A stretch of DNA of 64,000 nt from Allomuricauda sp. ARW1Y1 (lineage in GTDB: Bacteria; Bacteroidota; Bacteroidia; Flavobacteriales; Flavobacteriaceae). Under the pieces are notes generated by a model. The model was not told the DNA's origin and did no database searches. It saw nothing but the letters and a program-made list of their open reading frames with translations. Every line of letters starts with the position of its first letter. The first letter of the stretch is position 1. The DNA is taken from contig NZ_JACBZU010000002.1 in assembly GCF_013407935.1 (NCBI RefSeq), positions 310,001-374,000 on the forward strand, given 5' to 3'. Shown here piece after piece: positions 1 through 64,000 of this stretch. Both the position numbers and the translations under genes were made by a program.

Positions 1-1
1 C

Positions 2-1819
2 AAAACCTCAGTGGTCGCCAAGGACACCCCAGCTTTTATCGGTAACCGAATTGGAATTTTTAGCATTCAAAGCCTGTTCCATGCCGTTAAGGAAATGGGC
101 ATGACGGTGGAGGAAGTGGATAAGCTGACAGGTCCAGTTATTGGTCGACCCAAATCCGCCACCTTCCGTACGGTAGATGTGGTTGGACTCGACACTCTTG
201 TGCACGTAGCAAATGGTATCAGTGAAAACTGCAAGGACGATGAACGTCATGAACTGTTCCAACTGCCCGATTTTATCCAAACCATGATGGACAACCAATG
301 GTTGGGCAGTAAATCTGGACAAGGATTCTACAAAAAGGTAAAAGGAGACGATGGCAAGAGTGAAATCCTGACCTTGGATTTGGATACCATGGATTACCGT
401 TCCAAAAAGAGTGCAAAATTTGCAACCTTGGAACTCACCAAGACCATTGATAAGGTCATAGACCGTTTTCCTGTATTGGTAGATGGCAAAGACAAGGCCG
501 GAGAATTCTATCGTAAGAGCTTTGGAGCTTTATTTGCTTACGTGACCCACCGTATTCCAGAAATTACGGACGAATTATACAAAATAGATGATGCCATGAA
601 AGCCGGCTTTGGTTGGGAACACGGACCTTTCCAAATTTGGGATGCTGTGGGACTCGACAAAGGTTTGGAATTTATCAAGGCAGAAGGTCTGGAAGCAGCC
701 CCTTGGGTAGCAGAGATGAAAGCTGCAGGAATGGACTCCTTCTACACCATAAAAGAAGGTAACACCTATTTCTACGATATTCCTAAGAAGACTATGGAGA
801 AAGTTCCAGGTCAGGATGCCTTTATTATTTTGGACAACATCCGAAAAACCAAAGAGGTCTTTAAAAATAGCGGTGTGGTTATCGAGGATTTGGGTGATGG
901 CATCTTAAACTGTGAATTCCAGTCCAAAATGAACACCATCGGTGGCGACGTACTAGCCGGTTTGAACAAAGCCGTAGACCTTGCCGAAAAGGATTTTGCA
1001 GGTTTGGTTATCGGAAACCAAGCGGCCAATTTCTCCGTTGGCGCCAACATCGGAATGATTTTTATGATGGCTGTGGAACAGGAATACGATGAGCTCAATA
1101 TGGCCATCAAAATGTTCCAAGATACGATGATGCGCATGCGCTACAGTTCCATTCCAACCGTAGCTGCTCCCCACGGTATGTGCTTGGGAGGAGGCTGCGA
1201 ACTTTCGCTTCATGCTGATAAGGTGGTGGCCGCGGCCGAAACCTATATTGGATTAGTGGAATTTGGCGTGGGCGTGATTCCAGGTGGCGGAGGTTCCAAA
1301 GAAATGGCGCTACGTGCCTCGGATACCTTCCGAAAAAATGATGTGGAGCTCAATGTGCTTCAGGAGTATTTCTTGACCATTGGTATGGCCAAAGTATCCA
1401 CCTCAGCCTACGAAGCCTTCGATTTGGGTATCCTTCAAAAAGGAAAAGACGTAGTTGTGGTCAATAAAGACCGTCAGATAGCAACAGCAAAAGCCTATGC
1501 GAAAATCATGGCTGATGCAGGCTACACCAAACCTGTGAAGCGAAAGGATGTCAAGGTCCTTGGAAAACAGGCCTTGGGCATGTTCTTGGTAGGAACTGAC
1601 TCCATGGAAGCGGGACACTACATTTCGGAACACGACAAAAAGATTGCCGATAAATTGGCCTACGTCATGGCTGGAGGCGACCTATCTGAAGCGACAATGG
1701 TAAGCGAACAATATCTTTTGGATTTGGAACGGGAAGCCTTTTTGTCCCTTTGTACCGAAAGAAAAACATTGGAACGCATCCAACACATGTTGAAAACGGG
1801 GAAACCCTTGAGAAATTAG
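2..1819 (+). CDS. fadN: 3-hydroxyacyl-CoA dehydrogenase / enoyl-CoA hydratase, FadN type (5' truncated by window edge)
   Basis: Two-step beta-oxidation enzyme that hydrates enoyl-CoA and oxidises the 3-hydroxyacyl-CoA. The reading frame is open from base 2, so the true start and the NAD-binding Rossmann part lie upstream. Visible order is the end of the dehydrogenase domain, its C-terminal helical domains (motif DTPAFIGNRIG at the left edge; second half near residues 165-230), then a crotonase fold from about residue 310 with CLGGGCELSLHAD and GVGVIPGGGGSKEM. Dehydrogenase first and hydratase last is the B. subtilis FadN order, the reverse of E. coli FadB/FadJ. It is followed by fadA and fadE as in the Bacillus fadNAE operon. 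The family is known; the operon function is inferred from this order. Confidence 0.93.
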   Translation, partial: KTSVVAKDTPAFIGNRIGIFSIQSLFHAVKEMGMTVEEVDKLTGPVIGRPKSATFRTVDVVGLDTLVHVANGISENCKDDERHELFQLPDFIQTMMDNQWLGSKSGQGFYKKVKGDDGKSEILTLDLDTMDYRSKKSAKFATLELTKTIDKVIDRFPVLVDGKDKAGEFYRKSFGALFAYVTHRIPEITDELYKIDDAMKAGFGWEHGPFQIWDAVGLDKGLEFIKAEGLEAAPWVAEMKAAGMDSFYTIKEGNTYFYDIPKKTMEKVPGQDAFIILDNIRKTKEVFKNSGVVIEDLGDGILNCEFQSKMNTIGGDVLAGLNKAVDLAEKDFAGLVIGNQAANFSVGANIGMIFMMAVEQEYDELNMAIKMFQDTMMRMRYSSIPTVAAPHGMCLGGGCELSLHADKVVAAAETYIGLVEFGVGVIPGGGGSKEMALRASDTFRKNDVELNVLQEYFLTIGMAKVSTSAYEAFDLGILQKGKDVVVVNKDRQIATAKAYAKIMADAGYTKPVKRKDVKVLGKQALGMFLVGTDSMEAGHYISEHDKKIADKLAYVMAGGDLSEATMVSEQYLLDLEREAFLSLCTERKTLERIQHMLKTGKPLRN

Positions 1820-1824
1820 ACACA

Positions 1825-1879
1825 AGAATCAAGACAAAAGAGCCAAGACCCAAAATCCTGACTCTTGGTTCTTGAATCT
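1825..1879. repeat. Inverted 7-bp-periodic repeat (empty heptad element) between fadN and fadA
   Basis: The left arm carries AGA at 1825, 1832, 1839 and 1846. The right arm carries TCC at 1856 and TCT at 1863, 1870 and 1877. All steps are exactly 7 bp. The arms 1825-1848 and 1856-1879 are complementary at 18 of 24 positions by eye, so the transcript can fold into a long imperfect hairpin. It fills the fadN-fadA gap except for 17 A-rich bases before the fadA start. There is no U-run, so a simple terminator is unlikely. Confidence 0.8.
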
Positions 1880-1896
1880 AAAAATCAAAAAGAAAA

Positions 1897-3087
1897 ATGA
1901 AAACAGCATACATAGTAAAAGGATATAGAACAGCCGTGGGCAAAGCGCCAAAGGGATTGTTCCGGTTTAAGCGACCTGACGAACTGGCCGCGGAGACCAT
2001 CGAGTACATGATGAACGAGTTGCCCCAGCTCGACAAAAAACGTATTGATGACGTTATCGTTGGAAATGCCATGCCCGAAGCCGAACAAGGTTTAAACATG
2101 GGACGGCTCATCTCCCTGATGGGATTGAACATCGAGGATGTCCCTGGGGTGACCGTGAATCGCTATTGCGCATCTGGATTGGAGACCATTGGCATTGCTA
2201 CGGCGAAAATACAATCAGGAATGGCGGATTGCATCATTGCAGGTGGTGCGGAAAGCATGAGCTACATACCCATGGGAGGTTACAAACCTACCCCGGATTA
2301 TGCTACTGCTAAAGCAGGGCACGAGGACTACTACTGGGGTATGGGACTTACAGCCGAAGCTGTGGCCCAGCAATTCAAAGTTTCCCGTGAAGACCAAGAC
2401 GAATTTGCCTTCAACTCCCATATGAAAGCACTTAAAGCACAGGAGGAAAACCGTTTTCAAGACCAAATCGTGCCCATTGAGGTGGAACACACCTTTGTGA
2501 ACGAGGCAGGAAAGAAAGAGACAAAGACCTACACGGTCAACAAAGATGAAGGCCCAAGGAAAGGGACTAACATCCCAACCTTGAACAAATTGAGACCCGT
2601 ATTTGCCGAAGGTGGAAGTGTTACGGCAGGTAATTCATCCCAAATGAGCGATGGTGCTGCCTTTGTAATGGTGATGAGCGAAGAAATGGTAAAAGAGCTG
2701 AATCTAGAACCCGTTGCACGTTTAGTGAATTATGCCGCTGCAGGTGTGGAACCAAGAATTATGGGAATTGGCCCCGTAAAAGCCATTCCGAAGGCTCTAA
2801 AACAGGCTGGATTAAAACAGGACCAAATAGACCTTATCGAATTGAACGAAGCCTTCGCTTCACAATCCTTAGCGGTAATTCGTGAGTTGGGACTCAACCA
2901 AGACATCGTAAACGTCAACGGTGGAGCCATAGCACTAGGTCACCCCCTTGGTTGTACTGGAGCCAAATTATCCGTTCAACTTTTTGATGAGATGCGAAAA
3001 CGCGACATGAAAGGAAAGTATGGTATGGTAACCATGTGCGTGGGTACTGGTCAAGGAGCGGCGGGAATATTTGAGTTTCTTTCTTAA
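1897..3087 (+). CDS. fadA: Acetyl-CoA C-acyltransferase (3-ketoacyl-CoA thiolase)
   Basis: Last step of beta-oxidation: thiolytic cleavage of 3-ketoacyl-CoA to acetyl-CoA and a shortened acyl-CoA, in the cytoplasm. The 396 residues are full length for the family. The nucleophilic cysteine is Cys91 in NRYCASGLE. The second catalytic region shows GGAIALGHPLGCTGAK near the C terminus, followed by MCVGTGQGAAGIFE. It is the second gene of the fadN-fadA-fadE operon, 77 bp after fadN. It is followed at once by the inverted heptad element that carries the four-helix-bundle gene. Confidence 0.95.
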   Translation: MKTAYIVKGYRTAVGKAPKGLFRFKRPDELAAETIEYMMNELPQLDKKRIDDVIVGNAMPEAEQGLNMGRLISLMGLNIEDVPGVTVNRYCASGLETIGIATAKIQSGMADCIIAGGAESMSYIPMGGYKPTPDYATAKAGHEDYYWGMGLTAEAVAQQFKVSREDQDEFAFNSHMKALKAQEENRFQDQIVPIEVEHTFVNEAGKKETKTYTVNKDEGPRKGTNIPTLNKLRPVFAEGGSVTAGNSSQMSDGAAFVMVMSEEMVKELNLEPVARLVNYAAAGVEPRIMGIGPVKAIPKALKQAGLKQDQIDLIELNEAFASQSLAVIRELGLNQDIVNVNGGAIALGHPLGCTGAKLSVQLFDEMRKRDMKGKYGMVTMCVGTGQGAAGIFEFLS

Positions 3088-3510
3088 GGTTAAAGAAAAA
3101 AGACTACAGAAAAGAGATGTTCCAAATGAAAAGGCATAACTATAAAAACTTGAAAATCTGGTCGCTTGGATTGGAAATTGCAAATGACATTTCTGATTTG
3201 CTCATTCATTTCCCTAAACACGAAAGATATGACCTAAGTTCCCAGATAAGTAGATGCTCCGTGTCCATGCCGAGCAATATAGCTGAAGGATCTGCGAGAA
3301 CGGACAAATCTTTTAAGTATTTCATAGATATTGCTTTGGGATCCTCCTTTGAATTAGGAACACAGCTTTTGGTTGCAAAACATAGAAAATATATTAATAC
3401 TGAAATTTTAAAAACACTTGAAGATAAAATTGAAGAATGGCAAAAGATGACCATGGGTTTTCAAAACGGGTTGGAATAGGTCTTTCCTCTATTTTCTATC
3501 TTCTTTAATC
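3088..3510 (+). mobile_element. Putative IVS-like element: inverted heptad repeats enclosing a four-helix-bundle ORF
   Basis: The element starts at the base after the fadA stop and ends 10 bp before the fadE start. The left arm (3088-3125) has AGA at 3094, 3101, 3108 and 3115. The right arm (3471-3510) has TCT at 3481, 3488, 3495 and 3502. Steps are exactly 7 bp. The arms are inverted copies: the outer ends share TTAAAGAA and the inner ends TTCCAA, with partial matches between. The inner matches lie inside the first and last codons of the enclosed ORF. The arms are seen directly; mobility is inferred by analogy with 23S rRNA intervening sequences. Confidence 0.55.
3117..3479 (+). CDS. Four-helix bundle protein, 23S rRNA-intervening-sequence (S23/bAvd-like) family
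   Basis: A 120-residue protein of the TIGR02436/PF05635 type, known from ORFs in 23S rRNA intervening sequences and as relatives of the Avd protein of diversity-generating retroelements. The diagnostic segment is SQISRCSVSMPSNIAEGSAR near residues 41-60, followed by helical segments ending in IEEWQKMTMGF. The molecular function is not established. A second in-frame ATG at 3126 is possible, but starting at 3117 places the inner repeat arm inside the first codons. It lies in sense orientation between fadA and fadE, where it has no metabolic reason to be. No reverse transcriptase is in the window. Confidence 0.88.
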   Translation: MFQMKRHNYKNLKIWSLGLEIANDISDLLIHFPKHERYDLSSQISRCSVSMPSNIAEGSARTDKSFKYFIDIALGSSFELGTQLLVAKHRKYINTEILKTLEDKIEEWQKMTMGFQNGLE

Positions 3511-3520
3511 ATTAACAAAA

Positions 3521-5326
3521 ATGGAAACAGCAGAAAAAGACATACTGAGAGGTGGTCAATTTTTGGTCAAGGAGACCAAATGTGAGGACGTTTTCACCCT
3601 TGAAGACCTCAATGAAGAGCAAAAGATGATGCGCGAAAGCACCAAGGAGTTCGTAGACAGAGAGCTATGGGCACACTGGGAGCGTTTTGAGAAAAAAGAC
3701 TACGCCTACACCGAAGAATGCATGCGAAAAGCAGGTGAGCTAGGTCTGCTGAGCGTAGCCGTACCAGAATCGTATGGTGGTATGGGAATGGGCTTTGTGT
3801 CCACCATGTTGGTGTGTGACTACATTTCTGGGGCCACAGGATCATTTAGTACAGCCTTTGGAGCGCACACCGGAATCGGGACCATGCCGATTACGCTATA
3901 CGGAACAGAGGAGCAAAAACAAAAATACGTTCCCAAATTGGCTAGCGGTGAGTGGTTTGGCGCCTATTGCTTAACAGAACCAGGAGCAGGTTCGGATGCC
4001 AACTCCGGTAAAACCAAAGCTGTTCTTTCAGAAGATGGGAAGTATTACAGCATTACAGGACAAAAAATGTGGATTTCCAACGCAGGCTTCTGCAATCTGT
4101 TCATTGTATTTGCGCGTATTGAAGATGACAAGAACATCACAGGCTTTATTGTTGAAAACGATCCAAGCAATGGCATAAGCTTAGGTGATGAGGAAAAGAA
4201 ATTAGGTATCCACTCCTCCTCTACCCGACAAGTATTCTTCAACGAGACCAAAGTACCCGCAGAAAATATGCTTTCCGAGAGAGGCAATGGATTCAAAATC
4301 GCCATGAACGCCTTAAATGTAGGTCGTATCAAATTGGCTGCCGCTTGTTTGGAAGCACAACGCCGTGTGATCAACGAGGCTACGAAATATGCCAATGAGC
4401 GTGTTCAGTTCAAAACACCTATCATCAATTTTGGAGCCATAAAAGCAAAAATTGCAGACATGGCCACCAACGCTTATGTGGATGAAGCTGCATGCTACCG
4501 TGCCGCCAAAAATATCGAGGATAGAATCGCCATTCGCGAAGCCAGCGGTAACTCCCATCAAGAAGCGGAACTGAAAGGTGTAGAGGAATACGCCATTGAA
4601 TGCTCTATTTTGAAAGTAGCCGTTTCCGAGCACGTGCAACATACTACGGATGAAGGCATCCAAGTATTCGGAGGAATGGGCTTTAGCGCTGATACTCCAA
4701 TGGAATCGGCATGGAGAGACGCTCGAATCTCTAGAATTTATGAAGGTACGAACGAAATCAACCGTATGCTTTCCGTAGGCATGTTGGTAAAAAAAGCCAT
4801 GAAAGGTCATGTGGACCTTTTAGGGCCAGCCACTGCCGTGGGCGAAGAGTTGATGGGAATTCCATCCTTCGATACACCTGATTTTTCAGAATTGTTGTCC
4901 GAAGAAAAGGACTTGCTTGCCCGATTGAAGAAAGTATTCTTGATGGTCGCCGGTAGTGCCGTTCAAAAGTTTGGACCCGATTTGGAAAAACACCAAATGT
5001 TGTTGATGGCCGCTTCAGATATCTTGATTCAAATCTACATGGCAGAATCAGCCCTACTTAGAACCGAGAAAAATGCAAAACGCTTCGGCGAAGAGGCACA
5101 AGCTACCCAAATCGCCATGTCCAAGCTGTATTTGTATAGGGCGGTGGACATCATCCAACAAAAGGCCAAGGAAGCCATCGTATCCTTTGCCGAAGGTGAT
5201 GAACAACGTATGATGTTAATGGGACTTAAAAGATTCACAAAGTACGCTAACCAGCCCAATGTGGTAAAACTTAGAACGCAGATTGCGGACAAAGTGGCCG
5301 CTGACAATGGGTATACCTTTGACTAA
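3521..5326 (+). CDS. fadE: Acyl-CoA dehydrogenase
   Basis: FAD-dependent first step of beta-oxidation, oxidising acyl-CoA to trans-2-enoyl-CoA and passing electrons to ETF. The 601 residues fit the longer FadE/VLCAD-like class: an N-terminal helical domain, a middle beta domain with CLTEPGAGSDANS and GQKMWISNAG, a C-terminal helical domain and a roughly 170-residue extension. The catalytic glutamate is Glu408 in IYEGTNEIN. It is the third enzyme of the fadNAE operon and is followed by a strong terminator at 5365. The start at 3521 is the only methionine fitting the conserved N terminus. Confidence 0.94.
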   Translation: METAEKDILRGGQFLVKETKCEDVFTLEDLNEEQKMMRESTKEFVDRELWAHWERFEKKDYAYTEECMRKAGELGLLSVAVPESYGGMGMGFVSTMLVCDYISGATGSFSTAFGAHTGIGTMPITLYGTEEQKQKYVPKLASGEWFGAYCLTEPGAGSDANSGKTKAVLSEDGKYYSITGQKMWISNAGFCNLFIVFARIEDDKNITGFIVENDPSNGISLGDEEKKLGIHSSSTRQVFFNETKVPAENMLSERGNGFKIAMNALNVGRIKLAAACLEAQRRVINEATKYANERVQFKTPIINFGAIKAKIADMATNAYVDEAACYRAAKNIEDRIAIREASGNSHQEAELKGVEEYAIECSILKVAVSEHVQHTTDEGIQVFGGMGFSADTPMESAWRDARISRIYEGTNEINRMLSVGMLVKKAMKGHVDLLGPATAVGEELMGIPSFDTPDFSELLSEEKDLLARLKKVFLMVAGSAVQKFGPDLEKHQMLLMAASDILIQIYMAESALLRTEKNAKRFGEEAQATQIAMSKLYLYRAVDIIQQKAKEAIVSFAEGDEQRMMLMGLKRFTKYANQPNVVKLRTQIADKVAADNGYTFD

Positions 5327-5364
5327 TTCCAATAATCATGGGGGAATACACCCTCCAAGATTTG

Positions 5365-5391
5365 AAAACGCCCCGGTCGGGGCGTTTTTTT
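5365..5391 (+). terminator. Intrinsic terminator of the fad operon
   Basis: GC stem CGCCCCG / CGGGGCG (5369-5375 with 5378-5384), with an A-run before and a T-run after. It lies 38 bp beyond fadE. The rest of 5327-5628 shows no gene and no clear promoter match; the last 60 bp before 5629 are very AT-rich. Confidence 0.88.
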
Positions 5392-5628
5392 ATGATTACT
5401 GCTGAATAATTTGCCCTTCATTTTCAACTGCATCAGGGGTTACAGCAACTTAATTTCAGGTATCTATTTCGACATGTGCTTTGTGCGTTGAAAACAGTAT
5501 TTGGGTCTCCGGAAACGCAAACTGAAAAAATGTTTGTGCTCTCTTGTATTTTCTGTCAAATCTTTTCTAAAATGATGTAACAATTTCATTATTTTTAAAA
5601 CTAATCATTACAACATAAAAACTTAAAA

Positions 5629-6399
5629 ATGAAAGCGTTAAAATTAACCATTACACTTATCGCTGTTGCACTGGCCATGCCGCTTCAGGCGCAAACCGCG
5701 GATGAAATCATCGAAAATTATTTTGAGAACACGGGTGGACTCGATAATTGGAAAAATTTAGAGGGCATCAAAATGACCGCCAAAGTGAACCAGGGCGGTA
5801 TGGAAATTCCTTTGGAAATCTATAATCTAAAAGATGGTCGACAAATGACGAAAATCACCTTTCAGGGTAAGGAAATCAAACAAGGAGTATTTGATGGAGA
5901 AACGCTCTGGAGCCATAACTTTATGACCATGAAAGCGGAAAAATCGGATGCCGAGGAAACCTCCAATTTTAAACTGAACACCAACGACTTTCCTGATTCC
6001 TTTATTGACTACAAAGAAAAAGGGTACACCGTTGAGCTTCTTGGCACTGAAACTATAGATGGAACGGAGACCTTCAAGATAAAATTGGTCAAAGAACCCA
6101 TTACCATTGATGGTACGCAACAGGATGATGTTTCGTATTACTTTTTTGACAAAGACAATTTTGTACCCATCGCAATGCAGTCCGAAATTAAATCAGGACC
6201 AGCTAAAGGACAGGTTAGCGAAGTAACCATGAGCGATTATCAAGAAGTAAATGGCATGTACTTTCCATTTTCCATGACACAGGGCGTAAAGGATGGTCAA
6301 GCGCAGCCTATCACCATTGACAGCATCGAACTCAACCCTGCCATTGCAGATACTGAATTTGCTTTCCCAGATGAAGTGGGCGAGACTGAAAAAAAATAA
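5629..6399 (+). CDS. LolA-like outer-membrane lipoprotein-sorting family protein, exported
   Basis: 256 residues with a signal peptide (about residues 1-21, ending LQAQ). The body resembles the LolA/LolB-fold outer-membrane lipoprotein-sorting proteins common in Bacteroidota: alternating beta strands, the repeated themes LEGIKMTAKVNQGG and VSEVTMSDYQEVNGMYFPF, and a long C-terminal strand region. It probably binds a hydrophobic ligand in the periplasm, but substrate and partner are unknown. It stands alone between two terminators, so it is probably monocistronic. The fold assignment is moderately sure and the function is open. Confidence 0.7.
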   Translation: MKALKLTITLIAVALAMPLQAQTADEIIENYFENTGGLDNWKNLEGIKMTAKVNQGGMEIPLEIYNLKDGRQMTKITFQGKEIKQGVFDGETLWSHNFMTMKAEKSDAEETSNFKLNTNDFPDSFIDYKEKGYTVELLGTETIDGTETFKIKLVKEPITIDGTQQDDVSYYFFDKDNFVPIAMQSEIKSGPAKGQVSEVTMSDYQEVNGMYFPFSMTQGVKDGQAQPITIDSIELNPAIADTEFAFPDEVGETEKK

Positions 6400-6412
6400 A
6401 ATCCGATACCAA

Positions 6413-6440
6413 GGCCCTATCTTTTTAGGGTCTTTTTTTT
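6413..6440 (+). terminator. Intrinsic terminator
   Basis: Stem GGCCCTA (6413-6419) pairing with TAGGGTC (6426-6432), with one G-T wobble, followed by eight T. It lies 13 bp after the LolA-like gene and 14 bp before the next start. Confidence 0.82.
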
Positions 6441-6453
6441 AAACTGACATGGA

Positions 6454-9400
6454 ATGAAAAAACTACAATTTGTTTGGACCGTTCTTTCGGTCCTATCTAT
6501 GGCTGCGGGATACTCCCAAACCTTGGAGGAAATTGACGGCAAAGCGCTTTTTGGTGATTTGACCGCACGACATATAGGGCCTGCGCTGATGAGCGGGCGT
6601 ATCAACGACATGGAAACCCACCCGACCAATAGCCGCATTGTGTATGCCGGGACCGCTGGCGGTGGGGTATGGAAATCCAGTGATGGTGGAACAACCTTCA
6701 ATCCCATTTTTGACGATTACTGCCAATCGATTGGAGCAGTGGCACTGGACCCCAACGACCCAGATAATACCGTTTATGTAGGTACTGGGGAAACATGGAC
6801 CAGAAATAGTGTATCCATTGGCGATGGACTTTATAAAAGCACGGATGGTGGCGCCAACTGGAACAAAATAGGATTTGAAAAATCGGAACGGATTGCCAAT
6901 ATCATTGTAAACCCAAACAACTCCCAAGAAATTTATGTTGGGGTTTTGGGAGCGCTTTGGGGCGATAGTGAAGAACGTGGCGTATATAAATCCACCGATG
7001 GCGGAGCAACTTGGGAACAGCTTTTGTACGTTGATCCAAAAACAGGATGTGCCGATTTGGCCATGGACCCTACAAATCCCGACATCCTATACGCTTCTAT
7101 GTGGGAATTCCGAAGAACAGGCTGGTCTTTTGAGTCCGGTGGCGACAAAAGTGCGCTCTACAAATCTACGGATGGAGGAAAAACATGGAACAAAATCCAC
7201 AATGGCTTCCCAGCAGGGAAATTGGGCCGATTGGCCATTGCAGTGGCACCTTCAAACCCCAACGTGCTTTACACGGTCATCGAGGCAGAAAAGGATGAGC
7301 GCAAAGGCCTGTACCGCAGTAATGATGCCGGTGCCTCTTGGGAACAGTTGAACAACGATTTTGGAATTACAGTAAGACCCTTCTATTTCTCAAGGATTGT
7401 CGTCGACCCAAAAAATGAGAATGTAGTTGTGAAAGGCGGTTTAAGTGGTTCCATTTCCAGAGATGGTGGAAAAACATTCAAAAACCTAGGAAATATGCAC
7501 TCCGATATTCATGATATGGTATTCCATATCAAAGATTCCGATATCATGTACGTAGGAACCGATGGAGGTGTTTATCGTACCTGGGATGGCGGTACGACCA
7601 TGGAAATTGTGGAAAATCTTCCACTTTCCCAGTTTTATCAAGTTAGTGTGGACGATGCCGAACCTTACAATGTATATGGAGGATTGCAGGATAATGGCTC
7701 TTGGTGGGGACCTTCCTCCTCTCCAAATGGTGTTGAGGCACGTGATTGGAACTCCATAGGTGCCGGGGATGGTTTCCGTGTGTTGAAGCATCCCACGAAA
7801 CCCATCATTTATTCAGAAATGCAGGGAGCGGAAAATGTGTGGCGCATCGACACGGAACGGCAATTGACCAAGACCATTCAACCACTTCCCGTAAGCGAGG
7901 ACCAAAAACTACGCTGGAATTGGAATGCACCAATGGCCATTAGTGCACATCAACCAGACCGTTTCTACATGGGCAGCCAATACCTTCATAAATCGGAAGA
8001 TATGGGAGATACTTGGGAAATCATCTCGCCCGACCTGACCACAAACGACCCCGCCAAGCAGAATCAAGAAGATTCCGGCGGACTTTCCATGGATAATTCA
8101 GGGGCAGAAAATCATACCACCATTTTTACCATTGCCGAATCCACATTGGATGAAAACGTCATTTGGGTGGGTACGGATGATGGGAATGTTCAAGTGACCC
8201 AAGATGGTGGCAAAACATGGACGAATACCGTGGCCAACATTCCCGGTCTACCAAAAAACACATGGTGCTATCATATTGAAGCCAGTGTTTTTGACAAAGG
8301 TACCGCCTATGCCGTTTTCGATGGTCACACCATGAACGATATGACGCCCTATGCCTTTAAAACCACGGACTTTGGTAAAACATGGACGAGCATAATTTCT
8401 GATGATGTGGTTGGTTTCGCCAGAAACATTCAGGAAGACTACGAAAATCCAGACCTATTGTTTCTAGGAACTGAATTTGGACTGTACATCACTATGGATG
8501 GTGGAAAGAATTGGAAAAAATTCACCAACAATATGCCCGCAGTAGCCGTTCACTTTATCGAACTACATAAAAAGACCAACGATTTGGTCATGGGCACACA
8601 CGGTAGAGGAATAATTATTTTGGATGACATATCCCCTCTTCGCAGTATCAATAACAAAGTGTTGGGAAAGACCCTGCATTTTTTTGAGACACCTGATACC
8701 GAAATCAGCGAAACCAGTTCTTTCAGTGGAAATTTTGGAACTGAAACCCAATTTGTTGGGAGCAACAAAACCAAGGATGTCCAAATTAAATACTATCTGA
8801 ACAAGAGGCATACCTTTGGCAAGATGACCATGGTGATTGAAGACATGGAGGGTAACCAGATTGCCGAATTAGGTCCAGGTAAATCAAAAGGCATCAACGT
8901 GGTCAACTGGAACTACACCCGAAAAGTACCTAAAGTCGCCAAAGGAAAAACCTTTAGTTTTGGTGGGTTTACAGCGCCAAAGGTACCCGCGGGCACCTAC
9001 AAAGCGGTCATTACGAAAGGGAAGGAAACATTTGAGCATACCTTTAATCTGGTATACGACAAGAATTCACCTTTAACGGAAAAAGACCGTGAACTGAAAG
9101 AAGTAACGACCATGAAGCTATATGATATGACCCAAGAGCTTGCCTATTTGGTATATGAATTGGACGAAATCATGGAAAATGCGAATACCGCTGGTGACAA
9201 AAAAACGGTAGAGAAATTAAACAGTCTCAAAGAAACCCTGGTCATTACCACTGGCGATAATTATGTGGGCAGCGCGGAACCACAATTACGGGAACGAATG
9301 GCCGATCTGTATAGCAAGGTCGCCTCAAACTATGACAAGCCCTCCGCTGCGGAGCTTAAAAATTTGGAAGTGATAGCAGAACGGTTCAATACCGCTAAAA

Positions 9401-9486
9401 CGGATTTTGCCAAGTTGAAAGATAAATACCTTAAAAAGCAGGCTGTATCCTTGATGACTTTTGAAGACTTCTTGGAAAGTAAATAG
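6454..9486 (+). CDS. Secreted sortilin/VPS10-like Asp-box propeller protein (paralogue 1)
   Basis: 1010 residues with an N-terminal signal peptide (to about residue 22, GYSQ). The mature part is a chain of at least ten Asp-box/BNR motifs of the form S/T-x-D-x-G-x-T/N-W, for example STDGGANW, STDGGATW, STDGGKTW, SEDMGDTW, TQDGGKTW and TMDGGKNW, forming one or two large beta propellers. From about residue 760 a beta domain and a charged helical tail follow. Such proteins are annotated as sortilin-like or 'glycosyl hydrolase BNR repeat', but no catalytic residues are recognisable. A close paralogue lies at 26204-29413. A peptide- or glycan-related role is inferred from nearby peptidases only. 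Confidence 0.85.
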   Translation: MKKLQFVWTVLSVLSMAAGYSQTLEEIDGKALFGDLTARHIGPALMSGRINDMETHPTNSRIVYAGTAGGGVWKSSDGGTTFNPIFDDYCQSIGAVALDPNDPDNTVYVGTGETWTRNSVSIGDGLYKSTDGGANWNKIGFEKSERIANIIVNPNNSQEIYVGVLGALWGDSEERGVYKSTDGGATWEQLLYVDPKTGCADLAMDPTNPDILYASMWEFRRTGWSFESGGDKSALYKSTDGGKTWNKIHNGFPAGKLGRLAIAVAPSNPNVLYTVIEAEKDERKGLYRSNDAGASWEQLNNDFGITVRPFYFSRIVVDPKNENVVVKGGLSGSISRDGGKTFKNLGNMHSDIHDMVFHIKDSDIMYVGTDGGVYRTWDGGTTMEIVENLPLSQFYQVSVDDAEPYNVYGGLQDNGSWWGPSSSPNGVEARDWNSIGAGDGFRVLKHPTKPIIYSEMQGAENVWRIDTERQLTKTIQPLPVSEDQKLRWNWNAPMAISAHQPDRFYMGSQYLHKSEDMGDTWEIISPDLTTNDPAKQNQEDSGGLSMDNSGAENHTTIFTIAESTLDENVIWVGTDDGNVQVTQDGGKTWTNTVANIPGLPKNTWCYHIEASVFDKGTAYAVFDGHTMNDMTPYAFKTTDFGKTWTSIISDDVVGFARNIQEDYENPDLLFLGTEFGLYITMDGGKNWKKFTNNMPAVAVHFIELHKKTNDLVMGTHGRGIIILDDISPLRSINNKVLGKTLHFFETPDTEISETSSFSGNFGTETQFVGSNKTKDVQIKYYLNKRHTFGKMTMVIEDMEGNQIAELGPGKSKGINVVNWNYTRKVPKVAKGKTFSFGGFTAPKVPAGTYKAVITKGKETFEHTFNLVYDKNSPLTEKDRELKEVTTMKLYDMTQELAYLVYELDEIMENANTAGDKKTVEKLNSLKETLVITTGDNYVGSAEPQLRERMADLYSKVASNYDKPSAAELKNLEVIAERFNTAKTDFAKLKDKYLKKQAVSLMTFEDFLESK

Positions 9487-9506
9487 GTCGTCTTTTGAAC
9501 AACTTA

Positions 9507-9648
9507 AAAGAGGCTGTCCAAAAAAGCTATTATCTGTCAGTTCGAGCGCAGTCGAGAACTTAAAATCCATTGACAATCAATGGGTTTCGACTGCGCTCAA
9601 CCTGACGAGGTTGAAATATTATGCTTTTTAGACGGCCTCTTTTTTAAA
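9507..9648. repeat. Long imperfect palindrome between convergent genes, probable bidirectional terminator
   Basis: The outer arms begin AAAAGAGGCTGTC (9507) and end GACGGCCTCTTTT. The next segments AAAAAAGC / GCTTTTT pair, then TTCGAGCGCAGTCGA pairs with TCGACTGCGCTCAA, and CCATTG with CAATGG around a 5-base apex. Almost 140 bases can form one interrupted hairpin with A-runs on one side and T-runs on the other, ideal for ending both converging transcripts. The inner TGTCAGTTCGAG and GCGCAGTCGAGAA motifs recur in the repeat islands near 58.7-61.2 kb. Confidence 0.8.
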
Positions 9649-9695
9649 ATCCACTGTTCAGGTATCCCTTAGCATGGTTCAAATACTCCTCTAAC

Positions 9696-11495
9696 CTACC
9701 CTATGGATTCCAATATTTTTTCGTCCTTCTGTTTGGTGGAAAAGTTGATGGCACATTCAATCAATGCCAAGTGTGAGTATGCTTGTGGGAAATTGCCCAA
9801 CAAACGCTTGGTTTTAAAATCAATATCCTCACTAAAGAGTCCTAAATGATTGCTATAACTCAATAAACGCTCAAAGCGCTCCAAAGCTTTTTCCTCTTCC
9901 CCAATCTTGAACAGGGCATTGATGAACCAAAACGTACAGATGGTAAAGGAGGACGAAGGCAATCCGAAGTCATCCTCGTTCTTGTATCGGTACAATAAAC
10001 CGTCGTTGCTTAAGCCTTCTTCAATCGCCTTAACGGTGTTTACGTATTTAGGGTCCTTGGCATGAATAAACCCGTAGGGCTCCATTAAAAGCACCGAAGC
10101 ATCCAAGTGTCGGGAACCATAGCTTTGCACAAAAGCATTGATGTCACTGTTCCAGGCGTTATCGTGAATGTCTTTCTTGATTTTCTGTTCAAGGGCTACC
10201 CATCGTTCCAATTTTCGGGTCTTACCGAACATTTGAGCCACTTTTATGGCCCTGTCCAGCGCCACCCAGCACAATACTTTGGAAAAAGTGAAGTGTTTGT
10301 CCTCTCCTCGGAATTCCCAAATACCTTTGTCTGGCTCCTCCCAGTGTTTGCCCACGATCCAAACAATACCTTTGGTAATGCTCCAAAGCTCCTCTACATT
10401 TTCAATATCGTTACTGAAATTGCGCAACTGTTCGTAAATCACATCCATCAAAATGCCATAAATATCATTTTGACGCTGTTTATAAGCTGCATTTCCAATA
10501 CGGACGGGTTTGGAGCCTTTATACCCATCAAAATGGGCCAGTGTCCGTTCCGTTAAGGTTTTTTCCTTGTTGATGCCATACATGATCTGAAGTTTTTCGT
10601 CCTTGTCGGGCATCAAATCAATGATAAATTGCAGATAACGCTTAGCAGAATTTTTGTGTCCCAGCTCCGAAACCACTTTAATGACCATGGAGGCATCCCG
10701 AATCCAACAAAAGCGATAGTCCCAATTCCTTACCTCACCAATGGTCTCGGGCAAGGAAGTGGTGGCTGCTGCCAAAACCGCCCCTGTTTTGTCGTAAGTC
10801 AGCATTTTTAGTGTAATGGCACTACGGATGATTTCATCCTTGAACTTTTGATAATCAGGAGTTTTTGCGGCCCAATCCAACCAATACACCTTGGTCCGTT
10901 CCAGTTCCAATCCCATGGTATCGGTGGTAGGCTTAATGATTTTTTCGTTGTAGCATATCAAAAAGTAACCATCTTCCTCCAGTACAATTTCATCTCCAGC
11001 TAAAACACGATCCTTATCAAAGGAGGTATACAGGAAAAGCGTATCGTACTTCAATTTATGGGTAAGACTGGCGATAAAGTCCTCCTTCACATAATGCTTG
11101 GTCTCTCCCAGTCCGTATTCCAACTTGGGGTCGTAGTTGACCGCAAATTTTGGAGACCCCGACACATGTTTGATATAACGTATAATCTCGGGCTGCGCCT
11201 TGTATTTTCCGTTCATTTTATGGTGGCGCGGCATAAAGTCGTGCACCTCAAAAACATTGTCACCCTCGGTAAAACGCGTAATGAGAATGGCAGTGTTGCG
11301 GTAATACTCCTGTTCCACGGCATAATCCCCTTTGGGGTGCACCTCAAAACTGCCGCCTTTTTGTTCATCCAACAGCTTGGCAAATATCGAAGTAGAGTCA
11401 AACTGCGGCAAACAGCACCAGTCTATGGAGCCTTCTTTGGAAATCAATGCCGCGCTTCTGCAATTTCCTATAATTCCGTAATTCAAGTTGTCCAT
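9696..11495 (-). CDS. Glycoside hydrolase family 15 protein (glucoamylase/trehalase-like)
   Basis: 599 residues without signal peptide, so cytoplasmic. The N terminus YGIIGNCRSAALISKEGSIDWCCLP is shortened here to its key parts IGNCRSAAL and GSIDWCCLP, the super-sandwich start of bacterial GH15 enzymes. The (alpha/alpha)6 barrel shows NWDYRFCWIRDASM near residue 265. Known activities of this class are hydrolysis of alpha-1,4-glucan ends or, in actinobacteria, of trehalose. It is divergent from the trehalose synthase fusion across 103 bp, which favours a trehalase role; that is inference. It ends in the long palindrome shared with the opposite gene. Confidence 0.88.
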   Translation of the reverse strand: MDNLNYGIIGNCRSAALISKEGSIDWCCLPQFDSTSIFAKLLDEQKGGSFEVHPKGDYAVEQEYYRNTAILITRFTEGDNVFEVHDFMPRHHKMNGKYKAQPEIIRYIKHVSGSPKFAVNYDPKLEYGLGETKHYVKEDFIASLTHKLKYDTLFLYTSFDKDRVLAGDEIVLEEDGYFLICYNEKIIKPTTDTMGLELERTKVYWLDWAAKTPDYQKFKDEIIRSAITLKMLTYDKTGAVLAAATTSLPETIGEVRNWDYRFCWIRDASMVIKVVSELGHKNSAKRYLQFIIDLMPDKDEKLQIMYGINKEKTLTERTLAHFDGYKGSKPVRIGNAAYKQRQNDIYGILMDVIYEQLRNFSNDIENVEELWSITKGIVWIVGKHWEEPDKGIWEFRGEDKHFTFSKVLCWVALDRAIKVAQMFGKTRKLERWVALEQKIKKDIHDNAWNSDINAFVQSYGSRHLDASVLLMEPYGFIHAKDPKYVNTVKAIEEGLSNDGLLYRYKNEDDFGLPSSSFTICTFWFINALFKIGEEEKALERFERLLSYSNHLGLFSEDIDFKTKRLLGNFPQAYSHLALIECAINFSTKQKDEKILESIG

Positions 11496-11598
11496 AGCTC
11501 AAAAATTCTCAAAAGGGTTCGAATGAATTGGTTTTGCGCTCGAATTTCCCGATTTTTAAAGAAAGAAAAAATTAAAATACGTCAAAAATAACCGATTC

Positions 11599-13809
11599 AT
11601 GGCCAAAACTATCATAATCTCAAATCGACTACCCGTTCAATTACAAATTAGCAATGGAAGCCTTACCGCAATTCCGAGCGTTGGAGGATTGGCCACGGGA
11701 ATGAAATCCGTGCACAGCGGAGGGGAAAGTCTCTGGATCGGTTGGTCCGGCCTTACCGACGAGGAAACACCGGAAGAGCTGGAAGATGAAATTGATGAGG
11801 CCTTAAAGGAACATGGTTGCGCCAAGGTAAAGCTCAACTCAGATGAAATAGACGGGTTTTACTATGGATTCAGCAACCGGACCATTTGGCCGTTGTTCCA
11901 TTATTTTTTGAAGTATTCGGAGTTTGAACTTAACTTTTGGGATACCTACAAGGCCGTAAACCAAAAATTCGCCGACGCCATTATCGAAAATTCGGATGAA
12001 GACGACACCATTTGGGTGCACGATTACCAATTGATGCTGGTCCCGCAGATGGTCCGCGAAAAACGGCCCAACACCACCATTGGCTTCTTTTTGCACATTC
12101 CCTTCCCATCCTTTGAGATTTTCCGGACCTTGCCTTGGCGTGAAGAAATTCTGGAAGGTTTATTGGGGTCCGACCTCATTGGATTCCATACCTACGATTA
12201 CGAAAGACACTTTTTAAGTTCCGTTCGCAGACTTATTGGTTTGGATGTGAGCTTCAATGAGATTTATCTGGAAAACAGGGTGATCAAAGTGGACTCCTTC
12301 CCCATGGGCATCGATTACAAAAAGTTTAGGGACGCTGCTGTTCTTCACGATTCCAAAAGCATGGAAGAGCGAAGCGATCTGCAGTTGCGTTTGGATAACC
12401 ACAAAGCATCGGCACCGGACACCAAATTGATCCTCTCCATAGACCGTTTGGATTACAGTAAGGGAATCGCCAAGCGTATCAATGCCTTTGAGTATTTCCT
12501 TCAAAAGTATCCGGAGTACAAAGAAAAGGTCCGGTTGATTATTTTGGCCGTACCGTCCCGCTCCAACGTACCACAATATCAATTGTTGAAAAAAGAGGTG
12601 GATGAGTTGGTAGGTCGCATCAACGGAGAACTCTCCACCGTGAACTGGACACCTATTTGGTATTTTTACCGTTCCCTTCCTTTTGAAAGTTTGATTGATC
12701 TGTACACCTCTAGTGACATTGCCTGGCTTACCCCGCTTCGGGATGGGATGAACTTGGTGGCCAAGGAATATATTGCCACCCGAACGGATAAATCCGGGGT
12801 GTTGATCTTGAGCGAAATGGCCGGCTCCGCCTACGAAATGAACGAAGCCCTCCTCATCAACCCGAACAATTTTGAACAACAGGCAGATACGCTAAAGCAG
12901 GCCTTCAATATGCCCTTGGAGGAGCAGATTGCCCGAAACACCTTTCTCCAAAAACGTTTGGAACGTTACAATGTGGAAGTATGGGCCAATGAGTTTATGA
13001 ATGCACTAAAAGAGAACCGCGACTTGGGCAAAGCTTTCATTTCCGAAAAAATGTCATCCGAAATATTGATATCCATAGAAGAGGCCTACGCCAAATCAAA
13101 AAAGCGATTGCTGTTCTTGGATTACGACGGCACCCTCGCAGATTTTCACAAGGACCCACAGCAAGCTTCCCCCGACGATGAACTGTATGAACTGTTGGAT
13201 GCCTTGAATCAGCAGGAAAACACTACGGTATTTTTGATCAGCGGAAGGGACAAGCAAACCTTTGGCCGCTGGTTTTTGCCTAAAAACTACAACATGATCG
13301 TGGAGCATGGGGTGTGGATTTCCAGAAATGGGGAAGAATTTAAAATGCTGGAACAGGTAAAGGGCGAGTGGATGAAAAAAATACGTCCAGTGTTGGAATC
13401 CTTCGTGGACCGCACACCGGGCTCCTTTATTGAAGAAAAAAACTATTCATTGGCCTGGCATTATCGAAACACCGACCCTGATTTTGGCACCAAGCGGGCA
13501 ACGGAACTCAATACGGTATTGCGAAGTTTGATCGGCAATGACGATATTAGCGTTTTGAACGGGAACAAGGTCATGGAAATCAAAAGCAGCAATGTGAACA
13601 AAGGTCGGGCCGCCACCCGAATGTTGAGCGAGGACGACTACGATTTTGTCTTTGCCATTGGGGATGACTGGACCGATGAATTCATGTTCCAAGAACTACC
13701 CGATTCTGCCATTACGGTAAAAGTGGGACTGAAGAAAACCCAGGCCAAGTACCATGTGGAGAGCACCAAAAAGGTAAGGGAACTTTTAAAACGATTTACA
13801 CGACCATGA
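11599..13809 (+). CDS. Bifunctional trehalose-6-phosphate synthase / trehalose-6-phosphate phosphatase
   Basis: Makes trehalose from UDP-glucose and glucose-6-phosphate through trehalose-6-phosphate. The OtsA half (residues 1 to about 475, GT20) shows SNRLPV, VHDYQLMLVPQMVR, LSIDRLDYSKGI and DGMNLVAKEYIA. The OtsB half (about 500-736) is a HAD phosphatase with motif I FLDYDGTLADF near residue 507, ISGRDKQTF and a late GDDWTDEFMF. The 736 residues fit the fused enzyme common in Bacteroidota. It shares an intergenic control region with the GH15 gene, suggesting joint handling of a compatible solute. Its stop overlaps the next start by 4 bp. Confidence 0.95.
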   Translation: MAKTIIISNRLPVQLQISNGSLTAIPSVGGLATGMKSVHSGGESLWIGWSGLTDEETPEELEDEIDEALKEHGCAKVKLNSDEIDGFYYGFSNRTIWPLFHYFLKYSEFELNFWDTYKAVNQKFADAIIENSDEDDTIWVHDYQLMLVPQMVREKRPNTTIGFFLHIPFPSFEIFRTLPWREEILEGLLGSDLIGFHTYDYERHFLSSVRRLIGLDVSFNEIYLENRVIKVDSFPMGIDYKKFRDAAVLHDSKSMEERSDLQLRLDNHKASAPDTKLILSIDRLDYSKGIAKRINAFEYFLQKYPEYKEKVRLIILAVPSRSNVPQYQLLKKEVDELVGRINGELSTVNWTPIWYFYRSLPFESLIDLYTSSDIAWLTPLRDGMNLVAKEYIATRTDKSGVLILSEMAGSAYEMNEALLINPNNFEQQADTLKQAFNMPLEEQIARNTFLQKRLERYNVEVWANEFMNALKENRDLGKAFISEKMSSEILISIEEAYAKSKKRLLFLDYDGTLADFHKDPQQASPDDELYELLDALNQQENTTVFLISGRDKQTFGRWFLPKNYNMIVEHGVWISRNGEEFKMLEQVKGEWMKKIRPVLESFVDRTPGSFIEEKNYSLAWHYRNTDPDFGTKRATELNTVLRSLIGNDDISVLNGNKVMEIKSSNVNKGRAATRMLSEDDYDFVFAIGDDWTDEFMFQELPDSAITVKVGLKKTQAKYHVESTKKVRELLKRFTRP

Positions 13810-15329
13810 TGAGAGCATTAGTGCTTTTTTGCTTCCTGTGTTCCATCCATGGATGGTCGCAAATGGAGACAGAGGTCTATTTGTTTGACCTAGATATGAG
13901 CAACGGAAAGCCTATTTTGAGCAATCCGAAAAACATTTCCAATAATCCGGGTTATGACAATCAACCCTCTTTTTGGGATGATGACCACGTCCTTTTTGCC
14001 TCCACACGCGAAGGTCAAACGGATGTGCTTCAATTCAATGTGAGCGAAGGCAGTACCTCTTCGTGGTTGACCTATACCACAACGGGTAGCGAATATTCTC
14101 CTCTTCGTATTCCTGGAAAAAGGGCCATTTCCGCCATTCGGCTGGATGTGGACGGACTGCAACGGCTGTATGAGTATGACCTCAAAAATAGCACCTCCGA
14201 ACCGCTTTCGGAATTAAAAATCGGTTACCATGTTTGGTTTGATAAGGAAGTGTTGGTCACAACGGTTTTGGTGCAAAACCGAATGGATTTGGTGGTCATC
14301 GACCTAGAACAAGGCACCCATACGACTGTTTTTCAAAACGCGGGGCGATCCTTGCACCGAATACCGGGCAGCGATTTAGTCAGCTTTATCAATAAAAAGA
14401 ACGCCAATTGGGAAATACGATCTCTAGACCCCGCAACTGGTGATACTAAAAAAATAGCGGACACCTTTGGACAGCAAGAGGATATTTGTTGGTTGAACGG
14501 ACAAACAATACTGACCGGGGCCGGCAAAAGACTGTTGACATTGGATGTGGACGCTGATGATGCCGATTGGGAGACCGTAATGTCCTTCGGATTGGAGGAA
14601 ATCAACAACATCAGTCGTATAGCGATAAGTCCCAATGGCAAACGGCTTGCGTTTGTGGCGGAGGATTCCCCAGCAAAAATTATCCAAAAACAGGTAGAGG
14701 CCTTTAACAGCAGAAATTTGGATGTATTTGTGTCCTGCTACACCGAAAATGTGGAAGTGCGGCGCTTTCCCAACGAAAAAATGTACCAAGGCACGGACAA
14801 CATGCGAGACAACTATGAACGCTTCTTCGAAAACGTGAAACAATCGAGCGTGGAAGTGGTGAATCGTATCGTTCTCGGAAATATGATAATTGATGAGGAA
14901 AGGACCATGGTCGACGGAAGGGAAGGTCATCAAGTGGCCATTTACAAAGTGGAGAGCGGGCGTATCGCATCGATGACGTTTGTCTTTCCCGACGGACCCT
15001 TGACCGATGCGGAAACCATTGTTCAAGAGCAACTGGATGCCTACAACAACCGTGATATTGATGCTTTTGCGGAGACCTATTCAGAAGGTATTGAACTCTA
15101 CAGTTTTCCAAACTCCCTTAACTCGAAAGGCAAATCCAAGTTAATACAGCAATACGGTGCTTTCTTTGACAGCACACCCGATTTACATTGTAAAATTCAG
15201 AATAGGATCGTCATCGGAAACAAGGTAATCGATCAAGAATCCGTGACCGTCAATGGAAGAATTATAGAGGCTATTGCCATTTATGAAGTGGAAAATGGCG
15301 AAATTGCCAAAGTTACCTTTATTCAATAA
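13806..15329 (+). CDS. Exported protein: TolB-like propeller plus two SnoaL-like domains
   Basis: 507 residues with a signal peptide (about 1-18, HGWSQ). Residues about 20-290 hold TolB/WD40-like repeats (NPGYDNQPSFWDDDHVLFAS, NGKRLAFVAEDSP). Two tandem NTF2/SnoaL-like domains follow at about 297-400 and 405-507; each begins VEAFNSRNLDVF or LDAYNNRDIDAF and ends in a strand reading ASMTFVF or AKVTFIQ. The start overlaps the stop of the trehalose gene (ATGA), so the two are translationally coupled; a second ATG follows at once. I know no function for this fusion. The SnoaL pair may bind a small ligand sensed or displayed by the propeller. Confidence 0.75.
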   Translation: MMRALVLFCFLCSIHGWSQMETEVYLFDLDMSNGKPILSNPKNISNNPGYDNQPSFWDDDHVLFASTREGQTDVLQFNVSEGSTSSWLTYTTTGSEYSPLRIPGKRAISAIRLDVDGLQRLYEYDLKNSTSEPLSELKIGYHVWFDKEVLVTTVLVQNRMDLVVIDLEQGTHTTVFQNAGRSLHRIPGSDLVSFINKKNANWEIRSLDPATGDTKKIADTFGQQEDICWLNGQTILTGAGKRLLTLDVDADDADWETVMSFGLEEINNISRIAISPNGKRLAFVAEDSPAKIIQKQVEAFNSRNLDVFVSCYTENVEVRRFPNEKMYQGTDNMRDNYERFFENVKQSSVEVVNRIVLGNMIIDEERTMVDGREGHQVAIYKVESGRIASMTFVFPDGPLTDAETIVQEQLDAYNNRDIDAFAETYSEGIELYSFPNSLNSKGKSKLIQQYGAFFDSTPDLHCKIQNRIVIGNKVIDQESVTVNGRIIEAIAIYEVENGEIAKVTFIQ

Positions 15330-15355
15330 TTAATTCATAAAACTAACTAAACCTC

Positions 15356-16693
15356 ATGAAAATGAAGAATACACTTATGCTCCTTATGTTGGCCATAGGG
15401 TCCATTGGTTTTTCCCAAACCGACACTCGAATTTACGATATCATCAATGCCGTTTCGGCCGAACGCATTGAAAGTGATGTAACCACCTTGGTCAACTTTG
15501 GCACAAGACACACCTTGAGCGATACCGTTTCACAAACACGCGGTATTGGTGCTGCCCGAAGATGGATAAAATCAGAATTTGAAAAGATTTCAGGCGATTG
15601 CAATGATTGTTTGGAGGTGTTTTATCAAAAAAATCTTATCCCCAAAGGAGATAATGCCCGAATCGTAAAGGATGTGGAAGTGGTTAACGTAGTTGCCATT
15701 CAGAGGGGAACCAAGTTTCCCAACCGATTTATTATTATGAGCGGTGATATTGATTCCCGTGTGAGCGATCCAACCAACTACACTTCAGATTCTCCCGGAG
15801 CCAACGATAACGCCAGCGGTATGGCCGGCACCATTGAAGCCTCTAGGGTTTTGTCCAAATACCAATTCGAAAGCAGCATTATTTATGTAGGACTTTCTGG
15901 TGAAGAGCAAGGACTTTATGGTGGTAAAGGCTTGGCCGAATACGCCAAGGAACAAGGATGGGACATTGTGGGCATCCTGAACAACGATATGATCGGCAAC
16001 ATTACCGGAGTAGATGGCGTAGTAAGCAATAGGGATTTCCGAATCTTTTCGGAACCAGTTCCGCCTACCGAAACGGAGCAAGAGCGTCGGGCAAGACGTT
16101 TTTATGGAGGAGAAGTAGATGGGATTTCGCGTCAATTGGCTCGATATGTCTATAAAACCACCAAGACCTATATGCCCGAAATGAACCCTATGATAATCTA
16201 TCGACTGGACAGATTTGGAAGAGGGGGACACCACAGACCTTTTAATGATCTTGGCTATGCTGGTATCCGAATTATGGAGGCCCATGAAAACTACACCCAA
16301 CAGCACCAAGATATTCGGGTGGAAGACGGTATTGCTTACGGTGATGTTTTGGAGCATGTGAATTTTGAATATGCCAAAAAACTAACGGCTGTGAACGCTA
16401 TCAACCTGGCCTCCATTGCTTGGGCACCACCAGCTCCAGAAACTGTTGAAATCGGGGGAATTGTGGAACCAAGCGCCAAATTGCGTTGGAGCAAGGTGGA
16501 GAGCGCTGTGGGTTATAAAATTTATTGGAGGGATACCACCTCCCCCACTTGGGACCATTACAAGTATGTGGGTGATGTAAATGAACACACCCTGGAAGGG
16601 ATTGTCATCGATAATTTCTTCTTTGGCGTTGCCGCTGTAGGCAAGGATGGCCATGAAAGTCCCGTGGTATTCCCGAACAAGATATTTAGGTAG
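15356..16693 (+). CDS. M28 family zinc aminopeptidase, exported, with C-terminal Fn3-like domain
   Basis: 445 residues with a signal peptide (about 1-21, GFSQ). The M28 core shows SPGANDNASGMAGTIEASR (bridging Asp region), SGEEQGLYGGKG (Glu base and ligand) and LNNDMIGN. The usual HxD zinc pair appears as GDIDSR, so Asp stands where His is expected; this occurs in some Bacteroidota M28 members, but activity is not certain. Residues about 365-445 form a fibronectin-III-like module (VEPSAKLRWSKVESAVGYKI, FFGVAAVGKDGHESP). It starts the exported peptidase stretch and probably releases N-terminal residues from peptides in the periplasm or outside. Confidence 0.85.
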   Translation: MKMKNTLMLLMLAIGSIGFSQTDTRIYDIINAVSAERIESDVTTLVNFGTRHTLSDTVSQTRGIGAARRWIKSEFEKISGDCNDCLEVFYQKNLIPKGDNARIVKDVEVVNVVAIQRGTKFPNRFIIMSGDIDSRVSDPTNYTSDSPGANDNASGMAGTIEASRVLSKYQFESSIIYVGLSGEEQGLYGGKGLAEYAKEQGWDIVGILNNDMIGNITGVDGVVSNRDFRIFSEPVPPTETEQERRARRFYGGEVDGISRQLARYVYKTTKTYMPEMNPMIIYRLDRFGRGGHHRPFNDLGYAGIRIMEAHENYTQQHQDIRVEDGIAYGDVLEHVNFEYAKKLTAVNAINLASIAWAPPAPETVEIGGIVEPSAKLRWSKVESAVGYKIYWRDTTSPTWDHYKYVGDVNEHTLEGIVIDNFFFGVAAVGKDGHESPVVFPNKIFR

Positions 16694-16737
16694 CTAAGCA
16701 ATCTCCTTTCAAAGGAACCCAGTTTATTTTAATCCAT

Positions 16738-18348
16738 ATGAAGCATACAACGCTTATCGTTTTCTTTTTTGGGCTGGGTATTTTATCCGCGCAAAATTTC
16801 ACCAAACAGGATACACTTCGTGGTATTATCACGCCCGAACGGGCATGGTGGGATTTGAACCACTACCACCTCAACGTCAAAGTGGAGCCATCAAAAAAGT
16901 TTATTTCTGGCCATAATGTGGTGAGGTATAAAGTGCTTAAAGCGGAGCAAACGCTTCAAATTGACCTTCAACCACCCATGGAAATCATTTCGGTTTCGCA
17001 GGATGGCAAAAAGCTGAAGTTTACTTCGGAAGGCAACGCGCATTTCATCCAACTGAAGAAAAAACAGGTTCCCGGCGATTTCAACGAATTGAAAATCACC
17101 TACTCTGGGCACCCAAGAGAGGCTGTTCGTGCCCCATGGGATGGAGGTTTTTCGTGGAAACAGGATGCGCAGGGCAATCCTTTTGTAGCTACTTCGTGCC
17201 AAGGTCTTGGTGCCAGCGTTTGGTGGCCCAATAAAGACCATATGTACGACGAAGTGGACAGTATGCGCATCAGTGTAACCGTTCCCAAGGACCTCATGGA
17301 TGTGTCCAACGGGCAATTGGAAAGTGTTGAGGAGCAAGACGATTTTACTACCTACCATTGGGTGGTGAAAAATCCCATCAACAATTATGGGGTCAACGTA
17401 AACATTGGCAATTATGTTCACTTTGGAGAAACCTATGAGGGTGAAAAAGGCAACTTGCCACTGGATTACTATGTGCTGCCCGAAAACTTGGAGAAAGCCA
17501 AGAAACAGTTTGTACAGACCCCAATGATGCTACAGGCCTTTGAACATTGGTTTGGCCCCTATCCCTTTTACGAGGACGGCTTTAAGCTGGTAGAAGTGCC
17601 TTATTTGGGCATGGAGCACCAAAGTTCCGTCACCTATGGGAATCAATATCAAAATGGGTATTTGGGCCGTGATCTTTCCGGTACAGGATGGGGCTTGCAG
17701 TTTGATTTTATCATCATCCACGAAGCGGGGCACGAATGGTTCGCCAACAATATCACATACAAAGACATTGCCGATATGTGGGTACACGAAGGCTTTACGG
17801 CCTATTCGGAAAACCTCTATTTGGATTACCACTTCGGCACCAAGGCGGCAGAAGAATATGTCATCGGCACTCGGGCCAATATCCAAAACGACCGCCCCAT
17901 TATCGGTCCTTATGGCGTGAACAAAAGTGGTTCGGGGGATATGTACTATAAAGGGGCCAACATGCTGCACACCCTTCGGCAGTTAGTGGAGGATGATGAG
18001 AAGTGGCGACAGATTTTGAGGAATATCAACAAGGATTTTTACCATCAGACCGTTACTTCGGAGCAGATAGAACAGTATTTGAGCGACAAGACAGAAAAAG
18101 ACTTATCTGCCTTCTTTGATCAGTACTTACGCACCACAATGATTCCAAAATTGGAATACAAATTGGAAAACGGTTCCATTACGTATCGATATGTTGACAT
18201 TGTGGAAGGTTTTGATATGCCCATTAGGGTTTGGGAAGGAGATATAGAAAAATGGTTGTTTCCATCAGCGCAATGGAAAACGGAATCCATCAATGGAACT
18301 CAACTCAAAATCGACAGGAATTTTTATATCGAAACAGAACAACTGTAA
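16738..18348 (+). CDS. M1 family metallopeptidase (aminopeptidase N-like), exported
   Basis: 536 residues with a signal peptide (about 1-20). The zinc site HEAGH is at residues 328-332 with the third ligand Glu351 in VHEGF, the canonical HExxH-x18-E spacing. The exopeptidase motif appears as YLGMEHQS, a variant of GAMEN. The N-terminal beta-saddle domain (about 30-250) precedes the catalytic domain, and only a short tail follows, so it is the short M1 type. It lies 44 bp after the M28 gene with the same direction and ends in a strong terminator. It likely acts on exported or dietary peptides. Confidence 0.9.
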   Translation: MKHTTLIVFFFGLGILSAQNFTKQDTLRGIITPERAWWDLNHYHLNVKVEPSKKFISGHNVVRYKVLKAEQTLQIDLQPPMEIISVSQDGKKLKFTSEGNAHFIQLKKKQVPGDFNELKITYSGHPREAVRAPWDGGFSWKQDAQGNPFVATSCQGLGASVWWPNKDHMYDEVDSMRISVTVPKDLMDVSNGQLESVEEQDDFTTYHWVVKNPINNYGVNVNIGNYVHFGETYEGEKGNLPLDYYVLPENLEKAKKQFVQTPMMLQAFEHWFGPYPFYEDGFKLVEVPYLGMEHQSSVTYGNQYQNGYLGRDLSGTGWGLQFDFIIIHEAGHEWFANNITYKDIADMWVHEGFTAYSENLYLDYHFGTKAAEEYVIGTRANIQNDRPIIGPYGVNKSGSGDMYYKGANMLHTLRQLVEDDEKWRQILRNINKDFYHQTVTSEQIEQYLSDKTEKDLSAFFDQYLRTTMIPKLEYKLENGSITYRYVDIVEGFDMPIRVWEGDIEKWLFPSAQWKTESINGTQLKIDRNFYIETEQL

Positions 18349-18377
18349 GTCAAAATCCGAATAACATCCATAAAGCG

Positions 18378-18413
18378 AAAAAAGGGCCAGCAAAAACTGC
18401 TGGCCCCTTTTTA
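18378..18413. terminator. Bidirectional intrinsic terminator
   Basis: Stem GGGCCAGC (18384-18391) with GCTGGCCC (18399-18406), an A-run before and a T-run after. It serves the M1 peptidase gene and the converging ThuA/dehydrogenase gene ending at 18436. Confidence 0.87.
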
Positions 18414-18435
18414 TGGTTGGTTGGTTATTTACGCT

Positions 18436-21400
18436 TTAATTAAACTGTAGCTGTGTAATAGCGAACGGACTGAAGGATTCACCTCCAGCTTTATAGGTCA
18501 GGTACAGTTCGGGTTGCACTCCATCCGTCTTTTCAATCGGGATGACCACTGCGGTCCCCTGTCCTCCAAGTCCTGAAGGATTCAAGCTTCCCGTGCCCAA
18601 TACCTTGCCATCTGGGGCTCCTGCCCTCAATTCCATGGTATAGGGTATGCTTGGTGGCTCTTGCCATCCTACCATGGCCATTACTCTGGAAACTCCCGAC
18701 AAATCGGTATTCTCCATTTTCAACCATCCTTCGGCGGCATTTAGCAACTGCAATTGCATACCGCCAAAGCTCATGGCCTGCATGCCTTCTGTTGGCGTTC
18801 CTTCGGGGAAGGACACACTATTACTGGCCAATACTATCGTTTCTGAACCTGTCAACGGCAATGCGTCACCTGTCCCTTCATCGGTATAACTGGCAGTCAA
18901 CAAGAATACCTCTCCATTTTCTTTGGCTTCTGGGGTAATCTTACCTGCCATTGGCAACGAAGGTTGTTTGTTGTCACCACCTGCCAAAGACTGGATATAC
19001 TGGGCTATCTGTCTAGCTTCCAATTGCGTTACATTGGGGTGAGCGGGCATTACCACTTCGCCCCAAACACCAGAACCACCAGCAATGATTTTGGCCATCA
19101 AATAGTTGGTAATACGACGATTTCCCTTATATTTTTCTGAAACGTCATAATAACTTGGCCCTATGGATGCTTCTTTTTCCTTGTGGCACGATTTACAATC
19201 CAAACTCTGGGTCAATGCTTTACCCATTACCGCCCCAGATACCTGTTGGTGTCCCAAGTTCATGTTTACCTCATCCATCCCAGAACGATATTCCACAGAG
19301 ACATACACATTGTCCTCATCAACCTCACTATCGGCATCGGTCACGGTAACTTTATAGTTAATGGGTTGACCGGGAATGTAGAAAGAAGAATTGGCCTGTT
19401 GTAAATCAATATTGACCACAGGGCGCTCATTCCCTGCAATAATGGTCTTATCCAAACTGGATACGGCCTCTCCCGCAACATCCTTAACGGTTACATTCAT
19501 TTTATAGGACCCAGCTTGCTTGTAGGCATAGGTCACCGTGGGTTCATTGGTTTCCTGTGTAGTGCCATCGCCCAAATCCCAAACATAGGTCATACGGTCT
19601 CCCTCTCGATCATAAGCATCTACCGTAGCGGTAACTGTGAGGGGCAGAGAACCAGCATCCTTGTCTACGATAAAACTATCGATTACCGGAGCACGGTTGC
19701 CGCCATTGTATTCAATATAGCTTAAACCACTATCCGGATTAGCCGAGAACCAACCACTTCCATATTCCAACAAGTAAACGCGTCCGTCTGGGCTCATTTC
19801 CATATCGATGAGATTATGGAGCTCAATATCTTTCGCAAACGGTTCCATTTTGTTGAAGGTACCATCTTCGAAAAGGTGAACGGCCATCATCCAACCGCGC
19901 ATCCAATCGTAAATGATCACTTTTCCATCGTAATAAGCGGGCAAGCCTCCTCCGTTGGGATACATATCGGACCAATAGGTTGGTCCCGCCATGGCGTTAC
20001 GGCTACCGGAACCTACCTGAGGAAAATCTTGGATTTCACCATAATGATAGTACACGTAAGCCGGTTTGGCCGGTGGCAATTCCCTCAGACCCGTGTTGTT
20101 TTTGGAATCGTTGATAGGTTTCTCGGGGTCAAACTTTCTCTCGGTCTCCCCCGTTTCGTAATTGTATTTGCTATAGGCAAAATTATCACCGATAAACATG
20201 GGCCAGCCATAATTACCCGCCTCGCGAGCCTGGTTCATTTCGTCATACCCCCGTGGGCCCCTTGTTTCCAAGCTATCTACCCGTGCATCTGGTCCAACAT
20301 CGCCCCAATATACATAGCCTCGTTTCATATCCACAGAAATCCTGTAAGGATTTCTGTGACCCATGGTATAAATTTCAGGTCTGGTTTTTTCAGTGCCCAC
20401 AGGAAATAGGTTTCCTTCAGGGATATCATAGCTACCATCCTCGTTTACCTTGATTCGAAGAATTTTACCCCGAAGGTCGTTGGTATTGGCAGATGATCTT
20501 CTTGCATCAAAATTTTCCTTGCCGGGTATGTCGTTCAACGGCGCATAACCGCTATTCACATATTTGGCACCCTTGTCATCAAAAGGGGTCGAGTTGTCTC
20601 CTGTTGACAAATACAACAATCCTTCAGGACCAAAGGCAATGGACCCCCCGGTGTGACAGCAAATCTCACGTTGACTGTCCACTTCAAGGATAACTTGCTC
20701 GGAATCCATGTCAAAATTACCGTCCTTGTACTTGAATCGTGATAAGCGGTTCACCCATTTATCGCCAGAAGGTGCATAGTATACATAAATCCAGTTATTT
20801 TCTGCGTAGTTTGGGTCCTTTTGTAGTCCCATAATCCCTTCTTCTGCATTGACCCCTGGTGTCTCCAGAGTTTTGTGGTATACATCCAAAAAGGCAACCT
20901 GGGTCACCTCCTGTGTTTCCGCTGAGTAAAGCATAATCTCTCCCCTACGCTGGGCCACCAACACATCGTTATTTGAAAACACTGTCATTTCCGTAGGCTC
21001 ATAAAATTGCCCTGTGGAAAGTGTCACTTTACTGAAACGGTTGGCCTCCGGTGGCACCTGCGATTTGGCCTTGGCGTAATCCAGTTCCAAATTCTTCCCG
21101 ATCACATAATTGATTCCTCCCAGCACATGCTTCAGGAACAATTCCTCGGTGTAACTTTCATCGGTATGTCCGGCAGCCGTGTAAAAGGCCCGTCCGCCAT
21201 CAAACTCGTGGTACCAGGCCATGGGATGATAATCGCCATTCTCGCCACCCTCGTAAGTCGATTCATCAACGGTAACAAGAACATTTACATCCTCATTGAA
21301 ATTTTTGAAATTGTAAAGTTCATCGGTTCTATGCCAAATGGAATCCGTAAAAAAAGATGTGGCCGGATGACTTTTGTCCTTAATGATGAAATCGGCTTCC

Positions 21401-21819
21401 GGGGTTCCAGCAGGGTGGCTCAGGAACTGTGCCCCGACCAGTTTATTGTACCATCCCCAATCGTATTCGGTGTCTGTAGCGGCATGGATTCCCACAAAAC
21501 CTCCACCTGATTGAATATATCTTTCAAAAGAAGCCTCTTGGGCGGCATCCAAAACGTTACCCGTGGTGCTCAAAAACACGATGGCCGAATATTGTGCCAA
21601 GTTTTCGTCGGTAAACATGTCCCCATTGGTGGTCGTATCAATCACAAAGTTGTTTTCCTGTCCCAGTTTTTCCAAAGCGGCGATTCCAGCAGGAATGGAG
21701 GCATGCTTAAAGCCCATCGTCTTTGAAAAAACCAATAGTTTTGGCAGACCCTGACGTTTGTTTTCACAGCCAACCAATACAAAAAGGAGACAAAGTGCCC
21801 CTAAGATGTAATTTTTCAT
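18436..21819 (-). CDS. Multidomain lipoprotein: ThuA, glucose/sorbosone dehydrogenase-like, PKD, cytochrome c, CBM6-like
   Basis: About 1127 residues from the chosen ATG at 21819, which gives a compact lipoprotein signal ending LFVLVGC; an upstream start would add 27 residues of poor signal-like sequence. Order: ThuA-like domain (about 25-235; GGGFVGIHAATDTEYDW), PQQ-dependent sugar dehydrogenase-like propeller (about 290-680; GLQKDPNY, MGHRNPYRI), PKD (about 715-800; YVWDLGDGT), monohaem cytochrome c (CKSCH near residue 872) and a CBM6-like C-terminal beta domain. Known relatives oxidise or process sugars; the attached haem could pass electrons to the envelope chain. The substrate is unknown. 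The gene is isolated, with a 188-bp upstream gap. Confidence 0.88.
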   Translation of the reverse strand: MKNYILGALCLLFVLVGCENKRQGLPKLLVFSKTMGFKHASIPAGIAALEKLGQENNFVIDTTTNGDMFTDENLAQYSAIVFLSTTGNVLDAAQEASFERYIQSGGGFVGIHAATDTEYDWGWYNKLVGAQFLSHPAGTPEADFIIKDKSHPATSFFTDSIWHRTDELYNFKNFNEDVNVLVTVDESTYEGGENGDYHPMAWYHEFDGGRAFYTAAGHTDESYTEELFLKHVLGGINYVIGKNLELDYAKAKSQVPPEANRFSKVTLSTGQFYEPTEMTVFSNNDVLVAQRRGEIMLYSAETQEVTQVAFLDVYHKTLETPGVNAEEGIMGLQKDPNYAENNWIYVYYAPSGDKWVNRLSRFKYKDGNFDMDSEQVILEVDSQREICCHTGGSIAFGPEGLLYLSTGDNSTPFDDKGAKYVNSGYAPLNDIPGKENFDARRSSANTNDLRGKILRIKVNEDGSYDIPEGNLFPVGTEKTRPEIYTMGHRNPYRISVDMKRGYVYWGDVGPDARVDSLETRGPRGYDEMNQAREAGNYGWPMFIGDNFAYSKYNYETGETERKFDPEKPINDSKNNTGLRELPPAKPAYVYYHYGEIQDFPQVGSGSRNAMAGPTYWSDMYPNGGGLPAYYDGKVIIYDWMRGWMMAVHLFEDGTFNKMEPFAKDIELHNLIDMEMSPDGRVYLLEYGSGWFSANPDSGLSYIEYNGGNRAPVIDSFIVDKDAGSLPLTVTATVDAYDREGDRMTYVWDLGDGTTQETNEPTVTYAYKQAGSYKMNVTVKDVAGEAVSSLDKTIIAGNERPVVNIDLQQANSSFYIPGQPINYKVTVTDADSEVDEDNVYVSVEYRSGMDEVNMNLGHQQVSGAVMGKALTQSLDCKSCHKEKEASIGPSYYDVSEKYKGNRRITNYLMAKIIAGGSGVWGEVVMPAHPNVTQLEARQIAQYIQSLAGGDNKQPSLPMAGKITPEAKENGEVFLLTASYTDEGTGDALPLTGSETIVLASNSVSFPEGTPTEGMQAMSFGGMQLQLLNAAEGWLKMENTDLSGVSRVMAMVGWQEPPSIPYTMELRAGAPDGKVLGTGSLNPSGLGGQGTAVVIPIEKTDGVQPELYLTYKAGGESFSPFAITQLQFN

Positions 21820-22007
21820 GTGCATAACTAATTGTTGTAAAATCTTAAAGTTTAGTTTGTTTATCAGCAAAATGCCGATAGAATGGCAATATAAATACAA
21901 TTTTGCTGAAAACTACCTTCTATTGTCTCAAATTGTAAAAATAAACGAATTACTCGATACCGTGTGATTCTGTAACGAATTTGAAGAGCCTTTTCGTTAC
22001 CATCCGT

Positions 22008-23312
22008 TTAGCTTGACTTCCCGTATTTTTGGTGGTAGATGAAGGCAGCCACTCCGCCAACAAAGGCGAACGCACTCAACATCCAAAACACATGTTGATG
22101 TCCCAATTCCTCACCAGGGTGGGCATCCAACAACATTCCATAAGCTGGTCCGGCAAAAACATCGGGGGTGTACCCTATCAAAGAAATCAATCCAACAGCA
22201 GTACCTGTAAGGGTCAATGGGATTTTCCCCACTTGCATGACCCCAAAATATAAGGCCCGTATCGCATACACGCCAACGGCAATCACCAACACGGAGATAA
22301 AAAATAAGGTAGTGGTAGATGGGGCTATGATTCCGCTGGCAAATAGCAATCCACCAATCAGCGCAAATAAAAATCCAACGACCAACAACCATGTGATCTT
22401 TAATCTATCCGCTATCAGCCCAAATAGAATGCCCGTAGCTGGTCTTAAAAATTGCAATAACGTTCCCACTTTGGCCGCTTCCACTTGATTGTACAGCATC
22501 ACCTCTTCTGCATACTGTGATATGATATCTGTAATCTTGTAGCCCACATAACCGCAAAGGATGATGACCATCAACAGCCATACCGATGGCAGTTTTAGGA
22601 CTTGTTTGATATCTTTCCATGAAATCCGCTCAAGAATCATCTCCTTTTCTTCATCTCCTGCCTTCATGAAAAACCATACCAAAAGACCCACTAAAATGAT
22701 GATGATGGACACTGTGTACAGGAAATAGGTGAAAGCCGCTTTGCGGTCGGGCAAATCGGCCAAATCAGGTGGTTTCGTCAAAAAAAATGAAAAGACCAAA
22801 ACTCCCAACAAACTGAACAAAGCGCCGGTTAGGCCCCGTCCACCGTCCAAAAAACCGAAGGCCTTTCCCTGGGAATCAATCCCGCCCCAAATTCGGGTTG
22901 CCTTGATCATAGGCGCCCAAAACAAAAATATGGTGGTAAATCCCCACCAACCGTACAACACCTGAAGCACCCATAGAGCAGGGTACTGAGCAAACAAAAA
23001 TCCGCCCAATGCTGTCATCCATAAGGCAACTGCTATTAACTTTCTGGGTTGGTACTTGTCGGCCAACGGACCTCCAAAAACATAGGAAACCATGGCTACC
23101 AGCCCATACACCGAAAAGCAAAGTCCCAACTCCACATTGTCCAACTCCAACACATCCAGCACAGTGGGCCTAAACACACGGGGCAACACAAAGGGAAGGA
23201 TAAAAATGGCCTCACCCGAGAGAATCAATAAAATCAAATAGAACCAACTCGGTTTTGTCGCCTTCAAACTTTGGTTTTTGCTAAAAGTCACCAAAAAAGC
23301 CGAGAAACACAA
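22008..23312 (-). CDS. MFS transporter
   Basis: About 434 residues with roughly twelve hydrophobic segments and the MFS loop motif GPLADKYQPRK between segments 2 and 3. A charged middle loop (KAGDEEKEMILERISWKDIK) separates the halves. The best overall fit is an organophosphate/sugar-phosphate or generic nutrient permease. No ATG lies near the N terminus; 23312 uses TTG and a GTG at 23291 is also possible, so the start is unsure. It diverges from the amidohydrolase gene across about 50 bp, and its substrate may be a product of the neighbouring hydrolases. Substrate is inference. Confidence 0.85.
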   Translation of the reverse strand: MCFSAFLVTFSKNQSLKATKPSWFYLILLILSGEAIFILPFVLPRVFRPTVLDVLELDNVELGLCFSVYGLVAMVSYVFGGPLADKYQPRKLIAVALWMTALGGFLFAQYPALWVLQVLYGWWGFTTIFLFWAPMIKATRIWGGIDSQGKAFGFLDGGRGLTGALFSLLGVLVFSFFLTKPPDLADLPDRKAAFTYFLYTVSIIIILVGLLVWFFMKAGDEEKEMILERISWKDIKQVLKLPSVWLLMVIILCGYVGYKITDIISQYAEEVMLYNQVEAAKVGTLLQFLRPATGILFGLIADRLKITWLLVVGFLFALIGGLLFASGIIAPSTTTLFFISVLVIAVGVYAIRALYFGVMQVGKIPLTLTGTAVGLISLIGYTPDVFAGPAYGMLLDAHPGEELGHQHVFWMLSAFAFVGGVAAFIYHQKYGKSS

Positions 23313-23364
23313 AAAGCGACGAAATAAAATCAGGTATCTTTAAGGATTCATAAATCAACCCTAT

Positions 23365-24774
23365 ATGACCCGACTGCTCGTTTTCTCCCTAGTATTGATC
23401 CTTGCCAGCTGCAAGAAAAAAAGCGTCAACACCTATGATGTGGCCATTACCAATGCCCAAGTGATTCATTTGGAGACGGGTACGGTCAAAAATCAAAACA
23501 TTTTCTTGGTGGACGGAAAAATAGCTGCCGTGCAAGCGGTGGATTCCACTCAAGAATTCAAGGCCGGGACTACCATAGATGCTTCTGGAAAATATGTATT
23601 GCCCGGATTTTGGGACAATCACATCCACTTGCGCGGGGGCGATAGCTTGATTGGAAACAACGAGAACTTTTTAAAGCTTTTTATTGCCAACGGAATCACA
23701 ACGGTACGTGATGCTGGTGGGGATTTGACGCATGCCGTGATGAATTGGAAGGGGCAAATAGCTACTGGAGAGCTGAACGGACCTGCCATTTTTACCGCCG
23801 GTCCCAAAATTGATGGACCCAATGCCAGTTGGGCAGGCTCGCTGGAGGTGGAAAACGAGGATGATGTGGTTCGGGCCTTGGACTCCTTGGAGGCATTGGG
23901 CGTTGATTTCGTTAAAATCTACGACAGCAGGATTTCTCCCGAGAACTATCTCAATGCCATAAAAGAAGCCAAAAAGAGAGGGTTTACCGTATCGGGACAC
24001 ATGCCGTTCACCGTCACCTTGGAAGAAACTGTAACAGCAGGAATGGACGGTATTGAGCATCTATATTACATAATGAAGGGCTGTGCCGCCAATGAATCGG
24101 AGGTCACGGAAAAGCTAAAAAACGGAGACATGGGCTTTTGGGATGCCATGCCAGCACTGATGGATACCTACTCGGACAGCACAGCTCAAGCTACCTTCAA
24201 TAGGTTAAGGAAAAATGATGTTTTTGTGGTTCCCACGCTTCACATTGGCAAAACATTGAGTTATTTGGATGAAGTGGACCACAGCAATGATGAATACCTC
24301 AGTTACATGGGCCAGGGTATCATCAAAACCTACGAAGGCCGTATCCAATCTGCCCTTCGGGCAACGGAGGAAGCAAGGGAAAACCGAAAACAGTTGGATA
24401 CCTTTTTTGGCCAACTGGTCAAATCCCTAGACTCGGCTGGGGTTCAACTATTGGCAGGATCGGATAGTGGCGCCTACAATTCCTATACCTACCCTGGGAT
24501 ATCGCTTCACCAGGAGCTTCAAACCATGGTAGCCAACGGAATCTCTCCCTTGAATGCCCTTCGTACCTCAGCAGTTAATGGTGCCAAGTTCCTGAATCAG
24601 ACCGAAGATTATGGCAGTATTTCCGAGGGGAAAGTTTCGGATTTGGTCATTTTGGAGGCCAATCCCTTGGAAAATATCGAGCATACCCAAAACATACATA
24701 CCGTAATCAAAGGTTCCGAAATATTTTCAAAAAGCGAGCTTCAAGAATTACTGAACACATCTAAAATAGACTAA
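23365..24774 (+). CDS. Amidohydrolase family lipoprotein (imidazolonepropionase/prolidase-like)
   Basis: 469 residues with a lipobox signal (LILASCKKK, Cys16). The metal-dependent TIM barrel shows DNHIHLRGGD (HxH pair), GHMPFTVTLEE, EHLYYIMKG and AGSDSGAYNSYTYPG (final metal Asp). The N- and C-terminal small beta domain is typical (VAITNAQVIHLETG, GKVSDLVILEANPLENIEH). Relatives include exported Xaa-Pro dipeptidases and imidazolonepropionase-like enzymes. It is the first of two tandem amidohydrolase genes with a 14-bp gap. It likely acts in the periplasm on a cyclic amide or a proline peptide; the exact substrate is unknown. Confidence 0.9.
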   Translation: MTRLLVFSLVLILASCKKKSVNTYDVAITNAQVIHLETGTVKNQNIFLVDGKIAAVQAVDSTQEFKAGTTIDASGKYVLPGFWDNHIHLRGGDSLIGNNENFLKLFIANGITTVRDAGGDLTHAVMNWKGQIATGELNGPAIFTAGPKIDGPNASWAGSLEVENEDDVVRALDSLEALGVDFVKIYDSRISPENYLNAIKEAKKRGFTVSGHMPFTVTLEETVTAGMDGIEHLYYIMKGCAANESEVTEKLKNGDMGFWDAMPALMDTYSDSTAQATFNRLRKNDVFVVPTLHIGKTLSYLDEVDHSNDEYLSYMGQGIIKTYEGRIQSALRATEEARENRKQLDTFFGQLVKSLDSAGVQLLAGSDSGAYNSYTYPGISLHQELQTMVANGISPLNALRTSAVNGAKFLNQTEDYGSISEGKVSDLVILEANPLENIEHTQNIHTVIKGSEIFSKSELQELLNTSKID

Positions 24775-24788
24775 CAACCAATATCAAT

Positions 24789-26045
24789 ATGCGTCAAAAA
24801 TATTTTATCCTTACCTCCCTATTCTTTTGTTTGAATCAACTTCACTCCCAAACCTTATTGATTCCCGATAGGGTATTTAATGGGAAGGAAATGCATGCCG
24901 ATTGGGTGGTCGCTGTTGATTCGAACAAAATTACCTACGCAGGGCCTTTGGAGAGACTTAAAAAGGCAGGGGCCTACATTACAATCAAACTTGAAGGAAA
25001 GACGGTGATGCCGGGCCTCATAGAAGGTCATTCACACCTGCTCTTGCATCCTTATAACGAAACGGACTGGAATGACCAAGTGCTAGAGGAATCACCTGTA
25101 GAAAGAGCGATTCGCGGCGTAGTTCATGCCAAGAAAACGTTGCTGGCAGGAGTGACCGCCATGCGTGACTTAGGCTCTGAAGGTGCTGGCTATACGGATA
25201 TCTATCTCAAAAAAAGCATTGATGAAGGATTAGTTCCAGGACCACGCACTTTAATGGCCGGGCCTGCCATAGTAGCAACCGGAGCCTACGGCCCAAAAGG
25301 CTTCCATGATGGTGTACAAGTGCCGTTGGGTGCTGTTCCCGTGACCGGGAAGGATAGAGCAATGGAAGAAGTTCGAACCCAACTGGGCAACGGTGCCAAT
25401 CTGATCAAAATATATGCCGATTACCGCTGGGGGAAGGATGAGCCCTCACAACCTACCTTTTTACAAGAAGAAATCGACGCCATGGTAGCAACAGCCACAA
25501 CCGCAGGTAGGTATGTGGTCGCCCATGCAAGCACTCCCGAAGGGATGCGCAGGGCAATCATGGGTGGCGTGGAAACCATAGAACATGGAGATGGGGGCAC
25601 CGCAGAAATTTTTGAACTGATGAAAACAAAAGGAATAGCCCTTTGCCCAACCTTGGCCGCCGGTGATGCCATAGAACAATACAAAGGTTGGCAGAAGGGC
25701 AAAGAGCCCGACCCAGAACGCATTGCCAAAAAGAAAAAATCCTTTGCTTTGGCCCTCGAGTCTGGAGTAGAAATTGTATTTGGCGGAGATGTGGGTGTTT
25801 TTACCCATGGCGAAAATTACCGGGAACTGGAACTCATGGTAGATTATGGCATGAAGCCTTTACAGGCATTGCAATCAGCCACCTCTGTAAACGCACGGAT
25901 TCTTCATTTTCAGGAATTGGGAATGATTCAGGAGGGATATCTGGCGGACATCATTGCGGTAGAAGGCAACCCTGTTCAGGATATTTCCAGAATGCGACGG
26001 GTAAAATTTGTGATGAAAGACGGTACAATTTATAAAAACGAGTAA
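24789..26045 (+). CDS. Amidohydrolase family protein, exported
   Basis: 418 residues with a signal peptide (about 1-21, LHSQ). Metal-site segments are EGHSHLLLHP (HxH), the region LIKIYADYRWG, VAHASTPEGMRRA, IEHGDGG and FGGDVGVFTHGEN. The C terminus closes the composite domain (GYLADIIAVEGNPVQDISRM). It is a distant paralogue of the preceding gene and is probably cotranscribed with it. Similar enzymes in Bacteroidota are annotated as Xaa-Pro dipeptidases or imidazolonepropionases. The pair next to peptidases suggests final breakdown of oligopeptides. Confidence 0.9.
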   Translation: MRQKYFILTSLFFCLNQLHSQTLLIPDRVFNGKEMHADWVVAVDSNKITYAGPLERLKKAGAYITIKLEGKTVMPGLIEGHSHLLLHPYNETDWNDQVLEESPVERAIRGVVHAKKTLLAGVTAMRDLGSEGAGYTDIYLKKSIDEGLVPGPRTLMAGPAIVATGAYGPKGFHDGVQVPLGAVPVTGKDRAMEEVRTQLGNGANLIKIYADYRWGKDEPSQPTFLQEEIDAMVATATTAGRYVVAHASTPEGMRRAIMGGVETIEHGDGGTAEIFELMKTKGIALCPTLAAGDAIEQYKGWQKGKEPDPERIAKKKKSFALALESGVEIVFGGDVGVFTHGENYRELELMVDYGMKPLQALQSATSVNARILHFQELGMIQEGYLADIIAVEGNPVQDISRMRRVKFVMKDGTIYKNE

Positions 26046-26203
26046 TACTCCAAACATCAAAATACAAGTTCCATTAACATCCCTTTAAGAAATGAGGGAA
26101 GTGTTTTTGGTATCTTTAGGCGGCAGAATTTTGTGGGACGTGTGCAAAGCCATTTAATTCCACATACTGTCATATTAACTCAGAAAAACTACAAACCCAA
26201 CTA

Positions 26204-29200
26204 ATGAAAAAATCAATCTTCTTTGTATTGCTGCTGATTGCTACCAGTATTTCAGCACAGGAATTCAGCATGGATTTGGTTCAGGACATGAAACCAAGAA
26301 ACATAGGTCCGGCCGGAATGAGCGGACGTGTAACAGCAATCGATGTGGTCCATTCCAATCCAGATGTCATGTTTGTCGGAACCGCTTCGGGCGGTTTGTG
26401 GAAATCTACCTCTGGTGGTATCAAATGGGAGCCCGTTTTTGATAATGAAGTGACTGCTTCCATCGGTGCCGTGGCCATCCAACAATCCAATCCATCCGTC
26501 ATTTGGGTGGGGACAGGCGAAGGTAACCCTAGAAACAGTTTGAACGGAGGTTATGGTATCTATAAATCCTTGGATGGCGGAAAAAGTTGGAAATCCATGG
26601 GCTTGGAAAAGACCAGGCATATCCACAGAGTGATTATCGACCCCACCGACCCCAACACCGTTTACGTAGGAGCCATTGGGTCGCCATGGGGAGAACATCC
26701 GGAACGCGGTGTTTTCAAAACTACCGATGGCGGTGAAACCTGGGAGAAAGTTCTTTTTGTGAACAATAAAACCGGAGTCGCCGACTTAGTCATGGACCCT
26801 ACCAATCCCAATAAACTCATCGCTGCCATGTGGGAGCACAAACGAGAGCCATGGTTCTTCAACTCTGGAGGAGCGGGAAGTGGATTGCACATGACACATG
26901 ATGGTGGAAAAACTTGGAAAAAAATTACGGCCGAAGACGGTCTTCCCAAAGGCGATTTGGGAAGAATCGGTGTGGCCATTGCGCGCAACAAACCCAATAT
27001 TGTTTACGCCTTGGTAGAAGCCAAGAAGAATGCCCTATACAAATCCACCGATGGGGGTTTTAAATGGGAAAAAATCAACGATAAGGAAGATATCGGAAAC
27101 CGTCCGTTTTATTACTCCGAAATCTATGTAGACCCACAAAACGAAAATAGGGTCTATTCTGTGTTCACCTACATCAATGTTTCAGAGGATGGTGGTAAAA
27201 ACTTTAGCCAATTAATGCCTGCCTATGGCGTTGATAACGGTGTACACCCCGACCATCATGCGTGGTGGATTCACCCAGAAAACGGACAATTTATGTTGGA
27301 CGGTAACGATGGAGGACTCAATATCACCAAAAATGGCGGTAAAACTTGGCGGTTTATCGGCAATTTACCCGTCGCCCAGTTCTATCATATCAGTACCGAT
27401 AACGAGTACCCTTACAATGTGTATGGCGGTATGCAGGACAACGGTTCTTGGAGAGGGCCCGCTTATGTGTGGAGACAGCAGGGCATTCGTAACAGCTACT
27501 GGCAGGAAATCGCTTTTGGCGATGGATTTGATGTGGTTCCCGACCCAGATGATAGCCGATATGGTTATGCGATGAGCCAACAAGGGTATGTGAGCCGTTA
27601 CGATTGGCAAACCGGTGATGGCTATATTGTACGCCCTACCCCACCGGATGCGGACACAAAACTTCGCTTCAATTGGAATGCGGCCATTGGTCAAGATCCA
27701 TTCAACAATAGCACGGTCTACTTTGGAAGTCAATTTGTGCACAAATCCACGGACAAAGGTTTGACCTGGGAAGTAATTTCCCCCGATTTGACAACCAACG
27801 ACAAGGAAAAACAGAAGCAGAGCGAAAGTGGTGGTCTTACCATGGATGCCACAGGCGCGGAGAACCATTGTACCATTATCGTAATAGAACCATCACCTGT
27901 AGAGCAAAATATGCTTTGGGTAGGAACCGATGACGGTCGTGTGCATTACACCCTCAATGGCGGTGAAACATGGACCGAGGTCACCAAAAACATCAAAGGA
28001 TTACCTGCTGGAAGTTGGGTTCCACAGATAAAAGCTTCCCAAAACAACAAAGGAGAAGCACTTTTGGTAGCCAACGATTACAGAAGGTTCAACTACACGC
28101 CCTATGCCTACAGAACAAAAGATTACGGAAAAACCTGGACCCGTATCGTTGATGAAAATGATGTAAAAGGCTATACCCTTTCCATTATCGAAGACCCGAA
28201 AAATCCAAATTTGATGTTCTTGGGAACTGATGATGGACTTTATATTTCTTTGGATGCCGGGAACAACTGGAAAAAGTGGAACAAAGGTTTCCCAACGGTA
28301 TCCACCAAGGATTTGGCGATTCATTCAAGGGAGCAGGATTTGGTCATCGGGACCTTTGGTAGAGCTGCATGGGTATTGGACGATATCCGTCCATTGCGAA
28401 AGTTGGCAGGCAATACTTCGGTCTTGCAAAAAGACATCAGTTTGTTCGATAGTCCAGATGCCTACCTTGCTGCTTATCAACAGCCTACCGGTTCAAGATT
28501 TGGTGGGGATGCCATTTTTAATGGGGAAAACCGTGAATCCGGGGCGATGATTACCTATTACCTAAAAGAAGGGAGCAAGAAGGATAAGGAAGAAGGGAAA
28601 GAGGATAAAGAAAAAGACGAGGAGAACGCTGATGACAAAAAGTCAAAAGAAAAAACAAAAGATTCCATCTTTTTTGAATTTTATGATGGCGATAGGCTCA
28701 TCAGAACCCTGAAATACAAAACTCCGGAGAAAGCCGGTTTCCATAGGATTTACTGGAACTTGGACGAAAAAGGCCCGGACCGCCCATCCAGAACCATCAG
28801 AAAGCGAGATAGAGAACGTGGAGGCGTAGAAGTAAAACCCGGTACCTACAAAGTTAAAGTGGTGTATGGCGAATCGACCGACTCCACACCTGTAACGGTG
28901 AGGACCGACCCAAGGTTGGACGTAAGCCTTGCTGCCATCAATGAAGTATACGAAACCAGCAAAAAACTGGAAGGTTATACCCAAACCGCTGCGGATGCTG
29001 TAAAACAATTGGTGGAAAGCAAGGATTTGGCGAACAAGTTCAAAAAAGAGCTCAAGGAATTGGGTGAAGATAAATTCAAGGAGCAAATCAAGGCCTCTGA
29101 GGCCATTGTAAAACAGATTGACTCCGTGGTTGCGCTGTACTTGGGCAAAGAAGACAAGCGTCAAGGCATCACCGACGACCCAGAACCCAATGTGATGACC

Positions 29201-29413
29201 AGATTGGGCGATGCTTCCTATTATGTGGGCACCCGAAAATCTGGAATAACGGCCACCGAACGTAGAATGATTCGGTTTGCCGAAGAAGAACTAAAGGCTG
29301 CATTGGACAAGACCAATGCCTTCTTTAATGACAAATGGAAATCGTACCGGACTTCCATTGAATCATTGGACCTTTCTCCCTTCAAGGAGACAGAACGCTT
29401 TAACCTAAATTAA
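26204..29413 (+). CDS. Secreted sortilin/VPS10-like Asp-box propeller protein (paralogue 2)
   Basis: 1069 residues with a signal peptide (about 1-19, SISAQ). It aligns through its length with the protein at 6454-9486 (shared NIGPAGMSGR / HIGPALMSGR starts, SIGAVA, GVFKTTDGGETW, NVYGG-QDNGSW). Asp boxes include SLDGGKSW, TTDGGETW, THDGGKTW, STDGGFKW, STDKGLTW and SLDAGNNW. A lysine/glutamate-rich linker of about 35 residues lies near residues 788-822, absent from paralogue 1, before a beta domain and a helical tail. It is followed after 7 bp by an S9 peptidase, so the pair is probably an operon. The function is unproven. Confidence 0.87.
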   Translation: MKKSIFFVLLLIATSISAQEFSMDLVQDMKPRNIGPAGMSGRVTAIDVVHSNPDVMFVGTASGGLWKSTSGGIKWEPVFDNEVTASIGAVAIQQSNPSVIWVGTGEGNPRNSLNGGYGIYKSLDGGKSWKSMGLEKTRHIHRVIIDPTDPNTVYVGAIGSPWGEHPERGVFKTTDGGETWEKVLFVNNKTGVADLVMDPTNPNKLIAAMWEHKREPWFFNSGGAGSGLHMTHDGGKTWKKITAEDGLPKGDLGRIGVAIARNKPNIVYALVEAKKNALYKSTDGGFKWEKINDKEDIGNRPFYYSEIYVDPQNENRVYSVFTYINVSEDGGKNFSQLMPAYGVDNGVHPDHHAWWIHPENGQFMLDGNDGGLNITKNGGKTWRFIGNLPVAQFYHISTDNEYPYNVYGGMQDNGSWRGPAYVWRQQGIRNSYWQEIAFGDGFDVVPDPDDSRYGYAMSQQGYVSRYDWQTGDGYIVRPTPPDADTKLRFNWNAAIGQDPFNNSTVYFGSQFVHKSTDKGLTWEVISPDLTTNDKEKQKQSESGGLTMDATGAENHCTIIVIEPSPVEQNMLWVGTDDGRVHYTLNGGETWTEVTKNIKGLPAGSWVPQIKASQNNKGEALLVANDYRRFNYTPYAYRTKDYGKTWTRIVDENDVKGYTLSIIEDPKNPNLMFLGTDDGLYISLDAGNNWKKWNKGFPTVSTKDLAIHSREQDLVIGTFGRAAWVLDDIRPLRKLAGNTSVLQKDISLFDSPDAYLAAYQQPTGSRFGGDAIFNGENRESGAMITYYLKEGSKKDKEEGKEDKEKDEENADDKKSKEKTKDSIFFEFYDGDRLIRTLKYKTPEKAGFHRIYWNLDEKGPDRPSRTIRKRDRERGGVEVKPGTYKVKVVYGESTDSTPVTVRTDPRLDVSLAAINEVYETSKKLEGYTQTAADAVKQLVESKDLANKFKKELKELGEDKFKEQIKASEAIVKQIDSVVALYLGKEDKRQGITDDPEPNVMTRLGDASYYVGTRKSGITATERRMIRFAEEELKAALDKTNAFFNDKWKSYRTSIESLDLSPFKETERFNLN

Positions 29414-29420
29414 AGAATTC

Positions 29421-31340
29421 ATGAAAAAATTATTGGCCTTTGCCCTTATTGTAAGTGTTTGGGCATGTAAAGAAGAGAAAAAGGAACCTTCCGTCGCCGA
29501 GACGATGAAGACCTACACCATTTCACAGATGATGGACAACGAGTCCATCGCTGGTGGAAGCTTTTCACCGGACAAGTCCAAATTACTGGTCTCCAGTAAC
29601 CGTTCAGGTATTTACAACATGTACACCATCCCAACTTCGGGTGGCGAAATGATGCCCGTTACCCAATCGGACAGTTCGTCGGTATTTGCCATCTCCTACT
29701 TTCCAAAAGATGAACGAATGCTGTTCCGAATGGATAACAATGGGGATGAAATCTACCATATTTTCGTTCGCGATACGGATGGAAGCTTTAAAGACCTAAC
29801 CCCGGAAGAAGGGGCGCGTTCCCTATTTTATCAGTGGTCCGAGGACAAGTCGGCATTTTTCTACGGTTCCAACAAGCGTGACAACCGTTTTGTGGACCTC
29901 TACAAAATGGATTTGGAAAGTATGACCTCAGAATTGGTGTACGAAAACAACGATGGCTATGATGTTGGCGTAGTCTCCCCGGACGAAAAGTATGTCGCCT
30001 TGAGCAAATCCATCAATACCAATGATAGTGATTTGTTCCTGTACAATCTAGAGTCCAAGGAGCTGACCCAAATCAATGAAAACCAAAGTGGAAATGCGCC
30101 ACAGGATTTTTCACCGGATGGAATGGCATTTTATTACACCACCGATGATGGAAGCGAGTTTTCCTATTTGATGAAGTACAACATGGCCGATGCCTCCTAC
30201 GAGAAGGCCATGGAACGGGATTGGGATATTTCGGGAAGTTATTTTACCGATCAGGGAACCTATCAAGTCACCTACATTAATGAGGACGCCAAAAATACCA
30301 TCGAAGTGATGGAAGTGGCCACAGGGAAGAATATTGATTTACCTGCGGTGGAAAACATGGAGATTACCAGCGTAAGTTTTTCGGATGACGAAAGCATGAT
30401 GCGATTCTACGCCGGGGGTTCGCACACTCCCTCCAATCTGTATGTGTACAATTTGGAGACCAAGGAGCAAAAACGATTGACCGATGTTTTGAATCCCGAG
30501 GTTCAAGCACAGGATTTGGTAAAAGCAGAGGTGGTTCGCTATAAATCGTTTGACGGACTGGAAATTCCAGCTATCTATTACAAACCGCATCAAGCCAGCG
30601 CTGAAACGCCTGTGCCCGCTTTGGTTTGGGTGCATGGGGGTCCAGGGGGACAATCCCGTCAAAACTTCAGTGCTTTCATCCAATACTTGGTCAACCACGG
30701 ATACGCCATTTTGGCCGTAAACAACCGTGGTAGTTCGGGATATGGTAAAACATTCTATCAAATGGATGACCTGAATCACGGTGACAAGGATTTGAAAGAT
30801 TGCGTGGAAGGCAAGAACTGGTTGGCACAACAACCAGAAATAGACGGTGAGAAAATCGGAATCATTGGAGGTTCCTACGGAGGTTACATGACGATGGCCG
30901 CCCTTACCTACACGCCCGAGGAATTTGATGTGGGGGTAAACTTATTCGGTGTTACCAACTGGATTCGAACCCTCAAAAGCATTCCACCATGGTGGGAATC
31001 TTTCAAGGATGCCCTTTACAAGGAATTGGGAGATCCTTACAGTGCTGATTCTGTGCGATTAAAGCAGATTTCTCCCCTATTCCACACCAGCAAGGTCACC
31101 AAACCGCTGATCGTACTCCAAGGTTCACAGGACCCCAGGGTGCTTCAAGCGGAATCGGATGAAATTGTAGCTGGCGTCCGCCAAAACGGTGTGCCTGTGG
31201 AATACGTGCTCTTTGAGGATGAAGGACACGGATTTGTGAAAAAAGAAAACCAAATCAAAGCATACAGCAAAATTTTGGAATTTTTGGATGAGTACCTAAA
31301 AGAAGAAAAGAGTACTCCTATTAAAGAAGAGAATTTATGA
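29421..31340 (+). CDS. S9 family serine peptidase (prolyl oligopeptidase/DPP-like) lipoprotein
   Basis: 639 residues with lipoprotein signal (VSVWACKEEK). Residues about 40-370 form a TolB-like propeller (GGSFSPDKSKLLVSSNRSG). The alpha/beta-hydrolase domain follows: oxyanion region WVHGGPGGQSRQNF, nucleophile Ser485 in GGSYGGYMT, Asp in QGSQDPRV, His in FEDEGHGF. It cleaves short peptides, often after proline, at the cell surface or in the periplasm. It is the second gene of a likely three-gene unit with the Asp-box propeller and the DUF2490 protein, with which it overlaps by 4 bp. Confidence 0.92.
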   Translation: MKKLLAFALIVSVWACKEEKKEPSVAETMKTYTISQMMDNESIAGGSFSPDKSKLLVSSNRSGIYNMYTIPTSGGEMMPVTQSDSSSVFAISYFPKDERMLFRMDNNGDEIYHIFVRDTDGSFKDLTPEEGARSLFYQWSEDKSAFFYGSNKRDNRFVDLYKMDLESMTSELVYENNDGYDVGVVSPDEKYVALSKSINTNDSDLFLYNLESKELTQINENQSGNAPQDFSPDGMAFYYTTDDGSEFSYLMKYNMADASYEKAMERDWDISGSYFTDQGTYQVTYINEDAKNTIEVMEVATGKNIDLPAVENMEITSVSFSDDESMMRFYAGGSHTPSNLYVYNLETKEQKRLTDVLNPEVQAQDLVKAEVVRYKSFDGLEIPAIYYKPHQASAETPVPALVWVHGGPGGQSRQNFSAFIQYLVNHGYAILAVNNRGSSGYGKTFYQMDDLNHGDKDLKDCVEGKNWLAQQPEIDGEKIGIIGGSYGGYMTMAALTYTPEEFDVGVNLFGVTNWIRTLKSIPPWWESFKDALYKELGDPYSADSVRLKQISPLFHTSKVTKPLIVLQGSQDPRVLQAESDEIVAGVRQNGVPVEYVLFEDEGHGFVKKENQIKAYSKILEFLDEYLKEEKSTPIKEENL

Positions 31341-32035
31341 TCAAAAGACTTTTGACCTTGGTGTTCCTGACCGGAGCATTGAGTGCAAACCTACATGCCC
31401 AAACTCCCGGTGAAGAAGAACTGGGAGCTTGGTTCATGTATTTTGGGACCAATCAAATTGCAGAACGTTTCAGTATACATTCCGAAGCACAATTTCGGTA
31501 CTATGAAACCACGGATAATTTTAATCAAATGCTGTTACGAACTGGTCTCAATTATCACATCAATCCAGATGCCATGGCCACCATCGGCTATGCCTTTATT
31601 CAAACGGACACCTCTTTTGAGGACATCATGGGTGAAGTGGACAGCAGGGAAAACCGGATTTTCCAGCAATTTATATTAAGGGACAAAGTGTGGGAGTTCC
31701 TCTTTGAACATCGTTACCGTTTGGAACAGCGCTTTTTTGACTTTGGGGATGTTACGGATACCCAGCATAGGGCACGCTATCGGATACAGGTTACCCTTCC
31801 GCTAACGGATACGTTTTTCCTCAACTTTTACGATGAACTGTTCATTAACCTACAGGATAATCTATTTGACCAAAACAGGCTATACGCAGCTTTTGGAGTG
31901 AATATCACAGAAAATAGCAACATACAGTTGGGATACCTGAGAAATCAATTTGCCAATGCGGTGTTCGACAGATTACAGTTTGCCGTGTTCTACAATCCCG
32001 ACCTCAGAGGACTTTTTAAAAAGAAGCAACCTTAG
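31337..32035 (+). CDS. DUF2490 domain outer-membrane protein
   Basis: 232 residues with a signal peptide (about 1-21, LHAQ). The mature part alternates amphipathic strands (RFSIHSEAQFRYYET, FLFEHRYRLEQRFFD, RARYRIQVTLPL, LFINLQDNLFDQNRLYAAFG) as expected for a small beta barrel of the DUF2490 family. The function is unknown. The start overlaps the stop of the S9 peptidase gene (ATGA), which implies translational coupling. It may be a porin-like partner for peptide uptake, but that is only context. Confidence 0.85.
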   Translation: MIKRLLTLVFLTGALSANLHAQTPGEEELGAWFMYFGTNQIAERFSIHSEAQFRYYETTDNFNQMLLRTGLNYHINPDAMATIGYAFIQTDTSFEDIMGEVDSRENRIFQQFILRDKVWEFLFEHRYRLEQRFFDFGDVTDTQHRARYRIQVTLPLTDTFFLNFYDELFINLQDNLFDQNRLYAAFGVNITENSNIQLGYLRNQFANAVFDRLQFAVFYNPDLRGLFKKKQP

Positions 32036-32112
32036 AAATACCGAAGGTAATCCTTGACACAGGCGTAAATAATGCCTACCTTATTAGCTAATCTTAAAAA
32101 CATCATTTTTAA

Positions 32113-32700
32113 ATGAAAAAATTACAAACAACAGCCTTAGCGCTGCTATTAATAACAGCATTTGGCTGTAAACAAGCAAAAAAAGAAGCGGAGGAGACTA
32201 CCGAAGAAGTAGAAGAAACTGTAGAACAAGTAGCGGAGAAAATGGATCCTGAGGTCATCACCTTCTCCATGGAACCTAAAAGCGACAGCAACGTAAGTGG
32301 CGAAGTGGTTTTTACGCAAGATGAAGGACAAGTGATTATGCGGGCCACCTTTCTTGGGTTGGACGAAGGCGAGCATGCCATCCACTTGCACGAAAAGGCA
32401 GACTGTTCATCCGCAGATGGAACATCAACTGGAGGACATTGGAACCCAACCTACGAGCAACATGGCAAGTGGGGCTCGGAAGATGGATATCACAAAGGCG
32501 ATATTGGCAACTTTACCGCCGACGCCGATGGTAATGGCACCGTTGAATTCATGACCGACGAATGGTGCATTGGTTGCGGTGATGATACCAAGGATATTTT
32601 AGGCAAAGCGGTAATTGTTCACCAAGGCGTGGACGACTACACTTCACAGCCTTCTGGTGCCGCTGGCGCAAGAATTGCTTGCACAGGAATTATCCAGTAA
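32113..32700 (+). CDS. Cu-Zn superoxide dismutase family lipoprotein
   Basis: 195 residues with lipobox ITAFGC, then a Glu-rich tether (about 25-45). The SOD_Cu fold has the copper/zinc ligands in HAIHLHEKADCSS, GGHWNP, EDGYHKGDIGN and VIVHQGVDDY, with the closing RIACTGII. It dismutates superoxide at the envelope. Two extra cysteines in WCIGCGDD replace part of the usual zinc/electrostatic loop, which is worth noting. It is monocistronic and ends in a terminator. Its signal sequence is nearly the same as that of the next gene, although the mature domains are unrelated. Confidence 0.93.
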   Translation: MKKLQTTALALLLITAFGCKQAKKEAEETTEEVEETVEQVAEKMDPEVITFSMEPKSDSNVSGEVVFTQDEGQVIMRATFLGLDEGEHAIHLHEKADCSSADGTSTGGHWNPTYEQHGKWGSEDGYHKGDIGNFTADADGNGTVEFMTDEWCIGCGDDTKDILGKAVIVHQGVDDYTSQPSGAAGARIACTGIIQ

Positions 32701-32720
32701 GCTGAGCATACATAAACAAG

Positions 32721-32751
32721 AAAAAAGCCGTCCGTTGGATGGCTTTTTTTA
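32721..32751 (+). terminator. Intrinsic terminator after the SOD gene
   Basis: Stem AAGCCGTCC with GGATGGCTT (one G-T pair) around a GTT loop, A-run before and T-run after, 20 bp beyond the stop. Confidence 0.85.
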
Positions 32752-32805
32752 TTGACCCAAATTCAATTATGAGCTAACTTAGTGCTTATTAAAAATGTAC
32801 TCAAA

Positions 32806-33435
32806 ATGAAAAATCTACAACTTGCAGCCTTGGCCCTACTCATCATAACAGCCTTTAGCTGCAAAAAAGCCCAAAAAGAGGAGGAAAAAACAGAAGTCAA
32901 GGCATCTACAGCAAGCTATAGCCTCGTGCAAGATTCCACCGACGTACGTTTTACGGCCTACAAGACAACCGACAAGGTTCCCGTTGGCGGTACCTTCCAA
33001 CAAGTGGAGGTCACCTATACCGCAGGAGAAACTCCAAAGGAAACCATCGATGGACTTGAATTCACCATTCCGGTGAGCAGCCTTTTCACCAATGATCCTA
33101 CCAACATAAGGGATCCCAAAATCATCGAGTTCTTTTTCAACAAAATGGTGGAGACCCAAAACATAACGGGTAAATTCTCGCTAAAGGATGCCAAGAACTG
33201 TTCGGTTACCCTGAGTATGAACGGGGTATCGGCCGAACTACCCATGGAATATGAAATCACAGAAGACAACCATGTCAATTTTACTGGGGTTATGGACCTA
33301 AAACAATGGGATGCGCTCAATGCATTGGCCTCACTCAATGAAGCTTGTAAAATATTGCATACCGGTGCCGACGGTGTAAGCAAAACCTGGGACGAAGTTG
33401 CTATTAATGCTTCGGTATGGCTGACCCAACAATAA
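32806..33435 (+). CDS. YceI-like family lipoprotein
   Basis: 209 residues from the ATG at 32806, preferred over a GTG 24 bp upstream because it gives a clean lipoprotein signal (IITAFSCKK). The body has the lipocalin-like YceI pattern: DSTDVRFTAYKTTDKVPVGGTF at the first strand, shortened here to its core VGGTFQQVEV, GLEFTIPVSSLFT, NITGKFSLKD and MDLKQWDALNALASLNEACK. YceI proteins bind isoprenoid or amphiphilic ligands in the periplasm; in Bacteroidota many lipoprotein forms have unknown ligands. It has its own terminator, and its upstream region begins just after the SOD terminator. Confidence 0.82.
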   Translation: MKNLQLAALALLIITAFSCKKAQKEEEKTEVKASTASYSLVQDSTDVRFTAYKTTDKVPVGGTFQQVEVTYTAGETPKETIDGLEFTIPVSSLFTNDPTNIRDPKIIEFFFNKMVETQNITGKFSLKDAKNCSVTLSMNGVSAELPMEYEITEDNHVNFTGVMDLKQWDALNALASLNEACKILHTGADGVSKTWDEVAINASVWLTQQ

Positions 33436-33463
33436 GTATTTCCAATAGGATAAAGATTTATGG

Positions 33464-33492
33464 AAAGAGCTGCCAATCGCAGCTCTTTTTTT
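33464..33492 (+). terminator. Intrinsic terminator after the YceI gene
   Basis: Perfect stem AAAGAGCTGC (33464-33473) with GCAGCTCTTT (33479-33488), loop of five, then more T. It occupies the region that an over-extended start of the sigma-factor gene would cover, which argues for the ATG at 33511. Confidence 0.9.
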
Positions 33493-33510
33493 ATATATTT
33501 AGCCACTTCA

Positions 33511-34038
33511 ATGAACTTGGACAACCTCATACAACAATTTCAAAAAAAGGATAGTGCTGCCTTTGAAACCTTGTACCATATGTATGCGGAAAATATCTGT
33601 GGTGTCATTAATGTGATCGTGAAGGATGCGGAGCGCTCCCAAGAGCTCTGCCAGGATGTTTTTGTGAAGGTCTGGGAAAAATCGGACCAGTACGATGCTT
33701 CCAAGGGACGGTTTTTTACCTGGATATTGAACATCGCAAGGAATGCCGCCATCGACGAAGTGCGTTCAAAAAGCCATAAAAACCAAAAAAAGAACCTTCC
33801 TGTTGATTCTCTCGTAGGTATTTTTGAAAACAGCGAAGATCTGAACAGTAAAATGGACACTATCGGACTTCAGTCTCTCCTAAAAGGATTGAAGGAAAAG
33901 TGTATTTTGCTGATCGATATGCTTTATTTTAAGGGCTACACCCAAAAGGAAGCCGCCAAAGAGCTGAATACGCCAATTGGCACGATAAAAACAAGAATAA
34001 GAAGCTGTATTTCGAGCATTAGAAAAAATATGGCATGA
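33511..34038 (+). CDS. ECF-type RNA polymerase sigma factor
   Basis: 175 residues. Sigma region 2 shows DVFVKVWEKSDQYDASKG and FFTWILNIARNAAIDEVRS; region 4 shows LYFKGYTQKEAAKELNTPIGTIKTRIRS, of which QKEAAKELNTPIGTIKTR is the recognition helix-turn-helix. The start at 33511 matches the usual N terminus and lies past the preceding terminator. The stop overlaps the anti-sigma gene start by 4 bp. It probably directs an envelope-stress regulon; its own promoter may lie between 33493 and 33510, but no clear motif is visible. Confidence 0.93.
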   Translation: MNLDNLIQQFQKKDSAAFETLYHMYAENICGVINVIVKDAERSQELCQDVFVKVWEKSDQYDASKGRFFTWILNIARNAAIDEVRSKSHKNQKKNLPVDSLVGIFENSEDLNSKMDTIGLQSLLKGLKEKCILLIDMLYFKGYTQKEAAKELNTPIGTIKTRIRSCISSIRKNMA

Positions 34039-34838
34039 GCATGGATGTGAAAGAATACATAGCATCTGGAATTTTGGAACTCTACGTAGCTGGAGCCTTG
34101 TCACCTGAAGAGAATCTTGAGGTGCAGCACTATGCCCTTCAGTATCCTGAAATACAAAAAGAAATCGAGACAATCGAAAATGCTGTTCTAGAGCTAACGG
34201 AAGCCGCTTCGCCCAAAATGCCCGAGAACGGTTTTGCCAAGATAAAGGCAGAAATAAACGATGTTATTCCGTTTACACCAGAAGCTTCCAAAAGTAGCGG
34301 AACTCCCTGGGGCAGCTATTTGGGCTGGGCAGCATCGGTATTATTGGCCATAGGTCTCTTCTGGTTATATACGGAAAACAATAAGCTGAAGAACCAAATA
34401 GAGCTTACCAACCAAGAAAAGCAAAGCTTGGAAGATATCTTATCCGATACCCAAGCGGAAATCACTTCAAAGGAAATGCTGCTGCAGGAAATCAGGGATA
34501 AAGATGTTTCCGTAATCGCCCTTGGCGGGCAAACCGTTTCTCCTTCCTCCTATGCAAAAGCCTATTGGAACAAGGAAGAACAGAAAGTTATTATCGATGC
34601 CCAAGGGCTTCCCGAACCTCCTGAGGGATTCACCTACCAAGTTTGGTCCTTAAAATTGGACCCACTTACCCCCACCAGTCTAGGGTTGTTGGATGATTTT
34701 GCATCACAGGACAATAAACTCTTCACCTTAGAAAATGCCAACGAATCCGAAGCTTTTGGTATCACCTTGGAGCCCGAGGGTGGAAGTGAAACCCCAACAC
34801 TGGAGCAATTGTACACATTAGGTGCCGTTGGTGCGTAA
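34035..34838 (+). CDS. Membrane anti-sigma factor, RskA-like
   Basis: 267 residues. The N-terminal cytoplasmic part (about 1-93) resembles zinc-less anti-sigma domains (YIASGILELYVAGALSPEEN). One membrane segment at about 95-112 (YLGWAASVLLAIGLFWLY) is followed by a coiled coil to about 155 and a periplasmic RskA C-terminal domain (PPEGFTYQVWSLKLDPLTP). It holds the cognate sigma factor at the membrane until a signal releases it. Overlap with the sigma gene (ATGA) supports a matched pair. The signal and protease are not identified. Confidence 0.92.
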   Translation: MSMDVKEYIASGILELYVAGALSPEENLEVQHYALQYPEIQKEIETIENAVLELTEAASPKMPENGFAKIKAEINDVIPFTPEASKSSGTPWGSYLGWAASVLLAIGLFWLYTENNKLKNQIELTNQEKQSLEDILSDTQAEITSKEMLLQEIRDKDVSVIALGGQTVSPSSYAKAYWNKEEQKVIIDAQGLPEPPEGFTYQVWSLKLDPLTPTSLGLLDDFASQDNKLFTLENANESEAFGITLEPEGGSETPTLEQLYTLGAVGA

Positions 34839-34912
34839 ACAAAAAAGAAGGCAGCCCAGGTTTACCTGAACCACCTTCAAAACTTAGATTACCTAAAAAA
34901 AACAATCGAATA

Positions 34913-35560
34913 TTAAAGTTTAATACCCACTCCAAATCCGAAGATCCATGGGTTGATGTCCACATCTGCATCTACGGTGGCACCCAAAGCGGTGGTTGCG
35001 TTTACGGTTGCTGTGGTATTCAAGAACAGCTTTTTAACATCAAAATTCAAAAACCATTTATCGTTGAGCATATAATCAAACCCGCTTTGTAATGCAAAGC
35101 CAACAGCCGTATCGTATTCAATGTCGTCCACAACAGGTCCTTCATCAACTCCATAAAAAAGGGTGAGGTTGACCCCTGCTCCAACGTAAGGGACAAAATT
35201 GCCTCCGGTAAAGTGGTATTGACCGGTTAGCGTAGGGGGCAATAACCATACACTTCCCAAATCAATTTCCCCGGCAGCGGTTTCCACGGCTTTAACATCG
35301 TGTTTGGCCGTACCCAAAATCAATTCCATGGACCAGTTTTCATTAAAAAAATAAGTAATGTCCAACTCGGGAACCACGGCAGTGGAAATATCAACATCGC
35401 CACCAATGGCTTCAATATCGGCACTCTCATCTGGAGAAATTACAATTCCCCTCAACCTGAACTGCCATGTGCCACCATTATCTGCTGGAGCATCCTGAGC
35501 CATTGCGAAATTGGAGAGTCCCAAGAGGGCCACTACCGCTACAAGTAATTTTTTTCTCAT
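34913..35560 (-). CDS. OmpW-family outer-membrane beta barrel
   Basis: 215 residues with a signal peptide (about 1-22, FAMAQ). It has the OmpW pattern of eight strands: RLRGIVISPDES, VVPELDITYFFNENWSMELI, GSVWLLPPTLTGQYHF, FVPYVGAGVNLTLFY, ALQSGFDYMLNDKWFLNFDVKK and a C-terminal strand ending in leucine (FGFGVGIKL). OmpW forms a narrow hydrophobic channel in the outer membrane. The gene converges with the sigma/anti-sigma operon across 74 bp that contain a weak GAAGG/CCTTC hairpin. Confidence 0.92.
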   Translation of the reverse strand: MRKKLLVAVVALLGLSNFAMAQDAPADNGGTWQFRLRGIVISPDESADIEAIGGDVDISTAVVPELDITYFFNENWSMELILGTAKHDVKAVETAAGEIDLGSVWLLPPTLTGQYHFTGGNFVPYVGAGVNLTLFYGVDEGPVVDDIEYDTAVGFALQSGFDYMLNDKWFLNFDVKKLFLNTTATVNATTALGATVDADVDINPWIFGFGVGIKL

Positions 35561-35694
35561 CGTGTGTTATTTTATATTGATGGAACAAAACTACCGTGCG
35601 GACTTTTCGGAGAATATGATGTTTATCATTGGAAAACATCCGAAAATATACAACCTAATGGAAATATGCGATAAGCATATTGGAAATCAACACA

Positions 35695-36675
35695 TTAAAA
35701 CCATTTTTTTCTTTTGAAAATGATGATGGAAATGATGGTGACCACAAACATGAGGCCCAAAAGAATAAAATAACCATTTTTCCATTGCAGTTCGGGCATA
35801 TACTCAAAGTTCATCCCATAAATGCCCGCCATAAAAGTTAAGGGAATAAACACCACGGAAAATATGGTCAGGGTTTTCATCACCTCGTTCAGTCGATGGC
35901 CCTGAACGCTAAAAAATAGGTTGATTTGGCTTTCCAGTTCCATAATGTCGGAATCAATATCGGTGATCAAACCATTGATTTGCTCCCGCAATTCACTAAA
36001 GTATTTGGTTTGAAATCCTTTAATTTCCACTCTTTCCAATCGGATGATGATGTCCCGCAGACCATGGGAAGCTTTTTTAAACTCTTGGATCAATGCTTTT
36101 TTCTGTTCCACTTCGAACATAAACTCCGGAGTGGGCTCCCGCTTTACAAGGGCTTCCAAGGCATTTTCCATGACCACGATATCTTCGTATTTTTCCTTGT
36201 AATTGGTAATCAGGGTTTCCAAAATAAAGAACAAAAGGTAATCGGCCTTCTTTTTTCGAATGATGCCCTTGTTCTCAAAGATTCGCTGACGTATCCAATC
36301 AAAATGGTCGCCCCACATTTCTTGGATGCACCAATTAAAGTCTTTGGAAACCACAAAATACATCTGTTCGGACTCCATGCTATCGTGTTCCGTTTTCAGG
36401 ATTCGGGCAGCAATAAACAACTGGTCTTCGAGAACGATGACCTTGTTTCCCATCTTTTGGTTCAGCAATAGGCGCAACAGGAAATCATCCAGCCCATTTT
36501 CGTTGACCATCTGCCTAAATTCATCCATATACTCCAAACCATAGGTGTTCACCCAAGTAATGGATTTATCGCCCTTGGAAAGTTGCATATCCTCTTGTAG
36601 GGAGAACTTTCGGTTATAGTAATTGTCCGGTGAGTAATTGATCACCCATGAATTTTCTTCAAAATCTGTGTTCAT
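35695..36675 (-). CDS. corA: CorA-type magnesium/cobalt transporter
   Basis: 326 residues. A long cytoplasmic N-terminal domain and a stalk helix rich in charged residues precede two membrane segments near the C terminus. The selectivity motif YGMNF follows the first membrane segment (FIPLTFMAGIYGMNF), and the last residues are basic (FKRKKWF), as in CorA pentamers. It takes up Mg2+ passively. It diverges from the MscS-like gene across 71 bp. Confidence 0.94.
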   Translation of the reverse strand: MNTDFEENSWVINYSPDNYYNRKFSLQEDMQLSKGDKSITWVNTYGLEYMDEFRQMVNENGLDDFLLRLLLNQKMGNKVIVLEDQLFIAARILKTEHDSMESEQMYFVVSKDFNWCIQEMWGDHFDWIRQRIFENKGIIRKKKADYLLFFILETLITNYKEKYEDIVVMENALEALVKREPTPEFMFEVEQKKALIQEFKKASHGLRDIIIRLERVEIKGFQTKYFSELREQINGLITDIDSDIMELESQINLFFSVQGHRLNEVMKTLTIFSVVFIPLTFMAGIYGMNFEYMPELQWKNGYFILLGLMFVVTIISIIIFKRKKWF

Positions 36676-36746
36676 GGTAGTTATGATATGATGGGTTTAT
36701 TTGTAGTTTAGCTCTATAAGTTAAACCAAATTTACTAAGAACCATC

Positions 36747-37286
36747 ATGATTGAAGCGATGCCCTACAAAACGGAGATTTTGTTCACCATTATTCTTTTG
36801 AGTATACTGATTTTGCTCAATTCCTTGAGCAAAAGAGCCATTAGAAGGTTTGGCAGATCTAGTTCGATTGATATGAACAGCAGGAAAATCATATTTTACC
36901 TGAGCAATTTGCTTTTCTATCTGCTTGCCTTCATCGGTATTTCGTTGATTTGGGGTGTCAACATGAAAGATTTTTCGGTGTTTATCTCTTCTGTATTGGC
37001 CATTTTGGGCGTTGGTTTTGTGGCCCAGTGGTCCATCCTATCCAACTTAACGGCAAGTGTGATCCTTTTCTTTAACCATCCACTTCGGTTAGGGGACCGA
37101 ATCCGCGTAATGGACAAAGACTTTGATTGGACTGGAAAGGTGGAGGATATTAGCGGATTTTATCTTTTTATGCGGACGGATGATGGAAAACAAATCACTA
37201 TTCCGACCAACTTGGTCATTCAAAAAGGCATCGAAATCCTGCATGAAGATGTGGCTGAACCCAAGCAACCAGTTCCTGAAGAATAA
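36747..37286 (+). CDS. Short MscS-family mechanosensitive channel
   Basis: 179 residues. Three hydrophobic segments (about 10-26, 48-68, 72-100) are followed by the pore/beta-domain signature AILGVGFVAQWSILSNLTASVILFF, here cited by its core GVGFVAQWSILSNL, and HPLRLGDRIRV. The protein ends soon after the beta domain (TIPTNLVIQKGIEI), so the C-terminal alpha-beta cage of MscS is absent. Such mini-MscS proteins are common in Bacteroidota. It likely relieves osmotic pressure, and its neighbour is an ion transporter. Confidence 0.9.
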   Translation: MIEAMPYKTEILFTIILLSILILLNSLSKRAIRRFGRSSSIDMNSRKIIFYLSNLLFYLLAFIGISLIWGVNMKDFSVFISSVLAILGVGFVAQWSILSNLTASVILFFNHPLRLGDRIRVMDKDFDWTGKVEDISGFYLFMRTDDGKQITIPTNLVIQKGIEILHEDVAEPKQPVPEE

Positions 37287-37313
37287 AAAACGCCACGGCA
37301 AAATGCCGTGGCG
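37287..37313 (-). terminator. Intrinsic terminator for the TPR/DUF4331 operon
   Basis: Perfect stem CGCCACGGCA (37291-37300) with TGCCGTGGCG (37304-37313). On the minus strand the stem is followed by six T, so it ends the transcript from 38668-37379. It could also stop the MscS gene, but there is no T-run on the plus strand. Confidence 0.82.
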
Positions 37314-37378
37314 CACCTAAAAACAACAACCAAGCCGAGATCGTAACGATCTGCAACCTTGCTCTTAACAGGGGAAAA

Positions 37379-38668
37379 CTAAAGACTGGCTATCTGGGCT
37401 TCTTTTATGGGACCGAGCTCGTATGCCGCTTCCATCAATTCCTGTTTTAGTTCTCTTACTTTTTCCATCTTACCATTTGCTTTGTAGATTTCAGCAGCTT
37501 GATGAAGGATAGCAGGCTCAAAAGTGGCACCCATTACATGCTTTTCTATAAGTTCCAGAGCTTTTTTGTTTTCTCCAAGATGCAACAAACTGTAGGCCAA
37601 CCATCCGTACGATTCTGGCGTAGGCCTGTTGTTCACCTCTTCTTGAGCAAGTTTATAGGCTTTTTGCTCCACATCCATCTCCAACAAAAAATCTACATTG
37701 TAAGCATTGTACATATCGCCATATTGAGGGTTGTTTCCCACTATCTTGTAATAATCGTCCAACGCTTGTACCCGCAGCATGTCGTTCCCCATAAAGTCGG
37801 CAATCTCAGCTTTCAGTAAATAGTATTCAGGGGATTGGTTCTTTTGCATGATGGAATCTAAAATCCGAAGGGCTTCTTTACCGTTTCTTTCATGTGAGTA
37901 AACAATCCATGCTATGCCTTTTTTTGCGTACGCATTTTGGGGATCGATGTTCAAGGCCCGAAGGTAAAGGTTATAGGACTCCTCAATTCTGCCAGCATGA
38001 CCGTAGAAGTCGGCCAAATTGGTATAAGACCACAACCGTAATCCTTTGTTTTTAGAAGACTCTGCTTTAGCCATGGCCTTTTCCATAAAGTTAATAGCGG
38101 TATCCAGATCTCCTTTGTGATCGTTCCATTTGGCCACTCTAATCAGGTATCCAAAATCGGACATGTTCTGGATGCTATCCAAATATTGGTTGGCAAGGTC
38201 ATAATTTCCCAATTCCATATGAAGGTCAAATAGCAGGCTCTGGGTCTCCTTTACCCCACTACCAAACTTCCGGGCCTTCTCGGCTAAATCCAAAGCTTCC
38301 CTAAACCGGTGCTGTGAGATATAGTTTCTGGCCAACGCCCTTAGGTATCCTGCTTTGCCAATGGCCGCAATTTCCACTGCCTTTTTTAAGGATTGTTCAG
38401 CATCCTTTAAATATTGAATATTACCGGTTCCACTAAAAAATCGGTTGTATTCACCTGCCACATTCCCCAAACTGAGCAATTGCAAGCTATCCGATTTGAT
38501 TTTGTTGTCCCAAAGGTCAAAATATTTGGAGGTCGTTTTTACCGATTCCGAAGCCAAAAATTGATTATAATCCTGACTGTTGGTTCTGAATTCAGTTTCC
38601 TTTTGCTGACACGATACCAAGAACAGTAGCATCAGCATAAAAATGGTATAAAATTTTGTTGCTTTCAT
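37379..38668 (-). CDS. Tetratricopeptide-repeat lipoprotein
   Basis: 429 residues with lipobox FLVSC. TPR-like helix pairs run through the protein: KAGYLRALARNYISQHRFREALDLA, here with core ALARNYISQHRFREAL; DTAINFMEKAMAKAES; LADFYGHAGRIEESYNLYLRAL; YGWLAYSLLHLGENKKALELI. It is the last gene of a three-gene set with the two DUF4331 proteins and shares their terminator. TPRs mediate protein contacts, so it may hold the DUF4331 proteins at the outer membrane. That is inference from order only. Confidence 0.85.
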   Translation of the reverse strand: MKATKFYTIFMLMLLFLVSCQQKETEFRTNSQDYNQFLASESVKTTSKYFDLWDNKIKSDSLQLLSLGNVAGEYNRFFSGTGNIQYLKDAEQSLKKAVEIAAIGKAGYLRALARNYISQHRFREALDLAEKARKFGSGVKETQSLLFDLHMELGNYDLANQYLDSIQNMSDFGYLIRVAKWNDHKGDLDTAINFMEKAMAKAESSKNKGLRLWSYTNLADFYGHAGRIEESYNLYLRALNIDPQNAYAKKGIAWIVYSHERNGKEALRILDSIMQKNQSPEYYLLKAEIADFMGNDMLRVQALDDYYKIVGNNPQYGDMYNAYNVDFLLEMDVEQKAYKLAQEEVNNRPTPESYGWLAYSLLHLGENKKALELIEKHVMGATFEPAILHQAAEIYKANGKMEKVRELKQELMEAAYELGPIKEAQIASL

Positions 38669-38734
38669 CTTGTTGTTGTTTTATTAAAAAAGGGAGAGGA
38701 AAGAACTTTCCCCTCCCCTTCCTTTTCATAGCAA

Positions 38735-39469
38735 TTATTCAGGTGCTCCCAAATAGGGAAATGTAGTCGATATACTAGCTGTTAAGCCAACACCGTCCGA
38801 TGTCAGTCTTGGCAAATCGGCCATACCGTCATCATCCAAATCTTGTCCACTAAAGCGGTCACCTTGCATTCCTCCAAAGAATAAGATCAAGGAAACGTCA
38901 ATAATGTCGTCGTTGGGGTGTCTACCGGTAAGGGCTACCTCGTCTCCGTCCGGCACCAACACGTTGCCATCATTGTCAAGGTCTGTTCCGGGATTAAAAT
39001 AGGTCGTGGGCAAATCTGGAGCAACCTCCAAAACATCTGCCGATAAAACGGTGGTCAACGTTGCCGCGTCCAATCCCAAAATATTGTTTTCGTAGTCCAC
39101 ATCGGCGGGGTCCAATCCTAATTTTAGGGCATACACATCGTGGTATTGCTCCAATCTCGCCTGAAACCCAGCCTGGAAGGCTGCGGTCATATCAGAAGGC
39201 ACCGTAGTGTTGTGGTCATCCTTTACGCTTGGTTCGCCTTCCATATCAAAACTTAAGGTGGTATTGATTCCTGGACGGCCAATGTGGTCCACCTGCGCAA
39301 ATGTTCCGGTAAAATCAACGCCCATCATATCATCATCGTCCATCATCATATCATCATCCATCATCATGTCGTCGTCCATGTAGGTTCCATTGTCATCATT
39401 ATTACAGCCGATAACTAGGCCAAAGCTCAGCAAAAGTGCCGTTACATATAAAGATTGTCTTAGTTTCAT
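38735..39469 (-). CDS. DUF4331-like lipoprotein (C-terminal-half type) with Asp/Met-rich tether
   Basis: 244 residues with lipobox (LVIGC, Cys22). Residues about 30-49 are almost only Asp and Met in DDDMMM-like units, coded by a simple-sequence stretch. The rest resembles the C-terminal half of DUF4331 proteins (VDHIGRPGINTTL; YFNPGTDLDNDGNVLVPDGD; GRHPNDDIIDVSLILFFGG; a calcium-like DLDDDGMADLPRL). The start of DUF4331 proteins is instead in the next gene upstream, so the family seems split over two genes here. Function unknown. Confidence 0.78.
   Translation of the reverse strand: MKLRQSLYVTALLLSFGLVIGCNNDDNGTYMDDDMMMDDDMMMDDDDMMGVDFTGTFAQVDHIGRPGINTTLSFDMEGEPSVKDDHNTTVPSDMTAAFQAGFQARLEQYHDVYALKLGLDPADVDYENNILGLDAATLTTVLSADVLEVAPDLPTTYFNPGTDLDNDGNVLVPDGDEVALTGRHPNDDIIDVSLILFFGGMQGDRFSGQDLDDDGMADLPRLTSDGVGLTASISTTFPYLGAPE
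39316..39380. repeat. Simple-sequence tract coding the Asp/Met tether
   Basis: Repeated CATCAT/CGTCC units within the DUF4331-like lipoprotein gene; on the coding strand they read GAT/GAC and ATG codons. The tract is prone to slippage in multiples of three, which would change the tether length. Confidence 0.7.
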
Positions 39470-39488
39470 AATACAGTTTTAAAGTTTC

Positions 39489-40181
39489 TTATTGTTTTCT
39501 ATTTGTGGTCACCCATGTTTTGTACACGGAAAGTCCCAGTGCATTGGTTGCCGTTGGTGTCCCTAGCATACTATTGGGGATTTCCACTACAATGGACATG
39601 GTATTGGCACCATCGAAGGTGTCGGCGGCTTCTTCCGGGGGTAAAAATCCACCTGGGGCCGAATCCAATTCTGGAGAAATAACTGCGTTGAATTGGAAAA
39701 AGTCGAAAAAGAAAGGGTCTTGTCTCGGTCCTGCAAAAAGGGAAACCCCATCTGAGGTTGTCTCTACAATTGCAGTGTTCGAAGAAATTTCAACGTCTCC
39801 CAATGCGGCATCGGTGTACACTTCACTGTTCAATCCGGTTTGAGAGGGTGCCGTGGGACCGAAAAAATACATTCTACCATCACGTGCAATGGCCTGAATG
39901 ACCTGATCTTCTACAAGGTCCCCATCCAAATCAATATTGATTTCAGTCAGTACATCCTCATCGAATGTGCCGTAAGCCAAGTCGGGCAATACATTGGATT
40001 GCAAATCCACCACAAACACGGTGTTGTCAGAACCTTCGCTGGGTTCAAAAGCATAAAAATCGGCAATATCCGCACTGGTTCCTGCCGATGAAGGTGCGTC
40101 AATATGGTCTGCAGACACCAAAATGGTTGCTGCGATGACCAATACACCAAATCCTAATAGGTATTTCGTTGTTTTTTTCAT
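39489..40181 (-). CDS. DUF4331 domain protein (N-terminal-half type), exported
   Basis: 230 residues with a signal peptide (about 1-24, ILVSA). It begins the mature part with DHIDAP and SADIADFYAFEPSEG, the standard start of DUF4331 proteins, and has FAGPRQDPFFFDFFQF near residue 145 and VVEIPNSMLGTP near 195. It then ends, while full-length family members continue with the type of sequence found in the next gene downstream. Both parts have their own export signals, so this is a two-protein arrangement rather than a broken gene. Function unknown. Confidence 0.8.
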   Translation of the reverse strand: MKKTTKYLLGFGVLVIAATILVSADHIDAPSSAGTSADIADFYAFEPSEGSDNTVFVVDLQSNVLPDLAYGTFDEDVLTEINIDLDGDLVEDQVIQAIARDGRMYFFGPTAPSQTGLNSEVYTDAALGDVEISSNTAIVETTSDGVSLFAGPRQDPFFFDFFQFNAVISPELDSAPGGFLPPEEAADTFDGANTMSIVVEIPNSMLGTPTATNALGLSVYKTWVTTNRKQ

Positions 40182-40347
40182 GTTACTTGTTTTTTAAGTT
40201 TCGTTCACCCCTACCTACGGAACCTTGTAAAGGGTGGTTTGGTTTTGAAATGTTAAAATTGTCTTAACTGAATTTTAGCAATGACATTCCTTTACCATAA
40301 ACCAAAGTCGTGGAAATTGTTTTACTTTGACCTCTTAATTCAGTTAC

Positions 40348-41538
40348 ATGAACCCTTCTGCCTCAGGATGGATCAACAAGTTTGGTCACCTCGTAGATCA
40401 AGAGTCTTCCTACTTTGACGACTTTGAAAGCCTGTATCGGGAACTCAAGGCAAATGGTTTTATCTATGGTGTACACTTAAACATTCCGTCCTTTATTCCC
40501 GTGGAGCATACCCTAAGTGAGGATGAGATTGCCAAGATCAACTTATTGACCGCTTTGTATTTTACCTACACTTTTGAGGTAGGAAAAACGGATTTTGAAG
40601 CCTTTGTAAACAAGGTTTTTGAATATTATCAATCCCTGAACGTTAGTCGGATTTCCTTTTTGAACAAAATTTTGACCGGTTCCAAGACCGAATCACAATT
40701 GGAAAAACTGATTGACTCCCGGATCTATTTGAGCGACAATACTTTTAGCAGGGCCTTGGGAAATAGTTTGACCAATTCGTTGCTCTATGTCGATATCTTA
40801 ATCTTTATTGTCTACTTAAAAGGCGAAAAGAATATGATGGAACATGCCCAACTTTTGGAGTACGTCACCATCAATATTGTGTACCACGCACTCAATTCCA
40901 AACAGACCCACGAATCGGATGCGCGATTGATCCAGGTGTTGGGTTCATCATTAACTTATGTGGACCTGGACAAAGCAAAATTTGAGGGGGAATATGCTGA
41001 TCTATTGAACCAAAATTTCAGCAAAAACGAGAAGGATTATTTTTTGGATATGGCCTGTTTGACCATATGGGAAGATAAGGCTTTGGACTATACCGAAACG
41101 GATTACATTTTTGGTTTGGGAAGGGACCTTGGCAAGTCGAAAAAAGAGGTCGATTTCGAGCTTCGATTTGTGGAAAATTTCTTTGAACAGAACAAAGAAA
41201 AAGTTGCTTATTTGAGCAACAAAAATTTGGCCGTTCAATTCTATGATGGCATGTCCAAAAATGTGAGCAAACTGATTTTGAGAAACAGCAAAAGACTCAA
41301 AAAAGAATTGGCCCAAAGTCGTGAACTTGTGTCCCTTTTATCCAAATCCACCGTAAAGGATTTGAATGCCGAAGAAAAGAAAAAAGTACAGAACCAGTTA
41401 TTGGATATCTTTAAGAGCATACCCTCATTGGCCATTTTTATGTTGCCCGGTGGAGCCATTCTTTTGCCCATTTTTATTAAATTGATTCCGAAACTGCTCC
41501 CTTCCGCATTTGATGACAACCGAGTGGAGGACAACTAG
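40348..41538 (+). CDS. LETM1-related biofilm-associated protein
   Basis: 396 residues, no signal peptide. Mostly helical and charged, with a C-terminal LETM1-like signature: IFKSIPSLAIFMLPGGAILLP, here by its core SIPSLAIFMLPGGAILLP, then KLIPKLLPSAF near residues 355-390. This family is annotated in Flavobacteriia as LETM1-related biofilm-associated protein; the mitochondrial relatives are inner-membrane ion-exchange proteins. It probably acts at the inner membrane, but the role is unknown. It stands alone and ends in a bidirectional terminator. Confidence 0.87.
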   Translation: MNPSASGWINKFGHLVDQESSYFDDFESLYRELKANGFIYGVHLNIPSFIPVEHTLSEDEIAKINLLTALYFTYTFEVGKTDFEAFVNKVFEYYQSLNVSRISFLNKILTGSKTESQLEKLIDSRIYLSDNTFSRALGNSLTNSLLYVDILIFIVYLKGEKNMMEHAQLLEYVTINIVYHALNSKQTHESDARLIQVLGSSLTYVDLDKAKFEGEYADLLNQNFSKNEKDYFLDMACLTIWEDKALDYTETDYIFGLGRDLGKSKKEVDFELRFVENFFEQNKEKVAYLSNKNLAVQFYDGMSKNVSKLILRNSKRLKKELAQSRELVSLLSKSTVKDLNAEEKKKVQNQLLDIFKSIPSLAIFMLPGGAILLPIFIKLIPKLLPSAFDDNRVEDN

Positions 41539-41550
41539 CCCTTTTTAACC

Positions 41551-41589
41551 AAAAAAGCCACTATAAGAAAAATTTATAGTGACTTTTTA
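41551..41589. terminator. Bidirectional intrinsic terminator
   Basis: Stem CACTATAA with TTATAGTG, six A before and five T after. It separates the LETM1-related gene from the converging 2TM/LytTR operon. Confidence 0.85.
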
Positions 41590-41629
41590 ATTTTAATTAA
41601 ACAATTGGAATCCAAAATCTTAAATCGAA

Positions 41630-42385
41630 TTATTCCAACCATAACTTAAAATCCTTTACCCGTTCCCTGCTAACGATGATTTCGTGTTCATCAAAGCGTT
41701 TCATTTTAATCTGGAGCCTTGAATTGGTGTATGAAATGATGTCGCCTATGTGATTGATGTTCACATAAAACTTACGGTTCACCCTGAAAAATGTTTGGGG
41801 CTCCAACTCCTCCTCCAACTGTTCCAATGTAGTGTCGAGCAAATAATTTCTTCCGTCCGAAGTGGCGGCGTAGGTACCCTTGTTTTCACTATAAAAACAT
41901 TCCACATCATCGGCATTTATAATTTTTAAATGCTGTCCCACCCGAGCTGTAAATCGTTTTTTGTATTCCCGTTCCAAGGGGTTTACCAAAAGGTTTTTGA
42001 TATCGTTAAAATCGATGGGGATCTTTTGATTTTCGGGCTTAAAATTCTGGTACTTTTTTACGGCACTTTCCAGCTCTTCCTCATCAATCGGTTTTAGCAA
42101 ATAATCGATGCTGTTCAGCTTGAATGCTTGCAGTGCATATTCGTCATAAGCCGTGGTAAAAATGATGGCACTTTTCACCTCTATTTCATCAAAAATTTCA
42201 AAGGAAAGTCCATCCGATAATTGAATGTCCAAAAAGATGAGATCGGGATGTGGGTTGTCTTGGAACCAAGCAATGGAATCTTCAACCGAATGCAGCATGG
42301 TGGACACCTCAATTTCGAGCTCCGAAAGCAATCTGGACAATCGTCGTGCCGCTGGTTTTTCGTCTTCAATGATCAGGACATTCAT
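41630..42385 (-). CDS. LytTR-family response regulator
   Basis: 251 residues. Receiver domain 1-120 with IIEDEKPA, phospho-acceptor Asp53 in IFLDIQL, Thr near 82 (FTTAYDEYALQAF) and Lys near 103 (LLKPID). The LytTR DNA-binding domain is about 145-250 (VECFYSENKGTYAATSDGRNYLLD, by its core VECFYSENKGTYA; FFRVNRKFYVNINHIGDI). It is the last gene of the operon that begins with the TPR protein at 45948 and contains the matching LytS-like kinase and four 2TM proteins. Confidence 0.94.
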   Translation of the reverse strand: MNVLIIEDEKPAARRLSRLLSELEIEVSTMLHSVEDSIAWFQDNPHPDLIFLDIQLSDGLSFEIFDEIEVKSAIIFTTAYDEYALQAFKLNSIDYLLKPIDEEELESAVKKYQNFKPENQKIPIDFNDIKNLLVNPLEREYKKRFTARVGQHLKIINADDVECFYSENKGTYAATSDGRNYLLDTTLEQLEEELEPQTFFRVNRKFYVNINHIGDIISYTNSRLQIKMKRFDEHEIIVSRERVKDFKLWLE

Positions 42386-42463
42386 GGTGGTTATTTGTAG
42401 TTGCTTCTATGGTTAATCAGGTTCATCTAAAATAGGAAAGGTCAGCTTCCCATGGTTAAATTC

Positions 42464-42796
42464 TTATTTGTACTTATCAACATGGTCCCTATCCTCATCG
42501 ATATATTTTTGTATCTGACGCTCTTCCCACTTTTTGAAAAATGAGAATTTGTGACGAAGTACAATAATGGTGTGTACAAGCAAGATCACTCCCCAAATCA
42601 AAATATTTGCATTGATCCATTCATAAAAGTAGGCTTCCTTTGGGAAGGCTTCCGGTAAAAATGAGTTGAGCACTCCCCATTTAAGCAATACCAATATACC
42701 ATTAACGACCACAAAAATGGCGATATGGCGATAGTAGCCCTTCAGTTCCTTGACACGTTTCTCCGCAGCTTCCCGAGCAAAATTTCTATCTGTCAT
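42464..42796 (-). CDS. 2TM domain protein (fourth stand-alone copy)
   Basis: 110 residues of the PF13239 2TM family: an N-terminal basic helix (EAAEKRVKELKGYYRHIAIF), two membrane segments (about 25-45 and 60-80) and a conserved C-terminal helix with WEERQIQKYIDED. It lacks the W-G-x-G-L-x-H motif of the other copies, reading WGVILLVHT instead, so it is the most divergent. It is just upstream of the LytTR regulator. The family has no known biochemical function but is often found beside LytS/LytTR pairs. Confidence 0.88.
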   Translation of the reverse strand: MTDRNFAREAAEKRVKELKGYYRHIAIFVVVNGILVLLKWGVLNSFLPEAFPKEAYFYEWINANILIWGVILLVHTIIVLRHKFSFFKKWEERQIQKYIDEDRDHVDKYK

Positions 42797-43106
42797 GGCC
42801 TTGCTTGAATTTGTTCATTTCTTCCTTGTCCTCTTCCATATACTTTTTGATCTGTCGTTCTTCCCAGTTTTTTCCCAAAAGGGGATTGAATTCAAAGGTT
42901 TTGGAAGCATGGAAGAACAACCCAATGCCCCACGCAAACAAGGTGATAAAATGTTCCCATCTCCAAAAATCATCCGTTCTTAGAAAGATGTTGATCAAGA
43001 TAAATGTATTTATCACGATATAAATGGCCAAGTGGATATAAAACCCCTTGAGTTCGTCGACCCTTTTTTTGGCCCTATTGTATTTTTCAGTGTTAAAGTT
43101 TTCCAT
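42786..43106 (-). CDS. 2TM domain protein (third stand-alone copy)
   Basis: About 106 residues from the ATG at 43106; an in-frame ATG at 43118 would overlap the upstream gene by 10 bp. Pattern: YNRAKKRVDELKGFYIHLAIY, here by its core AKKRVDELKGFYIHLAIY, first membrane segment, short loop with DDFWRWEHFITLF, second segment with AWGIGLFFHASKTF, then NPLLGKNWEERQIKKYMEED. It ends 11 bp inside the next gene's start. This is a typical 2TM protein, coupled to its neighbours. Confidence 0.88.
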   Translation of the reverse strand: MENFNTEKYNRAKKRVDELKGFYIHLAIYIVINTFILINIFLRTDDFWRWEHFITLFAWGIGLFFHASKTFEFNPLLGKNWEERQIKKYMEEDKEEMNKFKQGHDR

Positions 43107-43108
43107 GA

Positions 43109-43453
43109 TTATTTCCATTTATCGTTCTGTTCTTCATTGCGCATAATCTCCTCGATCTTGCGCTTCTCCCATTGTTTTCCAAAAAATGGGTTCAGGTCGA
43201 ATGTTTTTATGGCGTGAAAAAGAACACCTATCCCCCAGCCAAAAGCGGCCCATAAAAACCACATATAACCAAATCCGTTGGTAAAATAATTGATAAGTGC
43301 CAAACCGGATATGACCAGAACATAGGAAGTCAAGTTGCCATAGAAACTTTTAAGCTCGTCCACGCGCTCCCGAGCCCTTATATATTTGTTCTCTTTATTC
43401 GTTGTATCCATGATGTTGCTATTAGGGGTGATGTTATAGTTAAAAGTACTCAT
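43109..43453 (-). CDS. 2TM domain protein (second stand-alone copy)
   Basis: 114 residues from 43453, two bases after the preceding stop; an internal ATG at 43411 gives a shorter, more typical N terminus (MDTTNKENKYIRARERV). Core: ARERVDELKSFYGNLTSYV, two membrane segments, FGWGIGVLFHAIKTFDLNPF, then GKQWEKRKIEEIM. Part of the co-directional 2TM array. Confidence 0.88.
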   Translation of the reverse strand: MSTFNYNITPNSNIMDTTNKENKYIRARERVDELKSFYGNLTSYVLVISGLALINYFTNGFGYMWFLWAAFGWGIGVLFHAIKTFDLNPFFGKQWEKRKIEEIMRNEEQNDKWK

Positions 43454-43455
43454 TC

Positions 43456-43734
43456 TTAAAATTCTTTGTCGTTCATAAACTCCTGAATCTTACGTTCTTC
43501 CCATTCCTTGCCAAAAAGGGGATTGAATCCGTAAGCGGACATGCCGTGACCTAACAGTCCAAGTCCCCACCCTACGGCAGGAAAAATGATCCAAGGGAAA
43601 GTGGTAGTCCTGTAATTGAGATATCCCAACAACGGGATCACGATTAGGTAAGCGGTCAGATTGTAATAAAAGGATTTGATACACTCCACCCTTTCTTTGG
43701 CTTTGGCATATCTAAGTTCTGTTGAATTTTCCAT
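43456..43734 (-). CDS. 2TM domain protein (first stand-alone copy)
   Basis: 92 residues: AKAKERVECIKSFYYNLTAY, two membrane segments, VGWGLGLLGHGMSAYGFNPL, then FGKEWEERKIQEFMNDKEF. It is closest in sequence to the 2TM domain fused to the upstream kinase (GWGFGLTAHGMAAFGYNPLW; KRWEERKIKELMDKDDF), suggesting duplication of that tail. Its leader carries the AACGAACAGTC motif also found before two other minus-strand genes. Confidence 0.88.
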   Translation of the reverse strand: MENSTELRYAKAKERVECIKSFYYNLTAYLIVIPLLGYLNYRTTTFPWIIFPAVGWGLGLLGHGMSAYGFNPLFGKEWEERKIQEFMNDKEF

Positions 43735-43840
43735 GACTGTTCGTTTTTATTTGATTACATCCTAAAATTCGGCATACCCAATCGCAAAAAGAAAAACGAG
43801 TTTCTGAACTGTTATTTTATAGGGATGAGTTGTAGGTAAG

Positions 43841-43938
43841 AAGGTTAAGGGTTAAGGGTTAAGGGTTAAGGGTGAAAGGTGAAAGGTGAAAGGTGAAAGG
43901 TGAAGGGTTAAGGGTTAAGGGTTAAGGGTGAAGGGTGA
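43841..43938. repeat. Tandem heptanucleotide array inside the 2TM operon
   Basis: Fourteen directly repeated 7-bp units of the form A-R-G-G-T-K-A with no interruption, from 43841 to 43938, made of blocks of AGGGTTA-, AAGGTGA- and AGGGTGA-type units. It lies in the 255-bp gap between the histidine kinase gene and the first 2TM gene. No coding frame fits. It has one arm only; no inverted partner was seen. Confidence 0.93.
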
Positions 43939-43989
43939 AGACCGGAATTTTAATCTAAATCAGGGGGTGCTCGATTCCAGTCTCCAATA

Positions 43990-45318
43990 TTAGAAATCGT
44001 CCTTATCCATCAATTCCTTGATCTTGCGCTCCTCCCAGCGCTTGCCCCAAAGAGGGTTGTAGCCAAAAGCGGCCATCCCATGGGCGGTTAACCCAAATCC
44101 CCATCCAATCGTGGGGAAAAAGGCCCAAAGAAACTCAGTGGTCCGCAAATTGAGCCACCACAGAAAAGGAATCACAATGCAATAGGCCATGAGGTTCCCA
44201 TAAAAGTCTTTGATGGCCTGAACACGCTCCCTGGCCTTTGCATACCGTTTTTCCTCAATATAGTTCTCCTGCGTTTCCATCACCGTGTATTTTTGGGTGA
44301 GTATAGGGAGCGATACGCTAAAATCCTTGATGGTTTTGTTGATGACCATTTCACGGTCCGTTAAAATACGGTAGCGCTGCTTGATGTTCTGCAATCCCAC
44401 TCCACTGCTTTTCTTGACTACCTGCTTTTCCTGAAGATTATTACTGACCACCAACATACCCTTGTCCTCATACACCTTGATATGTAATGGTCTGGACGAG
44501 GTCACTACATTGTGCTTCACCGCATTTTCCAACAATAATTGCAAGGAGAGCGGCACAATTTTGGCCTCGGGCACAGAGCATTGGTCGGGAATGTCAAAAA
44601 TGATACTGTCCTCAAATCGCATTTTCAGCAGGCGTACATAAGTACGGGCAAACTTGAGCTCTTCATCCACCGTAACCAAATCCTTGTTCTTCTGCTCCAG
44701 TACATAGCGATACACCTTGGATAACGAGGTAGTGAAATTCTGCGCCTGATGCGGGTCTTCGTCAATTAAACTGGTCAGTACGTTCAGGCTGTTGAACAAA
44801 AAATGGGGATCTAATTGATTTTTAAGGGCATCAAATCGGGCCGATGCCGAACCGGCAATAATTTTCTGCTCCTTGACTTGTCGTTCCTTGTAATATTTGT
44901 AATAATAGGCTGCGTAGAACATAAGTGCCACGGCCATAGAAATAATAAAGGAACTCACATAGAACTCAGATCGTTCCTCTGCCAAGAACTGTGCAAAAGA
45001 TCGTTGATTGATCAGTACGATGAGCACAAACCTCGATAGCACAATACCAACAATGGAGGCCACTATGTTACCCAAAATACCGTAGGCGATATACTTTTTG
45101 GTAAACAGCTCCTTATCGTACTTGCGCATCAAAAGAATAAAAGAAGCCGCATTCAGCATGTAAATGATCGTGGAAAAGATCATGCTTTCCCAAAACTCTT
45201 CCCATAGCTCTTGGTAGGTGAGCTCCCAACCCTTGATAAAGAAAATAATGAGGAACACTATAAAAATAGCGACCCCCACTAAAAATGCTTTTAAAAGTTC
45301 TCTGACAAAGAGTTTCAT
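43990..45318 (-). CDS. LytS-like sensor histidine kinase fused to a C-terminal 2TM domain
   Basis: 442 residues. About four membrane segments lie between residues 10 and 140, without a recognisable periplasmic sensor domain. The His_kinase domain (PF06580) has the phospho-acceptor His172 in LDPHFLFNSLNVL. The ATP-binding part shows LLLENAVKHN near 265 and SSGVGLQNIKQRY near 310. From about residue 350 an extra 2TM domain follows (AKARERVQAIKDFYGNLMAY to WEERKIKELMDKDDF), so the kinase has membrane segments on both sides of its catalytic core. It pairs with the LytTR regulator at the operon end. Confidence 0.92.
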   Translation of the reverse strand: MKLFVRELLKAFLVGVAIFIVFLIIFFIKGWELTYQELWEEFWESMIFSTIIYMLNAASFILLMRKYDKELFTKKYIAYGILGNIVASIVGIVLSRFVLIVLINQRSFAQFLAEERSEFYVSSFIISMAVALMFYAAYYYKYYKERQVKEQKIIAGSASARFDALKNQLDPHFLFNSLNVLTSLIDEDPHQAQNFTTSLSKVYRYVLEQKNKDLVTVDEELKFARTYVRLLKMRFEDSIIFDIPDQCSVPEAKIVPLSLQLLLENAVKHNVVTSSRPLHIKVYEDKGMLVVSNNLQEKQVVKKSSGVGLQNIKQRYRILTDREMVINKTIKDFSVSLPILTQKYTVMETQENYIEEKRYAKARERVQAIKDFYGNLMAYCIVIPFLWWLNLRTTEFLWAFFPTIGWGFGLTAHGMAAFGYNPLWGKRWEERKIKELMDKDDF

Positions 45319-45324
45319 ACGTTT

Positions 45325-45948
45325 CTATTTACCACAGTTCTCCAGGACTTCTTTGGCCCTTTCCTCTCCCCATGTAGGGTAAAACGGTGTTTCGGAATTA
45401 AAGGTAGCAAAAAGTTCCAAGGCCCTTTCCACATCCTTGCAATAGGGAGTGGTATCCTTGCCAAAATAACGGGCCGAACCCATGTCCCATTCTGCTTTGG
45501 AAAGAATGACCCTTGGGTTTTTTGGGGCGATCTCCAAGGCTTTTTGGTACAGCTGGGCATTTTTTGGGGATAGGGTCATCCCATAGGTTGCACCATCAAA
45601 AGCGATCCAAGCTGTATTGATTAGCGCTTCCTGAATCAACAGTTCCGGATTGTTCGGCGATATGGCCTTGGCCACATCCAAAAATTCCTTGGCCTTTTCC
45701 AACTGGTTGCTCAGTTTGGCTTCGTCCGTTTCCCCAAAAGAAATCAAGGTGTTGATTTGCGACACATAATAATAGGGCAACCATTTATCGGGCTCCGCGG
45801 TTGCGATGCGCTCAAAAAGATGCGAGGCTTCCATCATTTTTTGGTCTTCCCATAAGGCAAAGGCCTTTTCCATTCCTTTGGAATATCGGTCTTGGGCATT
45901 TGCGAAGGATACGGCCAAAAATACTGCGGCCAAAAATAGTTTTTTCAT
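45325..45948 (-). CDS. Exported TPR-like protein heading the kinase operon
   Basis: 207 residues with a signal peptide (about 1-18, SFANAQ). Helical repeats resembling TPRs cover the mature part (MMEASHLFERIATAEPDKW, LSNQLEKAKEFLDVAKAISP, NAQLYQKALEIAPKNPRVI) and two cysteines lie near the C terminus. It ends 6 bp before the kinase start and likely works in the periplasm with the kinase or the 2TM proteins. The function is not known. Confidence 0.82.
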   Translation of the reverse strand: MKKLFLAAVFLAVSFANAQDRYSKGMEKAFALWEDQKMMEASHLFERIATAEPDKWLPYYYVSQINTLISFGETDEAKLSNQLEKAKEFLDVAKAISPNNPELLIQEALINTAWIAFDGATYGMTLSPKNAQLYQKALEIAPKNPRVILSKAEWDMGSARYFGKDTTPYCKDVERALELFATFNSETPFYPTWGEERAKEVLENCGK

Positions 45949-46129
45949 GACTGTTCTTTTTTGATGCTGGATGAGTTCCAGGATTGATTATTGATGCTAC
46001 AAAGATGAATTCACCCAGGTGCCCACCAAAAGAAGTTTTACCGAACTGTAAAGATTCAAGGATGAACCGTAATCCATACCATGTTTAATGTATAATTTAG
46101 CCTTATCATCAATTATTGAATCCATACTT

Positions 46130-46741
46130 ATGTACATTCCACCACATTACCAAAATCACAATAGCGAAGAAGTCAAGGAATTTATCAAACAAAATAGTTT
46201 TGGTATTCTCATCAATGTCATGGAAAACAAACCTTGGGGCACCCATATTCCCTTGGAACTGGAGCAGGATGAGCATGGATACGATGTTTTGGTCGGGCAT
46301 ATAGCCAAAGCCAACCCGCAATGGAAGTATTTTAAGGACGAAAGTGAAGTCCTTTGTATTTTCAACGGTCCACATGCCTATGTGTCCTCCTCGTGGTACA
46401 AGGAAGAAGAGGTGCCCACTTGGAACTACGTTGCCGTGCATGTGTATGGCACGCTAAGGGTATTGACCCAGGAAGAAACTATGGCCTCGATGTATCGATT
46501 GGTGAACAAATACGAGAAAAACTCCAAAAATCCCATCTCCTTGGATGATATGTCTCCACAAACGCTTCGCCAAGTAAAAGGTGTGGTCGGTTTCGAGATA
46601 CGCATATCCGACATTCAGGCCACTTACAAACTTTCACAGACCCGCGCAGCGGACCATGCAACCATCATATCGGAGCTAAAGGAACGCCCCGACTCGGGGA
46701 GCCAGGGCGTTGCGTCTTTGATGCAAAACAACAAAGAGTAA
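46130..46741 (+). CDS. PaiB-type FMN-binding protein (transcriptional regulator family)
   Basis: 203 residues from the ATG at 46130, chosen because PaiB proteins start MYIPPHY; an upstream ATG at 46088 adds 14 unrelated residues. The split-barrel flavin-reductase-like fold shows GILINVMENKPWGTHIPLEL, GHIAKANPQWKYF, VLCIFNGPHAYVSSSWY and VPTWNYVAVHVYGTLRV. B. subtilis PaiB represses sporulation and protease genes; many homologues are only FMN-binding proteins, so a regulatory role here is unproven. It diverges from the TPR/kinase operon. Confidence 0.9.
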   Translation: MYIPPHYQNHNSEEVKEFIKQNSFGILINVMENKPWGTHIPLELEQDEHGYDVLVGHIAKANPQWKYFKDESEVLCIFNGPHAYVSSSWYKEEEVPTWNYVAVHVYGTLRVLTQEETMASMYRLVNKYEKNSKNPISLDDMSPQTLRQVKGVVGFEIRISDIQATYKLSQTRAADHATIISELKERPDSGSQGVASLMQNNKE

Positions 46742-46746
46742 AGGTC

Positions 46747-48534
46747 TCATTCAATATCTTGGAAAATGGCGTCTGCCCAATTGGCATACCTTGAATTTTC
46801 CACGTGCATAATCCATATTTCATCTTGGTATTTTCCTTTCATTTTGGATTGATAGGCTTGATAGGCCAATTCATTCTCTTCAAATTTGGCCAAATACACG
46901 TAGTTGAGTCCGTTTTCGGGGTTCTTGAAGTATTGCGCCTCCAACCCTTGGCGCTTTAATTCTTCCATAAAGTTTTTAAGGTAGGTCTCGTTCTTGAAGA
47001 CATTGGCCACAATGTAGTGCCCTTGCCCCACACCTTCCAAACTAATGTATTTTTCAATTGGTTTAAAGGCACCTCCATGGAAAGTCCCTTCTTCTTTAGG
47101 TGTAGTGGCAGTACCAGCCTTTTTGGCGTTCTGGGCCAAAGCGGTATTCATGGAGTTTTCAATGGAATTGTACACCGAGTCCAATTGCTGGCTATCCACC
47201 GTATATAATTTTTGTGCCTTGGCTTTGATATCGGGAATGTCATCGCCGTTGTGGCGTTTTACCAATCGCATCACCATTTCAAAGCGTTTTTCCATATCCT
47301 CTTCCCTGCTCTGCTTCATGGAATCCATTTTGTAGAGTAAGTCGTCGATTACGGCATAGCTATCCTCTTGCTCTTGCTGCAGTTGGGCTATACGCTCCTC
47401 CCAGTAGGCTCTATCTTCTTGATTTGTAGGTCTCAAGGTAGTCTTTGCATCCAGCTTACTGTTCGTTTCGGTTTTCTTCGTTTCTTCACCAGCATCGGCC
47501 ACGGTAGTATTTTCCAACTTTTTCTCCTCATCTTCGTTGGAAACCATAAAGGTGTTCTTGGACAAATTGGGCACAAAGGAATAGGCAATCGAAATTTCAT
47601 GGGTGACCCCTAAATTGGCAATACTGTTGTTTAGGCTCTTCTCAAAATTATAGCCAAAGGACAACCTTTGGTTCAAGTTAAAACCCGTTCCTGCCGAAGC
47701 GCCATAAAATTGGTCATATCCACCTTGTATCCATCCCAATTTGGGGAGATCAAAAATAACACCTCCTCCAAAAATCGCGTCCTCACCGCCCTCAAACCGA
47801 ACACGTGCCAAAGGCATTAAACGGGCATCTTCAAAAATCCCGTTGCCATTTTCCAGTTCTTTTACGTATTGAATATGACCCGAAAAGGTTTTCTGGTTGA
47901 AGTTGGTCAAAGATTCACCTGACCTTAAATTGAAATCCACCAGATTTTGGGCAAAGACGCCAAAATCAAAACTTCCTATGCTCAAATTTAGCCCAGGCTG
48001 AAAGGACAGAATGGAACTTTCGCTTGCCTCATTGAGTACGGGGTCGTCCTCCAAGGCAACGGCCCTGCTAGGATCAAAGCTACTGACATAATAGGGAATG
48101 TTGACTCCAAACGTTAGGCTGCTCTCTTCTCCCAATCGGATACCGTGGGAATAGTTGGCCATCAAACCTAGATTGGAAATGACACCTTCTCTCTGGTTAT
48201 AAAGGCTAAAGCCTAGGCCAACCCTATCGCTCAATCTACCACTATAACTCAAAAAGTAATTCTGGCGGTTGTTATCGAAATCAGCACCCTGGCTTCGATG
48301 AAAAAAATTGATGTACGATTTATCCTCCCGAATCGATGAAAACGTAGGATTGATCAAAAACCTATTAAACTTCAATAGATTTTGAAACGGGACATCGTAA
48401 CTTACATAAGGGTTGTTTTCTTCCTGTGCCTGAATGGGAAGGCCAAGAAAAAGAACGATCAAGAACGCATAAAGGTAGCGTTCAACTTGGGACGGGAATG
48501 CAGTTTGGGGAAACTGGGGTAGTTTTATCTCCAT
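46747..48534 (-). CDS. PorP/SprF-family type IX secretion membrane protein with C-terminal SPOR-like domain
   Basis: About 595 residues from the ATG at 48534 (an ATG at 48582 is possible). The signal segment is YLYAFLIVLFLGLPIQAQ. The PorP/SprF barrel follows (NRFLINPTFSSIREDKSYINFF, by its core FLINPTFSSI; RVGLGFSLYNQREGVISNLG; GWIQGGYDQFYGASAGTG). A low-complexity Glu/Lys/Thr linker with a coiled coil (residues about 345-470) leads to an SPOR-like end (GQGHYIVANVFKNETYLKNF). PorP/SprF proteins cap type IX-secreted gliding adhesins; no adhesin gene is adjacent here. Confidence 0.88.
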   Translation of the reverse strand: MEIKLPQFPQTAFPSQVERYLYAFLIVLFLGLPIQAQEENNPYVSYDVPFQNLLKFNRFLINPTFSSIREDKSYINFFHRSQGADFDNNRQNYFLSYSGRLSDRVGLGFSLYNQREGVISNLGLMANYSHGIRLGEESSLTFGVNIPYYVSSFDPSRAVALEDDPVLNEASESSILSFQPGLNLSIGSFDFGVFAQNLVDFNLRSGESLTNFNQKTFSGHIQYVKELENGNGIFEDARLMPLARVRFEGGEDAIFGGGVIFDLPKLGWIQGGYDQFYGASAGTGFNLNQRLSFGYNFEKSLNNSIANLGVTHEISIAYSFVPNLSKNTFMVSNEDEEKKLENTTVADAGEETKKTETNSKLDAKTTLRPTNQEDRAYWEERIAQLQQEQEDSYAVIDDLLYKMDSMKQSREEDMEKRFEMVMRLVKRHNGDDIPDIKAKAQKLYTVDSQQLDSVYNSIENSMNTALAQNAKKAGTATTPKEEGTFHGGAFKPIEKYISLEGVGQGHYIVANVFKNETYLKNFMEELKRQGLEAQYFKNPENGLNYVYLAKFEENELAYQAYQSKMKGKYQDEIWIMHVENSRYANWADAIFQDIE

Positions 48535-48773
48535 AGCCGATTGGAATTTGTAGGTTAAGGTGCCTGATGGGAACAGGCGCATCTATTTTTAAGTTCTTCA
48601 TTTGCAAGATTTGGGACCTTGTAAGAAATTTACCACTAAATTATAATGTAAAACTAAATATTTTCTCGACCAACCGGTAATTTTTTCGTTGAACGGCATA
48701 CCCAATTGACGGATAAAGTGTTTGGATCCATAGAAATAGGGTTTCAATGGATCAATGCGATTTTAATTAGATC

Positions 48774-48781
48774 TATTTTTG
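48774..48781 (+). promoter_or_regulatory. Candidate -7 promoter box of the GNAT gene
   Basis: TATTTTTG matches the Bacteroidota -7 consensus TAnnTTTG and lies 28 bp before the ATG at 48810. The -33 TTTG is poor. The rest of 48535-48773 shows no gene. Confidence 0.4.
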
Positions 48782-48809
48782 AGTACAAAACCTCTGAAAA
48801 TCTCCCAAA

Positions 48810-49283
48810 ATGAACACAATTGTCAGTATAATCCCCTATTCGGATGCCTATCAAGACGCATTTAGACAACTCAACGAGGAATGGATCGTGAAATATTTTG
48901 AGTTGGAAGAGATGGACAAGCGAGCACTGAACCATCCCAAAGAATATATTTTGGACAAGGGAGGTTATATCGCCGTAGCACTATGGGAGGGCTTGGCCGT
49001 TGGCGTCTGTGCCCTGATTCCCTGTTCCCATGAAGGTTACGATTTTGAGCTCTCCAAAATGGGAGTATCCCCGAAAGCACAGGGAAAGGGCATTGGAAAG
49101 CTGTTAGGGGAACATATCATCGCCAAAGCAAAGGAATTGGGAGCTAAAAAACTGTTTTTGGAAAGCAACCGAAAACTGGGCCCTGCCCTATCCCTTTACA
49201 AAAAGCTGGGCTTTCGCGAAATGACCCAAATTGCATCGCCTTACAGCAGGAGTGATATTCAAATGGAGCTAAACATCAACTGA
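48810..49283 (+). CDS. GNAT family N-acetyltransferase
   Basis: 157 residues. The acetyl-CoA-binding motif A is KMGVSPKAQGKGIGKLLGEH (Q-x-x-G-x-G), followed by LGAKKLFLESNRKLGPALSLY and LGFREM, the typical motif-B region. The N terminus MNTIVSIIPYSDAYQDAFRQ is like small-molecule GNATs. It transfers an acetyl group to an unknown amine. It is monocistronic, with a TAnnTTTG-like box upstream. Confidence 0.92.
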   Translation: MNTIVSIIPYSDAYQDAFRQLNEEWIVKYFELEEMDKRALNHPKEYILDKGGYIAVALWEGLAVGVCALIPCSHEGYDFELSKMGVSPKAQGKGIGKLLGEHIIAKAKELGAKKLFLESNRKLGPALSLYKKLGFREMTQIASPYSRSDIQMELNIN

Positions 49284-49403
49284 ACCCTACCCATTTAGCA
49301 GGGGAAGTTGTACAAATCCCCGCCCAAAGAAAGGTTTAATCGTTTTTCCTGTCATATATCACTAAAAATGAGTACCTTATAAAGACACTTTAAACTTTTC
49401 GCC

Positions 49404-49826
49404 ATGGGTCTCATCAAAAAGCTCAATAAATGGGCAAATGCCCATACCTATCTCTTACTCGACCTTGTTCGGGTCTTGCTGGGCGTTGTCTTTTTCGTAA
49501 AAGGTATCGAATTCATGAACAATTACCAAGAGATGGAACGGCTCGCAAGTCCTTTTCAGGAGTGGCCGGGCGGTATGATTTTTCTACATTATTTAATTCC
49601 GGCCCACTTTGTGGGGGGATTGCTGATTGTTGTGGGATTGCTTACACGTTGGGCGGCCATTGCACAATTGCCCATCCTACTGGGGGCCATCCTCACCAAT
49701 TTTTTGGGCCAGATGGACACCAATAACCTTATGCTGGCCATTATTGTACTGCTGACCACGCTCTTTTTTGCAGTATACGGTTCGGGAAAACATTCGGTGG
49801 ACTATTACTTGAAAATGCAGCAGTGA
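49404..49826 (+). CDS. DoxX family membrane protein
   Basis: 140 residues with four membrane segments (about 14-32, 52-72, 78-96, 100-125). The first segment has LLLDLVRVLLGVVFFVKGIE and the second begins ALFLHYLIPAHFVGGLLIVVG-like sequence, here LIPAHFVGGLLIVVG. DoxX proteins relate to quinol oxidase subunits and redox homeostasis, but most family members have no proven role. It converges with the TonB-receptor gene with only one base between the stops. Confidence 0.9.
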   Translation: MGLIKKLNKWANAHTYLLLDLVRVLLGVVFFVKGIEFMNNYQEMERLASPFQEWPGGMIFLHYLIPAHFVGGLLIVVGLLTRWAAIAQLPILLGAILTNFLGQMDTNNLMLAIIVLLTTLFFAVYGSGKHSVDYYLKMQQ

Positions 49827-49827
49827 C

Positions 49828-51993
49828 CTATAAATTATCCAGTTGATTGCTTTTTCCATCGGTACTGATGGTCCAGAAAAACCCAACGAAGAAAAAACTG
49901 TCCGCTGGTGGAGTAATGGCCCTTCTATCAAAAACCCCATCAGAATTAGGTGTATTGGCGTACTGATAGTTACTGATATTATTGGTGCCCAATACATTGT
50001 TCACCGAAAAGTAGAGTATTTTTTGTTGGTCTATCAAATAAGCCCAGTTAAAGCTCAAGTTGCTAAAAGACCTTGTTCGTTCCCCCATAAAATCTGCGGT
50101 ATTGGGGTTATTATAGGGTCTCCCCGTTGCATAGGCATAAGAAAAACCAATTTGTGACCTCAAATCGTTCACCCAATATTTGGTAACCAACGATAGGTTA
50201 TGTTTTGGCGCAAAATTAGGTGTGGCCCTTTCCGGAAAGTTCCTGTACTGTCTTTCCGTATCCAAATAGGAGTAGGATGCCCAATAATCCAAGTTTTCAA
50301 TGCTTTTGCTGTCCCTCCAAAATATATCGATTCCCATCGCATAACCATCCCCGGCATTGGAGTATGCGGAATTGAACTGTGGCATTTCGGTATCGAATCG
50401 TACCAATTGGTCATAATCCTTGTAGTAGCCTTCCGCCCTAAAGGTTTTGCCATTGTTGATATATTGATAGTTAAGGATATAATGGGATGCCTTCTCCATG
50501 CCCACATCCGTATTAAACTTCACCACTTCAGTGAGCGGTCGTTGGTAAAAATCTCCATAAGCCAACGAAAATTGCCCATTTTCCCAGGGTTTGTAAGCCA
50601 AGGAAGCCCGTGGGGATACCCTAAATTCCTCCAAGAGACTTGTCTGCTCGGCCCTAACACCTAATTTCATGGCAAATTGATTAGACAAAAAGATGTCGGA
50701 TTCCGCAAAAGCGCCCCAAAGACCATCCACAAAGCCATTCTCGAACTGATTGTTGGCCGCATCCTCGTAGGTTTCGTCGTAATCGGTATGGAAATACTCC
50801 GCCCCAAAACTCAAATCGAACCTATTGCTAAAGTTTTTTCTAGCTTTCAACTTCAGGTGAGAGGAGGTTTCCTTGGTATCGACCTGGTCTTCCATAATGC
50901 CGATATCGTTGGTGTCCCAAGCAACGGAAGCTCCGGAGGTCAGGCTCCAATCATTCTCAAAATAGTACTTGTACGACGCATTGAAGTACAAATTGTTGTT
51001 CTTTAACCGGAATCGCACAAAGTCATCAAAATTGATATCCTCTTGCTCTATATCCAAGTTGGCATGGTTAAACCCAGTGTAAAGCTTGAACATACTTTTT
51101 TCGCCCTTGCTCCGAAACACAGTCTCACCGGAAATGGATTCATACGGACTTATCCATCGCACACCTTGGGTAGAGGGAATCAATTCTTCATAAGGAGAAA
51201 GGTTTATATAATTAATGTTAAGGCTCAGCGATTGTTCTTCGTTCCATATTTTGGTATGTCCGATACCACCTCCTACGCTCATAATGGAAATATCCGTCTG
51301 CTCCTGAACCGGAACATCCGTGGTGTTCAATAATAGTACACTGGAGAGGGCCTGACCATACTCAGCGGAATAGCCCCCTGTACTAAAAGAGATACCCTTG
51401 AACAAAAAAGGTGAAAACCTACCCCGGGTCGGGGTGTTGTTGGCAGTGGCATTAAATGGTTGAAAAACACGGAGCCCATCGATAAAGACTTGGGTTTCAT
51501 CGGCGGTACCACCTCGAACAAACAAGCGGCCGTCCTCGTTCACCGTTGTGGTTCCTGGCAAGGTCTGCAATGCGGCCACAAAGTCCCCAGCGGCACCGGC
51601 GGTGGTCACAATATCCAAAGGCTTCAATACCGACGCCTTGGAATTGTCCCCAGCTTCAAAGGTGCCAGCGGTCAAGGTGACCCCATCCAACGAATTAAAG
51701 GACTCCAACAACTTCACTTCCATATCGGTGAAAAAGGAGATGTCACCAGCCTCATAATGCGTTTCGTAGGATAACATGGAAACCACCAAGGTTTGCATTC
51801 CTTCTTCGGCGGTTTCAAAGGTGAATTTTCCTTGGGCGTCGGAGGAGGCACCATCATAGGTACCCTCCAAATAAATGTTGGCCCCCTCGATTGGATTGTT
51901 CTTGCTATCCGTTACCTTTCCTGAAATGGTATGCTGCGCTAGCACCGTTCCAGAACTAAATAGGATAAGGATGATATAAATGGTATTTTTCAT
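49828..51993 (-). CDS. TonB-dependent outer-membrane receptor with carboxypeptidase-regulatory-like domain
   Basis: 721 residues from the ATG at 51993, which follows the leader AACGAACAGTC and gives signal IILILFSSGTVLAQ. Order: CarboxypepD_reg-like domain (about 23-105; ISGKVTDSKNNPIEGANIYL), plug (about 115-230; LPGTTTVNEDGRLFVRGG; VFIDGLRVFQP), then a 22-strand barrel to the C terminus. It imports a ligand with TonB energy. No SusD partner is adjacent, so a siderophore, cofactor or metal is more likely than a polysaccharide. The family is sure; the ligand is not. Confidence 0.93.
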   Translation of the reverse strand: MKNTIYIILILFSSGTVLAQHTISGKVTDSKNNPIEGANIYLEGTYDGASSDAQGKFTFETAEEGMQTLVVSMLSYETHYEAGDISFFTDMEVKLLESFNSLDGVTLTAGTFEAGDNSKASVLKPLDIVTTAGAAGDFVAALQTLPGTTTVNEDGRLFVRGGTADETQVFIDGLRVFQPFNATANNTPTRGRFSPFLFKGISFSTGGYSAEYGQALSSVLLLNTTDVPVQEQTDISIMSVGGGIGHTKIWNEEQSLSLNINYINLSPYEELIPSTQGVRWISPYESISGETVFRSKGEKSMFKLYTGFNHANLDIEQEDINFDDFVRFRLKNNNLYFNASYKYYFENDWSLTSGASVAWDTNDIGIMEDQVDTKETSSHLKLKARKNFSNRFDLSFGAEYFHTDYDETYEDAANNQFENGFVDGLWGAFAESDIFLSNQFAMKLGVRAEQTSLLEEFRVSPRASLAYKPWENGQFSLAYGDFYQRPLTEVVKFNTDVGMEKASHYILNYQYINNGKTFRAEGYYKDYDQLVRFDTEMPQFNSAYSNAGDGYAMGIDIFWRDSKSIENLDYWASYSYLDTERQYRNFPERATPNFAPKHNLSLVTKYWVNDLRSQIGFSYAYATGRPYNNPNTADFMGERTRSFSNLSFNWAYLIDQQKILYFSVNNVLGTNNISNYQYANTPNSDGVFDRRAITPPADSFFFVGFFWTISTDGKSNQLDNL

Positions 51994-52205
51994 GACTGTT
52001 CGTTTTGTTTGATGGGACAAAAATGCCTCGGTGTTTTCAGCCAAACCAAAACCAAATACCCAGTTGTCGTTTTTTACAACTGAATTGATATGCCATTTTT
52101 CCGTTGCAGTTCACTCCAAAAATTCCACATTTCAGTCAACTTGAATTTGATGTGGCAAGCACATGTAGCAATTTTGGGGCATACAAATCATCAAAAACAA
52201 ATCGT

Positions 52206-52625
52206 ATGAAAACTGTAACACTAGCTTTAAGTTTTTTCTTGGTAAGTATGATCGCCATTGCGCAAGACAACAATGGTGTGGATATTACCGTAACCATCGA
52301 CAATGTACAGAGCAATGAAGGTCAAGTACTTTTGGGACTGCATACCGCCGACACTTTTATGAAAGGTCCGGGAATACAAAATCTGCAAAGCAACATTGAA
52401 GATGGAAAAGTGACCATGACCTTTACCAATGTTGCACCTGGTACATATGCCATAATGGCCCTGCACGATGCCAACGGAAACAAGCGCATGGATTATGAGC
52501 TAAACGGAATGCCCAAAGAAAGCTACGGAATGTCCGGGAACGACATGACGATGGGTCCGCCGAACTTCAACAGCGCCCAATTCCAGGTCGCCAATGAGAA
52601 TTTGGAGCTCAATATCCGGTTCTAA
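52206..52625 (+). CDS. DUF2141 family exported protein
   Basis: 139 residues from the ATG at 52206, chosen over an upstream TTG because it begins a clean signal peptide (to IAIAQ). The domain shows DITVTIDNVQSNEGQVLLGL, VAPGTYAIMALHDANGNKRM and MDYELNGMPKESYGMSG, the DUF2141 signature. The function is unknown; it is often next to TonB receptors, and here it diverges from one. It has its own terminator. Confidence 0.9.
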   Translation: MKTVTLALSFFLVSMIAIAQDNNGVDITVTIDNVQSNEGQVLLGLHTADTFMKGPGIQNLQSNIEDGKVTMTFTNVAPGTYAIMALHDANGNKRMDYELNGMPKESYGMSGNDMTMGPPNFNSAQFQVANENLELNIRF

Positions 52626-52649
52626 TAAAAGTAACCAAACATTAATCGA

Positions 52650-52679
52650 AGGCCTGCCATAGTGCAGGCTTTTGTTTTA
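52650..52679 (+). terminator. Intrinsic terminator after the DUF2141 gene
   Basis: Stem GCCTGC with GCAGGC around a six-base loop, then TTTTGTTTT. Confidence 0.82.
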
Positions 52680-52763
52680 GGACCACTGTAATTCACGATT
52701 CCTGATTTTCTATAGATTAGACTGATGGTTTTTCATACTTTTATGTCCTAAACTTATTATTGG

Positions 52764-53705
52764 ATGACCATTACCCAGCTACAATATGTCTTGGCCGTAG
52801 CGGAGCACAAGAATTTCACCTTGGCCGCAGAGAAAAGTTTTGTGACGCAGCCTACCTTGAGCATGCAGGTTCAAAAGTTGGAGGACGAACTCGATGTTCT
52901 CATTTTTGACCGAAGCAAAAAGCCCATCACCATTACGGAAGTCGGAAAAAAAATCGTGGCGCAGGCCAAAAATATTGTTGCAGAAGCAGAACGCATCAAA
53001 GACATCGTAGATCAAGACAAAGGTTACATCGGTGGGGACTACACCCTGGGCATCATTCCAACGGTAATGCCCACCCTGCTCCCCATGTTTTTGAACGCTT
53101 TCATCAAAAAATATCCAAAGGTCAACCTTATTATCAAGGAGCAGTCCACCCAAACCATGATCAAAAACATCTTGGACGGCCATTTGGATGCAGGGATTGC
53201 GGCTACCCCCCTAGAAATTGAATTTATTAAGGAACGCCCCCTTTATTATGAGCCTTTTGTGGGCTATGTGCCCAAAAACCACCGTTTGGCTTCCGAAGAA
53301 TTGTTGACCACCGAGCACTTGGACGTAAGCGATGTGCTTTTACTCCAAGATGGCCATTGTTTTCGTGAAGGGGTGATTAACCTTTGTAAGGCATCCCAGA
53401 ACCTACGTGGCGAACATTTTAAGATAGAAAGCGGCAGTTTTGAAACTTTGGTAAGTTTGGCCGATGAGGGCATGGGCATGACCCTGCTTCCCTATCTGAA
53501 CACGCTGCATTTGGACAAGGAAAAAAGGGTGAACCTAAAAACCTTCAAAAATCCGGTACCCGCTAGGGAAATAAGTATGATCTACCACAAGAGCGAGCTT
53601 AAAATACAGATTACGGATGCACTCCGGGAAGTCATTTCGAGCATTGTTCGGGGCGCGATTGCCTTTCAGGATGTAAAGATCATCAGCCCTTTGGCCAAAA
53701 ATTAA
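52764..53705 (+). CDS. oxyR: OxyR-type LysR regulator of peroxide response
   Basis: 313 residues. The LysR helix-turn-helix is at the N terminus (FTLAAEKSFVTQPTLSMQVQ). The redox pair is at the exact positions of E. coli OxyR: Cys199 in QDGHCFREG and Cys208 in INLCKAS, so peroxide sensing by a disulfide is well supported. The remaining substrate-binding domain shows the usual ADEGMGMTLLPYL. It activates catalase and peroxiredoxin genes in other bacteria; none is in this window. Confidence 0.95.
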   Translation: MTITQLQYVLAVAEHKNFTLAAEKSFVTQPTLSMQVQKLEDELDVLIFDRSKKPITITEVGKKIVAQAKNIVAEAERIKDIVDQDKGYIGGDYTLGIIPTVMPTLLPMFLNAFIKKYPKVNLIIKEQSTQTMIKNILDGHLDAGIAATPLEIEFIKERPLYYEPFVGYVPKNHRLASEELLTTEHLDVSDVLLLQDGHCFREGVINLCKASQNLRGEHFKIESGSFETLVSLADEGMGMTLLPYLNTLHLDKEKRVNLKTFKNPVPAREISMIYHKSELKIQITDALREVISSIVRGAIAFQDVKIISPLAKN

Positions 53706-53729
53706 AAGAGCCGCTTTTCAGCGGCTCTT
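53706..53729. terminator. Bidirectional terminator between oxyR and a small gene
   Basis: Stem GAGCCGC with GCGGCTC around TTTTCA. On the minus strand the stem is followed by TTTT, which best fits the end of the small gene at 53740. On the plus strand the T-run is weak. Confidence 0.7.
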
Positions 53730-53739
53730 CGGTTCGTGT

Positions 53740-53937
53740 TTAAGTTTTCAATAGTAATAACGTTGATCGCAATTCTGGTTTGTCCACAATATAAAATTGC
53801 AACCAGATTTTTAGCTCTTCCACTTCATTGGGCAATAGTCTCGTAATTGCCTTTTGAAGTTCCCTAGCAAAAAGTTTAGCATCAAAACTCACCTTTTGCA
53901 GGACAGTTTTGGTGTATTCCAACATAGCTCTAGGCAT
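53740..53937 (-). CDS. Small conserved cytoplasmic protein
   Basis: 65 residues from the ATG at 53937; a TTG at 53961 would add eight residues. It has no signal or membrane segment and is strongly helical: MPRAMLEYTKTVLQKVSF, then LFARELQKAITRLLPNEVEE and LKIWLQFYIVDKPEL. I recall similar small proteins as conserved hypotheticals in Flavobacteriia, but know no function. Terminator placement after the stop and normal codon use support that it is real. Confidence 0.75.
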   Translation of the reverse strand: MPRAMLEYTKTVLQKVSFDAKLFARELQKAITRLLPNEVEELKIWLQFYIVDKPELRSTLLLLKT

Positions 53938-54057
53938 AATAATTTGATTAAATTGGGTCAATAGGTTGTGTTCTAAATTAGCAAAAAAGCCGTTTAAAAA
54001 ACTTAACTTCCAGTTAAAAAATAAATATCTTGTTGTTAAAATCGATGAAGGCCTCCC

Positions 54058-55341
54058 ATGCGTAAACCCAACCGAAAACCACTCATTTTTTTGATTTTCA
54101 AAGCGTTGACCTTAGCTTTCTTGGTTACGGGCTGTTCTTCCCTAAAAAGAACTTTGAACCAACAAATGGACCACGCCTCCTTTCAGCATTCCCTGCGCGG
54201 ACTTGTGGTGGTCGATGCCAACACCGGTGAGGAAATTTATACGGTGAACGGTGATATCTACTTCACTCCTGCCAGCAATACCAAGATTGTGACCTTTTAT
54301 ACAGGGCTGCAATTATTGCCCAAAAACATCCCTTCCTTTCGATATGTGGTAGCGAACGACACCGTTTTTTTCGAGGGGTCGGGCGACCCCACTTGGCTGC
54401 ACCCCTTTTTTAAGGACAGCACAGCCATCCGTTGGCTCCAAAAACAAGGAAATCTGGCCCTGTTTACGAAAAACCATCAAGAGGATCGATATGGTCCAGG
54501 TTGGGCCTGGGAGGACTACGACACCTATTTTTCCCCGGAAAAATCGACTTTGCCGCTTTATGGGAACGTGGTCACGGTTTTCAACAACGAGGGGTTGGAG
54601 GTTTCCCCAGCTAATTTCAAAAATCATATCACCCTGAAGGACACGACGATACATCGCGAAGAGTTTCATAATCGATTTTACATATCCCCAACCGAACAGG
54701 ATACATTGGAAATCCCCTTCATGACCAGTGATACCTTAACCAAGGAACTGTTGGAATCAGCTTTGGGAAGGAAAATCACCCTGTCCGATCATTTTCCCGA
54801 AGGGAAGAAACAGGTTATTTATGGAGTGGAGACCGACTCCATTTACAAGCGAATGTTGTTTGCCAGTGATAATTTTTTGGCCGAACAATTGCTGTTGGCT
54901 GCTTCGGCTATGGTTTCCGACACGCTGAGCACCCAAAAAGCGATTGACTACATGTTGGATAACGATTTGAAAGATTTGGCGCAGCAGCCACGTTGGGTGG
55001 ATGGTTCAGGGCTTTCTCGCTACAACCTGTTTACCCCACGTTCGTTTGTTCACATCCTTCAAAAAATGCACAATCAACTTCCAGAGGAGCGCCTATTCGC
55101 TATTTTCCCCATGTGGGGACCCGATCATACGGTGGAAAAATGGGAAGACCCTACCACGGAACCATTTCTTTTTGCAAAATCTGGTTCCGTAGGAAACAAT
55201 TATAATTTAAGCGGGTACATCAAAACAAAATCCGGTAAATTGCTCATCTTCAGCTTTATGAACAATCATTTTAGGGTGCCTTCACAAGTCATCAGGGAAC
55301 AAATGTATACCACCCTAAAGCATCTCTACTTTAATTACTGA
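54058..55341 (+). CDS. dacB: D-alanyl-D-alanine carboxypeptidase/endopeptidase (PBP4, S13) lipoprotein
   Basis: 427 residues with lipoprotein signal ending LVTGC. Penicillin-binding motifs are present: SxxK as [12 protein letters not shown] near residue 80, SxN as [10 protein letters not shown] near 270, and KTG replaced by KSG in [15 protein letters not shown] near 377. It trims D-alanine from peptidoglycan stem peptides in the periplasm. Lipid anchoring is common in Bacteroidota. Its 3' end overlaps the converging NudK gene by 7 bp. Confidence 0.92.
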
Positions 55342-55922
55342 TTGTAAATGCCCTCAATTTGGGCGTATTGCAACAACATAATGGTTTTCGCATCCTTTAT
55401 TTCCCCAGATTTCATCATAGCAAGTGCTTTTTTGAAATCGAGCTCCAAGACTTCAATATTTTCCGTTTCATCATCTGCTCCGCCACCTTCGCTGATTTTC
55501 ATTTCATCTTTATAGGCACCAATAAAAAAATATAGGATTTCGGTAACGGAGCCGGGCGACATGTAGGACTCAAAGACCTTTTTGACTTTCTCGATCTTAT
55601 AGCCCGTCTCCTCCTCTACTTCCATTTTAATGGTTTCTTCGGCATTGCCCTTTTCCAATATACCAGCGCACGCTTCAATCATCATTCCATCGGCATTGCC
55701 GTTCACATAGGTAGGCATCCGAAACTGCTTGGTGAGCACCACCGTTCCTTTTTCCACGTTGTATAGTAAAATTACCGCTCCGTTGCCACGATCGTATGCC
55801 TCCCGGATTTGCTTTTCCCACACGCCATCGTCGCGCAAATATTCAAAAGTGATTTTTTCAAGGGAGTACCAGTTGTCCGAAAGCAGTTCCCGCTCTATGT
55901 TTCTAATTCTGTCGCTAGCCAA
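55335..55922 (-). CDS. nudK: Nudix hydrolase, GDP-mannose pyrophosphatase NudK type
   Basis: 195 residues, TTG start. The NudK N terminus ([16 protein letters not shown]) and the Nudix box [22 protein letters not shown] are present, cited here by its core [13 protein letters not shown]. The catalytic glutamates are kept; the Arg of the REUxEE motif is Met, and NudK-like enzymes tolerate changes there. C-terminal [20 protein letters not shown] fits. It hydrolyses GDP-mannose or ADP-ribose-like sugar nucleotides. The opposite-strand dacB stop overlaps its end. Confidence 0.88.
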
Positions 55923-56002
55923 AATGAATAAGTTTTTCTAAATATAAAGGTTATACCGATATTTATGCTTCAATGATTCAAAAACCAACCAAACCTAATA
56001 AA

Positions 56003-57559
56003 ATGCGTAACCCTTTACTCTTATTGTTGTTTTTTGCCTTGCTGATGGGCTGTGGAAAAAAAACGGAACCTCAATTGCCCCGAATAGCCATAGCCGGACT
56101 GGGCATTGAGTCCAGCACCTTTTCACCCGCGCTCACACACGAGGAAGCCTTCCATGCCAAAATAGGGGACTCCATTTTTGGCCGCTATCCATTCATGGAT
56201 GCCGATTCCACCTTGAGGCAACAGGCCGAATGGTTTCCCACTTTAGTGGGAAAATCACTGCCCGGAGGTACGGTGACCCGAGAAGCTTATGAATCCTTGG
56301 TAAGTCAAACCCTGACCCTATTGGAACAAAAGATGCCATACGATGGGCTTTTCTTTGATATTCACGGTGCCATGAGCGTTGTTGGACTGGACGACCCAGA
56401 GGGCGACCTCATCCAACGAATTCGTGAAGTGGTCGGGACGGATGTATTGATTTCCACCTCCATGGATTTGCATGGAAATGTGTCCAAACGCTTGGCACAG
56501 CATACCGATTTAATCACCTGTTATCGGATGGCCCCACACGAGGACGCCATCGAATCCAAGAAACGTGCTGTGGAAAATTTGGTGTCCCGACTGGAAAATG
56601 GAAAAGGCAAACCCAAATACAAGGCGTGGGTACCAGTTCCTATTTTATTGCCTGGCGAAAAAACAAGTACCCGAGTGGAACCCGGAAAAAGCCTGTATGC
56701 CCAAGTGCCGGAAGTGGAACAAAAAGAAGGTGTTATAGATGCTGCCATTTGGATTGGCTACGCATGGGCGGATGAACCGCGAAACCATGCTGTAGTGATG
56801 GTAACTGGAGACGACAAGGAGCAAGTAACCCAAGGAGCGGAAAAACTGGCCAATAGTTTTTGGGATGTCCGCGAGGAGTTCGAATTCGTTGCTCCTACAA
56901 AGCCCTACGAAGAGGCGTTGGAGCAGGCCTTGGCCAGCAGCAAAAAACCGTTTATCCTAAGCGATATGGGTGACAACCCCACCGCAGGCGGTGCCGGTGA
57001 TGTCACTTGGACCTTGACGGAACTCTTAAAACGGGAGGAATTCCACACCTCCGAAGGTAAGTCATTGATTTACGCCTCCATTCCTGGACCAAAACTTGTG
57101 GAAGAGGCCCTTAAAGTGGGTGTCGGTGGAAAAGTAAGTGCACCGGTCGGTGCCGAAATCGATGACCGATATGCCCCACCGCTGTTATTAACTGGTGAAG
57201 TAACGGCTATTCGCCAGGGAGATGTGCATGCTGAAACCGAGGTGGTAGTAAAAGTGGACAATGCCCATATTATCGTCACAAAAAAAAGGAAACCCTATCA
57301 TAGAAAGTCTGACTTTACCAACTTGGGACTGCATCCAAGTGAAACCGACATCGTCGTGGTCAAAATCGGGTATTTGGTGCCCGAACTTTATGATATGAGA
57401 GGCGATTGGGTTATGGCCCTAACCCCGGGAGGCGTGGACCAAGACCTTCAACGGTTGGGTCACAAAAGAATCATTAGGCCCATGTTTCCTTATGATGAGG
57501 ATATGGAACGGCCAGATTTATCGGCTCGTTTGATAGAGGCTTCCGACGAGTTGGATTAA
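56003..57559 (+). CDS. M81 family metallopeptidase (MlrC-like) lipoprotein
   Basis: 518 residues from the ATG at 56003, which gives a compact lipoprotein signal ending LLMGCG; an ATG at 55973 adds ten residues. Metal-site regions: GIESSTFSPALTHEEAF, DGLFFDIHGAMSV, STSMDLHGNVS and YRMAPHEDA (histidines and aspartates), then the C-terminal half with DMGDNPTAGGAGDVTW. M81 includes microcystin-degrading MlrC and many uncharacterised hydrolases of cyclic or modified peptides. Its stop interlocks with the converging DUF2461 gene. Confidence 0.92.
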   Translation: MRNPLLLLLFFALLMGCGKKTEPQLPRIAIAGLGIESSTFSPALTHEEAFHAKIGDSIFGRYPFMDADSTLRQQAEWFPTLVGKSLPGGTVTREAYESLVSQTLTLLEQKMPYDGLFFDIHGAMSVVGLDDPEGDLIQRIREVVGTDVLISTSMDLHGNVSKRLAQHTDLITCYRMAPHEDAIESKKRAVENLVSRLENGKGKPKYKAWVPVPILLPGEKTSTRVEPGKSLYAQVPEVEQKEGVIDAAIWIGYAWADEPRNHAVVMVTGDDKEQVTQGAEKLANSFWDVREEFEFVAPTKPYEEALEQALASSKKPFILSDMGDNPTAGGAGDVTWTLTELLKREEFHTSEGKSLIYASIPGPKLVEEALKVGVGGKVSAPVGAEIDDRYAPPLLLTGEVTAIRQGDVHAETEVVVKVDNAHIIVTKKRKPYHRKSDFTNLGLHPSETDIVVVKIGYLVPELYDMRGDWVMALTPGGVDQDLQRLGHKRIIRPMFPYDEDMERPDLSARLIEASDELD

Positions 57560-58209
57560 ACGGTAACCGCTTGGTTCAAATATTGACGGAACGGAAGCAT
57601 TTCTTTGTAAACAGCTATGATTCTTTCCTTAAAATCAGGGCTCAGCACCTGGGCCTTGGATAGTTTGTACTCCACGGCGAAGGTTTTGTTGCGCAACAAT
57701 TCAATATGGGGGTGATCGTTGGAAAAACCTTTTGGTGATGACACCAGTTTTTCATCTTCGTACAGTCCACCGAACATTTTTTGGAAGGAAGGTTTGTCCA
57801 AAATCTTTTGCAATTCCTCGCCATTGTAATCGATGGCATCACGGATACTCCGAAGGGTTTTGGAATCGGGGCGCCAACGACCGCCAGCCAACAAACACTG
57901 TTTCAGGCCGATTTCGATATAAAAGTCGGCAGAATTGGGCGCTTTGTCCAGTCCAGCCCCAAAATGGTCTTTGTATATCGGCTTGTTCGGGTGGAACATC
58001 AAATTATTGTTGATTCTGTTGATGCCTTTTTTGCCGGGAGTTGGGTAGTAGTCATCATGGAGCTGCCCCATGGTCATGTCCAGATCATCCAACCAAGTAA
58101 TGAAATCATTCCGGAGGAATTTATACCATTTTCGGTTGGCATCCATCCATTCCTTGTTATTGTTTTGTTGCAGTTCTTCCAGAAAATGGAACAGGTCGTT
58201 AAAATCCAT
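57556..58209 (-). CDS. DUF2461 domain protein (TIGR02453)
   Basis: 217 residues from the ATG at 58209. The family signature is at the N terminus: FHFLEELQQNNNKEWMDANR, then GKKGINRINNNLMFHPNKP, GLDKAPNSADFYIEIG and LAGGRWRPDSKTLRSIRDAI. It is soluble and helical. Function unknown in the whole family. The next 1.2 kb upstream holds no gene. Confidence 0.93.
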   Translation of the reverse strand: MDFNDLFHFLEELQQNNNKEWMDANRKWYKFLRNDFITWLDDLDMTMGQLHDDYYPTPGKKGINRINNNLMFHPNKPIYKDHFGAGLDKAPNSADFYIEIGLKQCLLAGGRWRPDSKTLRSIRDAIDYNGEELQKILDKPSFQKMFGGLYEDEKLVSSPKGFSNDHPHIELLRNKTFAVEYKLSKAQVLSPDFKERIIAVYKEMLPFRQYLNQAVTV

Positions 58210-58385
58210 ATGCACAAAAGAAGTGATTTTTTTGGGATTTGTAACAATGGATGTTGGATTGACGGATGATTGGATTTTGTATGGTTATGTGGTTTTAAGG
58301 TTTAGAGTTTGGTGTTTTGGGTTTTGGACGTTTGGTGTTCACTGCCCACTGCAAACTGCCTACCAATAATGGTCCATTTTCTATC

Positions 58386-58426
58386 GTCATTTCGACATGA
58401 GGAACAAAGTGACGATGGAGAAATCC
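58386..58426. repeat. Dispersed 41-bp palindrome-like repeat, copy 1
   Basis: GTCATTTCGACATGAGGAAC followed by AAAGTGACGATGGAGAAATC. Nearly the same sequence occurs at 60987-61027. Arms GTCATTTC and GA-rich end pair loosely. I recall this type of sequence as common between genes in Flavobacteriia. Confidence 0.75.
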
Positions 58427-58680
58427 AGTGGAAAAACTCAAACTCAAATTTAAGTTTCAAGTTCAAAGTTTGAGGTTTAAGGTTGAACTTCTAAGGGTTA
58501 ATTCAAATGACAAAGAACCCTATTCGTGCTAATTCGTGAAATTAGTGTCAACTACCTACAAACCCGCAATGCGAAACACGCAACTCCCAATTTCGGTCTT
58601 CGGACTTCCAACTGCCCAACACATCAAGTCTATTTTCCTTCATCTTTTCCCTCCTGATTCTTGGCTCTTGGTTCTTAACA

Positions 58681-58786
58681 CCCCACTGAACAAGGTTCTC
58701 GATACATTTTTTGCCTCTTTTTTTCAAAAACCGCCAAAAAACACTCGAACTGACAAACTTTTTACAAAACCTTCAATTTCAACTGG
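58681..58786. repeat. About 105-bp dispersed block, copy 1
   Basis: Begins CCCCACTGAACAAGGTTCTC, continues with CATTTTTTG, CAAAAACCGCC and AACACTCGAACTGACA, and ends with CAATTTCAACTG. Copies 2 and 3 are at 59068 and 61122. TTTTTTG and CAAAAA parts can pair as a hairpin. Confidence 0.85.
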
Positions 58787-58920
58787 CCACTAACTCGCAA
58801 CTTCCGACTCCGGACTCCCGACTTCGGACTTCCGGTAGCCCACCAAACCAAGTCTATTTTCTATGGTCTTTTCTCCCCTTATTCTTGATTCTTGGCTCTT
58901 GGTTCCAGTAAAGATTTCTC

Positions 58921-58968
58921 GACTGCCCCCTCGACTGCGCTCGGGGTGACAGCTCGAAATGACATCCT
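58921..58968. repeat. Insertion of the CTCGACTGCGCTCG-type palindrome
   Basis: Contains CTCGACTGCGCTCGGGGTGA and AGCTCGAAATGACA, the same motif family as the core of the long palindrome at 9507-9648. It interrupts the heptad-block order in the island. Confidence 0.6.
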
Positions 58969-59067
58969 AACTCGAAACACGCAACCCTAAACTTCGGACT
59001 TCCAACAGCCCACCAAACCAAGTCTATTTTCAATCGTCTTTTCTCTCCTTATTCTTGATTCTTGGCT

Positions 59068-59173
59068 CCCCACTGAAATAGGTTCTCGATACATTTTTTG
59101 TCTCTTTTTTACAAAAACCGCCAAAAAACACTCGAACTGACAAACCCTCTTACAAAACCAACAATTTCAACTG
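59068..59173. repeat. About 105-bp dispersed block, copy 2
   Basis: Same order of parts as the copy at 58681, with a few base changes. It is followed at 59170 by tandem ACTGCAA heptads (ACTG at 59170, 59177, 59184, 59191). Confidence 0.85.
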
Positions 59174-59285
59174 CAAACTGCAAACTGCAAACTGACTTTC
59201 GACTTCCGACTTCCCACTCCCGACTTCCGACTTCCGACTTCTCAAATCTAACATCTTAAGTCTAAAATTTAAGACCTCCAAAAAA

Positions 59286-59348
59286 ATCCGTCAGATCAAA
59301 CAGGGCATCCGTCAGATCGTAGCCTGCATCCGTCAGATCGTAGCCTTG
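59286..59348. repeat. Three 21-bp tandem repeats upstream of the BspA-like gene
   Basis: Units begin ATCCGTCAGATC at 59286, 59307 and 59328. Units 2 and 3 continue with GTAGCCT; unit 1 differs in its second half. The period of 21 is three times 7. The array lies 57 bp before the start of the lipoprotein gene and could be an upstream binding region, which is inference. Confidence 0.85.
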
Positions 59349-59404
59349 GCGTGAGCTTATACAATGTAATTTGGCCGCCTATTAAATTTTTAAACAGTTT
59401 TACA

Positions 59405-60835
59405 ATGAAAAGAATTTCAAAAATTTCAGTCTTAATGCTCGCGACATTTGCGTTGATATATACGACATCATGTAGCAAAGATGACGAGCCGACCCCTTCA
59501 CCACTAAACAACGAAAATCCTATTGAAAATCCAGACAATACGGATAGTGGCAATTCCAATCAACCCCCTACAGCCAATGCGCAAAAGTTTGAGGTGGCCG
59601 AAGATGCGGTCGCAGGCGACGTAATTGGTGTAGTAGAAGCCGAAGATCTTGAGGGAAATCCCCTTACCTACAGCTTGGTAGAAGATGCCAGCGAACTTTT
59701 CCTAGTCGCAGAAAATGGTGAGATTACCTTGGCCGAAGGCAAAAGTCTAGATTTTGAGACCACTGTTGGTTATAGTCTCACACTCCATGTAAGCGACGGT
59801 ATCAACGAGCCTGTTGAATTTACGGTTAATATTAAGGTGGAGAATGTGATAGAGAACCTCTTTGAGGATCCTGAATCATTTATTCTAAAGTTTGAGGTTA
59901 CTGCTGGGCAAGCTTTGACTATTGGAACTAATTCTGAGTTTGAATACGACTACACCATAGATTGGGGCGATGGTTCTGATGAAGAAACCCTTACTCTCCA
60001 AAATCCAACGCACGAATATCTTAATGAAGATATTTATTTGGTCGCTATCAAGGGTAACTTTCCGGCATTAAAGATGTATCAAGATGCTCAAGATGGCCTA
60101 CAAGCCAGCAGGGATGCCTTGGTTGATGTGGTACAGTGGGGTGCACAAAAATGGCAGTCTATGCAAAATGCTTTTAAAAACTGTCAGAATATAGTTGAGT
60201 TTAGCGCCACAGATCAACCAGATTGGTCAGAGACTACAAATATGAGTTCCATGTTCTTAGGTGCAGTAAATTTTAATGGAGCAATTGGCAATTGGGTTAC
60301 CAGCAATGTTACTGATATGTCTTCTATGTTTCTTGGAGCTACTAGTTTCAATCAAGATATCGGAAATTGGGCAACAAATAGTGTAACTTCTATGGTTTAC
60401 ATGTTTGGACAAACAGAGGTGTTTAATCAAGATTTAAGCAAATGGGTCACAAGTAAGGTTACCGATATGGGAAGCATGTTTGAGGAAGCAAAAGCTTTCA
60501 ATCAAGATATTAGTGGTTGGGATGTAAGCAATGTCACTGATATGAGTTATATGTTTGACAAAGCGGCTGCTTTTGACCAAAATTTAGGTGCGTGGGAAAT
60601 AGCCAGTGTCACTCAAATGGAAAATATGTTGGATAACACCAACTTAAGTACAGAAAATGTAAATGCCACATTAGTTGGATGGGAAGAGTTTGTTAGCAAT
60701 AACGATGGTCCTAAAGATATTATGTTAGGAATGGCATCCCTTGAAGCGTGTGGCGAAGGTTACCTTTCAAAAGTTGTTTTGGAGAATTTTAATGGATGGG
60801 TCATTAATGTTGGATCATCGATTGAATGTCCTTAA
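59405..60835 (+). CDS. BspA-family (DUF285) surface lipoprotein with cadherin-like domain
   Basis: 476 residues from the ATG at 59405, giving a lipoprotein signal ending YTTSC. A Pro/Asn-rich linker leads to a cadherin-like domain (about 50-135; ANAQKFEVAEDAVAGDVIGV; LSLTLHVSDGINEP-like end) and a PKD-like segment (TIDWGDGSDEETL). Residues about 270-430 are DUF285 repeats of about 25 residues (NVTDMSSMFLGATSFNQDIG; VSNVTDMSYMFDKAAAFDQN). BspA proteins mediate surface adhesion. The gene is an island between two repeat-rich gaps, with an own terminator, which suggests recent arrival or variability. Confidence 0.88.
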   Translation: MKRISKISVLMLATFALIYTTSCSKDDEPTPSPLNNENPIENPDNTDSGNSNQPPTANAQKFEVAEDAVAGDVIGVVEAEDLEGNPLTYSLVEDASELFLVAENGEITLAEGKSLDFETTVGYSLTLHVSDGINEPVEFTVNIKVENVIENLFEDPESFILKFEVTAGQALTIGTNSEFEYDYTIDWGDGSDEETLTLQNPTHEYLNEDIYLVAIKGNFPALKMYQDAQDGLQASRDALVDVVQWGAQKWQSMQNAFKNCQNIVEFSATDQPDWSETTNMSSMFLGAVNFNGAIGNWVTSNVTDMSSMFLGATSFNQDIGNWATNSVTSMVYMFGQTEVFNQDLSKWVTSKVTDMGSMFEEAKAFNQDISGWDVSNVTDMSYMFDKAAAFDQNLGAWEIASVTQMENMLDNTNLSTENVNATLVGWEEFVSNNDGPKDIMLGMASLEACGEGYLSKVVLENFNGWVINVGSSIECP

Positions 60836-60884
60836 AACCTATCTAATAACGATTTTGTCCATTTCTGATTAAGGACATAAAGAG

Positions 60885-60917
60885 CCACCGGTGACTTTCG
60901 GGTTTCCGGTGGTTTTT
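60885..60917 (+). terminator. Intrinsic terminator after the BspA-like gene
   Basis: Stem CCACCGG (60885-60891) with CCGGTGG (60906-60912), then TTTTT. Confidence 0.82.
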
Positions 60918-60954
60918 GCATTCTATACCTGATGCGGAATCCATTTTTAATGGG

Positions 60955-60975
60955 ATGCTGAAACCAGTTCAGCAT
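60955..60975. repeat. ATGCTGAA/TTCAGCAT inverted repeat, copy 1
   Basis: ATGCTGAAACCAGTTCAGCA and one further base; arms of eight pair perfectly. A near copy lies at 63540-63560, before the PadR gene. Confidence 0.75.
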
Positions 60976-60986
60976 GACGGTAAGAG

Positions 60987-61027
60987 GTCATTTCGACATG
61001 AGGAACGTAGTGACGATGGAGAAATCT
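60987..61027. repeat. Dispersed 41-bp repeat, copy 2
   Basis: Same sequence as 58386-58426 except for a few bases (AACGTAGTGACG instead of AACAAAGTGACG). Confidence 0.75.
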
Positions 61028-61038
61028 GTTTGAAAACC

Positions 61039-61118
61039 CAAGTTCAAGCATCAAGTTCATAAAAACTGCCCTCTTGGGTCTTGCATCTTGATTCCTGTTT
61101 CTTGGCTCCTATTTCTTG
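61039..61118. repeat. Inverted heptad element (second empty copy)
   Basis: The left arm has CAAG at 61039, 61045 and 61052. The right arm has CTTG (CCTG once) at 61073, 61080, 61087, 61094, 61101 and 61115, each in 7-bp phase with one unit altered. The arms are of opposite sense, as in the elements at 1825 and 3088. Confidence 0.65.
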
Positions 61119-61121
61119 ATA

Positions 61122-61215
61122 CTCCACTGAACAAGGTTCTCGATACATTTTTTGCCTCTTTTTTTGCAAAAATCGCCAAAAAACACTCGAACTGACAACC
61201 CTTCTTACAAAATCT
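61122..61215. repeat. About 105-bp dispersed block, copy 3
   Basis: Same order of parts as the copies at 58681 and 59068 (GGTTCTCGATACATTTTTTG; ACACTCGAACTGACA). Here the hairpin loop has TTTTTTTGCAAAAA. Confidence 0.85.
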
Positions 61216-61261
61216 TCAACTGCCTACTGCAAACTGAATCCTGTCTCCTGTCTCCTGAAGA

Positions 61262-62062
61262 TTAAAACCGATTGTCACCATCGAGCAAATCACCCAATCC
61301 ACCTAAGATGCTGCCTTCGCCTTTGTCTTTTCCACCGCCTCTAGGCGCAGCGGCCCAAACACGGCTGGCCAATCTACTAAATGGCAAAGACTGGACATAA
61401 ACGGTTCCGGGTCCACGAAGGGTCGCAAAAAAGAGCCCCTCACCACCAAATACGGTATTTCGGATGCCGCCCACAAATTCAATGTCGTAGTCCACGGTCT
61501 GGGAAAAACCAACAATACAGCCCGTATCCACACGCAAGGTCTCCCCTGCTGCCAAGGTCTTTTTTGCCATAGTACCGCCGGCGTGTACAAACGCCATTCC
61601 ATCACCTTCCAGTTTCTGCATAATAAAGCCTTCGCCACCAAAGAAACCACGTCCCAAACGTTTGGAGAACTCAATCCCTACCGAAACGCCCTTGGCGGCG
61701 CAGAGGAAGGCATCTTTTTGGCAAATGAACTTCCCGCCTTTTTCGGATAGGTCGATGGGAACTATTTTGCCGGGATAAGGCGAGGCAAAACTCACCTTCT
61801 TTTTCCCCTGACCGATATTGAGGAAAGCCGTCATAAACAGACTTTCGCCGGTAAGCAAGCGTTTCCCCGCGGAAAAGAGTTTGCCCAAAACCCCGGTATC
61901 TTGATTGGATCCATCGCCAAAAATGGTATCCATTTTAATGTCTTGGTCCATCATCATAAAACTGCCCGCTTCGGCCACAACAGCTTCTTGGGGATCTAAT
62001 TCTATTTCCACATATTGCATTTCTTCGCCGTAAATGTGGTAATCAATTTCGTGTGCGTTCAT
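61262..62062 (-). CDS. AIM24/TIGR00266 family protein
   Basis: 266 residues, no signal. Typical segments: [80 protein letters not shown]-like core [33 protein letters not shown] and [17 protein letters not shown]; then a short Gly-rich tail. The fold is a double-barrel beta trimer related to tryptophan-RNA-binding protein. Function unknown; in yeast the relative affects mitochondrial inner-membrane complexes. Confidence 0.92.
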
Positions 62063-62080
62063 TTTTTGATCGTTTTTTTA

Positions 62081-62122
62081 TACTCAGCTTGACTGAGTAT
62101 CTCTCAGTTTGACCGGGTATCT
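62081..62122. repeat. Two 20-bp tandem repeats with a perfect inverted repeat, upstream of the AIM24-like gene
   Basis: Units start CTCAG at 62083 and 62103 and match at 17 of 20 positions. TACTCAG and CTGAGTA (62081-62099) form a perfect 7-bp inverted repeat. The place, 20-60 bp before the minus-strand start, fits an operator; this is inference. Confidence 0.6.
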
Positions 62123-62230
62123 TGTTGTTCTGTTTATTTGTTGATTTGTTAGTGATTTTGTTACATTCTATAAAATATCCTTTCACCATTAATGAAAATT
62201 TGGTCTTTAAGCATTCACCCTTTACCCCTG

Positions 62231-62686
62231 CTACGCCTTCACCTTCACCGTCCACTCAAAATGAAAAGTAGACACGGCTACCCCATCTTGGTTGACCCCT
62301 ACGGCTTTCATCCAGCAGGTTTGCCCCTCTCCCGTTTCAACGGTCTTTTTAATGGCATCGGCAATCAGTTCACCATCCTCGCATGTAAAATTGATGCGTC
62401 CCGTAGCTTTTTTGGTAAAAGTGGCTTTGTTGTTCGCTACGAGCATGGAAACTTTTTTGCCGCTCTTCTGGATTTCGTTCATCACCAATGCGCCTGTACT
62501 CAGCTCGGCAGCCATGCCTTGAACGGCCCAAAACATGGATTTAAACGGATTTTGATTGATCCATTTATGCTTTACCGTAGTTGTAGCCTTTTTTTCGTCA
62601 ATATATTTTAGACGCACTCCGCACCACCATGCCGAGGGGAGCTTCATAAATGTGAACATATTGATTTTACTGGGTGTCAGTGCCAT
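62231..62686 (-). CDS. DUF4442 hotdog-fold protein (thioesterase-like)
   Basis: 151 residues without signal. DUF4442 segments: PSAWWCGVRLKYIDEKKATT, WINQNPFKSMFWAVQGMAAE, and the long strand region VSMLVANNKATFTKKATGRI. The family has the PaaI-like hotdog fold and probably hydrolyses acyl-CoA thioesters; substrate unknown. It precedes the AIM24-like gene on the same strand by 168 bp. Confidence 0.9.
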   Translation of the reverse strand: MALTPSKINMFTFMKLPSAWWCGVRLKYIDEKKATTTVKHKWINQNPFKSMFWAVQGMAAELSTGALVMNEIQKSGKKVSMLVANNKATFTKKATGRINFTCEDGELIADAIKKTVETGEGQTCWMKAVGVNQDGVAVSTFHFEWTVKVKA

Positions 62687-62768
62687 ATCCTTGATTTATG
62701 TCAGCCTAAAAATAGGTAAAAAGAAATTATCTATTATTGTTAATTATATGTTAAATTATAGTACTTTG

Positions 62769-62802
62769 TTTTGCATAGTACCATCTTTTGGATATATATT
62801 TG
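62769..62802 (+). promoter_or_regulatory. Bacteroidota-type promoter for the DUF4870-PadR-PspC cluster
   Basis: -33 box TTTTG (62769-62773), 21-bp spacer, -7 box TATATTTG (62795-62802), matching TTTG / TAnnTTTG. It lies 54 bp before the ATG at 62856. It is the best promoter match in the window. Confidence 0.65.
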
Positions 62803-62855
62803 CATCGTAAGCTAATAGGTTAACCCCTTTACAATCAAAAAACATCAATCAAAAA

Positions 62856-63338
62856 ATGGCAACTACTATCACCAAACACGAACGAAATTTATCCGCGATC
62901 ATCCACGCGTCCATGTTCTCGAAGTACTTTATCCCGTTTGGGAATTTTATACTTCCGTTGATCTTGTGGACCGCCAACAAAAAAGAGCACGCGTTTGTCG
63001 ATTACAACGGCAAACAGGCGCTCAACTTTCAGATTAGTATGTTGCTTTACTCCATCGTGGCAGGTTTGGTCACTATTCCGTTTTTTATCGGGTTTTGGCC
63101 AGACTTGTTCGATTGGAACTTTTTCGGGTTCCACGGGTTAAGCGACCTTAACAACCTAAACATTCATATCGACAGTGACGATTTTAGGTTTGGGAGACTG
63201 ATCTGGCCTGTGGGCATATCCGGGTTTTTACAAGTGGCCTTGGCGGTGGTCAACATCGTATTCACCATCTTGGCCACCATACGTACCAACGAGGGGGAAT
63301 ATTTTAAATATCCATTTACCATAAAATTCATCAAATAA
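62856..63338 (+). CDS. DUF4870 membrane protein
   Basis: 160 residues. The family signature is AIIHASMFSKYFIPFGNFIL and KEHAFVDYNGKQALNFQIS, with membrane segments near 25-40, 60-85 and 125-150. In Flavobacteriia a DUF4870 protein commonly precedes PadR and PspC genes, as here. It is the first gene after the consensus promoter. Its role with the PspC system is unknown. Confidence 0.92.
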   Translation: MATTITKHERNLSAIIHASMFSKYFIPFGNFILPLILWTANKKEHAFVDYNGKQALNFQISMLLYSIVAGLVTIPFFIGFWPDLFDWNFFGFHGLSDLNNLNIHIDSDDFRFGRLIWPVGISGFLQVALAVVNIVFTILATIRTNEGEYFKYPFTIKFIK

Positions 63339-63446
63339 CTATAGGAGCTTCATCACCTCCAAAGCATTCATCATCGATCAAAGAAAAACGGAGTTTAACC
63401 ATCAATCAAAAAACGAAAAACATCATCAAATCATCAATCAAAGAAC

Positions 63447-63490
63447 CGTTTCCACTCCCCTGCCCAATTCAGGGGAATGGAGTGGAAACG
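63447..63490. other. Strong intergenic hairpin between the DUF4870 and PadR genes
   Basis: CGTTTCCACTCC (63447-63458) pairs with GGAGTGGAAACG (63479-63490); inside, CCCCTG pairs with CAGGGG. No T-run follows on either strand, so a factor-independent terminator is unlikely. It may be an mRNA processing site or an attenuator. The surrounding 242-bp gap is rich in ATCATCAATCAAA-like sequence and has no gene. Confidence 0.7.
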
Positions 63491-63539
63491 AAACCAAACC
63501 AAATCAAGTTTGGAAGAACAAAGAAAAACTGTTAATCAG

Positions 63540-63560
63540 ATGCCGAACCCAGTTCAGCAT
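63540..63560. repeat. ATGCCGAA/TTCAGCAT inverted repeat, copy 2
   Basis: ATGCCGAACCCAGTTCAGCA, almost the same as 60955-60975, 20 bp before the PadR start. Confidence 0.65.
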
Positions 63561-63580
63561 AAATTTAGAACCATGAAATT

Positions 63581-63910
63581 ATGAACATAGAAAACACAAA
63601 AGCACAAATGCGTAAGGGGGTTCTGGAGTATTGCATCTTGTCCATTTTAAAGGATGACGACAAGTATGCCTCAGAAATTCTGGAAGCCTTGAAAGACGCA
63701 AAGATGTTAGTAGTGGAAGGTACCATATACCCTTTGCTCACAAGGCTAAAGAACGCGGGACTGCTCAACTACCGTTGGGAAGAATCCACATCGGGACCTC
63801 CCCGCAAGTATTACGCGCTCACCGAAACAGGGCAGTTGTTCCTCAACGAACTCAACGGCACCTGGGATGAACTTAGAAATGCAGTCAATCTGGTAACCAA
63901 CACAAAATAG
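63581..63910 (+). CDS. PadR family transcriptional regulator
   Basis: 109 residues: MRKGVLEYCILSILKDDDKY at the N terminus, winged-helix recognition part EGTIYPLLTRLKNAGLLNYR, the wing ESTSGPPRKYYALTETGQ and a short C-terminal dimer helix (PadR-s1). It represses adjacent genes, most likely the PspC gene 10 bp downstream and perhaps the cluster itself. The inverted repeats upstream (63447, 63540) are possible operators. Confidence 0.94.
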   Translation: MNIENTKAQMRKGVLEYCILSILKDDDKYASEILEALKDAKMLVVEGTIYPLLTRLKNAGLLNYRWEESTSGPPRKYYALTETGQLFLNELNGTWDELRNAVNLVTNTK

Positions 63911-63919
63911 AATCAAAAA

Positions 63920-64000
63920 ATGAACAAGACAGTAAATATAAATCTAGCAAATACGCTCTTCCACATAGACGACGATGCGTACAATAAGCTCAGACGGTAT
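63920..64000 (+). CDS. PspC-domain membrane protein (3' cut by window edge)
   Basis: Only the first 27 residues are present: MNKTVNINLANTLFHIDDDA and YNKLRRY. This N terminus is typical of large PspC-domain proteins encoded after PadR genes in Flavobacteriia, which carry envelope-stress functions. The frame is open to the end of the window. The product name rests on this start and on context. Confidence 0.75.
   Translation, partial: MNKTVNINLANTLFHIDDDAYNKLRRY

Follow-up and report, generated by a model that had tools for sequence, protein, structure and literature searches.

A probable small mobile element of the intervening-sequence type, with a PF05635 gene between inverted heptad arms, at the fadA-fadE junction of a flavobacterial operon

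The analysed window, a stretch of 64,000 nucleotides from Allomuricauda sp. ARW1Y1 (contig NZ_JACBZU010000002.1, positions 310,001 to 374,000), begins with a beta-oxidation operon, the first gene of which is a FadB-type ORF listed at 11-1819. On the forward strand this operon also comprises a fadA-type gene for an acetyl-CoA acyltransferase (thiolase; 1897-3087) and a fadE-type gene for an acyl-CoA dehydrogenase (3521-5326), the upstream and downstream host genes of the element described here. An initial annotation of this DNA had stated that a small ORF fits the gap between fadA and fadE and is bracketed by AGA and TCT trinucleotides, four each, at 7-base steps, and inspection of the positions confirmed this (fadA stop 3087, ORF end 3479, fadE start 3521). 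The 5' arm (3088-3125, forward strand) abuts the fadA stop codon and contains four AGA heptads (3094-3117), with AGA at 3094, 3101, 3108 and 3115. The 3' arm (3480-3511, forward strand) contains four TCT heptads (3481-3504), with TCT at 3481, 3488, 3495 and 3502, is complementary to the 5' arm and is followed by fadE 9 nt further on. Between the arms lies the gene for a PF05635 four-helix-bundle protein (23S IVP/S23; 3126-3479, forward strand), known from the ORF listing and a profile match. The listed ORF starts at 3117; since related proteins open with MKRHNY, the true start is probably the ATG at 3126, which would give 117 codons.

In the window the pattern AGA(N4AGA)3 occurs six times on both strands taken together, compared to a mean of 0.00 and a largest count of 0 in 100 shuffles; three overlapping occurrences lie in an array at 1811-1848, one in each arm of the fadA-fadE element and one at 59240. 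When the arms themselves were shuffled, the fourfold AGA arose in 33 and the fourfold TCT in 12 of 200,000 shuffles, and any fourfold trinucleotide in 114 (5' arm) and 50 (3' arm) of 50,000. The complementarity of the arms, likewise part of the initial annotation, was borne out: their predicted duplex has an energy of -18.2 kcal/mol, the shuffled mean being -10.5 (10 of 1000 shuffles as low), and the minimum-energy fold of 3085-3515 brings them together. The whole fold of 3085-3515 was not unusually stable relative to shuffles (z -0.03, 50 of 100 as low). An inverted-repeat finder, which listed one other pair, did not pair the arms because their match is imperfect. A second inverted heptad pair, without an ORF, occupies the junction of the fadB-type gene and fadA (1811-1880, forward strand), beginning within the last codons of the upstream gene; its predicted hairpin has a z of -3.8, with 1 of 200 shuffles as low. 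Rfam models, run on window positions 1-6000, gave two matches below the gathering score, at the fadE end and beyond it.

The window protein matched PF05635 (23S rRNA-intervening sequence protein) with an E-value of 8.9e-30, above the curated cut-off, and also matched TIGR02436. It had been described as S23/bAvd-type; the S23 half of that description stands, whereas the match to bAvd (E 5e-4) falls under the cut-off of the bAvd family. Matches to the PHROG Avd family (E 2.9e-5) and to NCBIfam Avd (9.9e-5, under the cut-off) were also obtained. The Avd and bAvd proteins of diversity-generating retroelements have a related fold, but the window protein scores far better as PF05635; the relation is also noted in PMC10053308. 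The reverse transcriptase that accompanies the Avd gene in such retroelements was not found in strain G018, which carries the same element. Profile searches identified two solved relatives, 2gsc and 2rld, with five chains in each, and a Xanthomonas S23 protein is called a homopentamer in a section of PMC4990558. A divergent copy (L096) remains within PF05635 (E 4e-24). For the element ORFs, dN/dS was 0.04-0.10, and for fadA 0.02-0.04, values which indicate that the element ORFs are under purifying selection.

The genome of the window (G000) contains four PF05635 genes. By eye, each of these genes lies beside heptad arrays with a distinct heptamer; at L002 the left arm is weak. PF05635 was present in 58 of 60 sampled genomes of the genus, in 116 of 148 sampled genomes of the phylum and in none of 14 control genomes. 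We assembled 178 elements in five sets (genus, phylum, named genomes, viral contigs and mostly cyanobacterial plasmids) and measured self-match at each lag over 45 nt on either side of the ORF; left out of the counts were L013 and L017 (short contigs) and L238 and L243 (broken frame), and L103 and L104 entered no analysis. At lag 7 the left and right self-matches were 0.42 and 0.47 in the genus (32 of 34 loci used), 0.38 and 0.43 in the phylum (30 loci), 0.38 and 0.46 in viral contigs (28 of 30 loci) and 0.57 and 0.69 in cyanobacterial plasmids (7 loci). The values for named genomes were 0.49 on both sides (80 loci, the top 80 among 579 obtained with a single query alignment and hence related to each other). 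Lag 7 was the maximum in every set and in both arms, and lag 14 was also elevated, except in viral left arms (0.30); 300 nt away from the elements there was no 7-base period (lag-7 self-match 0.22-0.28). A significant array (p ≤ 0.05 from 60 shuffles) was found on at least one side of 158 of the 178 elements and on both sides of 94, and arrays most often had four units (97 of 252), followed by five (61 of 252). Thus the search of other genomes proposed in the initial annotation, for four-helix-bundle ORFs within 7-bp arrays, uncovered a large class. The phenomenon is far wider than first supposed: the arms are not peculiar to fadA-fadE and occur at many sites, and the heptamer varies between elements and elsewhere is usually not AGA-based, so that the earlier account was too narrow.

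Some side observations concern these loci. In the left arms of L018 and L028 the period appears by eye to be 8 rather than 7 bases, and some right arms show a small rise at lag 8 (genus 0.36, phylum 0.33). Two bins labelled Klebsiella pneumoniae (L155) and Bifidobacterium breve (L159) contain genes closely related (63-64% identity) to a flavobacterial gene, and the labels are probably wrong.

According to Mrazek (2007), whom PMC4679880 cites, heptamers are in most genomes the most frequent of the 5-11-nt long simple repeats, and the arms could in principle be ordinary intergenic simple repeats made by polymerase slippage, the gene lying among them by chance. The window itself holds 11 lag-7 arrays, the remaining lags between 4 and 11 yielding 0-2 each, and the control gaps show a slight rise at lag 7 (0.32 versus 0.28-0.31). 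Heptad arrays without the gene reached a score of at least 12 in 21 of 197 control intergenic gaps of the same loci, several of them within the window. These counts show that heptad arrays are common in these genomes; however, element arms are much richer, 156 of 356 reaching the same score. As the arms are, moreover, matched within an element, polarised and absent by eye from empty junctions (see below), we consider slippage with a chance association very improbable.

Matching of the arms was analysed by duplex energy in 116 of the 178 elements, kept after de-duplication. The mean for an element's own arms was -26.2 kcal/mol, compared to -17.9 for arms taken from different elements, and in 5000 permutations, whether overall or within sets, none attained the observed own-arm mean. 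The alternative raised beforehand, that the arms vary randomly, is therefore at odds with the data. Nevertheless, many individual elements are unremarkable in pairing: the own partner fell within the best 5% of its row in only 39 of 116, and in local alignment the own arms exceeded the 95th percentile of mismatched pairs at only 6 of 32 loci in the genus, 17 of 30 in the phylum, 14 of 80 in named genomes, 16 of 28 in viral contigs and 2 of 7 in the cyanobacterial set. The arms are also polarised, with G exceeding C in 115 of 130 significant left (5') arms and C exceeding G in 114 of 122 right (3') arms. A purine bias of the arms was also considered and proved inconsistent (named genomes 0.51 left, 0.55 right); only the G/C polarity held. 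An origin of the left arm as a fold-back of the host gene end agreed with a few fadB-fadA copies (own 3.57 versus cross 2.50 over 28 fad junctions) and was dropped, since 125 other elements gave 2.06 and 2.05. At one locus, on a Pseudanabaena galeata plasmid (L246), the arrays are direct and not inverted. There, a PF05635-type gene (1995-2354), flanked by AGCTAAA/AAAAGCC direct heptads, separates cas6 from cas4 in a type I-D CRISPR-Cas locus.

In the genus, the median distance from the upstream stop codon to the beginning of the left array is 2 nt (15 arms measurable, 32 loci), and that from the end of the right array to the next start is 4 nt (21 arms measurable, 32 loci); the medians for the phylum are 4 nt and 5 nt (13 and 13 arms of 30 loci). 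In named genomes the medians are -3 nt on the left and -36.5 nt on the right (61 and 58 of 80), and the tight right-hand fit to start codons is thus not confirmed there, perhaps because the start-codon rule chose too early a start. The ORF runs in the same direction as both neighbours at 32 of 32 loci in the genus, 23 of 27 in the phylum, 68 of 75 in named genomes and 6 of 8 on plasmids, compared to 80 of 140 co-directional control triplets in the same loci. On viral contigs (L215-L244), by contrast, it runs along both neighbours in only 3 of 22 cases and antisense to both in 13 of 22 (seven groups by eye). Loci without 700 nt of flank or a recognised neighbour were omitted from these orientation counts (3 of 30 phylum, 5 of 80 named, 6 of 28 viral). 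In the antisense viral copies a host message would not always be available, which argues against a constant dependence on it. A location in a 23S rRNA gene was also considered and set aside for the loci compared with E. coli rrlH, none of which matched it.

Occupancy of the host junctions was compared across genomes, as the initial annotation had advised for fadA-fadE. Among 37 genomes including that of the window, the fadA-fadE junction holds a full element in 12, a long insert with a broken ORF in 3 and an insert of 85-152 nt in 5, and is empty (20-28 nt) in 17. The empty junctions in these relatives identify the fadA-fadE block as an insert. The fadB-fadA junction, in 36 genomes, holds 12 full elements, 15 short inserts (40-85 nt) and one insert with an apparently unrelated ORF, and is empty (1 nt) in 8; L101, which lacks fadA, was left out, as was L074 where its fadB end is missing. 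The exceptional insert (L095) is 545 nt long and its ORF is seemingly unrelated to PF05635. By eye, at least five of the short inserts at the two junctions are inverted heptad pairs, the others being small palindromes or unclear, and heptad arms are absent from the empty junctions. The window's own pair at 1811-1880 is one of this kind, at a junction that carries full PF05635 elements in other genomes.

Two further junctions, beside another copy, were followed in the 30 best-matching of 59 genomes. At one, 22 genomes have a gap of exactly 20 nt, three a gap of 196-208 nt and five a gap of 448-511 nt; at the other, 20 genomes have 21-37 nt, six have 49-227 nt and four have 470-573 nt. Most simply, the constant short gap would be the ancestral state. 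Even within one species the sites are polymorphic. Strain G018 lacks the insert that G000 has at one of these two junctions and carries an insert of its own about 1.1 kb away, where G000 has a short gap; at a third polymorphic site the ORF is present in G018 and the arms stand alone in G000. Loss of the arms from around a retained ORF, a pattern named in advance as adverse, was not what we saw in a close strain: in a same-species strain neither the ORF nor either arm has changed (L003/L256). Some junctions, inspected by eye, suggested that insertion converts TAA to TAG; we drew no rule from this, because TAG is likewise found at the end of empty fadB-fadA junctions. Visual inspection revealed no target-site duplication.

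Sequence comparison also points to exchange of the inserts between genomes. At fadB-fadA, four genomes share one PF05635 lineage; with one of them (L081) as reference, identity over the entire insert is 93% for the other three, whereas the adjoining 300 nt of fadB and of fadA are only 79-83% identical, differences restarting 10-13 nt ahead of the stop codon and 7-18 nt past the start codon. Mean synonymous distance (dS) among the four is 0.21 for the element ORF and 1.29 for the adjacent fadA. In other groups the gap in identity between insert and flank was smaller or none. The step in identity could come from repeated insertion or from homologous recombination of a short tract. In a tree from which nine rows were left out (the unrelated-looking ORF L095_BA, L257_S2 in the wrong frame, and seven repeats of included copies), a single origin of the fadB-fadA copies was rejected (AU p 4.6e-6). 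For the fadA-fadE copies the rejection was weak (AU p 0.03) and disappeared without the divergent L096. One and the same junction is thus occupied by different PF05635 lineages. Between two species, identity is 97-99% in an arms-only hairpin and 86-88% in its flanks, so that hairpins of this type, too, may be exchanged or constrained.

A regulatory role offers another way to read these data, in which the four-helix-bundle protein, once domesticated, would bind the stem of its own transcript and set the ratio of the flanking products, here FadA and FadE. The purifying selection on the ORF (dN/dS 0.04-0.10), the ability of the arms to pair and the high identity of the arms-only hairpin relative to its flanks are all compatible with such a regulator. 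However, the fadA-fadE junction is empty in 17 of 37 relatives, the same gene family occurs at many unrelated junctions, and different lineages of the gene are found at a single one, which makes domestication of this kind quite unlikely.

How the elements might move was approached through the enzymes encoded in the carrier genomes. No mobility enzyme was recognised. The window's genome (G000) has no Y1 transposase (PF01797) and one reverse transcriptase match (RVT_1, PF00078) at C2:636599-637180, more than 320 kb from the element. Strain G018, with five PF05635 matches, has neither RVT_1 nor Y1; G013, with 11, has no RVT_1 and two Y1; and G048, with 15, has two RVT_1 and no Y1. Inverted ends, derivatives without an ORF, antisense copies on viral contigs and exchange between genomes would also be expected of a DNA transposon whose arms are terminal inverted repeats for a transposase or recombinase acting in trans, an RNA step being irrelevant. 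We regard this as unlikely, since the heptamer differs from element to element, so that no common binding site is seen, and G018 maintains five copies without a PF01797 transposase. The opposite G/C polarity of the two ends is what any inverted repeat would have, but the G-rich end is nearly always the 5' one. REPIN/RAYT systems likewise consist of a small gene between inverted repeats plus gene-less copies. The present elements share this layout and differ in that the element contains no Y1 transposase; in the carrier genomes the enzyme is missing from G000, G018 and G048 and found twice in G013.

The closest parallel is the intervening sequence (IVS) of 23S rRNA genes. In the Coxiella burnetii 23S IVS, as described in part of PMC4990558, an S23 ORF lies in sense between complementary ends, heptamers precede the ATG and RNase III cuts at the first repeat. 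The window element resembles it in the protein family (PF05635, E 8.9e-30), a size of about 430 nt, complementary ends able to close a stem (arms -18.2 kcal/mol; 0 of 5000 permutations for the class, though the whole fold has a z of -0.03), an ORF in the sense of the host transcript (in the window and at 32 of 32 genus loci, not at most viral-contig loci) and tandem heptamers directly before the ORF, here the AGA heptads at 3094-3117. In contrast to those inserts, it lies outside 23S rRNA, between the stop and start codons of an mRNA operon at fadA-fadE. Further, we measured heptad arrays on both sides, whereas the description in that part of PMC4990558 covers the 5' side, and cleavage, putative for the fadA-fadE element, is demonstrated there for the Coxiella IVS. 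The IVS-like character proposed at the outset thus holds for the features that sequence reveals, apart from the 23S location; consequently, we refer to IVS-type elements of mRNA operons and not to 23S IVSs.

Tandem heptamers between genes have been noticed before, among them the STRR repeats of cyanobacteria. Portions of PMC4679880 report heptamer repeats in intergenic regions of Beggiatoaceae, cyanobacteria and Bacteroidetes; these are like the present arrays in being intergenic tandem heptamers from the same phyla and unlike them in being described as direct repeats. PMC4679880 nowhere uses the words S23, 23S, intervening or helix bundle. In the open-licence library searched (subscription journals and preprints lay outside the scope) no report was found that joined heptamer repeats with S23 elements, in agreement with the earlier remark that no mRNA version had been described.

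Taken together, we think it likely that the block at 3088-3511 is a small mobile IVS-type element that resides in an mRNA operon instead of a 23S rRNA gene. Such an element would consist of one PF05635 gene, a 5' tandem-heptamer array (mostly G-rich over C) and a complementary 3' array, and would occupy the stop-to-start space between two genes, oriented like the operon. Once transcribed, the arms would pair into a stem that encloses the ORF, like the stem of 23S IVSs. The insert would then be tolerated, probably through RNase III cuts in the arms or, at a minimum, through its isolation from its neighbours. The elements are predicted to enter junctions, move between genomes and lose their ORF, leaving arms-only hairpins behind. 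The sequences themselves show the layout of the elements, their wide occurrence, the matching and orientation of the arms, filled and empty states of one junction, exchange between genomes and purifying selection on the ORF. The stem in the cell, its cleavage and the mode of movement are putative steps in this scheme, and excision and a change of the FadA to FadE ratio, as suggested in the initial annotation, are hypothetical. The interpretation given in the initial annotation is partly supported; it is right in kind, with RNA steps that are putative.

More tentatively, and with considerable doubt, 23S IVSs could be seen as the rRNA-dwelling branch of a large selfish class whose members live between the genes of operons in Bacteroidota, in cyanobacteria and on viral contigs. 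The element's own RNA-binding protein would then be the PF05635 pentamer, with five subunits gripping successive heptamers of the oriented arms (the arrays peak at four and five units) and with the complex driving both excision and spread into stop/start junctions. The gripping of heptamers by a pentamer is a guess; it would account for a 7-nt period that is kept while the letters drift. PMC4990558 describes as unclear both where 23S intervening sequences come from and what role they have, and says that no function is known for S23 proteins. The mobile operon relatives of the ribosomal inserts may be the source of 23S inserts. The shared plan of an S23 gene, matched heptad arms and sense orientation, at polymorphic sites in non-pathogenic marine bacteria, would make the origin and role of IVSs and the function of S23 testable. 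Arms that remain after loss of the ORF, as at the third site polymorphic within the species, are also a possible source of some intergenic heptamer repeats in these phyla.

Other repeats were observed in the window and its genome. The long intergenic stretches at 58294-59272 and 61072-61257 contain several heptamer arrays (ACTTCCG, ACTGCAA, TCTTGGC and others) and no PF05635 gene. The same intergenic stretches also carry dispersed repeats that are not heptads, at about 58390-58430, 58930-58960 and 60985-61035; one unit contains TCATTTCGACATGAGGAACG...GTGACGATGGAGAAATC and another CTCGACTGCGCTCGGGGTGACA. At 43843-43940, an intergenic run of about 98 nt consists of GGTTAAG/GGTGAAA heptads that all point the same way, and inspection of 801 nt by eye revealed no inverted partner. 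Finally, a repeat of about 50 bp (G000:C10:2690-3347, matching L253 at about 1243-1294) is present in several tandem copies on C10 and in single copies elsewhere in the genome.
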